Under the pieces are notes generated by a model, which worked only from the letters and a program-made list of their open reading frames with translations, was not told the DNA's origin and searched no databases. From positions 1 through 32,777 of the forward strand of contig JAFZIV010000038.1 of the NCBI GenBank assembly GCA_017554235.1: DNA of 32,777 bases. The letters run 5' to 3'. A program made the translations under genes and the position numbers. This DNA is from Selenomonadaceae bacterium. Its GTDB lineage: Bacteria; Bacillota; Negativicutes; Selenomonadales; Selenomonadaceae. Positions 1 through 32,777 of the stretch are shown here, one piece after another. Every line of letters begins with the position of its first letter. Positions within the stretch are counted from its first letter, which is position 1.

Positions 1-2
1 AA

Positions 3-104
3 TAAAAAAGTTTTAATACCGGTGGCTCGCCGGGAATTCACGACTGTGGAGTGTTACAGCAAACGTTAGTAGGTAAGCCGAGAACGGACACTTTGAAGCA
101 GTAA
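3..104 (+). pseudogene. C-terminal tail of a TnpB-like protein (remnant)
   Basis: In the frame starting at base 3 a stop (3-5) is followed by a 32-residue open stretch ending in Leu-Lys-Gln-stop at 93-104. It contains an Asp-Cys-Gly motif near 42-50. TnpB proteins of IS200/IS605 and IS607 elements commonly end with a Cys-Gly motif followed by a final Lys-Gln, so this looks like the last residues of such a gene. The rest of the gene is missing: either it is deleted, or it lies left of the window beyond a stop. The coding remnant is embedded in the RNA-like element at 16-180. Identification rests on the short tail pattern only and should be treated as tentative. Confidence 0.45.
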
Positions 105-180
105 GACAGAATCGCGAGGTCTGTCCGATTCATCTTGACATGGACACAAAGGACTTTTGTCTACATGTGACTATGTTTTA
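16..180 (+). ncRNA. omegaRNA/reRNA-like structured element, copy 1
   Basis: This segment aligns with 16565-16710. A 49-nt block (93-141) is identical in both, and upstream parts differ but keep pairing. Visible structure: CCGG 19-22 with CCGG 30-33; AGTGT 50-54 with ACACT 88-92; GACAGA 105-110 with TCTGTC 120-125; a possible pseudoknot or alternative stem AATCG 110-114 with CGATT 126-130; and a terminator-like hairpin about 138-168, followed by TATGTTTTA. The core words (CTGTGGAG, then TGAAGCAG, a hairpin, then GATTCAT) resemble the right-end guide RNA scaffold of TnpB elements. It ends 16 nt before the ATG of the lipoprotein gene, whose ribosome binding site AAGGAG directly follows. It may extend left of the window. 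The family assignment is from recalled pattern, not a search. Confidence 0.5.
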
Positions 181-196
181 AGGAGCAGTTGAAAAA

Positions 197-1207
197 ATGG
201 ATAAGGTGAAATTTTTACTCGTCGCCGTATTGATGACAGTAACGGCTATCATGACGGGTTGCGGTACAAGCACTTCGGGAAATAAAAATGTTGCGGTTTG
301 TTTTCCGAACACCACGCCGAGTTGGGAGCGTAACGGCAGTGCCTTAATAAAGTATCTTGAAGATGACGGCTTTATTGTCGATATGAAAATTTCTTCAACC
401 AGTGAAGAACAAGTCGCGCAAGTCGGTGAAGCACTTAAAAATAAGCCAAAGTGTATTGTAATTGGTGCGATTGACTCTTCCGCTTTCGCAGAGGTACTGG
501 AGGACGCTAAAACTTATAATGTGCCGGTTATCGCCTTCGACAGAATTATTTTTGGCACGGACGCGGTTACTTACTATGCCAGCTACGACAATGACGCGGT
601 AGGCGAGGCACAAGCACTTTACTTTGAGACGGTTTTAAATTTGCGAAAAGGCGGCGGTCCTTACAACATTGAATTTTTTGCGGGCGGTACTACCGATAAC
701 AATTCGCATATTTTCCTTAAAAATATCATGAGGATATTTGATCCTTATTTGAAAAACGGACAGCTTATCTGCCGCTCGGGACAAACGGCATTTGATGCAG
801 TTACCGTCAAAGATTGGTATGCTGAAAATGCTCGTCCCCGCATTAAGGAACTTTTGAATAAATATTACAACGATGAAACTTTACACGTTGTTATTTCTCC
901 GAATGATGAAATTGCGGGCGTTATCCTTGAAGAGTTTAAACGCGCAGGAAAACCCGCACCGCTTATTTGCGGACTTGACGCTGATCCAATCGCGCTTGAC
1001 AGAATCAGAAACGGTCAACAAACTTTTACCGTAGCTAAAGACCCCGCAGTTCTTACCTTAAAATGTTTTCGTATGGTTAAAGCCGTTGTCGAAGGTACAG
1101 TTCCCGACATCAATGACGTGAAAACTTACGATAACGGCGTTAAGATTGTACCTGCGTACCTTTGCACGCCGCAAATTATTGATAAATCTAATATACAAGA
1201 TTTTTAG
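197..1207 (+). CDS. Sugar-binding lipoprotein (ChvE/ribose-galactose type)
   Basis: This is a periplasmic-binding-protein-like lipoprotein of 336 residues that probably captures a sugar outside the cytoplasmic membrane. The N-terminus is a lipoprotein signal: a basic start, a hydrophobic stretch, then a lipobox ending at Cys22 (MTGC). The mature part has the type I binding-protein pattern, with two alternating lobes, a segment with IAFDRI near residue 113, and CGLDADPIALD near residue 257, as in xylose/ChvE-type proteins. The ATG at 197 follows AAGGAG at 180-185. No ABC permease or ATPase gene lies next to it, so it is an orphan binding protein that may serve a distant transporter or a sensor. 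It lies directly behind the RNA-like element at 16-180, and I see no separate promoter between them. Confidence 0.8.
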   Translation: MDKVKFLLVAVLMTVTAIMTGCGTSTSGNKNVAVCFPNTTPSWERNGSALIKYLEDDGFIVDMKISSTSEEQVAQVGEALKNKPKCIVIGAIDSSAFAEVLEDAKTYNVPVIAFDRIIFGTDAVTYYASYDNDAVGEAQALYFETVLNLRKGGGPYNIEFFAGGTTDNNSHIFLKNIMRIFDPYLKNGQLICRSGQTAFDAVTVKDWYAENARPRIKELLNKYYNDETLHVVISPNDEIAGVILEEFKRAGKPAPLICGLDADPIALDRIRNGQQTFTVAKDPAVLTLKCFRMVKAVVEGTVPDINDVKTYDNGVKIVPAYLCTPQIIDKSNIQDF

Positions 1208-1214
1208 TTGTAAA

Positions 1215-2474
1215 TTGAAAATAATCGCGATAATCTCGGAATACAATCCCTTTCACAACGGTCACGCTTACCAAATTTCCGAAGTTAAAAAATTATTTGA
1301 CGACGCAAAAATAATTTCAGTTATGAGCGGGAGTTTCACTCAACGTGGAACTCCTTCTTTGCTTGATAAGTGGACGAAGGCGCGACTTGCAATCAGCGGC
1401 GGTTGCGATTTAGTTTTGGAATTGCCGTTTACTTCAGCCGTAAGAAGTGCGCAGGATTTTGCACGCGGCGCAATTCGATTGATTAGCAAGCTTGGTATCG
1501 TCGATGCAATTTCTTTTGGCGCGGAAACTTCCGATTTAAATAAACTACAAGACGCGGCGGCAGTTTTCGACGCTAAAAATTTTCCCGCGCAGATTAAAGC
1601 TGAAATGTCAAAAGGAATTTCTTACGCGGCGGCAGTTACAAAAATTTTATCAGACACTACCAACATTGATGAAAATATTTTACGTCAACCGAATAATATT
1701 TTAGCACTTGAATATTTACGCGCCCTGCCAAAAAATATTCAGCCGATATTAATTCCGCGTGTCGGTGCAGGTTACAACGATTTGACTTTGGACGAAAAAT
1801 TTTCCAGCGCAACGGCAATTCGTCAAGCCGTTTATGAAAAAAATCCGTCGTGGGAAAATATTTCTAAGTCCATAAATAAAAAAGTTCTCGCCGAATTGCA
1901 AGCCGCTAAATTTAACGGTTTACCTGACGAGAAATTTTTATTGCGTCCGATTCTTACAAAAATTTTTACAACATCGCCTGAAAATCTGCGCGGAATTTAC
2001 GGAATGCGTGAAGGTTTAGAATATCGCCTAATCAACGCCGCCAAGTCCGCCAAAACTTTCGACGAATTTGTAAACTCAATTACCGGCAAACGTTACCCAA
2101 TCAGCCGCGTTAAAAGATTGTTGCTCCACCTGCTGATGAACTTGACCGAAGAAAAAATTTGTGAACTTCAAGACGCAGACTTCGTAAGAGTTTTAGCCTT
2201 CAATGACGTTGGAAAAACTTTGTTGAAAAAGATCCGTGCAACTTCAAGCTTGCCAATCGTTACGAAGGTTACAAAACATTTGAATGAGCGGCAACTCTTC
2301 GACGAAAATATTTTACCGTATAAAAAAAATCTTTCGCTTGACATTTTATCAACAGACCTGCGCGGAATTTTATTTGACGTGCCGCATATACCGCGCCGCG
2401 ATTTTACCGAATCAACCTTTAGCTACAAGCGGGCTGTCACCTACGGTTTGTGCGAGGAGAACATTTTGTTTTGA
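1215..2474 (+). CDS. tmcAL: tRNA(Met) cytidine acetate ligase TmcAL
   Basis: The enzyme activates acetate with ATP and acetylates the wobble cytidine (C34) of elongator tRNA-Met in Firmicutes. The protein starts KIIAIISEYNPFHNGH, the nucleotidyltransferase signature with its HxGH motif at the extreme N-terminus, and continues with the conserved FTQRGTPSLLDKW block. I place the start at TTG 1215 because the family begins right there; the frame is open 23 codons further upstream but those residues are not family-like. The length is then 419 residues, normal for the family. The gene begins 7 nt after the lipoprotein stop without a clear ribosome binding site, which suggests translational coupling. 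Its last 63 nt overlap the 3' end of the convergent nitroreductase gene. Confidence 0.9.
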   Translation: MKIIAIISEYNPFHNGHAYQISEVKKLFDDAKIISVMSGSFTQRGTPSLLDKWTKARLAISGGCDLVLELPFTSAVRSAQDFARGAIRLISKLGIVDAISFGAETSDLNKLQDAAAVFDAKNFPAQIKAEMSKGISYAAAVTKILSDTTNIDENILRQPNNILALEYLRALPKNIQPILIPRVGAGYNDLTLDEKFSSATAIRQAVYEKNPSWENISKSINKKVLAELQAAKFNGLPDEKFLLRPILTKIFTTSPENLRGIYGMREGLEYRLINAAKSAKTFDEFVNSITGKRYPISRVKRLLLHLLMNLTEEKICELQDADFVRVLAFNDVGKTLLKKIRATSSLPIVTKVTKHLNERQLFDENILPYKKNLSLDILSTDLRGILFDVPHIPRRDFTESTFSYKRAVTYGLCEENILF

Positions 2475-3089
2475 AGATAATTTTGCCGCTCTCTTGAAAG
2501 CCTTAATGTCGATTGACGCGCGGACACAGTTACCTAAATCTTCAGCACCTGCCGCCAACGCTACACTTTGTGCCATAGTTCCTGCCGCCACATTTGCAAA
2601 AGCTATTTGGTGTTCTCTGTTGATGGGACGTGGAGATTTTTCCCATGCTGAAACATTTTCGACGTAAACCAAATTTAACGGCGCAACTTTCACGAAGTCT
2701 TGACCAAGCGTCGTAGTTGCTCTGAAATCGCCTGCCGCTATAAGTTTAAGCGCGTGTTTGTCGGGTTGATATAAATAAATTCCGTCCGCCATAACCGCGT
2801 AAACGTCAACCGCATAAATTCCCATCGCCGCAGGGTTGACGTGACCTTTTCTATCACTGTATTTATCGTAAGTCGTGCCGTTAGCTGCCCATAAAATTTG
2901 CGAAAGCTGTTCCCTCGTTAAAGCTGTATCGTAAAATTCGCGAACGCTTTTTCTATAGTGCAAAACCTCAAATAAAACTTTTCCGCCTGAAGTTTTTGGT
3001 TGCGGCAAAGAAATATCTGCCGCGCTTGCCGAACTTGTAAACATCAAAATCACTCCTGCCAAAATTGCGTTACGTAAAAATTTTTTCAT
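2412..3089 (-). CDS. Exported nitroreductase-family protein (SagB/ThcOx-like)
   Basis: This is an FMN-dependent nitroreductase fold protein of 225 residues with an N-terminal signal peptide (basic MKKFLRN, hydrophobic core, then ASA before residue 24). The domain opens with the family's RKSVREF motif and LSQILWAANGTT, then a GIYLYQPDKHALKLI segment. That last pattern is typical of the SagB/ThcOx-like branch. The chosen ATG (minus strand, base 3089) has GGAGGG upstream; a longer frame upstream lacks family similarity. The export signal argues against a cytoplasmic role in maturing azole-containing peptides, although the neighbouring peptide exporter makes that idea tempting. It is divergent from the adaptor gene (about 110 nt between starts) and convergent with tmcAL. 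The substrate is unknown. Confidence 0.8.
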   Translation of the reverse strand: MKKFLRNAILAGVILMFTSSASAADISLPQPKTSGGKVLFEVLHYRKSVREFYDTALTREQLSQILWAANGTTYDKYSDRKGHVNPAAMGIYAVDVYAVMADGIYLYQPDKHALKLIAAGDFRATTTLGQDFVKVAPLNLVYVENVSAWEKSPRPINREHQIAFANVAAGTMAQSVALAAGAEDLGNCVRASIDIKAFKRAAKLSSKQNVLLAQTVGDSPLVAKG

Positions 3090-3202
3090 CAAAAATCCCT
3101 CCATTTGAAATTTTAATACAACGAGGAAAATTTTTAAAGACATAATCAAAAAAAAGTTGTACAATGCTATAAAGATTATAAAAAAACTTTTGGAGGGAAT
3201 TG

Positions 3203-4372
3203 ATGAGAAAATATTACGCACTCGGATTAGTTTTAGTTTTATTCTGCGCGGTCGGGCTAATCGCCTACGGAATGTATTTAAATCGGACTGGCGAAAGTAA
3301 AATTGCCGAACGAATGGAAAATACTGCAATTCCTTTGCAGGGCGAAAAGGCTAAGTTCAGAAGTATTCAACCCACTTTTGTATTGGAGACGATAAATTTT
3401 TATTCTGACGAAATGGCGGACGCGGTTGCGCTGATTGACGGCAGATTGACGGAAATGTTTGTCACGAAAAACAGCAAAGTCTATAAGGGACAGGATTTAT
3501 TTACGTTGCAAAATGAAGATATTCCGTTAAAAATTCAGCAGGCAGAAAGCGGAATTGCTCGCGCAGAGGCACAACTAGCCAACGCTAAAAGTTCTTTCGC
3601 ACGTTATACGCGGTTAATGGAAAAGGACGCTACTTCTAAGGAAAAATACGAGGAAGCTCAAATGCAATTTTTAGCGGCAGAGGCAGCATTGAAAGAAGCC
3701 ATTACGATTCGCGATCAATATTTGGTGCAAGAATCTCGCCAACAAATTACCGCGCCAATCGACGGAGAAGTTTTGATTCTTTACAAACAAATTGGTGCTT
3801 ACGTGACGGCGGGAACTCCTCTTGCCCTTATTGGAAATTTTCAGCGGCTGTATTTTTCAATGCCGATTGAAGATAAATTCGCGCAACATATTTTCCTTAA
3901 TGAATCCTTTGAACTGAATTTCAGAAACTCGGGCGCATTACGTAAAGCTTACGACACAGAATTTGCCGCCGGTAATAAGGGAGAAGCGCAAAATTTTCCT
4001 GTTATTGTTCGCGAAATTACCCCGTCACTTAATGAACCTGCCACTATGCGAAAAGTTGTTTGGGAAGTCGATAACCGCGTAGGATTGTTGGAGCCGCAAA
4101 CTTACAGCGGCGTTACTATGCGCGTGTCTAATCCTCATCGTGCTTTGACTGTACCGCTTGCCGCCGTGGCAGGTCAAGATAGATCTGCGGTTTTTGTAGT
4201 TACGCCTGAAAATACTCTTGAACGCCGCGCAGTAAAAGTTGGTACTGATGACGGTTCATACATTGAAATTATTTCGGGACTGCGTGAAGGTGAAACGGTT
4301 ATAACTTCAGCGACGACGGGACTTGAAAGCGGTGTTAAAGTTGAAGTTACTTTGACGGATGGGAGTAATTAA
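3203..4372 (+). CDS. HlyD/RND-type membrane-fusion adaptor
   Basis: This periplasmic adaptor has 389 residues: an N-terminal membrane anchor (about 4-25), a split biotinyl-lipoyl domain (about 75-110 and 170-200, the latter with TAPIDGEVL), a coiled-coil hairpin between them (about 110-165, rich in Ala, Glu and Lys), a beta-barrel, and a membrane-proximal domain ending in GLREGETVITS. This architecture is that of efflux adaptors working with RND or MacB-type pumps. ATG 3203 follows GGAGGG at a good distance. No RND pump is adjacent. The next genes form a peptide export system with its own HlyD-like protein, so this is either a second adaptor for that exporter or an independent protein. The 3' end is followed by a structured intergenic repeat. 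Confidence 0.8.
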   Translation: MRKYYALGLVLVLFCAVGLIAYGMYLNRTGESKIAERMENTAIPLQGEKAKFRSIQPTFVLETINFYSDEMADAVALIDGRLTEMFVTKNSKVYKGQDLFTLQNEDIPLKIQQAESGIARAEAQLANAKSSFARYTRLMEKDATSKEKYEEAQMQFLAAEAALKEAITIRDQYLVQESRQQITAPIDGEVLILYKQIGAYVTAGTPLALIGNFQRLYFSMPIEDKFAQHIFLNESFELNFRNSGALRKAYDTEFAAGNKGEAQNFPVIVREITPSLNEPATMRKVVWEVDNRVGLLEPQTYSGVTMRVSNPHRALTVPLAAVAGQDRSAVFVVTPENTLERRAVKVGTDDGSYIEIISGLREGETVITSATTGLESGVKVEVTLTDGSN

Positions 4373-4423
4373 GGTGATGTTGGTCAATTTCCATTTGCGA
4401 AAATTTTTTTGTTTATTTTAAAT

Positions 4424-4520
4424 CTACTTTCTTTTGGCGCAAAAGAAAGTAGCAAAGAAAACATGTCCGCTAAAATCGCATCCGGCGATTTGCGCGGACG
4501 GGCGCACGTCCTTGTGCGCC
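4424..4520 (+). repeat. Three-hairpin intergenic repeat, copy A
   Basis: Three consecutive hairpins occur in the gap between the two adaptor genes. The first is a perfect 13-bp stem with a 3-nt loop (4424-4436/4440-4452). The second is two-part (GTCCGC 4465-4470 with GCGGAC 4494-4499, and AAATCG 4473-4478 with CGATTT 4486-4491). The third is a 7-bp stem GGCGCAC 4501-4507 with GTGCGCC 4514-4520, loop gtcctt. The same order recurs at 10511-10616, with an identical third hairpin and different but still paired sequences in the first two. No T-run follows, so it is not a classical terminator. It may be a palindromic mobile repeat or an RNA processing or stabilising element. Confidence 0.75.
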
Positions 4521-4577
4521 TCGCCTTTATCAATGGTTCATTTAACTTTGTAAAAATTTTTAGAGAAAGGGAATGCA

Positions 4578-5540
4578 ATGGCTCAAGATAAATCTCAAAT
4601 TTTCAGCAAGGAAGCTTTAGACAAATTAAGAACGCCTGAAAAATTAGATACAATGTTGCCGATAACCACGCCTATAACTTGGATGGCACTCGTAGCAATT
4701 TTGGTTTTGCTATTCTCTGTCGTCTTGTGGTCAATCTACGGCGCGTTTACGGTTAAGGCGGACGGAATGGGTTTGATTATGGATTCGGCAGGCGTTATGA
4801 ACATTTCACACGTTGCAACGGGAAAAATTTCTCGTCTTTACGTTAAGCCCGGCTCTTCCGTCAAAAAGGGTGATTTAATTGCGCATATGGAGCAAGCTGA
4901 ACAAACTGCCGATACAAGAATGGCGCAGTATGGAATGGGACTTGCCTCAAGCGATCGCGATGCAATGAACAGAGCTTATCAATACGATGCTCAACGTTAT
5001 CGTCAAGATGTCGCGCAGGATATTTACAGCGATTATGACGGAATTATTGATGAAGTTATGGTTACTGAAGGAACGCTTGTAACTGCAGGCACGCCAATTT
5101 GTAGCGTCCGACTTACTCAAAATCGCGATGAACTTTTAGGTTTGCTTTATATTCCGCTTGACAAAGGTAAGCGCGTTAAACCAAATATGACGATTCAACT
5201 TGCGCCAAACGGCGTTGACGTTTCACAAGCAGGAAGTTTAATTGGAGTTGTCCGCAGTGTTTCACAATATCCCATAACGCCGCAAAGTTTACAACTTCAT
5301 CTCGGCAATCCGCAACTCGCTCAGGTTATCTTGCAAGCGAATCAAGGCGCGGCTATGGAAGTGACTTTCGATTTGGTAAAAGACCCCGACTCCGAATCAG
5401 GCTACTTGTGGACTTCCACCGTTGGAGAGCATAAGCCGATAACTGCGGGAAGTTTTTGTACAGGCTCGATTATCATTGAACGTCAACCGCCGCTTCAAAA
5501 AGTTTTCTACAAGTTAAGTCAATGGTTACGTAGCAGGTAG
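4578..5540 (+). CDS. NHLM system HlyD-like secretion protein
   Basis: This is an adaptor of 320 residues that links an inner-membrane peptide-exporting ABC transporter to the outside. It has a cytoplasmic N-terminus, one membrane segment (about 34-55), and a biotinyl-lipoyl half (GKISRLYVKPGSSVKKGDLI, about 88-107). The second half of that domain (YDGIIDEVMVTEGTLVTAGT) follows after a short helical insert, and then a beta-barrel. The coiled-coil hairpin is very short compared with HlyD, as in adaptors of NHLM (nitrile hydratase leader microcin) export systems. It stands 10 nt before the C39 peptidase-ABC gene and clearly shares its transcript. GAAAGGGAATGCA supplies the ribosome binding site before ATG 4578. 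Confidence 0.85.
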   Translation: MAQDKSQIFSKEALDKLRTPEKLDTMLPITTPITWMALVAILVLLFSVVLWSIYGAFTVKADGMGLIMDSAGVMNISHVATGKISRLYVKPGSSVKKGDLIAHMEQAEQTADTRMAQYGMGLASSDRDAMNRAYQYDAQRYRQDVAQDIYSDYDGIIDEVMVTEGTLVTAGTPICSVRLTQNRDELLGLLYIPLDKGKRVKPNMTIQLAPNGVDVSQAGSLIGVVRSVSQYPITPQSLQLHLGNPQLAQVILQANQGAAMEVTFDLVKDPDSESGYLWTSTVGEHKPITAGSFCTGSIIIERQPPLQKVFYKLSQWLRSR

Positions 5541-5550
5541 GAGACGGTTA

Positions 5551-7776
5551 ATGAAATTTTTAAAAGCAATTTGGGAACGAATATTAAATTTTTTCACTAA
5601 CAAAAAGCGCGTCAAAGTCCCAACAATTTTACAAATGGAGGCTACCGAATGCGGCGCGGCGAGTTTGTCAATGATTTTGGCGCATTACGGTTTATGGTTG
5701 CCGCTTGAAAAATTGCGTCAAGAATGCGGAGTTAATCGTGACGGATCAAAGGCAAGTTGCGTAATTCGTGCGGCTAGAAATCGCGGTTGTAAGGCGAACG
5801 GTTATAAATGGAGCGTCGACAGGTTGCTTGAGGTTGGCGCGTACCCGATGATAATTCACTGGGAATTTAATCACTTCGTAGTTTTGGAAGGTGTCAAAGG
5901 TGATACCGCCTACCTTAACGATCCTGCGATGGGAAGGCGTACCGTTCCGCTTGAAGAGTTTAGGACTTCATACACGGGCGTTGCGCTTAAGGTTGAACCG
6001 TCGGAAAATTTTAAGCCCGAAGGTCACCGCTATAATATTTTTAAAGCGGTTGCAGAAAAACTTGTGCAGGATAAATGGTCGGCACTCTTCATATTTTTGC
6101 TTAACTTTGGATTGATAATTCCCGGTTTAGCGTCGCCGGTCTTCAGTCAAATTTTCCTTGACGATATTTTGGCGAAGAGACACCATGATTGGATGTTCAA
6201 TTTTATGCTGGCGATGACGGCTTCATTTATCATCAACGGTATAATGACTTGGGTACAAGCTGTAATTTTAACTCGCTGGCAACGGAAATTGACGCTGGCT
6301 GATTCGTCAAGTTTTTTCTGGCACTTATTAAGATTGCCAATGGCTTTTTTTCATCAACGTTACGCGGCGGAGGTTGCCTCACGTGTCGGCTTTAACGAAT
6401 CAATCGCGGGAGTTTTAAGCGGACCTGCGGCAACGGCAGTTTTAAATTTACTCGTCGCAATTTTTTACCTGCTTTTACTTTTGCAATATGATGTAACTTT
6501 AACGATGATAGGCATAGCATTTTCATCAATCGACTTAATAGTTTTCTTTGCGTTGCGTCGACACTTGACGGATTTAAATATGAAAATTCAGCAGGACAGC
6601 GGCAAGGAATACGGCACGGCAATGAACGGCTTGCAGATGATTGAGACGATAAAAGCTAACGGTAATGAGGCAGATTTTTTTACGAAGTGGGCAGGTTATC
6701 GCACAAAAGTTTTGGCGGCAAGTCAGGACATAGCACTTTGGCAGATGACGGCAACAATTTTACCGACATTAATGGGTGGGCTTAACGGCGCGTTGATAAT
6801 GACATTGGGCGGCTTTTCGATAATGGACGGCGCATTGACGGCGGGAATGTTTACTGCTTTTCAAAATTTAATGGGAAGTTTTCAAGCTCCTGTCAATGCC
6901 TTGCTTGGATTGGGCGGCACACTTCAATCAACTGAAATGCAAATGCAACGTCTTGACGACGTGAGAAGATATGAAATTGATTCTTTAAACTGCGCGGACG
7001 AAAATTATAAAGACGAAGAAAATATTAAAAGACTTAGCGGCGAATTGGAATTGAAGGACATTGATTTTGGATACAGTCCGCTGGAAAAGCCTTTGTTGAG
7101 TAAATTTAATTTGCACGTAAAGCCCGGACATTGGGTCGCGGTAGTTGGTGCATCAGGTAGCGGCAAGTCGACAGTTGCAAAAATTGTTACGGGTATTTAC
7201 GAGGAATGGAGCGGCGAAGTAAAATTTGACGGTGTACCGCGTCGACAAATTCCCCGCGCAGTTATTGTAAATTCATTGTCCTGCGTTGACCAAGATGTTT
7301 TTCAAATTACTGGGACGATTACGGAAAATTTGACTCTGTTTGATGATTCGGTTAGGAAAAGTGACGTTGTACAGGCGGCGAAAGATGCTTGCATTCACGA
7401 AGATATTTTACAACTTGACGGCGGTTATGACGCGCAGGTTGCTGAAGGCGGATTAAATTTTAGCGGCGGACAACGTCAACGCTTGGAGATTGCGCGAGCT
7501 CTTGCGAATAATCCTTCATTGCTTGTTTTAGACGAGGCGACGAGTGCTCTTGACCCAATGACGGAACAAGTTGTACTTGAAAATATTCGGCGGCGCGGTT
7601 GCAGTTGCTTAATCGTTGCGCATAGACTTTCAACGATTCGAGACTGTGACGAAATTATTATGCTTCATAAAGGCGTTGTTGTGGAGCGCGGCACTCATCG
7701 CGAAATGATGAAACATGATGGTCCGTACCGCCATTTGATTGAGGAAAGGAGCGCGGAGGAAGGCATTGGAGAATAA
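5551..7776 (+). CDS. NHLM peptidase/ABC transporter (C39 + permease + ATPase)
   Basis: This bifunctional exporter cleaves the leader of a peptide at a double-glycine-type site and transports the core. The 741 residues contain an N-terminal C39 peptidase with catalytic Cys34 (MEATECGAAS), His108 (NHFVV) and Asp124 (LNDP). Six membrane segments follow (about 170-450), then an ATPase with Walker A GASGSGKST near 534, signature SGGQRQR near 635, and Walker B LLVLDEATSALD near 657. All key residues are present, so it should be active. The start at 5551 follows GTAGGAGAC. Its 3' end overlaps the next gene. Members of this subfamily work with a second, peptidase-free ABC protein and an adaptor, both found here. 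No precursor gene is visible in the window. Confidence 0.93.
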   Translation: MKFLKAIWERILNFFTNKKRVKVPTILQMEATECGAASLSMILAHYGLWLPLEKLRQECGVNRDGSKASCVIRAARNRGCKANGYKWSVDRLLEVGAYPMIIHWEFNHFVVLEGVKGDTAYLNDPAMGRRTVPLEEFRTSYTGVALKVEPSENFKPEGHRYNIFKAVAEKLVQDKWSALFIFLLNFGLIIPGLASPVFSQIFLDDILAKRHHDWMFNFMLAMTASFIINGIMTWVQAVILTRWQRKLTLADSSSFFWHLLRLPMAFFHQRYAAEVASRVGFNESIAGVLSGPAATAVLNLLVAIFYLLLLLQYDVTLTMIGIAFSSIDLIVFFALRRHLTDLNMKIQQDSGKEYGTAMNGLQMIETIKANGNEADFFTKWAGYRTKVLAASQDIALWQMTATILPTLMGGLNGALIMTLGGFSIMDGALTAGMFTAFQNLMGSFQAPVNALLGLGGTLQSTEMQMQRLDDVRRYEIDSLNCADENYKDEENIKRLSGELELKDIDFGYSPLEKPLLSKFNLHVKPGHWVAVVGASGSGKSTVAKIVTGIYEEWSGEVKFDGVPRRQIPRAVIVNSLSCVDQDVFQITGTITENLTLFDDSVRKSDVVQAAKDACIHEDILQLDGGYDAQVAEGGLNFSGGQRQRLEIARALANNPSLLVLDEATSALDPMTEQVVLENIRRRGCSCLIVAHRLSTIRDCDEIIMLHKGVVVERGTHREMMKHDGPYRHLIEERSAEEGIGE

Positions 7777-10507
7777 AATAGATTTGACAAAACCCGCGCA
7801 CTTACTTTTACCGTTGCCTGCGGGCGAAAGATTTAGGATTGAAAACGGCGAATCATTAGCGATTGTTCGGAAGGGAAAAATTGAAGTCTACGCCGTAACA
7901 CGCGGGGAAGGTTCATTCCGTCAACAATTTTTAGCAGAACTTTCGGCGGGAAGTGCGGCTTTCCCTGCGCTTGACGAATTTGAAACTGTTGATACGTTGA
8001 TTTACGCTGTGGAAGATTCGGAAGTTGAAATTCTTCCTTTCGACGCGGTAAATATTTCCGAACTTCAAAGGTTAATGCGTGAATGGTTTGCGCACCTTGT
8101 AAAATTATCGTGGATGACTTTGCTTGCAGATAAAGGCGATGAACAGGTTATCGCGTGGCGTGAAGGCACAGTTTTAAACGGCAAGGAAAATTCTTTAGAA
8201 GAATTGTTGGACGAGTTCCGCGACAATGAAGAAATTTTTTCAATGTTGTTGGGCGTAAGATTTCACGCCGACGATAAACGCTTTATTCGCCGCGTAGAAG
8301 TCAGGGCGCATAATCAACGGCGTATGATGGACAATTCCGTTGCCAATTTGCTCGGTGAGGAAGAAACGCCTTACAGTGAAGGTAGTGTTGAAAAAAATCA
8401 AGGGCAACTGCAGGAAGTAACTTTCATTGTGCAACGGACGGCTACGGCTCTTCATATGCCGATTGACAATATAAAACTTGCTCCCGAACTTACGCGCAAG
8501 CTTGACCAAATTCGTTTGATTCGTCGTCTTATGCAAAAGGGAAATATGCAAATGCGTTTAATTTCCCTCGAAAAAGATTGGCACAAAAAAGACAGCGGCG
8601 TTATCATAGGTTATTATGGCGAAGAAAAAGAATTAGCTGTATTTGTTCCGAAGACGCCGAGCAGTTATATTCTTGTCACAAATAAAAATCCTGAAGGCAT
8701 TGAATTGACTGATGACGTTGCCGCGCAGATTGATAAAAGTGCCTTCGCATGTTACGGCGGCTTTCCTGCGCGAAAGTTGGGCGTATTTGACTTGCTGAAA
8801 TTTATTTTCAAGCAATGTTGGTTTGCAGATTATCGCACAGTAATTTTCATTTCACTTGTCAGCGGAATTTTGCCGTTGATAATGCCGATAGTCACTGAAA
8901 CAATTTTTCAAGATATAATTCCGAATCTTGACTACAGCGGCTTGTCGACAGTCACGCAAGTAACGTTTATAATGAGTTTTACGACAGCTTCACTTGGAAT
9001 TGTCCGAAGTATCGCTGTTATGCGCATAACATCAAAAATTGATATGGCGACGGAGGCGGCATTATGGGGACGACTGCTGAATTTGCCGACAAGTTTTTTT
9101 AGAAAGTTTACGACGGGCGAAATTGCCAGCCGTATGGGCGGAATGGGCGTAATAAAAGGTTTAGTCAGCCCTGATTTCATAGGCGGTCTGTTCGGCTTTG
9201 TATTTTCGTTTTGGAGCATATTTTTGATGTGCTACTACAGCTTGAAGTTGGCGGCAGCGGCAGTTGTAGTTTGGTTTGTTTACTGTCTTATTAATGCGGT
9301 AATTTATTGGCGTGTCTTGAAAATGCAACGTAAACTGATTGAGACAGGCAATAAACTTTCGGGTATGATTCAGCAAATTTTTAGCGGACTTGCCAAATTT
9401 CGTGAACACGGCGCAGAAAAGCAAGCGTTTTTATTATGGACAAAAGTTTTTGGTGACCATTGGAATTGGAGCTTGAAACTGCGTTGGCAAGGCAACTACA
9501 ATATGATTATCGGCAGTATTCAACCGTTTATTTTGTCTATGGTTATGTATTACATTGCGGTTTACGGCATGAATGAAATTGGTCCGAACGGCGAACAGAT
9601 ACAAGGAATTACCTACGCGCAGTTTATAGCATTTCAAGCGGCATTTACGTCTTTTAACGGAACGCTGAACGGAGTTATTCCGTTGGTTGCTCAATACTTT
9701 GAAATTCAACCGCACATTGAAAATCTTAAGCCAATTTTGGAAGAAGAGCCGGAAAGTGTCGGCGATAAAATTGACGCAGGTGTTTTGTCTGGCGCGATTG
9801 AAGTCAGCAATTTAACTTTCGGCTACGGTAAAGACGGGCGGGAAGTTTTACATGATTTAAGCTTTAAAATTTCAGCCGGAGAAAATGTAGCGATAGTCGG
9901 ACGGTCGGGTTGTGGAAAGTCAACGCTTGTAAGATTGCTTTTAGGATTTGAGACGCCACGTAAAGGTGCGATTTATTTTGACGGGCAAGATTTATCGGAA
10001 TTGAATATGCCGTCGGTACGCACGCAAATGGGCGTTGTACTTCAAAACGGGCAACTAATGCAGGGCGATATTTTTACAAATATAATCGGTACAAATGCCT
10101 TGACGCAGGACGACGCATGGCAAGCGGCAGAGGCGGCAGGTATCGCGGAAGATATTGCAATGATGCCAATGGGTATGCAGACGGTTATTTCAGAAGGTTC
10201 AAGCAATATTTCAGGCGGTCAACGTCAAAGAATTTTGATAGCGCGGGCGTTGGTAACAAAGCCGTCGATTTTAATTTTTGACGAGGCGACAAGCGCGTTG
10301 GATAATCGGACGCAGGCTATTGTTACGAACAGCTTAAACAGTTTGAATGCAACGCGAATAATTGTAGCGCATAGGTTGTCTACAATTCGGCAATGTGATA
10401 AAATCTTTGTTATGGACGCGGGGCGAATCGTTGAGCAAGGCGGATTTGATGAACTCGTTGAACAAGGTGGAATTTTTTCAAACTTAGTTAAAAGACAGTT
10501 AGCATGA
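7766..10507 (+). CDS. NHLM second ABC transporter (permease/ATPase)
   Basis: This is the partner ABC protein of NHLM bacteriocin export systems, 913 residues from the TTG at 7766. That start has GGAGGAAGG upstream and overlaps the previous gene by 11 nt. The roughly 380-residue N-terminal part begins with a cupin-like/cyclic-nucleotide-binding-like fold (GERFRIENGESLAIVRKGKIE) and replaces the C39 peptidase. Membrane segments span about 350-640. The ATPase has Walker A GRSGCGKST near 711, signature SGGQRQR, Walker B ILIFDEATSALD near 837, and an H-loop AHRLST. It likely forms a heterodimer or a paired step with the upstream exporter. It is the last gene of this transcription unit and is followed by repeat copy B. 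Confidence 0.92.
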   Translation: MENKIDLTKPAHLLLPLPAGERFRIENGESLAIVRKGKIEVYAVTRGEGSFRQQFLAELSAGSAAFPALDEFETVDTLIYAVEDSEVEILPFDAVNISELQRLMREWFAHLVKLSWMTLLADKGDEQVIAWREGTVLNGKENSLEELLDEFRDNEEIFSMLLGVRFHADDKRFIRRVEVRAHNQRRMMDNSVANLLGEEETPYSEGSVEKNQGQLQEVTFIVQRTATALHMPIDNIKLAPELTRKLDQIRLIRRLMQKGNMQMRLISLEKDWHKKDSGVIIGYYGEEKELAVFVPKTPSSYILVTNKNPEGIELTDDVAAQIDKSAFACYGGFPARKLGVFDLLKFIFKQCWFADYRTVIFISLVSGILPLIMPIVTETIFQDIIPNLDYSGLSTVTQVTFIMSFTTASLGIVRSIAVMRITSKIDMATEAALWGRLLNLPTSFFRKFTTGEIASRMGGMGVIKGLVSPDFIGGLFGFVFSFWSIFLMCYYSLKLAAAAVVVWFVYCLINAVIYWRVLKMQRKLIETGNKLSGMIQQIFSGLAKFREHGAEKQAFLLWTKVFGDHWNWSLKLRWQGNYNMIIGSIQPFILSMVMYYIAVYGMNEIGPNGEQIQGITYAQFIAFQAAFTSFNGTLNGVIPLVAQYFEIQPHIENLKPILEEEPESVGDKIDAGVLSGAIEVSNLTFGYGKDGREVLHDLSFKISAGENVAIVGRSGCGKSTLVRLLLGFETPRKGAIYFDGQDLSELNMPSVRTQMGVVLQNGQLMQGDIFTNIIGTNALTQDDAWQAAEAAGIAEDIAMMPMGMQTVISEGSSNISGGQRQRILIARALVTKPSILIFDEATSALDNRTQAIVTNSLNSLNATRIIVAHRLSTIRQCDKIFVMDAGRIVEQGGFDELVEQGGIFSNLVKRQLA

Positions 10508-10510
10508 TAT

Positions 10511-10616
10511 TAGCATTTCTCTTTTGACGCAAAAGAGAAACGCTAGCAAAGAGAAAACAGCCCGCAGCCTTCGCATCACGCTCAGGGTGCGGGCGGGGCG
10601 CACGTCCTTGTGCGCC
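10511..10616 (+). repeat. Three-hairpin intergenic repeat, copy B
   Basis: This is the second copy of the element at 4424-4520, in the same orientation. The first hairpin is 11 bp with 4 further pairs after one mismatch (10511-10526/10530-10545). The second is GCCCGCA 10560-10566 with TGCGGGC 10588-10594. The third is GGCGCAC 10597-10603 with GTGCGCC 10610-10616, identical to copy A. The linker after hairpin 1 (AGCAAAGAGAAAAC against AGCAAAGAAAAC) is also conserved. It begins 3 nt after the ABC gene stop and ends about 55 nt before yebC. Confidence 0.75.
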
Positions 10617-10671
10617 TCTACTTCCTTAACAAGGTAATTGATTGATTTTATTGAAAGAGAGGAATTATTTT

Positions 10672-11400
10672 ATGTCAGGACATTCAAAATGGGCAAACAT
10701 TAAACGCAAAAAAGGAGCTAACGACGCCATACGTGGCGCAATGACGACAAAGATTAGTCGCGAAATTACTATTGCCGTAAAAATGGGCGGTTCCGATCCT
10801 GCGGGCAATATGCGTCTTAAGTTGGCTTTGTCGAAGGCAAAATCTAATAATGTTACGAAAGACAACATTAACCGCGCTATCCAAAAAGGTCTTGGCGCGT
10901 CCGATACTTCTAACTACGAAGAAATTAATTATGAAGGTTACGGACCGGGCGGAGTAGCAATTTTGCTGGACATTTTGACTGACAATCGTAACCGTACCGC
11001 CGCTAATATTCGGCACATTTTTGCAAAACACGGAGGCAATCTCGGTGAAAACGGTTGCGTTGCGTGGATGTTTAAGAAAAAAGCCGTCTTCGTTGTGGAC
11101 AAAGAAACTTTTGACGACGAAGATGCGTTAATGGAAATTGTTATGGACGCAGGCGCAGAAGATTTTGAAAGTGCTGATGATGTCTTTGAAATTACTGCCG
11201 CGCCGGAAGATTTTAACGCGATTGAAAGCGCGCTTGCCGAAAAGGGAATTGAAACTGCCTCTGCAGAAATTACGCAAGTTCCCGATACGACGGTAACGCT
11301 TCAAGGCGATGACGCTGAAAAAATGCAAAAACTTCTTGACGCTCTCGACGAAGATGACGACGTTCAAAACGTTTACGGTAACTACGAATTTGCGGAATAA
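10672..11400 (+). CDS. yebC: YebC/PmpR family protein (transcription/translation factor)
   Basis: This is a conserved cytoplasmic protein of 242 residues beginning MSGHSKWANIKRKKGANDA, the family hallmark, and ending with the acidic domain (DALDEDDDVQNVYGNYEF). Family members have been described as transcriptional regulators, and more recently as ribosome-associated factors easing translation of difficult motifs such as polyproline. The start is ATG 10672, preceded by AGAGAGGAA; the frame is open further upstream but lacks similarity. It stands directly ahead of ruvC and ruvA, the usual bacterial order (yebC-ruvC-ruvA-ruvB), and probably shares their transcript. Confidence 0.95.
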   Translation: MSGHSKWANIKRKKGANDAIRGAMTTKISREITIAVKMGGSDPAGNMRLKLALSKAKSNNVTKDNINRAIQKGLGASDTSNYEEINYEGYGPGGVAILLDILTDNRNRTAANIRHIFAKHGGNLGENGCVAWMFKKKAVFVVDKETFDDEDALMEIVMDAGAEDFESADDVFEITAAPEDFNAIESALAEKGIETASAEITQVPDTTVTLQGDDAEKMQKLLDALDEDDDVQNVYGNYEFAE

Positions 11401-11409
11401 TTTTAAATT

Positions 11410-11910
11410 ATGATAGCGTTGGGAATTGATCCCGGTACGGCAATTTGCGGCTATGCAATAGTTGAACAGTCACGCGGGCGGTTGATACCAAAAAATTTCG
11501 GCGTTATAACTACAAGCCCTCAAGCACGTATGCAGGACAGACTTTTAAAAATTTACAATGAACTTGACGCATTGATAAAAAATTTTCAGCCGGAAGTTGT
11601 CGGCGTAGAGAAATTATTTTTCGGCAAAAATGCTACAACAGCAATTCCCGTCGGACAAGCGCGAGGTGTGGTGTTACTCTGCGCGGCGCAAAATAATTTG
11701 GACGTGGTAGAGATGACGCCCAACGAAGTAAAACTTTCAATCACGGGTTACGGAGGTGCGACGAAGGAACAAGTAATCTACATGGTGACAAAAATTTTAA
11801 ATTTGCCCGAACCGCCAACACCTGATGACGCGGCTGACGCATTGGCAATCGCAATAGGCGCGACTTATGAAGCAAACAGTTTAGTGAGACGAAATTTTTT
11901 GGAGACGTAA
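11410..11910 (+). CDS. ruvC: Holliday junction resolvase RuvC
   Basis: This endonuclease cuts Holliday junctions symmetrically at the end of recombination. The 166 residues carry the RNase H-like catalytic acids: Asp7 in GIDPGTAICGYA, Glu near 68 in VGVEKLFFGKN, and the C-terminal pair in DDAADALAIA near 138-142. Its length is typical. The start ATG is 9 nt after the yebC stop with only a poor upstream ribosome binding site, consistent with coupling. Its stop shares one base with the ruvA start. Confidence 0.95.
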   Translation: MIALGIDPGTAICGYAIVEQSRGRLIPKNFGVITTSPQARMQDRLLKIYNELDALIKNFQPEVVGVEKLFFGKNATTAIPVGQARGVVLLCAAQNNLDVVEMTPNEVKLSITGYGGATKEQVIYMVTKILNLPEPPTPDDAADALAIAIGATYEANSLVRRNFLET

Positions 11911-12503
11911 TGATAGGGTATCTTAATGGCAAAGTAAAATTTTTGACGAATGACGACGTTATAATTGACGTGGGCGGCGTCGGCTATAAAGTTTTAGTGG
12001 ATACTTTGACGCGACAAAATTTACAAGTCGACACGGCAACGGAATTATTTGTTCATACGGCGGTTAGGGAAGACGCAATAACTTTGTACGGCTTTAAAAA
12101 TCGTGAGACGCTTGAATTTTTTGAAACGCTGTTGACAGTTAGCGGTGTCGGTGCAAAATCTGCATTGACTATCGTATCAAAAATTTCTGCGGCAGATTTT
12201 TTTAAAGCAGTTGACGCACAAGATTTATCGACGCTTACGAAATTGCCGAGCATTGGTAAGAAGTCCGCGCAGAGAATTTTGCTAGACCTTAAAGACAAAG
12301 TTAAAAATTTCTCCGCAGATTCTACGGAATATTTTCAACCTGCGCAGATTGTATCGAACGCCTTCGACGAAGCAATGGACGCATTATCGGCATTGGGTTA
12401 CACGTCAGCGGAAATTTCTGCTGTCTTTAAACGCGCTCCAAAAAATTTTTCTACTGAACAACTGATAAAATTTGCATTGAAAGAGTTAAACCGTTTCGCT
12501 TAA
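11910..12503 (+). CDS. ruvA: Holliday junction branch migration protein RuvA
   Basis: RuvA binds four-way junctions as a tetramer and loads the RuvB motor. The 197 residues show the N-terminal OB domain (MIGYLNGKV, VDVGGVGYKV-like), two helix-hairpin-helix motifs (LLTVSGVGAKSALTIV and LTKLPSIGKKSAQRILLDLKDK), and a C-terminal domain III that contacts RuvB (DALSALGYTSAEI). Its start overlaps the ruvC stop. The expected ruvB is not next; hypF follows instead, so ruvB must be elsewhere in the genome. Confidence 0.95.
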   Translation: MIGYLNGKVKFLTNDDVIIDVGGVGYKVLVDTLTRQNLQVDTATELFVHTAVREDAITLYGFKNRETLEFFETLLTVSGVGAKSALTIVSKISAADFFKAVDAQDLSTLTKLPSIGKKSAQRILLDLKDKVKNFSADSTEYFQPAQIVSNAFDEAMDALSALGYTSAEISAVFKRAPKNFSTEQLIKFALKELNRFA

Positions 12504-12540
12504 AATTTTCTGGTAATTTTTGATTTTGATAAAAGAAAAA

Positions 12541-14799
12541 ATGACTTTTAACATAAAAATTTTCGGAATTGTTCAAGGCGTTGGCTTTCGACCTTTTATC
12601 AATCGGACTGCTGACGCTTTTTCTGTACGCGGTACTGTAGCCAATAAAGGTTCCTACGTTGAGATTTTCGCGCAGTGTGATCTCGAAACACTTGAAAAAT
12701 TTTTGGACGCCGTGAAAAAAAATTCGCCGCCACGTTCAACGATTTTAAAAATTGACGTTACGGAGATTGACGAAAAAAATTTTACAAGTTTTGAAATTAT
12801 CGACAGTACGCACGAAGTTGGAGATATTTTTGTTTCGCCTGACATTTCTATTTGTGAAAATTGCAAACAGGAACTTTTTGATAAAACTAACCGCAGATAT
12901 TTGCACCCTTTCATAAATTGTACGGCATGCGGTCCGCGCCTTACGATTTTGGAACATATGCCTTACGATCGCGAAAGAACTTCAATGAAAAATTTTCAAA
13001 TGTGTGAAAACTGCGCGGAAGAATATAATTCTTCAGAATCGCGAAGATTTGACGCGCAACCAATTTGTTGTAATGATTGCGGTCCTATGGTTTACTTGCT
13101 TAACTCGGCGGAAAAAAATCTTGACGCTATCAATACTGCGAGAAAAATTTTGGTTGACGGCGGAATTGTTGCGATAAAAGGAATTGGCGGCTTTCATTTA
13201 GCCTGCGACGCAAAAAATTTTGACGCTGTGAAACGCCTTCGTGAAAATAAATTTCGTCCGACTAAACCTTTTGCCGTGATGTTCAAAGATATTAATTCGG
13301 TTGAACGTGAATGTAATTTGACTTCCGCGCAGAAAAAATTTTTAGACAGTCCTCAAAAGCCTATTGTATTGTTAAAGAAAAAATCTGCTACGAACATTGC
13401 GTCTAATGTTGCGCCTGACATAAATCGTTTAGGCGTGATGTTGCCGTATACGCCATTGCACCTGTTGATATTTGACTTGCCTGACGATATAACAAATTTT
13501 CCCGACGCCTTAGTTATGACAAGCGGTAACCCTAGCGGAAGTCCCATTTCGATTGATGACGAGGACGCGCAGGAAAGTTTTGGAGAATTTTGCGACGCGA
13601 TAATAAGTCACGACAGAAAAATTTTGCTCCGTGCAGATGATTCTGTTATGGATTTTATCGACGATGAACCGTCAATGATTCGTCGCAGTCGAGGTTACGC
13701 ACCTTTACCAATTTACTTTGACCTCTTCCCTAATCCCTCTTCCCTATTCCCTAAATTAGCTATTGGCGGCGAATTAAAAAATACTTTCTGCTTGACGAAA
13801 AATAATTTGATGTATGCTTCACCGTACATTGGCGACATTGGAAATTTGAAAAGTGTTGACGTGTTGAAAAATTCTGTTTGCCGTATGTGCGACCTTTTAG
13901 AAATTACGCCTGAAGTTGTCATTTGCGATAAACACCCGCGCTATCAATCGTCGAAGGTTGCCGCGCAGATTGCTAAAATTTTTGACGTGCCTCTTGTAAA
14001 AGTTCAACACCATTACGCGCACATTTTGAGTTGTCTTGCCGAAAATAATTTTCATGATGAAGTTATAGGCGTGTCGTTTGACGGGATAGGTTACGGTGAT
14101 GACGGCACAATTTGGGGCGGCGAATTTTTTATTTGCGATACGAAAAATTATCAACGTGTCGGACATATTTCAAAATTTACGCAAGCAGGCGGCGATAAAT
14201 CTGCGCGGGAATGTTGGCGCAGTGCAATTTCGATGATGAAAAACTTTGACGTTGACGAAGTAAATTTGAAGTTAAATTTGACGACGCCTGAAAATCTTGC
14301 AGGACAAAAATTTTTGTTGAAAAATAATTTGAATTGTATTGAATCGACGAGTTGCGGAAGATTATTTGACGCGGTAGCATCAATTTTAGGAATTTGCAAT
14401 GTTGCGACGTATGAAGGCGAAGCGGCGATGAAATTACAAAGTTGCGCTGAAAAAAGTGGTCAGTGGTCAGTGGTCAGTGGTCAGAAAAATTTTTCTCTTA
14501 TCACAGAAAAACTTTTTGAAGAAATTTTGACGCGCAGATTGGAAGGTTATGAAGTCGGAGCATTGGCAAGATTTTTTCACGAAGGCTTAGCGGAAATAAT
14601 TGCGTCGACTTGTGAAGAAATTAAAAATAGCTATAACATTAAAACTGTAGCATTGAGCGGAGGCGTCTTTCAAAATTCTTTGCTGACAAGTTTAACTGTT
14701 GTAAAATTAAATCTACACGGCTTTAAAGTTTTACTCAACAAAATGATTCCGCCCAATGACGGTGGTATTTGTATAGGACAGGCAGCTTTCACATTTTAA
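12541..14799 (+). CDS. hypF: Carbamoyltransferase HypF
   Basis: HypF makes carbamoyl-adenylate from carbamoyl phosphate and passes the carbamoyl group to HypE, the first step of cyanide ligand synthesis for [NiFe] hydrogenases. I start it at ATG 12541, where the acylphosphatase domain begins (VQGVGFRPF), giving 752 residues. Next come two Cys4 zinc fingers (about 105-185; CENCKQELF, CTACGPR, CENCAEEY, CCNDCGP), a YrdC-like domain (about 200-385, GGFHLACDA), and the Kae1/HypF C-domain (VKVQHHYAHILSC, GVSFDGIGYGDDGTIWGGEF, ALSGGVFQNSLL). No other hyp or hydrogenase gene is in the window. Two heptanucleotide tandem repeats lie in poorly conserved linkers (13726-13753 and 14456-14483). Confidence 0.95.
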   Translation: MTFNIKIFGIVQGVGFRPFINRTADAFSVRGTVANKGSYVEIFAQCDLETLEKFLDAVKKNSPPRSTILKIDVTEIDEKNFTSFEIIDSTHEVGDIFVSPDISICENCKQELFDKTNRRYLHPFINCTACGPRLTILEHMPYDRERTSMKNFQMCENCAEEYNSSESRRFDAQPICCNDCGPMVYLLNSAEKNLDAINTARKILVDGGIVAIKGIGGFHLACDAKNFDAVKRLRENKFRPTKPFAVMFKDINSVERECNLTSAQKKFLDSPQKPIVLLKKKSATNIASNVAPDINRLGVMLPYTPLHLLIFDLPDDITNFPDALVMTSGNPSGSPISIDDEDAQESFGEFCDAIISHDRKILLRADDSVMDFIDDEPSMIRRSRGYAPLPIYFDLFPNPSSLFPKLAIGGELKNTFCLTKNNLMYASPYIGDIGNLKSVDVLKNSVCRMCDLLEITPEVVICDKHPRYQSSKVAAQIAKIFDVPLVKVQHHYAHILSCLAENNFHDEVIGVSFDGIGYGDDGTIWGGEFFICDTKNYQRVGHISKFTQAGGDKSARECWRSAISMMKNFDVDEVNLKLNLTTPENLAGQKFLLKNNLNCIESTSCGRLFDAVASILGICNVATYEGEAAMKLQSCAEKSGQWSVVSGQKNFSLITEKLFEEILTRRLEGYEVGALARFFHEGLAEIIASTCEEIKNSYNIKTVALSGGVFQNSLLTSLTVVKLNLHGFKVLLNKMIPPNDGGICIGQAAFTF
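13726..13753 (+). repeat. Heptanucleotide tandem repeat (TTCCCTA) in hypF
   Basis: Four consecutive 7-mers (TTCCCTA, ATCCCTC, TTCCCTA, TTCCCTA) are read as part of a short Pro/Ser/Phe-rich linker before the conserved LAIGGELKNTF block. Seven is not a multiple of three, so loss or gain of one unit would break the frame. Confidence 0.8.
14456..14483 (+). repeat. Heptanucleotide tandem repeat (GTGGTCA) in hypF
   Basis: Four perfect copies of GTGGTCA run head to tail and are read as GQWSVVSGQ in a variable loop of the HypF C-domain. Slippage by one unit would shift the frame and truncate the protein about 110 residues early. Confidence 0.9.
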
Positions 14800-14851
14800 A
14801 TAAAAATCCCCAAATCTAAAGTCTGATACACTTATCATTTACAAAAAATGC

Positions 14852-14880
14852 TTGCAAAAAATCAAAATGGCAAATATAAT
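14852..14880 (+). promoter_or_regulatory. Sigma-70-type promoter for ctsR
   Basis: TTGCAA (14852-14857) and a perfect TATAAT (14875-14880) are separated by 17 nt, 25 nt ahead of the ctsR start at 14905. The following AGGTGA serves as ribosome binding site. AGTCAAAAAGTC just downstream loosely recalls a CtsR operator but the heptad spacing does not fit. Confidence 0.75.
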
Positions 14881-14904
14881 AGTCAAAAAGTCGAGGTGAT
14901 TTTT

Positions 14905-15375
14905 ATGTTAAGCAATAAAGCAGATACAGTAGAGGAATATATTTTGCGTATGCTGTCGAGAACGGCAGGAAGCGTCGAATTGAATCGTACCGAACTTGCC
15001 GGAAAAGTAAATTGTGCGCCGTCTCAAATCAGTTACGTTTTGAGTACGAGATTTACTCACGATAAAGGCTTTCGTGTTGAGTCTCAACGCGGGCTTGGCG
15101 GATATATTCGCATTACGGTTGTAGAAAATGCGGAATTAGAGAAAAAAGTTTTGTATCACAATATGATTTCGCAAATTACGGAGGAAACGCCATTTGAAAC
15201 TATCAAGTCGATGTTAGATTATCTGCTGGAAAATCGATTTATAACACGACGTGAAGCTGAAATTATTGCGCAGACGACTTATAACTTGTATAATTCAGAG
15301 GCGACGGAAAAAATTTCGTCTGAAGAGCGGGCTAAAATTGTACGGTCAATTTTCGTTACGTTGTCAAAATTTTAG
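14905..15375 (+). CDS. ctsR: CtsR family transcriptional repressor
   Basis: CtsR represses clp and other heat-shock genes in Firmicutes by binding a heptad direct repeat. The 156 residues show the N-terminal winged helix-turn-helix (ELAGKVNCAPSQISYVLSTRF, about 30-50), the glycine-rich wing RGLGGYIRI (about 60-70), which is the thermosensing loop of the family, and the C-terminal dimer/McsB-contact domain with REAEII. ATG 14905 follows GTCGAGGTGA. Usually ctsR leads an operon with mcsA, mcsB and clpC; here none of them follows and a corrin biosynthesis gene lies 19 nt downstream. It appears to be a stand-alone repressor gene with its own promoter. Confidence 0.92.
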   Translation: MLSNKADTVEEYILRMLSRTAGSVELNRTELAGKVNCAPSQISYVLSTRFTHDKGFRVESQRGLGGYIRITVVENAELEKKVLYHNMISQITEETPFETIKSMLDYLLENRFITRREAEIIAQTTYNLYNSEATEKISSEERAKIVRSIFVTLSKF

Positions 15376-15394
15376 TTTTAAGGAAGTGATTTAA

Positions 15395-16153
15395 GTGGTA
15401 CACATAGTCGGCGCGGGTTCGGGTGATCCCGAGTTAATTACCGTCAAGGGAAAAAGACTTCTTAGCGAAGCGGACATTGTGATTTATGCGGGTTCCCTCG
15501 TCAATCCCGAACTGTTAAATTTTTGCAAAGAAGACGTTGAGCTTTTCAATTCCGCCGAAATGACACTGGATGAAGTCATAAAGGTTATTGAAGTTAAAAA
15601 CGCGAAGGGCAAAGACATTGTGCGATTGCATACGGGCGATCCATCGATTTTCGGCGCGATACAAGAACAGACAGACATTTTAACGGAAAAGAAAATTGAA
15701 TTTGAAATTGTGCCGGGTGTCAGTTCATTTTTAGCGGCGGCGGCGGCACTTAAGCAGGAATTGACTTTGCCGGGCATAACTCAAACGGTTATTTTGACAC
15801 GTCAAGGCGGCGTAACTCCTGTACCTGAAAATGAATCATTAAAAAATCTTGCCGCGTTGTCAGCAACGATTTGTATTTTCCTTTCCGTTAAATTGCTCGA
15901 TAAAGTTATAGAAGATTTACATGACGCAGGTCGTGACTGGAATACGCCCGTTGCTGTTGTCTATAAGGCGTCATGGGATGATGAAAAAATTCTGCGCGGG
16001 ACACTTAAAACTATTTCCGCGCAGGTTAAGTTATCAGGAATTAAGCGAACGGCTTTAATAATCGTCGGAGATTGTTTAAATGCCGCGCGTTATGAAAAAT
16101 CTCATCTGTATTCGCCGAAATTCAGCCACATATTTAGAAGTGCGAAAATTTGA
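15395..16153 (+). CDS. cobM: Precorrin-4/cobalt-precorrin-4 C11-methyltransferase
   Basis: This SAM-dependent methyltransferase of cobalamin ring synthesis methylates C11 of (cobalt-)precorrin-4; in anaerobes the enzyme is called CbiF. The 252 residues start with HIVGAGSGDPELITVKG, the glycine-rich SAM-binding loop of the corrin methylase fold, then LHTGDPSIFGAIQEQ and EIVPGVSSFLAAAAAL, both diagnostic. GTG 15395 is preceded by AAGGAAGTGA. No other cob/cbi gene is nearby, so it is split from its pathway. It is co-directional with ctsR at 19 nt spacing and is followed by a strong terminator. Confidence 0.93.
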   Translation: MVHIVGAGSGDPELITVKGKRLLSEADIVIYAGSLVNPELLNFCKEDVELFNSAEMTLDEVIKVIEVKNAKGKDIVRLHTGDPSIFGAIQEQTDILTEKKIEFEIVPGVSSFLAAAAALKQELTLPGITQTVILTRQGGVTPVPENESLKNLAALSATICIFLSVKLLDKVIEDLHDAGRDWNTPVAVVYKASWDDEKILRGTLKTISAQVKLSGIKRTALIIVGDCLNAARYEKSHLYSPKFSHIFRSAKI

Positions 16154-16173
16154 TGTTATAAAAAAATTTTTTT

Positions 16174-16206
16174 CTCGGACTGAAAATAGTTCGAGATTTT
16201 TTTAAT
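16174..16206 (+). terminator. Rho-independent terminator after cobM
   Basis: CTCGGACT (16174-16181) pairs with AGTTCGAG (16188-16195) across a 6-nt loop and is followed by a run of T from 16197. It isolates ctsR-cobM from the downstream RNA unit. Confidence 0.85.
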
Positions 16207-16217
16207 CTAAATTTTTT

Positions 16218-16246
16218 TTGACATTTAGGATTAATAAGGTTAGAAT
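16218..16246 (+). promoter_or_regulatory. Strong sigma-70-type promoter for the noncoding RNA
   Basis: A perfect TTGACA (16218-16223) and TAGAAT (16241-16246) are separated by exactly 17 nt. The predicted start is near 16253, about 470 nt ahead of the rseP start. No open frame begins in between, so it drives the structured RNA, with or without read-through into rseP. Confidence 0.8.
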
Positions 16247-16252
16247 TTTATC

Positions 16253-16710
16253 CGAAATATTTTTGAAGTTAATCTAGTTTTTTTAAGGAGTGATTAACAG
16301 TTCTTCTAAATATGTAAAAATATAGACGAAGGTATAAAAATGTGTGCAGCGTAATGCTGAAAGCTCATAAAATTTAAAAGCCATTGAGCCAGTTTGTGCT
16401 AACTTTAAAGCAGCCGGAATGACAGGAAAAGAGCCAGTGCAGGTTGCAACAGTCCTGCTAACAATAGAGTAGAATCTTGTTGGTAGTCGTTGGGCAAGGT
16501 CTGGAAAATAAGCCGGAGGGCTTTATACTCACATAATCATGAAAGGAGAAAGCTACTAGATGAATACCGATGGCTAGTCGGGAATTTACGACTGTGGAGT
16601 ATTAAACAAACGTAGGTAGCTAAGGCGAATACGGATACGTTGAAGCAGTAAGACAGAATCGCGAGGTCTGTCCGATTCATCTTGACATAGACTTTTGTCT
16701 ATGTTTTAAG
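16253..16710 (+). ncRNA. Structured noncoding RNA with omegaRNA-like 3' domain, copy 2
   Basis: This is a roughly 450-nt gene-free transcript region. The 5' two thirds contain several small hairpins (for example GCAGG 16439-16443 with CCTGC 16454-16458; AACAA 16460-16464 with TTGTT 16477-16481; AAGCC 16510-16514 with GGCTT 16519-16523). The 3' part (16565-16710) matches the element at 16-180, with 49 identical bases (16640-16688). Pairings kept by compensatory changes are CCGA 16567-16570 with TCGG 16578-16581, and GTAT 16599-16602 with ATAC 16635-16638. The hairpin GACAGA/TCTGTC (16652-16672) is conserved, and the 3' end is ACATAGAC (16685-16692) with GTCTATGT (16697-16704) plus a short T-run, a terminator-like end. 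The TnpB frame is broken here. The class is uncertain; a TnpB-derived guide RNA scaffold is my best reading. Confidence 0.55.
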
Positions 16711-16725
16711 TAGCAGGATGAAATT

Positions 16726-17763
16726 TTGCTTTTAACGGTAGCAGCAGCAATTTTCGTCTTTGGACTTTTGGTATTGTTCCACGAGTTGGGACATTTTATC
16801 ACGGCTAAATTGACGGGAATGCGTGTTGATGAATTTGCAATAGGTTTCGGACCAAAAATTTTTAGAGTACGTTACGGAGAAACAGTTTATTCACTTCGCG
16901 CAATTCCACTCGGCGGCTTTAACGATATTGCGGGAATGGATCCTAGCGATAATCAGGCAGGTGAACGCGGTTATTGCGAAAAGCCCGTCTTGTCACGAAT
17001 GATTGTAATTTTGGCGGGTTCGGCGATGAATTTTATTTTGCCGATAATGATTTTCTTCGGCGTATACTGTTTTCAAGGCGTCGCGAATCCTTCACCTGAT
17101 GCGGTCTTAGGCGCGGTCGTTGATGATATGCCTGCACAAAAGGCAGGTCTTCAAGATGGCGATAAAATTTTAAGTATCAACGGTGAACCCATTGCAACGT
17201 GGGATGAGTTCACGACAAAACTTTCAGAAGATACAGAAGCAAATCCCGTAGTTATTCAATACGAAAGAAATTCACAAGTCGCTGAAGTTGAAGTTACTCC
17301 GACTATTGAAAAATCTACGGGACGCGTTTTAATCGGTGTCCAACGTTTTATGAATTATGAATCGCAAGGAATTTTTTCTTCTTTCGCAATGGCGTTGGAG
17401 CATACGCAAGAAATTTTAGCAATGATGTTGAACGCGCTGGCAGGTTTAGTTATGTCACCTTCAGGCGCGGCAGTCACCGGACCAATAGGTATCGCAAAAA
17501 TGGCGGGACAAGTTGCAACGTTGGGATTTATTCCGCTGTTAAATTTCGCGGCACTTCTTAGCTTGAACTTGGGCATAATAAATTTGTTGCCTGTCCCTGC
17601 ACTTGACGGCGGACATTTCGTCGGCTTGGTTATCGAGGCTGTACGCGGCAAACCTTTAAGCCCAAAAGCTTTAATGTATACTCAACGCGTCGGCATTGCT
17701 TTATTGTTAATCTTAACGGTCGTTGTCACGGCTAAAGATATCGTCAACGTATTTTTTAAATAG
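16726..17763 (+). CDS. rseP: RIP site-2 zinc metalloprotease RseP
   Basis: This intramembrane protease releases anti-sigma factors and clears signal peptides. The 345 residues show the zinc motif HELGH at 19-23 in the first membrane segment, a periplasmic PDZ domain (about 110-190; PAQKAGLQDGDKILSINGEPI), and the second catalytic element NLLPVPALDGGHF near residue 290. The TTG at 16726 is the start, because an ATG at 16719 runs straight into a stop and the family begins here. The only upstream Shine-Dalgarno-like bases (AGCAGGATG) are weak and lie just behind the terminator-like end of the RNA element. In most Firmicutes rseP sits between dxr and ispG; here ispG is four genes away. Confidence 0.95.
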   Translation: MLLTVAAAIFVFGLLVLFHELGHFITAKLTGMRVDEFAIGFGPKIFRVRYGETVYSLRAIPLGGFNDIAGMDPSDNQAGERGYCEKPVLSRMIVILAGSAMNFILPIMIFFGVYCFQGVANPSPDAVLGAVVDDMPAQKAGLQDGDKILSINGEPIATWDEFTTKLSEDTEANPVVIQYERNSQVAEVEVTPTIEKSTGRVLIGVQRFMNYESQGIFSSFAMALEHTQEILAMMLNALAGLVMSPSGAAVTGPIGIAKMAGQVATLGFIPLLNFAALLSLNLGIINLLPVPALDGGHFVGLVIEAVRGKPLSPKALMYTQRVGIALLLILTVVVTAKDIVNVFFK

Positions 17764-17778
17764 AAATAAAAAATTTTT

Positions 17779-17813
17779 GGCGGGAGGAAAATTTCCTGAC
17801 CGTCATTTTTTTT
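17779..17813 (+). terminator. Rho-independent terminator after rseP
   Basis: GGCGG (17779-17783) pairs with CCGTC near 17800-17804, and inside it AGGAAA pairs with TTTCCT; eight T residues follow at 17806-17813. Confidence 0.8.
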
Positions 17814-17850
17814 CCATAAAATGAAATTATAATTCTTGTGAGGTGATTGC

Positions 17851-19050
17851 ATGGAATCTAAACAAAGACTTATCCGAATAGTTTTGCTCGGTTTTTTAAC
17901 CGCACTTGCACCGCTGGCAACTGATATGTACTTGCCCGCCTTGCCGCTGATGAACAATGAATTTAATGTCGGTACGTCATTGATACAAATGACTTTATCG
18001 GCTACAATGGTAGGCATGGCAATAGGGCAACTTTTCGCGGGACCGTTGAGCGATATTTTAGGAAGAAAGCCGCCGTTAATTGCGGGTATGTTACTTTTTA
18101 CGCTGTCAACTTTCGGCTGTATTTTTTCCGGCAACATAGCACTTTTTCTTACGTTCAGATTTATTCAAGGTTTAACGGGAGCATTCGGAATTGTCATAGC
18201 ACGGGCAATAGCAAGAGATTGTACAAGCGGTTCGGAACTTACGAGATTTTTTTCATTACTGATGACAGTCAACGGACTTGCGCCAATACTTGCGCCCGTT
18301 ATCGGCGGACAAATTTTGATAATTGGAGATTGGCGCGGCGTCTTTTTATTGTTGACAGTAATCGGCTTATTGTTGACAATAGCAACGATATATTTTGACG
18401 AAACTTTACCGAAAAGGTTACGGGCTAACGATTTTGGAGAAAGTCTTAGAAATATCAATGAATTAACGCGCGACAAATATTTTTTGGGACACTGCTTTTT
18501 ACAATGCGCATGGTTCTCGGTATTTTTCTCGTATTTATCCGGCTCGTCATTTTTGTTTCAAGATATTTACAATGTGACGCCTCAAACTTACAGCTTGATA
18601 TTTGGCGGGTTAAGTGCCTCGCTTGTATTGGGCGGCTTAGTTCCGATGAAATTTGCAGGAAAAATTTCTGAAGTAAAATTATTGGGTTGGTCGGTAGTTC
18701 AAGCCTTGATTGGCGGAATATTATTTATGCTGTGCGTCATTTCGGAAGCGTCGATTGAATTAACGATATTGAGTTTGTTTGTAATGATACCTATGGGTTC
18801 AATTTTGTGCGCGACAAGTTTTTCGTTGTCAATGCGCAATCACGGAAAAGAGGCAGGCTCGGCATCAGCTTTATTGGGAAGTCTGCCTATGTTGGCTGGC
18901 GGATTAATGGCACCGCTCGTAGGAATTGCAGGCAGTCAAAATGCGTTGCCTATGGCTATAATAATTTTGGTCGGAAATGTTATAATGCTGATAATTTTTA
19001 TTAAAAGAATTGCGGCGGTTCATATGAAAGGTTCAAAACTTCGTTCATAA
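17851..19050 (+). CDS. Bcr/CflA-family MFS drug efflux transporter
   Basis: This proton-driven exporter of the major facilitator superfamily has 399 residues and 12 predicted membrane helices. TM1 carries ALAPLATDMYLPALP, the signature of the Bcr/CflA (DHA1) branch. The loop between helices 2 and 3 reads GPLSDILGRKP, the MFS motif A, and helix 4 holds RFIQGLTGAFGIVIARAIARD. Members export bicyclomycin, chloramphenicol, sulfonamides or small peptides; the substrate cannot be told from sequence. ATG 17851 follows GTGAGGTGA, and a TATAAT-like box lies at about 17834. It is preceded by the rseP terminator, so it starts a new unit. Confidence 0.9.
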   Translation: MESKQRLIRIVLLGFLTALAPLATDMYLPALPLMNNEFNVGTSLIQMTLSATMVGMAIGQLFAGPLSDILGRKPPLIAGMLLFTLSTFGCIFSGNIALFLTFRFIQGLTGAFGIVIARAIARDCTSGSELTRFFSLLMTVNGLAPILAPVIGGQILIIGDWRGVFLLLTVIGLLLTIATIYFDETLPKRLRANDFGESLRNINELTRDKYFLGHCFLQCAWFSVFFSYLSGSSFLFQDIYNVTPQTYSLIFGGLSASLVLGGLVPMKFAGKISEVKLLGWSVVQALIGGILFMLCVISEASIELTILSLFVMIPMGSILCATSFSLSMRNHGKEAGSASALLGSLPMLAGGLMAPLVGIAGSQNALPMAIIILVGNVIMLIIFIKRIAAVHMKGSKLRS

Positions 19051-19093
19051 AAGTTAAATAATTTCAAGGTACGTTGATGAGGGGGATATTTTC

Positions 19094-20782
19094 ATGAAGT
19101 TACAGACAAAGGCAGTAGTGGCATTTAATTTTTCCATAATAGCGGTATGTTGCATAATGGGATTTTTAGGCTATAGAAGTGCGGCTGACGGCTTGGAAAT
19201 TGCCATGCAGAGGAGTGCTCGTTCCAACATTAACGCCATTGTCGAGATTATGGAAAATAAACATCCCGGCGATTGGGCTATCATTGACGGTAAACTTTAT
19301 AAAGGCGAAGATCAAATCAGCGATCATGAAGAAATCCCAGATTATCTCGGAAAAATTTGCGAAGGACATGTAACTTTTTTCTTAGGCGATACAAGAGTTG
19401 CAACAACAGTTAAAGACGATACCGGCAAACGTGTATTGGGTACTAAGGCGTCTGAAAAAATTATCAATGAAGTTTTAGTAGCAGGAAAACCTTACGCAGG
19501 ACGTGCTATGGTTGTCGGTAAAGAATATGACAGCGCGTATACGCCGATTAAAGACACCGGCGGAAAAGTTATTGGTATGATATTTGTCGGCTTACCTTCT
19601 GAAGAACTTGCTGATGATGTCAAAAATGATTTGCTCGCATCACTTGCTATCGCCATTGCAGTAGTTGTCGTTATACTCGGCTTATTGTCATGGATTATCA
19701 TAGGGCGACAAATGAAAAAGTTGGAGCTTGTATCAGAGGCAATGGAAGAAATTTCCGCAGGTAATTTGGCAGTTCAAGATATGGAAGTAACTTCAGAAGA
19801 TGAAATAGGAATTTTATCAAAAGACATGAACGAAATGAAAAAAAAGTTACGTGTACTTTTGCGCGATGTACTTGAATCTTCCGAAAAGGTAGCGGCTTCT
19901 TCACAAGAATTAACGGCAAACACGGATCAAACTTCAACTTCGATTAATCAAGTTGCCGCAAACACAGTTGATTTGGTTGAATGTGCATCTAAACAGGCAG
20001 GCACGGTAGAAGATTTGCAGGGCGTTATTGATGATATGGGCGAAAAAATTAACGAACTGCGCGAAGGTGCGAAAACTATGGATACCGCCGCTAAAGCCAG
20101 CCAACAAGGAGCTATTGTAGGCAAGCAAAAAGTTGATTATGCAATAAATCAAATTCAGATGATAGAAAAGCAAGTTAATAAATCTACGGAAGTTGTCGAT
20201 ACATTAGGCAAGCGTTCAGAAGAAATCGGCACGATTGTAGGCACAATTTCAGAAATTGCTAATCAGACAAATTTGTTGGCACTTAATGCGGCTATTGAAG
20301 CTGCCCGCGCAGGTGAACACGGTCGCGGCTTTGCAGTTGTCGCAGAGGAAGTAAGAAAGCTTGCCGAACAATCAGCTACGGCGGCACAAAATATTTCAGA
20401 GTTGATAAAGCACATTCAAAACGAAACGGCATCGGCTGTAAAAGAAATGGAATTGGGAAATGCCGGCGTCAAGGAAGGTGCGGAATCCGTTATGGCGACG
20501 GGCGAAGCGTTTAAAACTATCGAAGATCAAATTCAACGTCTTAACGAAAATGTTCAGCGTTCACTGCAACATATTGACGCGGTAAATAATACCAGTCACT
20601 CAATTTTAGAAGCGTTAGATTCAGTTCAAAAAATTAGCCAAAAATCAGAAGAGGAGGCGCAAAATATTTCAGCTGCAACTCAACAGCAAGCCGCAACAAT
20701 GCACGAAATGTCTGACGCCGGAAGAGAACTTGCCTCGCTTGCGCAAAAATTACAGAGTGAAGTTAGTCAGTTTAAAATTTAG
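19094..20782 (+). CDS. Methyl-accepting chemotaxis protein with single Cache domain
   Basis: This transmembrane chemoreceptor has 562 residues: TM1 (about 8-28), an extracytoplasmic single Cache domain (about 35-175, ending in the typical [14 protein letters not shown]), TM2 (about 180-202), a HAMP linker (to about 255), and a long cytoplasmic coiled coil. The coiled coil has the CheA/CheW-binding hairpin tip [20 protein letters not shown] and Gln/Glu-rich methylation regions. Single Cache domains of this type often bind small carboxylates, but the ligand is unknown. ATG 19094 is preceded by GAGGGGGA. No che gene is next to it. A VWA protein gene follows 14 nt later with a strong ribosome binding site. 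Confidence 0.92.
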
Positions 20783-20796
20783 AAGGAGGTATTTTG

Positions 20797-21567
20797 GTGA
20801 AAAAGATGTTATTATTGGCAGTGACAGCGTTGATTATTCTTGGCGGAATCTGCGCGGTATCGGCACGTTCCGAAAAAGATAAAGATGTTAAGGAACAACC
20901 TGTTACGGAAAATATTTTGCCGAAACATAATCATACGGAGAATTGTGAAAATACTTCTGCAGAACCCGTTCAAATTATTTGCATACTTGACAGGTCAGGG
21001 TCTATGCAGTCTTTGACGGAAGATGTTATCGGCGGCTACAATTCATTTTTGGAAAAGCAGAAGAAAGAATCCGGCACTGCTGAAGTCACTACGATTTTGT
21101 TTGATGACAAGTATGAAAAAATCGAGGACGCCGTTAATCTCAATGACGCAAAAAATTTAACTTCGGAGATTTATTATGCTCGCGGCAATACGGCTTTAAT
21201 GGACGCGCTTGGCAAGACGATTATGGAAACGCTCGGTACAATGGCAAAAGAAAATATTTGTCCTGCTAAAAGGCGCGTACTCGTTATGATTATGACGGAC
21301 GGTCTTGAAAACGCCAGCACGGAATATAGCAAGGCTAAAATTAAATCAATGATAGAAGCTACCACGAAAGAATATAATTGGAATTACGTTTTCATCGGAG
21401 CAAATATTGATTCGGCGTCCGAAGCGCAAAGCATAGGCATTAGAGCGGATCACTCGGCGAATTTTGCACCTGACAGCGGTGGCGTAAGAGAAACTTTTGA
21501 ACGTATGGACGAAGCGGCAAAAGATGTTCGCGAACGCGGCAAGGTCAACGAAAATTGGGGCGATTAA
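20797..21567 (+). CDS. Exported/membrane-anchored VWA domain protein
   Basis: This 256-residue protein has an N-terminal hydrophobic segment (about 4-22, ending ICAVSARS) that is a signal peptide or anchor, a polar linker rich in His, Glu and Asn, and a von Willebrand factor A domain. The metal-binding MIDAS motif is DRSGSM near residue 67, with a downstream Thr (RGNTALMDAL) and Asp (MTDGLEN). Such domains bind protein ligands through a divalent metal. GTG 20797 follows AGAAGGAGGT at ideal distance. Its partners are unknown; it is co-directional with the chemoreceptor and overlaps or abuts ispG, whose start lies within a few bases of its stop. Confidence 0.8.
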   Translation: MKKMLLLAVTALIILGGICAVSARSEKDKDVKEQPVTENILPKHNHTENCENTSAEPVQIICILDRSGSMQSLTEDVIGGYNSFLEKQKKESGTAEVTTILFDDKYEKIEDAVNLNDAKNLTSEIYYARGNTALMDALGKTIMETLGTMAKENICPAKRRVLVMIMTDGLENASTEYSKAKIKSMIEATTKEYNWNYVFIGANIDSASEAQSIGIRADHSANFAPDSGGVRETFERMDEAAKDVRERGKVNENWGD

Positions 21568-21572
21568 TAATT

Positions 21573-22631
21573 TTGGAAAGAAAAATTACGCGACAAATTC
21601 AAGTCGGTAAAATTAAAATCGGCGGCGGCGCACCAATCAGCGTACAGTCAATGACTAATACAAAGACTACTGACACTAAATCTACCGTCGAACAAATTCA
21701 GCAACTTAGCGCGGCAGGTTGTGACATTGTGCGCGTTGCCGTTCCTGATATGGACGCGGCTAAAAATCTGCGCGGGATAATTTCAGCGGTTGACGTGCCT
21801 ATAATTGCTGACATTCACTTTGATTATAAGCTTGCACTTGAGTCAATTAATCAAGGCGTTGCGGCTCTTCGACTTAATCCCGGCAATATCGGCGGCGCGG
21901 CGCATGTCCGTGAAGTTGTTGCGGCGGCGAAGGATAAAAAAATTCCAATTCGTATTGGCGTTAATGCGGGTTCATTAAGTCGAAAAATTTTACAGAAATT
22001 CGGCGGCGTTACTGCGGAAGGTCTTGTAGAATCCGCACTTGAACACGTTAAGATTTTGGAAGATGAAAATTTCTTCGACATAAAAATTTCTCTTAAAGCG
22101 CATGATGTACCGTTGACTTTGGCGGCGTACAGATTAATTTCCGAAAAAGTTAATTATCCTTTGCATGTCGGCATAACGGAGGCAGGAACAATTAACAGCG
22201 GCGTTATAAAATCTGCTGTCGGTATCGGCGCGTTATTGGCAGAAGGTATCGGCGACACAATCCGCGTATCATTAACGGGCGACCCTGTCGTTGAAGTGAA
22301 AGTTGCCAACGAAATTTTAAAATCACTTGGCTTGAAAGATTATGGCGCAACATTGATAGCTTGTCCTACTTGCGGAAGGACGCGAATTGATTTACCGAAA
22401 ATTGCCGCGCAGGTTGAAGAAAAACTTTCTGCCGTCAAAAAAAATATTACCGTTGCAGTTATGGGTTGCGTCGTCAATGGACCGGGCGAAGCGCGTAACG
22501 CTGATGTTGGAATTGCGGGAGCGGACGGCGAAGGAATTATTTTCCGAAAAGGTGAAATTATCCGCAAAGTCCCCGAATCTGAATTGGTTGACGAACTTTT
22601 TAAGGAAATTGAAACGCTGATTCTTAATTAA
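21573..22631 (+). CDS. ispG: 4-hydroxy-3-methylbut-2-enyl diphosphate synthase IspG
   Basis: This [4Fe-4S] enzyme of the MEP isoprenoid pathway converts MEcPP to HMBPP. The 352 residues begin ERKITRQIQVGKIKIGGG, followed by PISVQSMTNTKTTD, the conserved opening of the TIM-barrel, and close with the cluster ligands in CPTCGRT and GCVVNGPGEA. TTG 21573 is preferred (GGGGCG at 21557-21562 as ribosome binding site), though TTG 21555, inside the preceding gene, is also open. It is separated from rseP by a three-gene insertion relative to the usual dxr-rseP-ispG order. Confidence 0.95.
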   Translation: MERKITRQIQVGKIKIGGGAPISVQSMTNTKTTDTKSTVEQIQQLSAAGCDIVRVAVPDMDAAKNLRGIISAVDVPIIADIHFDYKLALESINQGVAALRLNPGNIGGAAHVREVVAAAKDKKIPIRIGVNAGSLSRKILQKFGGVTAEGLVESALEHVKILEDENFFDIKISLKAHDVPLTLAAYRLISEKVNYPLHVGITEAGTINSGVIKSAVGIGALLAEGIGDTIRVSLTGDPVVEVKVANEILKSLGLKDYGATLIACPTCGRTRIDLPKIAAQVEEKLSAVKKNITVAVMGCVVNGPGEARNADVGIAGADGEGIIFRKGEIIRKVPESELVDELFKEIETLILN

Positions 22632-22724
22632 AAAATTTCTAAAACATTGAATAATTTTTCCTGACGTTGTAAAATCTGCGCGGGAAATTTTTTTATACTT
22701 ATAAAGAAGGAGACAAAATTTTTT

Positions 22725-24509
22725 ATGGAAAAAATTATTTCAAAAGACGGCAGTATAGCGGAAGTCGAAGACGCAGAATTTTTGCACTCACTCCGCCACA
22801 CTGCCTCACATATTATGGCGCAAGCGATTAAGCACCTTTACGGCGGCGCGGACGGCAAGCAGGTTAAACTTGCTATCGGTCCTGCTATCGACACGGGCTT
22901 TTACTACGATATTGATATGGAGCGCAAGCTGACTGATGAAGATTTAGCCGACATTGAACGCGAAATGAAAAATATCGTCAAGCAAAATTTGAAGTTGGAA
23001 CGTAGCGTTTTAAATCGTGCCGACGCGCTTAAAAAGTTTTCGGACGAAGGCGAGATTTACAAAGTCGAATTGATTAGCGCACTTCCCGACGACGCGGAAA
23101 TTTCCCTCTTCACGCAGGGAGATTTTACAGACCTCTGCGCAGGTCCTCATGTACAATCGACAGGCAAAGTTAAAGCGTTTAAGCTTATGTCGATTGCTGG
23201 TGCTTATTGGCGCGGCGACGAAAAAAATAAAATGTTACAGCGCATTTACGGCACGGCATTTCAGACTAAAGACGAATTGCAAAGTTATCTGCATATGCTT
23301 GAAGAGGCGGCGCGTCGTGACCACCGTAAGCTTGGCAAGGAGTTAGACATTTTCAGTTTGCAGGAGGAAGGTCCCGGCTTTCCTTTCTTCCACCCAAACG
23401 GAATGATTATTCAAAATGAATTGTTGAAGTATTGGCGCGAAGTTCATCGCCGTTACGGTTATCAAGAAATTAAGACGCCGATAATTTTAAATCGTCATCT
23501 TTGGGAAACTTCGGGGCATTGGGATCACTACAAAGAAAATATGTACTTCACGAAGATTGATGATTTGGATTACGCCGTTAAGCCTATGAATTGTCCCGGC
23601 AGTATGTTGGTTTATAAATCTCGTCCGCACAGTTACCGCGAATTGCCGCTTAAGCTTGCCGAATTGGGATTGGTACACCGTCACGAACTTAGCGGCGCAT
23701 TGCACGGACTTTTCCGCGTTAGAAATTTCACGCAGGACGATGCACATATTTATATGACGCCTGAACAGATTGAAGGAGAAATTCAAAAGACAATAGACCT
23801 TTTCGACGAAGTTTATAAAACTTTCGGATTGACTTACAAGGCGGAACTTTCGACGCGTCCCGAAAATTCTATGGGCAGTGATGAAATTTGGGAAAAAGCA
23901 ACGGCGGCACTTCAAAAGGCGTTGGAAAATCGCGGACTTGAATATATCATCAACGAAGGCGACGGCGCGTTTTATGGTCCGAAGATTGATTTTCACTTGA
24001 AAGACTCAATCGGTCGTACTTGGCAATGCGGCACGATTCAACTTGATATGATGTTGCCTGAAAAGTTTGAATTGGAATATACGGGCGAAGACGGGCAAAA
24101 ACATCGTCCTATAATGGTTCATCGCGTCGTTTACGGAAGTATTGAACGCTTTATTGGAATTTTGATTGAGAATTATGCGGGAGCTTTTCCTGTATGGTTT
24201 GCGCCTGTCCAAATTAAAATTTTGCCGATAACTGACGCACACGCAGATTTTTCATACAAGCTTAATCAAAAATTTTTCGATTTGGGATTCCGCGCAGAAG
24301 TCGACGACAGAAGCGAAAAGACCGGCAAAAAAATTCGTGACGCGCAAATTAAGAAAATTCCCTATACAATCGTTATTGGCGACAAGGAAATTGAGACGGG
24401 AATTTTGCCGATTCGTAAACACGGCGAAAAAGAAAGTTTGGATATGAGCATTGACGATTTTATTTCCTACGTCAAAGAAAAAATTTCTAATCGTGAAGAG
24501 GGCTATTGA
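22725..24509 (+). CDS. thrS: Threonyl-tRNA synthetase lacking the TGS domain
   Basis: This enzyme charges tRNA-Thr. The 594 residues begin almost directly with the editing domain (RHTASHIMAQAI with the HxxxH zinc pair near 26-30, and FTDLCAGPH). The class II catalytic core has the zinc ligand Cys in MNCPGSM, motif 2 (HRHELSGALHGLFRVRNF) and motif 3 (HRVVYGSIERFIGILIE), and the anticodon-binding domain is at the C-terminus. Usual bacterial enzymes have about 635-640 residues; the missing 45-60 residues correspond to the N-terminal TGS domain. No longer frame is seen upstream, so this is a natural short form rather than a miscalled start. GAAGGAGA precedes ATG 22725. No T-box leader fits in the 93-nt gap upstream. 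Confidence 0.95.
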   Translation: MEKIISKDGSIAEVEDAEFLHSLRHTASHIMAQAIKHLYGGADGKQVKLAIGPAIDTGFYYDIDMERKLTDEDLADIEREMKNIVKQNLKLERSVLNRADALKKFSDEGEIYKVELISALPDDAEISLFTQGDFTDLCAGPHVQSTGKVKAFKLMSIAGAYWRGDEKNKMLQRIYGTAFQTKDELQSYLHMLEEAARRDHRKLGKELDIFSLQEEGPGFPFFHPNGMIIQNELLKYWREVHRRYGYQEIKTPIILNRHLWETSGHWDHYKENMYFTKIDDLDYAVKPMNCPGSMLVYKSRPHSYRELPLKLAELGLVHRHELSGALHGLFRVRNFTQDDAHIYMTPEQIEGEIQKTIDLFDEVYKTFGLTYKAELSTRPENSMGSDEIWEKATAALQKALENRGLEYIINEGDGAFYGPKIDFHLKDSIGRTWQCGTIQLDMMLPEKFELEYTGEDGQKHRPIMVHRVVYGSIERFIGILIENYAGAFPVWFAPVQIKILPITDAHADFSYKLNQKFFDLGFRAEVDDRSEKTGKKIRDAQIKKIPYTIVIGDKEIETGILPIRKHGEKESLDMSIDDFISYVKEKISNREEGY

Positions 24510-24510
24510 T

Positions 24511-25065
24511 ATGCAGGTAATTAAAAAAATTTTTGTCTTAGCCGCAATGTTGACGGCAATAGTTTCAACTTGTCATGCTGACGCCATAAAAATTTCTAAT
24601 CTTAGCGCGGAACAATTTTTGCAAGGTATGCGAAATGTTTTGTATAGCGAAGACGTTCAGAAAAGTTTTCCGATTGCCATAACGGATTTGGTACGTGGCA
24701 CAAATGATTTAAAAGAATATGATTTAAAAGTTTGGGCGGCGTATTTCGGCAAACAGGGTGAAACTCAACCTGACGGCGAGGTTACTTTGTATGTTGACTC
24801 AAGTAATTGCGTTCACACAGTTAAAATCACTCTGAAAGAAAATGACAACAGCGCGGCGGAATATTCCAACGTATTTGCGGCAGTTTGTAATACAATAGGC
24901 TTGTCGCGAGATGAGGGCTTAAAGTTATTAAGCGGCGGTGAATCTGAAGAGCCGGGATTTTATCACGCTGAAGTTGAACGCAGTGACAAAATTTTCCTTG
25001 TCATAACGGCTTTTGAAGAAGGCTTAACGCGGACACTTTTTATTGCCGGCGAAAATAATGATTGA
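24511..25065 (+). CDS. Exported protein of unknown function
   Basis: I do not recognise this family. The 184-residue protein has a clear signal peptide (MQVIKKIF, hydrophobic core to about residue 20, then HADA), so it is exported. The mature part is mixed alpha/beta with an acidic character and no Cys pair or catalytic motif. The ATG at 24511 is 1 nt after the thrS stop, with GAAGAGGG inside the thrS end as ribosome binding site; an alternative in-frame start at 24451 would lie inside thrS and precede the signal sequence. Its end overlaps the start of the next gene, so thrS, this gene and the DUF441 gene form a tight unit. Confidence 0.7.
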   Translation: MQVIKKIFVLAAMLTAIVSTCHADAIKISNLSAEQFLQGMRNVLYSEDVQKSFPIAITDLVRGTNDLKEYDLKVWAAYFGKQGETQPDGEVTLYVDSSNCVHTVKITLKENDNSAAEYSNVFAAVCNTIGLSRDEGLKLLSGGESEEPGFYHAEVERSDKIFLVITAFEEGLTRTLFIAGENND

Positions 25066-25522
25066 GTACTTAACCTTAGCGTTCGTACTTATTCTTAGCA
25101 TTATTGGTCATAATTCGACGGTCATTTATGCGGCAATAATCGTCCTAGTTTTAAAAATTATTTCACAAGTCAGCGGACAACCATTTATCTTGGAATGGAT
25201 GGGCAGTCACGGATTAAACTTGGGAATAATAATTTTGACGGCGGCGGTACTTGTCCCAATCGCGGACGGCACGGTTACGATAAGCACGATAATTAATTCG
25301 TTCAAGTCTCCAATAGGAATTGTGGCAGTTATTGCCGGACTTTTAGCAGCAATATCGGGCGGCGTCGGCGTACCGTTAATGCAAACAAATCCCAACGTTA
25401 TACCCGCGCTAATCGTCGGGACAATGGCAGGCGTGTTTTTCTTCAAGGGAATTGCGGTCGGTCCGTTAATAGCGGCAGGATTTACTTACTTCGTTATGTC
25501 GATAATTGAACACTTTAAATAA
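25058..25522 (+). CDS. DUF441 (YeaL-like) membrane protein
   Basis: This small integral membrane protein has 154 residues and four to five hydrophobic helices. The family pattern is visible (LGIIILTAAVLVPIADG, GVPLMQTNPNVIPALIVGT, GVFFFKGIAVGPLIAAG). The family is widespread in Firmicutes and enterobacteria, and its function is unknown. The start ATG 25058 overlaps the stop of the preceding gene (ATGATTGA), indicating translational coupling. A terminator follows 8 nt after the stop. It is the last chromosomal core gene before the mobile region. Confidence 0.9.
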   Translation: MIEYLTLAFVLILSIIGHNSTVIYAAIIVLVLKIISQVSGQPFILEWMGSHGLNLGIIILTAAVLVPIADGTVTISTIINSFKSPIGIVAVIAGLLAAISGGVGVPLMQTNPNVIPALIVGTMAGVFFFKGIAVGPLIAAGFTYFVMSIIEHFK

Positions 25523-25529
25523 AAAAATC

Positions 25530-25557
25530 AGACTCGAAAAATTTTCGGGTCTTTTTT
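25530..25557 (+). terminator. Rho-independent terminator after the DUF441 gene
   Basis: AGACTCGAAAA (25530-25540) pairs with TTTTCGGGTCT (25542-25552) and is followed by TTTTT. It marks the end of the thrS transcription unit. Confidence 0.85.
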
Positions 25558-25659
25558 GTAAATTGTATGTAAATTGTAAAATTAAGTTATAAAAAGCTAT
25601 AAAACATTGTTGATTTTTTAAAGTTTTTTGATAAAATATTTTGAGGGGGGGTGAACTTC

Positions 25660-26280
25660 TTGAAGTATTTTACAATCAATAAATTTTCAAAAATCGTCGG
25701 AGTAACACCGCAAACGTTAAGGAACTGGGATAAAACCGACAAACTTAAACCTCATCACACGACCGAAAACGGATACAGATATTATTCCGAAGAACAATTA
25801 AAGCAAATTTTGAAAACCAAGCTGAAACAAAGAATAGTTATAGGCTATTGCAGAGTTTCAAGCCCCAAACAAAAAGATGATTTAGAGCGGCAAGTTGAAA
25901 ATGTGAAAAAGTATCTTTTGGCACAAGGTAAGTCGTTTGAAATTATCAGTGATGTTGGGTCGGGAATAAACTGTAGACGAAAAGGATTGCTTGAATTACT
26001 CAACAAAATAAATCAAGATGAAGTTGAAAAAATAGTAGTTTTGTACAAGGACAGATTATCGCGTTTTGGATTTGAATTAATTGAATACGTAGCGTCATTG
26101 CACGGGTGCGAGGTTGAAATAATTGATAACACACAAAAGACCGAACATGAAGAACTTGTAGAAGATTTGGTTCAAATAATAACAGTATTCAGTTGTAAGT
26201 TGCAAGGCAAAAGAGCGCGCAAAGCACGTAAGCTTATAAAAGAATTGGTTGGCGGTGAGCAAAATGATGAAGTCATTTAA
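25660..26280 (+). CDS. tnpA: IS607-family serine recombinase (TnpA)
   Basis: This is the transposase of an IS607-type element, 206 residues. It has an N-terminal MerR-like helix-turn-helix (FTINKFSKIVGVTPQTLRNW) for DNA recognition, then a small serine recombinase domain with the catalytic serine in IGYCRVSSPKQKDDLERQ (about residues 64-80) and the arginines in KDRLSRFGFELI. A C-terminal helix is rich in Arg and Lys. I choose TTG 25660, because GAGGGGGG (25643-25650) is then 9 nt away; GTG 25651 would abut it. It overlaps tnpB by 17 nt, the normal arrangement. This gene looks intact, but the element as a whole is broken. Confidence 0.92.
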   Translation: MKYFTINKFSKIVGVTPQTLRNWDKTDKLKPHHTTENGYRYYSEEQLKQILKTKLKQRIVIGYCRVSSPKQKDDLERQVENVKKYLLAQGKSFEIISDVGSGINCRRKGLLELLNKINQDEVEKIVVLYKDRLSRFGFELIEYVASLHGCEVEIIDNTQKTEHEELVEDLVQIITVFSCKLQGKRARKARKLIKELVGGEQNDEVI

Positions 26281-27094
26281 AGTAATGCTGATACCGAACA
26301 AAAGGCAAAGAACAAGACTTTTTCAATTTGCGGGAAGTGCGAGATTTGCGTACAACTGGGCATTAAACAAAGAGATGACCGCTTTTAAAAATGGCGAAAA
26401 ATTCATAAGCATAGATGATTTAAGGAAAGAATTTACGTTGCTTAGGAATTCAGCTGAATACAAATGGCTGAAGAAAATATCAAACAATGTGACAAAGCAA
26501 GAGATAAGAGATTTAGGCAAAGCATACGCAAATTTTTTTGAAAAGCAAGAATCCACGAAAGTAAAATTCACTAAGAAAAAATTAAAACATCTGGCGCGAG
26601 TAGGAAAAAGTCCGACGGTGTACGATATGAACGGACACCCTAAGTTTAAAAGCAAACACAACGGAGATTACAGTTTTTACCAAGATACAGCCAAAATCAA
26701 GATAACCACGACCCACGTCAAACTTGAATCAATCGCGTTAAGTCGAAGAAAAAATCGGCAGAAATTAAATTGTATAAAACTTGCAGAGATTGGAAGATTA
26801 CCGATTGGTGAGAAGTACAAAAATCCGAGAATAAGTTATGATGGGTTAAATTGGTGGTTATCGGTATCGGTAGAATTTGAGTCTAAAAAATCTGAAGGCA
26901 AATTTACAGAAAGTATAGGAATAGATTTAGGGCTGAAAAGCTTGGCGGTATGTTCAGACGGCAGAATTTATCCTAGTATCAATAAAACTAAAACGATAAG
27001 AAAACTTGAAAAGAGACAGCGGCGATTAAATCGCTCAATCTCCAGAAAATATAAAATGAACAGAAAGACCAGCTATAAAAAGTCAAGAAGAAAA
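26264..27094 (+). pseudogene. tnpB: tnpB, 3'-truncated by IS110 insertion
   Basis: TnpB is the RNA-guided nuclease of IS605/IS607 elements. About 277 codons remain: the N-terminal helical part (KVMLIPNKRQRTRLFQFAG) and the start of the split RuvC domain with the first catalytic Asp in IGIDLGLKSLAV (about residue 221), then the arginine-rich region ending SYKKSRRK. The second RuvC acid, the zinc finger and the C-terminal tail are gone, because family similarity stops near 27094 where an antisense IS110 transposase begins. The frame runs on to 27181 through foreign sequence. It cannot be an active nuclease, and its own right-end guide RNA is not seen downstream. Confidence 0.88.
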
Positions 27095-27682
27095 ATGAGC
27101 GGGAACGTAAGGTTGGTTATCACGCATAACAGCAAAAATAATGGAAAGCATTTTATGACAAATATGTCCCATAATGTTTAAATGGTCTCTACCTTCAGCA
27201 TGTTTTCTCTCGTAAAGCTGATGAATGGCAGGGGCGTTAAAAGCGGCAACAAAAGAAGCAAGCCAAATAGCGCGTCGTAAATACGGACTACCGCGTTTCG
27301 ACAAATGACCTTTCGTATTTATAGATTCGCCGGATTGTCTGTTTTTTGGATAAAGCCCGGCGTAAGCTACCAATTTAGGTATAGTGGGGAATTTAGAAAT
27401 ATCGCCACCAATTTCAGAAAAGATAACGGCAACAAGAGTTTTGCCAATACCGGTAATAGTGTGGAGTTTGCAGTCGAAAGTATCGTAAATTTTGGCAATT
27501 TCAGCGTCAAAAATATCAATGGAAACTTCAAAAGATTTAAGTTGTTCAATATATTGCTTGATGATGAGAGAAAGAGAAGAGGAGGCGAGAATAATGCCGA
27601 AAGAATTTCTGGCGAAGTCTTGAATTTGGTAAGCCTTGTCGATACCGAATCTGCCACGACTTGTCTTAGAAAACGTGTTCAT
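27083..27682 (-). pseudogene. IS110-family transposase, C-terminal half only
   Basis: About 199 residues of an IS110-type transposase remain. The Transposase_20 domain is clear (ITGIGKTLVAVIFSEIGGDI, then KLVAYAGLYPKNRQSGE) and holds the catalytic Ser in the block SKRGSPYLRRAIW. The N-terminal RuvC-like DEDD domain is absent: similarity stops near MNTFSKTSRGRFG, beside the IS5-type pseudogene. The stop codon appears to lie in or at the edge of the target tnpB sequence. IS110 elements carry a bridge RNA at one end, but with the 5' side lost here none can be assigned. Confidence 0.85.
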
Positions 27683-27707
27683 AAGTAAAAAAATATGATA
27701 AAATAAA

Positions 27708-28330
27708 ATGGTTATGAGAAAAAAGTATGAGACAGACTTAACGAATAAGCAGTGGGAAGAAATAGAGCCTCTGTTCACAAATATGAGGAAACGGAAAAGG
27801 GAAAAGAGAGAACTGGTCAATGCTGTGTTATATCTGGTGAAAACAGGATGCCAATGGAGAAATTTGCCGCACGATTTTCCACCGGCGTTTACGGTACCAT
27901 CTGGTAAAAGTAACGAGGCAAAAAGCAGGACTTGAAGATAATCCAAAAGAAACATTGATAGACTCGCAGAGCGTGAAGACAGCCGGAGCCAGTGAAGTTC
28001 ACGGATATGACGGGGGAAAAAAACGAAAGGGATAAAGAGACAAATAGTAACAGATGAAATAGGGAATCTGTTAAGTGTAGTGGTACACGCGGCAGATTTA
28101 CACGACACAAAAGTAGGAATTAAAGAAATTTATTGCGGATGGGGGATATAGGAAAACATTAAAACACGAATTTAAAGTGATAGCTAAACGTTGGAAAGGA
28201 CATTGTCGTGGTTAAATCATTCCAAGAGTTAAGAATATAGCTGTAAATCCGCAGAGACTATGGTCAAAATTTCTCATATTCATATTTTGCTTAAACGTTT
28301 ATGAACACGCATTCTTAGAAAATACGAGAG
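27708..28330 (+). pseudogene. IS5-family transposase, decayed
   Basis: The N-terminal part reads [17 protein letters not shown] and [12 protein letters not shown], the DUF4096 lead of IS5-type transposases. The DDE domain resumes in another frame with LIDSQSVKTAG. It then needs a shift in the A-run near 28018-28024 to continue as KRQIVTDEIGNLLSVVVHAADLHDTK. A segment between the two blocks (near 27890) is deleted, and stops occur near 28148 and 28216. At least one deletion, one frameshift and several nonsense changes make it inactive. It sits at the broken end of the IS110 gene. Confidence 0.85.
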
Positions 28331-28453
28331 TCGAGAGTGTCAGCGATTTTGAGTAAGTGATTTTAAAGTTAGCATACTGGAGAGATTCGGCATCGGACTT
28401 ATACAAAACGGGTTACACAGTCGAGGATAAAACCTTTGGGGCTGAGTATTAAG

Positions 28454-28560
28454 GCTTTTCCTTGTATTCCCGATAAATCCAATTCCGTCAAAATTCATGC
28501 CTTTGACAAGGAACTTTACAAATCAAGAAATATTATCGAATGTTTTTTTCAGCGTATCCT
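28454..28560 (+). pseudogene. IS5-type transposase, C-terminal fragment
   Basis: A short open stretch reads CIPDKSNSVKIHAFDKELYK followed by SRNIIECFFQRI. This is the IS5-family region around the third catalytic acid (Glu in the NIIECFF block). Nothing before or after it fits in frame, so it is a fragment, either the distal part of the preceding pseudogene after rearrangement or of another copy. Confidence 0.65.
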
Positions 28561-28770
28561 CTTCAAATTTTGGAACTTTTCCTGTCAATCTTTTTATTTT
28601 ACTCCAGACGTAATTTACATAGTTGTAATAAAGAAACGGAATAACTGGATTGTAAATCCACGCCTGTATTTCTTTCTCAAAAAGTTTTTTATTGCGCAGA
28701 GCAAAATATCATGCATATGCATAATAACACAACTTTTGCAGTTACTTATGCGTCATTGTTTTTTTATGTA

Positions 28771-29315
28771 AGAACCTCTGTGTTACTTCAAGCTCTGTTA
28801 CCATAAAATTTCCTTTTTGCTTGATTTGGTATTTAATAAAAATTTCCGTGTTAAATTTTTTATTCTCTTTACGCCTTTTTGATTTGTTGATTTATTTCGT
28901 TAATTTAAAATGCCAGTGCGTTTTTTTTTATTTTTTGATTTTTTTCATGTATTTTGGTTGTGACATTCGTAGCTTGTACTAATCGTTCGTTCTTTTAGTG
29001 CGTAGGGCGGTGCCGCCGCGTAGTTTTAAAACGAAGCGTAGCGTCCGCCCGTTGCGCTACATTGTCTACTGGGTCTACAATGTTTAAGGGTTTTGGCGGG
29101 GGTCTGAAAAAGCTAGGCGTGGTGCGGGCTTCAGCCCACTTTTTGAGGACGAGAAAATAACACTATTTCCAGTGCAAGACCACATCTAACTATTCGGGGC
29201 ATTTTTGCCTTATTGTTAGACAATTAAGCGTAATTTTGTTAAGTTGTCTGAATAGTCACGTGAAAATAAAGAAGTTGTCAGAAAATTAACTGATAGCCCA
29301 CACTATACCTTGATA
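28771..29315. other. Gene-free region with palindromes and possible iterons
   Basis: There is no supported gene in this roughly 540-nt gap. It holds three GCGTAG copies around a GGCGGTGCCGCC palindrome (28999-29041), and ACATTGT and ACAATGT as an inverted repeat near 29060-29084. A hairpin with GGGCT/AGCCC and a T-run (29122-29144) may be a plus-strand terminator. Three copies of an A(A/G)TTGTC-type word lie at 29215-29225 (inverted), 29241-29255 and 29272-29287. The last group lies just downstream of the Rep-like gene. Confidence 0.5.
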
Positions 29316-30290
29316 TTAAATTGTATGGAATTTATACACAATAGCGGATTTTAAATATTTCAGACAATTCAGTAAAAAAGAAATACCGTAAAAACCATTG
29401 CCGCTAGTTTTCTTTGTAAGACGGAAAGTCTTAATAAAATTTTCATTCTTCAGATGCTCAAAAAGGTTAATGACAGCGTCACGCGCATATTTTTTACTTT
29501 TAAAATTTGCTTTGTCGAGATGACATCTTTGGAATATGTCGTTAAAAGTAATGGTAGCAGTCATCTTGTGAGAGATGATTTCGATAATACGGCGGAGAAC
29601 ATAATTTTTGATAGAAATAATGAGAGGAGTATTGTTTTGGTTGGGAATGTTAAGAAGGTCAGAAGGATAACGAAGAATTTGCTTTTTTGAATCGGCAACG
29701 TCGAAGAAAGGACTGAGCCTGTCAAAGAAAATGATGTTATTAATTTGCCCATTAATAGTAACTTCAGCGCGACAGCAGGGAAGGAAAGAGGATTCAACAA
29801 TTTTGGCGTAGTCATAATGAAGTAAAGGAAAAGACTGAGTAGTATCGCATTTAATGGTGGCAGCGAGCAATTTACTGATGCTGTGAAGAATAGAGGCTTT
29901 TTGATTTTTGCTGGGGTTTATATCGCCATACTCGACTTTGCCAATTAAAGCGCGGAATATGATAGAAACGGTAGTGTAAAGATTACCGGCAAGATATTCG
30001 CCGGTGCAGACGGAAAGGACAGCGCGGTCAAATTCGTTGAAAGGGTCTTCGTAGGGACATACAAAAGAATAAGGAGTGGTAATTTTGCCATGCTTGGGGT
30101 GATTAAGAGTTTCGACGATGTTAAAAGGAGTGCCGTTGCGCAACTGATTATAGGTTTCGGAGCTGAAGCCGAAAATTTTTTTAACGGCTTTATCGTTGAT
30201 TTCAATACGGGTACGGGTGGGGTAAAGCTGAATGTTTTTAATCTTCTTTGAGATAGTGTTGCGGTCGATAAATTCAATATCGTTGTCCAT
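29316..30290 (-). CDS. Rep-like protein of a mobile replicon (unassigned)
   Basis: This 324-residue protein is translated from ATG 30290 after AAGAGGTG, 13 nt behind the helicase gene on the same strand. I recognise no catalytic motif. The middle part (FDRAVLSVCTGEYLAGN, VSIIFRALIGK) and the basic C-terminal half with a TITFNDIF region and KYARDAVINLFEHLKNENF look like tandem winged-helix DNA-binding folds, as in plasmid-type replication initiators. Its position directly after a DnaB-like helicase and before possible iterons supports a replication role. This is inference from context and fold impression. The protein is neither truncated nor frameshifted. Confidence 0.6.
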   Translation of the reverse strand: MDNDIEFIDRNTISKKIKNIQLYPTRTRIEINDKAVKKIFGFSSETYNQLRNGTPFNIVETLNHPKHGKITTPYSFVCPYEDPFNEFDRAVLSVCTGEYLAGNLYTTVSIIFRALIGKVEYGDINPSKNQKASILHSISKLLAATIKCDTTQSFPLLHYDYAKIVESSFLPCCRAEVTINGQINNIIFFDRLSPFFDVADSKKQILRYPSDLLNIPNQNNTPLIISIKNYVLRRIIEIISHKMTATITFNDIFQRCHLDKANFKSKKYARDAVINLFEHLKNENFIKTFRLTKKTSGNGFYGISFLLNCLKYLKSAIVYKFHTI

Positions 30291-30303
30291 TTTTATACAC
30301 CTC

Positions 30304-31737
30304 TTAAAATTCTTTTTTATGGTCAATATTCAGATTGGTATCAACAGAGTTAAAAACGTTACAGGGCTCGAAATAATCATGGGCGGAGAAATAATAGAAA
30401 AAGCAGTCGTAATTATTACCCTGACGATTCTTAAGGCACTTAAGTTGAACGTGACGAGGTTGTTCTTTTTTAGCCCCCTCAATTTTTTTACGAGCATCGG
30501 AAATATTGTCGCCTTTGAGATTGTTTACGACATTAAGTTGTAAAGCCCAAACGACATCAGCGGAATATTCGATATTGCCGGATTCCTTGAAGGATTCAAA
30601 AGAAACAGGCTTAGCATAGTTGTCGCGATTAAAAGAAGAAACGACGATGAAAGTAGTATTGGTCTCACGTTGAAAAGTTTTAAGCTTATGAACAATATCG
30701 TCGATGCGCATTCTATTGGAAAAATAGTTGTCGGAAGTAACGGAAGGAACAATTTGAAGATAGTCAAGACAGACGACAGGAGATTTAGATTTATCGGAGC
30801 AGAAAGGTTTAATGAGGCGGAGCATATCGTCAACAGATTCATCACGAAGTTCAAAAAGATTAACGCCTTTCAAATTTTTGTCCGAACAAAGTTGAATTAA
30901 AAGAGACTCAAAAGAATCGGAATGTGCGCCGCGCCGAATATCGGAAGAAGTTAAGGTAGAAGAACGGTCTTGGAGGAAAAGCTGTTTAGAAAGAGATTTG
31001 GAATACAATTCGAGGGCGGACATTTCATAGGAGCAAAAAATACAAGATTCGCCATTGTGAGCGAGCTGGTCTAAGAGTTGCCAGCAGAAAGTCGTTTTAC
31101 CAGCGGCAGGAGTAGCCCCTACAACGTAAAGACCGGGACTAAAAATCTGATTAAGGTCAATATTGGAAAAGCCAGTAACACGAGTAGAATAAAGTTTATT
31201 TTTCTCAATATCACGAGTAATGCGGTTATTTAAGTAAAAGGTGGGAGTAATTAAAGAAGGAGGAGCGGCGTTATCGTTGATGATACGAAAAGCCGATTCG
31301 GTATCGACTAAAAGTTTTTGAGTATCAAGAGAAGAGTCAGAAAAGTCACGTTGAAGTTTAGAAGCGAGAAAAAGCATTTGTCTGCGGATAGAAAAATCTT
31401 TGATGACGTTAGCTTGCTGAATGGAATAGGCGGTAGTAAAAGCAACTTCGCCGAGAGACAAAACAGTTTCCTTGAAAACAAATTCGTTATCTTTGAAAAG
31501 TTTGTGCTTTTTAATGTCGTTGAAGATGAGCAACATATTGGGAGCGATGCCGCGTTGGAAAAGGTCAAGGATAGTCTGATAAATAAGTTTGTGAACGGGG
31601 GAATAGAAATCGTCAGGCTTGAGAATAGAGGCGACCTTAGGAATAATGAGACCGTCTTTAAGGCAAAGAGAACCGAGCAATTCCAATTCCATAGAAGTAT
31701 CGTGGGGAAGTGGAATGGAATCGTGAGGACTAAGCAT
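30304..31737 (-). CDS. DnaB-like replicative helicase of a mobile replicon
   Basis: This is a hexameric 5'-3' DNA helicase, 477 residues from ATG 31737. The N-terminal DnaB domain (about 1-110) reads HDTSMELELLGSLCLKDGLI, similar to the chromosomal protein's opening. The C-terminal RecA-like domain has Walker A VVGATPAAGKTTFCWQLL (about 195-212), the segment CIFCSYEMSALEL, Walker B VVCLDYLQIV, and motif RQRETN-like QRETNTTFIVVSSFNRD. It diverges strongly from housekeeping DnaB and forms a minus-strand pair with the Rep-like gene, which points to a plasmid, phage or integrative element origin. Its ribosome binding site AAAGGAG lies inside a small hairpin. Confidence 0.88.
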   Translation of the reverse strand: MLSPHDSIPLPHDTSMELELLGSLCLKDGLIIPKVASILKPDDFYSPVHKLIYQTILDLFQRGIAPNMLLIFNDIKKHKLFKDNEFVFKETVLSLGEVAFTTAYSIQQANVIKDFSIRRQMLFLASKLQRDFSDSSLDTQKLLVDTESAFRIINDNAAPPSLITPTFYLNNRITRDIEKNKLYSTRVTGFSNIDLNQIFSPGLYVVGATPAAGKTTFCWQLLDQLAHNGESCIFCSYEMSALELYSKSLSKQLFLQDRSSTLTSSDIRRGAHSDSFESLLIQLCSDKNLKGVNLFELRDESVDDMLRLIKPFCSDKSKSPVVCLDYLQIVPSVTSDNYFSNRMRIDDIVHKLKTFQRETNTTFIVVSSFNRDNYAKPVSFESFKESGNIEYSADVVWALQLNVVNNLKGDNISDARKKIEGAKKEQPRHVQLKCLKNRQGNNYDCFFYYFSAHDYFEPCNVFNSVDTNLNIDHKKEF

Positions 31738-31744
31738 AAAAAAT

Positions 31745-31761
31745 CTCCTTTCAAAAAGGAG
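31745..31761 (-). promoter_or_regulatory. Hairpin enclosing the helicase ribosome binding site
   Basis: On the minus strand CTCCTTT pairs with AAAGGAG (7 bp, 3-nt loop). The AAAGGAG is the Shine-Dalgarno sequence 7 nt before the start codon at 31737, so folding would hide it from the ribosome. Confidence 0.6.
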
Positions 31762-31950
31762 TAGTTTGACGAAAAAGGCGCAGAAAAGTAGTTGCAAAAA
31801 AAGCGATAGTTTGATAGAATAAAAATAATAAACGCCAAAACGGTAAAACTACTCGTGGTAAATGTTTAAATTCTCAAAACTAATTTTACCACAAAGGAGG
31901 TGGTTAAGTCTATGGTGCTTTTTATTTTTAGGAAAAAATTTTTCAGGTAA

Positions 31951-31972
31951 TAAAAAAACGCCCGAAGGCGTT
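31951..31972 (-). terminator. Rho-independent terminator of the ImmA-like gene
   Basis: On the minus strand AACGCC, loop TTCG, GGCGTT is followed by TTTTT, 15 nt after the stop codon of the ImmA-like gene. Confidence 0.85.
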
Positions 31973-31987
31973 AAAAAGGTCATAGTT

Positions 31988-32527
31988 TCAAAACGACGAG
32001 TTAAGCTTAGTATAAACAAACTGATAACGAGGTTGATTTTTTGCAAAATCAGACCAATCTAAAAATTTGTCGTGTTTTAATCTTCCAATAACAATATATG
32101 AAGCAATGTCAATATCGTCAGCAAATTTTTGTATAGCTGGAAAAGAAAAGTCTTTTTTAGCGATAAATTTGTTATAAGCTACCGATGGAATAAGCTGATT
32201 TTTAGCAAACTCATCGGCAAGTTTTTCTTCCTCTGAAGTAGACCGTCCTAATGATAAGATTGCGGAATTTTTAGCAGCATAAGTTAAGTATGGAAAGACT
32301 GTTTTTTTATGAAGAATATGGTTTATTTCGTGAAATAGTGTAAACCAAAACTTAGCGGCATCTCGTCCCCTGTCATTTATCAGCAACATTACTTTGTTAT
32401 TATTAAGCCATTGAACTGCGCCATTTAAGCCGGAATTTTTCATATAAGGTAAAGCAACTAGTGCAATGCCGCATTCAAAAAATATTTGCCTAATTTTTAT
32501 AAAAGCATCTGATAAATTATCTCTAGG
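31988..32527 (-). pseudogene. ImmA/IrrE-family metallopeptidase, 5'-truncated
   Basis: The reading frame is open from about 32527 to the stop at 31988 (about 179 codons). It shows the zinc peptidase motif FHEINHILHK with the downstream glutamates in EEEKLADEFAKNQLIP. The segment RQIFFECGIALVALPYMKNSG upstream of the first ATG (32443) belongs to the same domain, so the ATG is internal and the true N-terminus, probably an XRE-type DNA-binding domain as in HigA/ImmA proteins, is missing. The frame meets a transposase remnant and a possible IS end (GGTAGTGTTCACACT, 32526-32540) at its 5' side. Such peptidases cleave repressors in integrative elements or serve in toxin-antitoxin pairs. Likely inactivated. 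Confidence 0.75.
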
Positions 32528-32533
32528 TAGTGT

Positions 32534-32648
32534 TCACACTAAAGAATCAATCACAATAGCAAAGAGAATAAACCCCTCAAAGACTACGTCTAACTTATCG
32601 TAACGCGTAAAAACTCGACGAAACCGTTTTATTCTTCTAGAGCGTGTT
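32534..32648 (-). pseudogene. IS5-type transposase C-terminal fragment (second)
   Basis: The end of a minus-strand frame reads RRIKRFRRVFTRYDKLDVVF and then FILFAIVIDSLV before the stop. This is the typical final segment of an IS5-family transposase (RFRRxxTRYDKL followed by a hydrophobic helix). The upstream residues of the same frame do not fit; they are the other frame of the neighbouring transposase end. Only the last 35 codons or so remain. Confidence 0.65.
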
Positions 32649-32654
32649 GAATAA

Positions 32655-32777
32655 CTAAAGCCACAAAAAAATCGAAGCCAAATAAACAAAAGATAAAAAT
32701 CGAGTGGCAAGTTTATCAAAGCGTGTAGCGATATGGCGGTTATCTTTCAAGTGTCCAATGCGTGATTTATATTTTTC
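32655..32777 (-). pseudogene. IS5-type transposase 3' end (continues past window)
   Basis: The minus-strand frame enters from the right edge and ends at TAG 32655-32657. It reads IGHLKDNRHIATRFDKLATR followed by a hydrophobic helix ending IFLWL, the conserved C-terminus of IS5-type transposases. The rest of the gene lies beyond the window, so whether it is intact cannot be told; I list it as partial. Confidence 0.65.

Follow-up and report, generated by a model that had tools for sequence, protein, structure and literature searches.

The two copies of a guide-RNA scaffold in the window (the whole stretch of DNA analysed, 32,777 nt) are probably guide-RNA-only, MITE-like, non-autonomous elements of the IS607 family that use TnpA and TnpB in trans. 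Sequence comparison points to this reading through RAGATH-18 identity, precise ends, insertion after RGGAG, near-identical orphans, covariation in the scaffold, and TnpB and TnpA genes elsewhere in the genome that look intact. According to Ren et al. (2024, PMC11061315), RAGATH-18 forms the core of the guide RNA (reRNA) of IS607 TnpB nucleases, and TnpB takes the sequence 3′ of the scaffold as its guide and cuts a TAM plus target. By the same logic, the guide of an orphan would be the start region of its host gene, and its target would be the empty allele.

Features of the window

The window is the entire contig JAFZIV010000038.1 (C33) of a 2.27-Mb, 65-contig genome (G000); C handles denote contigs of this genome and G handles denote genomes of the same genus. 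The host is probably a gut bacterium. A 32-base scaffold core was present in nine named contigs, all from Selenomonadaceae or Selenomonadales MAGs, and the four with a stated source came from goat omasum or reticulum or from water-buffalo cecum. The features are as follows.

1..188, + strand: copy 1, in-contig part of a type A orphan element, whose right end ..TTTTAAGGAGCAG stops at 188
End of contig C39: putative left end of copy 1, after AAAAGGAG
17..188, + strand: copy 1 reRNA scaffold (5′ hairpin, RAGATH-18, 3′ stem-loops)
43..104, + strand: copy 1 RAGATH-18 motif (67.8 bits, E 1.1e-11)
180..185, + strand: AAGGAG within the copy 1 right end, likely replacement Shine-Dalgarno (from anti-SD pairing energy)
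189..208, + strand: predicted 20-nt guide of copy 1, covering the ATG at 197 (by analogy with the ISFba1 reRNA)
197..1207, + strand: copy 1 host gene, Peripla_BP_4 substrate-binding lipoprotein
16286..16290, + strand: AGGAG, predicted TAM and original Shine-Dalgarno of rseP (from rseP relatives)
16291..16716, + strand: copy 2, complete type B orphan element, 426 nt, longest stop-to-stop frame 77 aa
16331..16562, + strand: type B leader of copy 2, conserved structured RNA with no assigned Rfam family
16565..16716, + strand: copy 2 reRNA scaffold
16591..16651, + strand: copy 2 RAGATH-18 motif (60.2 bits, E 1e-9)
16717..16736, + strand: predicted 20-nt guide of copy 2, covering the TTG start at 16726 (by analogy with the ISFba1 reRNA)
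16726..17763, + strand: copy 2 host gene, rseP-like site-2 protease (Peptidase_M50 and PDZ)
25651..26280, + strand: IS607-type TnpA (MerR HTH and serine resolvase), open frame, candidate transposase in trans
26249..27181, + strand: IS607-type TnpB, truncated, homology stopping near 27067, adjoining an IS110-type transposase gene
27083-28108, - strand: IS110-type transposase gene (PF02371)

The 49-nt identical block and longer related region reported in an earlier note were confirmed: the block is exactly 49 nt long, and wider repeats of 86 nt (90% identity), 42 nt (88%) and 26 nt (85%) join the two copies at spacings of 16,528–16,548. That note had also taken the copies for guide-RNA scaffolds without an adjoining nuclease, which was right in kind, as both score above the curated gathering threshold (44.9) of Rfam RF03064 (RAGATH-18). 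The absence of the IS607 tnpB expected directly upstream of a RAGATH-18 reRNA was read directly at copy 2. The window begins inside copy 1, so the same absence cannot be read there from the window; it holds only if contig C39 precedes C33. In G002 and G011, two paralogous lipoprotein genes stand in tandem; here, C39 ends with one paralogue, AAAAGGAG and a type A left end, in that order, and C33 opens with the other paralogue. Synteny with these two relatives thus suggests that C39 adjoins C33, which would make copy 1 an orphan as well. No tnpB lies next to either copy within the window, yet an IS607-type tnpA and a truncated tnpB are found 9 kb from copy 2. The short TnpB-like tail ending in Lys-Gln-stop that had been ascribed to copy 1 is a chance frame; the tnpB genes of C21, C36:106570, C14 and C62 stop (GCGTAA) upstream of the scaffold.

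Anatomy and copy number of the elements

RAGATH-18 was matched 26 times in this 2.27-Mb genome, with 20 matches above gathering. Reading upstream, an element left end or leader but no tnpB preceded 14 copies (C58, C28, C18, C33 twice, C5, C11, C24, C42:27091, C7, C53, C50, C2 and C17:1; C5, C28, C53 and C50 show just part of it before the contig stops), a tnpB preceded five (C1, C36:31296, C14, C62 and C21), and seven were cut by contig ends (C3, C25, C4, C42:52708, C16, C17:37774 and C26). The complete type A copies (n = 3; C58, C42 and C11) measured 245, 254 and 264 nt, and the complete type B copies (n = 7, including that of the window) 426–536 nt, compared with 1379 and 1394 nt for two tnpB-bearing relatives; these lengths were taken with a GGAG-anchored pattern, which missed C7. 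The longest stop-to-stop frames of the orphans were 43–77 aa. Since an IS607 element encodes TnpA and/or TnpB and no such frame is present, the orphans are non-autonomous relatives and not IS607 elements proper, although a GG-containing, AG-rich TAM adjoins the left end as in IS607. As in MITEs, the ends are common to a protein-coding element and near-identical copies occur at different sites. In G010, three 467-nt type B orphans differed pairwise by 2 nt, suggesting that orphans spread as orphans.

To judge from their sequences, the complete orphans are short elements with both transposon ends, not random IS ends. Thus, of the scattered, randomly truncated IS ends that the earlier note had set against its own proposal, the scattering was observed and the random truncation was not, complete copies having exact ends and insertion points. 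The type A left end of C58 carries a promoter-like TTGACA-17-TAAAAT (11 of 12 consensus bases), in a scan that overall returned 3 sites against 1.6 expected; no terminator was found near this element.

Two further observations concern the element ends and bodies. At C28, C4 and C5 (L003, L010 and L011), right ends are followed by CAG or CAGCAG, possibly reflecting nested or tandem insertion, with a new element placed after the GGAG of an older right end. In at least six copies (C26, C21, C42, C17, C16 and C36; L021, L022, L023, L024, L025 and L029), a palindromic repeat of the GGTCAGTAATCAGTG type stands in place of the apical part of RAGATH-18, and it is present in both full-length tnpB elements of the type A/B family.

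Insertion sites and the Shine-Dalgarno sequence

GGAG stood directly before the left end in all eight type A copies with a visible flank, in eight of ten type B copies (both exceptions have divergent left ends) and in both tnpB-bearing elements of the type A/B family (C21 and C36:106570); left ends found with a search pattern containing GGAG were excluded from these counts, and the type B copies C50, G014a and G017c were dropped as their left flank lay outside the slice. The more distant C1 element sits after AGGGG. In the G019 subfamily, GGAGG was found 6–7 nt before the inverted-repeat end in 7/7 complete elements. The published TAM of this TnpB clade is given as AGGAG in 18/22 strains, and single changes are reported to abolish cleavage in ISFba1 (PMC11061315). 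Several left flanks here are GGGAG, and TnpB would therefore have to tolerate G at the first TAM position.

At both window copies, the RGGAG after which the element is inserted is the Shine-Dalgarno of the gene, so that each copy lies just before a gene, as the earlier note had observed. The window rseP reads TTAAGGAG, then the 426-nt element, 9 nt and TTG, whereas its two closest relatives among the loci listed read TAAGGAG, 9 nt and TTG with the Shine-Dalgarno uninterrupted. No element was present at this site, within 110 nt upstream of rseP, in any of the 29 other loci listed (from a search matching 59/60 genomes).

Among the right ends found by pattern, 14 of 22 had the start codon of an ORF (60 aa or longer) 5–12 nt downstream, and the other eight had none at that spacing. 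Against all RGGAG sites in 155 kb (41/227, 18% at start-codon spacing), this suggested strong targeting of Shine-Dalgarno sequences, which was rejected, as only a modest excess is left against non-coding RGGAG (29/81, 36%; P 0.007). Thus, the TAM together with avoidance of coding sequence explains the greater part of the placement but not this modest excess. A Pfam scan of ten genes behind family right ends, tnpB-bearing (C62) and contig-end-cut insertions among them, gave a match in nine; the genes behind right ends include pyruvate kinase, PFK (pfkA), CsrA, SpoVS, an aminotransferase and a glycosyltransferase.

The right end was AAGGAGCAG in 7 of the 10 type A copies in which it was read, and AAGTAGCAG in all five tnpB-bearing relatives seen. 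Six gene-proximal AAGGAGCAG right ends (C33, C11, C25 and C58, type A; C6 and C26, type outside view) paired with the anti-SD at -7.4 to -11.9 kcal/mol, and at -0.5 to -5.0 after in-silico change to AAGTAGCAG (AAGGAG to AAGTAG); for copy 1, the values were -7.4 and -2.5 kcal/mol. The modelled empty sites, for which AAGGAG was assumed for every gene, gave -8.1 to -10.9 kcal/mol, close to these six. Eight other right ends were AGTAGCAG (+0.1 to -5.4 kcal/mol), and eleven G019 sites gave -1.7 to -9.9 against -8.2 to -12.2 kcal/mol for their modelled empty counterparts. By these energies, type B and tnpB-bearing right ends do not rebuild a strong Shine-Dalgarno.

Scaffold conservation

Covariation was assessed in 24 distinct scaffolds for which no upstream tnpB was seen. 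This genome supplied 13 of them (both window copies included; C3, C25 and C4 start at contig ends) and relatives supplied 11; the set was obtained from 30 scaffolds by leaving out five tnpB-bearing ones and C26. Standard pairs made up 98.2% of pair cells. Eight pairs changed on both sides, against 3.5 ± 1.0 in shuffles (reached in 0/500) and at most two when slid, although related rows can exceed shuffles without structure; further pair types, a weaker measure, numbered 20 against 17.6 ± 1.1 (24/500). The scaffold is thus kept by covariation, as in a reRNA, and this covariation may be inherited from tnpB-bearing parents. The fold z-score from one copy alone was merely -1.94, so covariation, not energy, bears the structural claim. 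Within G019, 4/20 pairs changed on both sides (15 of its 19 copies).

The type B leader

The type B leader (~230 nt) is conserved, with invariant hairpins across 11 aligned copies, and is a candidate new structured RNA on sequence grounds. Besides RAGATH-18, an Rfam scan of the leader region gave chance-level matches alone (E 2.8 to 8.1). A possible long-range pseudoknot, GAGTA/TACTC crossing AATGAC/GTCGTT, was noticed. A hand-made fold with a P3/P7-like pseudoknot found partial support; helix 4 was 75.8% paired, with two rows seemingly shifted by one column.

A group I intron, which would make these elements IStrons, was considered for the leader and rejected: Rfam gave no such intron for the window region (E ≤ 10) or for the copies of three relatives (E ≤ 5), and the positive control, L074, scored 34.1 bits (E 1.4e-5, below gathering). 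The group I intron that marks the left end of an IStron is thus not recognised in type B, and, at ~75 nt, the left end of type A seems too small for one. Separately, a probable group I intron occurs in L074 (1692-1902 and 3297-3357; C36, about 29.7-31.4 kb) together with RAGATH-18 and a tnpB that occupies two frames of 139 and 227 aa. This arrangement follows an L10 leader and, as judged by eye, lies within the beginning of rplJ; it would be an IStron in an essential gene.

Candidate partner proteins

Full-length TnpBs that could serve in trans, as the earlier note had supposed, were found as candidates in C21, C36:106570 and C1. Those of C21 and C36:106570 (383 and 384 aa from ATG) are 85% identical, and palindrome-interrupted scaffolds lie beside their genes, one cut by a contig end. 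The C21 TnpB matched ISFba1 TnpB (PDB 8IAZ) over its length (E 3.4e-114); 8IAZ is a D371A mutant and hence has A at the third triad position. The C1 TnpB is more distant and intact, and C14 and C62 hold partial TnpBs. Read by eye, the RuvC D-E-D was kept in 3/3 full-length TnpBs with adjacent RAGATH-18 sequence (C1, C21 and C36:106570), and thus none of these three is a RuvC-dead partner of the kind found in TldR systems.

The truncated TnpB of the window is 84.6% identical to the C1 TnpB over residues 2-273, and no RAGATH-18 was found in the window downstream of its tnpA-tnpB pair (25651-28108). The window TnpA belongs with a C1-like element having other ends, so its action on type A and B ends is uncertain; no TnpA was seen next to any of the tnpB genes related to types A and B. 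At C6:6306, there is another resolvase frame, 202 aa long.

Relatives across the genus

Across 60 genomes, including the own genome, 203 RAGATH-18 matches (summed over 60 of 66 rows) and 140 TnpB zinc-ribbon matches of all kinds were counted. Of the 60 genomes, seven have reRNAs but gave no match in either of two TnpB searches, all of them drafts of 71–99% completeness: G019 (19 reRNAs), G018 and G071 (two each), and G008, G012, G022 and G069 (one each). G074 (14 reRNAs) has no zinc ribbon and a TnpB fragment at a contig end, and G024 (10 reRNAs) has just a distant zinc ribbon.

In G019, 12 of the 15 copies read lie 6–11 nt before a start codon (that of rplD by eye). Pfam assigned the genes rpsJ, rplW, rplE, rpsN, adk, rpsR, atpC, dnaJ, carD and an NfeD-like gene, with rplD and one more gene identified by eye; the other three copies precede infC with an ATT start (by eye), a tRNA gene and no clear gene. 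G019 gave no TnpB match; on its contig C1 (L181), a 12.1-kb stretch of ribosomal-protein genes and adk contains six RAGATH-18 elements.

Proposed mechanism and alternative explanations

In the favoured reading, TnpA would mobilise the guide-only elements in trans, and each insertion would hand the reRNA a new guide, namely the translation start region of the host gene. By analogy with ISFba1, a TnpB acting in trans would load the orphan reRNA and cut alleles lacking the insertion (RGGAG plus guide), whereby the element would be retained or homed though encoding no protein. The AAGGAGCAG right end would supply a new Shine-Dalgarno and so make insertion into a ribosome-binding site tolerable. 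Observations that speak against this trans guide model include the reRNAs in seven genomes without a TnpB match (19 of them in G019), the two type B copies without GGAG, the position of C1 after AGGGG, the modest size of the excess at Shine-Dalgarno spacing, the promoter scan with 3 sites against 1.6 expected, the weak anti-SD pairing of type B and tnpB-bearing right ends, and the other ends of the C1-like element to which the window TnpA belongs. The elements might instead be passive MITEs, in which an inert RNA is kept merely because the scaffold overlaps the right end needed by TnpA. The exact ends of complete copies and the persistence of orphans in G019 fit this explanation, which we nevertheless regard as rather unlikely given that two-sided pair changes are spread over the whole scaffold (in copy 2, up to ~145 nt away from the right end) and that one type A left end bears a promoter-like sequence of its own.

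The copies had also been proposed to guide a nuclease-dead TnpB (TldR-like) regulating genes in trans, and their position just before genes fits this proposal. We consider this very unlikely, because D-E-D is kept in all three full-length TnpBs examined, the guide matches the host gene's own start region and the copy-2 site is empty in every orthologue listed (29/29). The same emptiness (insertion in 0/29 orthologues listed) weighs against cis-acting 5′-UTR elements, i.e., insertions kept because they alter the host promoter, Shine-Dalgarno or mRNA processing. Insertions of the family upstream of csrA, pfkA, pyruvate kinase and spoVS (not every one a proven orphan), the G019 insertions before ribosomal genes, adk and carD, and right ends that rebuild a Shine-Dalgarno are all in line with such a role, yet cost-free insertion accounts for the same facts, and we judge it improbable for the family as a whole. 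The G019 elements, with six among ribosomal-protein genes and adk, may nonetheless have become 5′-UTR parts. Many copies lie at contig ends, where tnpB could have been lost from collapsed repeats; such an assembly artefact is still possible for the seven contig-end-cut copies, but as a general explanation its probability is negligible since complete orphans of 245–264 and 426–536 nt were read with both flanks.

Beyond the favoured trans guide model, we tentatively raise the possibility of a dispersed guide array, in which one or two TnpBs would serve a dozen or more protein-free mobile guide genes, each with a guide of its own and many homing into host Shine-Dalgarno sequences that their right ends rebuild. 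The TnpB-bound ISFba1 RNA is reported to end 10 nt into the flank (PMC11061315). Since the guide and the start codon of the host gene occupy one stretch of RNA, reRNA maturation in such an array would cleave the host mRNA and couple TnpB levels with host translation.

Comparison with known systems and significance

MITEs and non-autonomous IS605/IS607 derivatives are short and ORF-less, with ends common to a protein-coding element. The orphans resemble MITEs in these respects; here, however, the body is largely a nuclease guide-RNA gene, and type A has its own promoter-like sequence. TldR systems combine a nuclease-dead TnpB with a guide RNA away from an ordinary IS; the orphans share the latter trait, whereas here neither a nuclease-dead partner nor a conserved place was seen. 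The ISFba1 RAGATH-18 reRNA (PDB 8IAZ) is alike in RNA family, TAM class (AGGAG) and partner TnpB clade, but here there is no adjacent tnpB. Group B IStrons of the IS607 class, e.g., SrISt1 of Selenomonas ruminantium, are described with ORF-less variants such as BcISt1 (Tourasse et al. 2014, PMC4227781). The orphans are similar in IS607 class, GG target and ORF-less variants, whereas no recognisable group I intron occurs in copy 2 or the three related leaders. TnpB is reported to produce guide RNA from its own mRNA by 5′ processing (PMC10278001). It has also been described as an IS gene drive, in which the guide records the insertion site and IS-free DNA is cut (PMC11870625). In that account the IS encodes TnpB itself, whereas here TnpB would be borrowed.

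The RNA family, IS607 class and TAM have been described before, and guide-only elements in Shine-Dalgarno sites, as suggested by these sequences, were not found in the literature searched. Titles and the starts of abstracts, covering few subscription papers, revealed nothing on orphan or MITE-borne RAGATH-18 RNAs or on insertion into Shine-Dalgarno sequences. Of 16,029 RAGATH-18 RNAs, 10,258 (64%) are reported to adjoin an IS607 TnpB; in the main text of that paper the words 'orphan' and 'in trans' are absent, and its passages on RAGATH-18 do not treat the remaining 36% (PMC11061315).

Guide-only elements could account for part of this 36%. The coincidence of TAM and Shine-Dalgarno accounts for the frequent position of these insertions before genes and makes the guide of every copy predictable. 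TnpB is regarded as the ancestor of Cas12. Mobile elements that carry a guide alone would represent a natural case in which guide and nuclease have been separated, as the route to CRISPR arrays also required.
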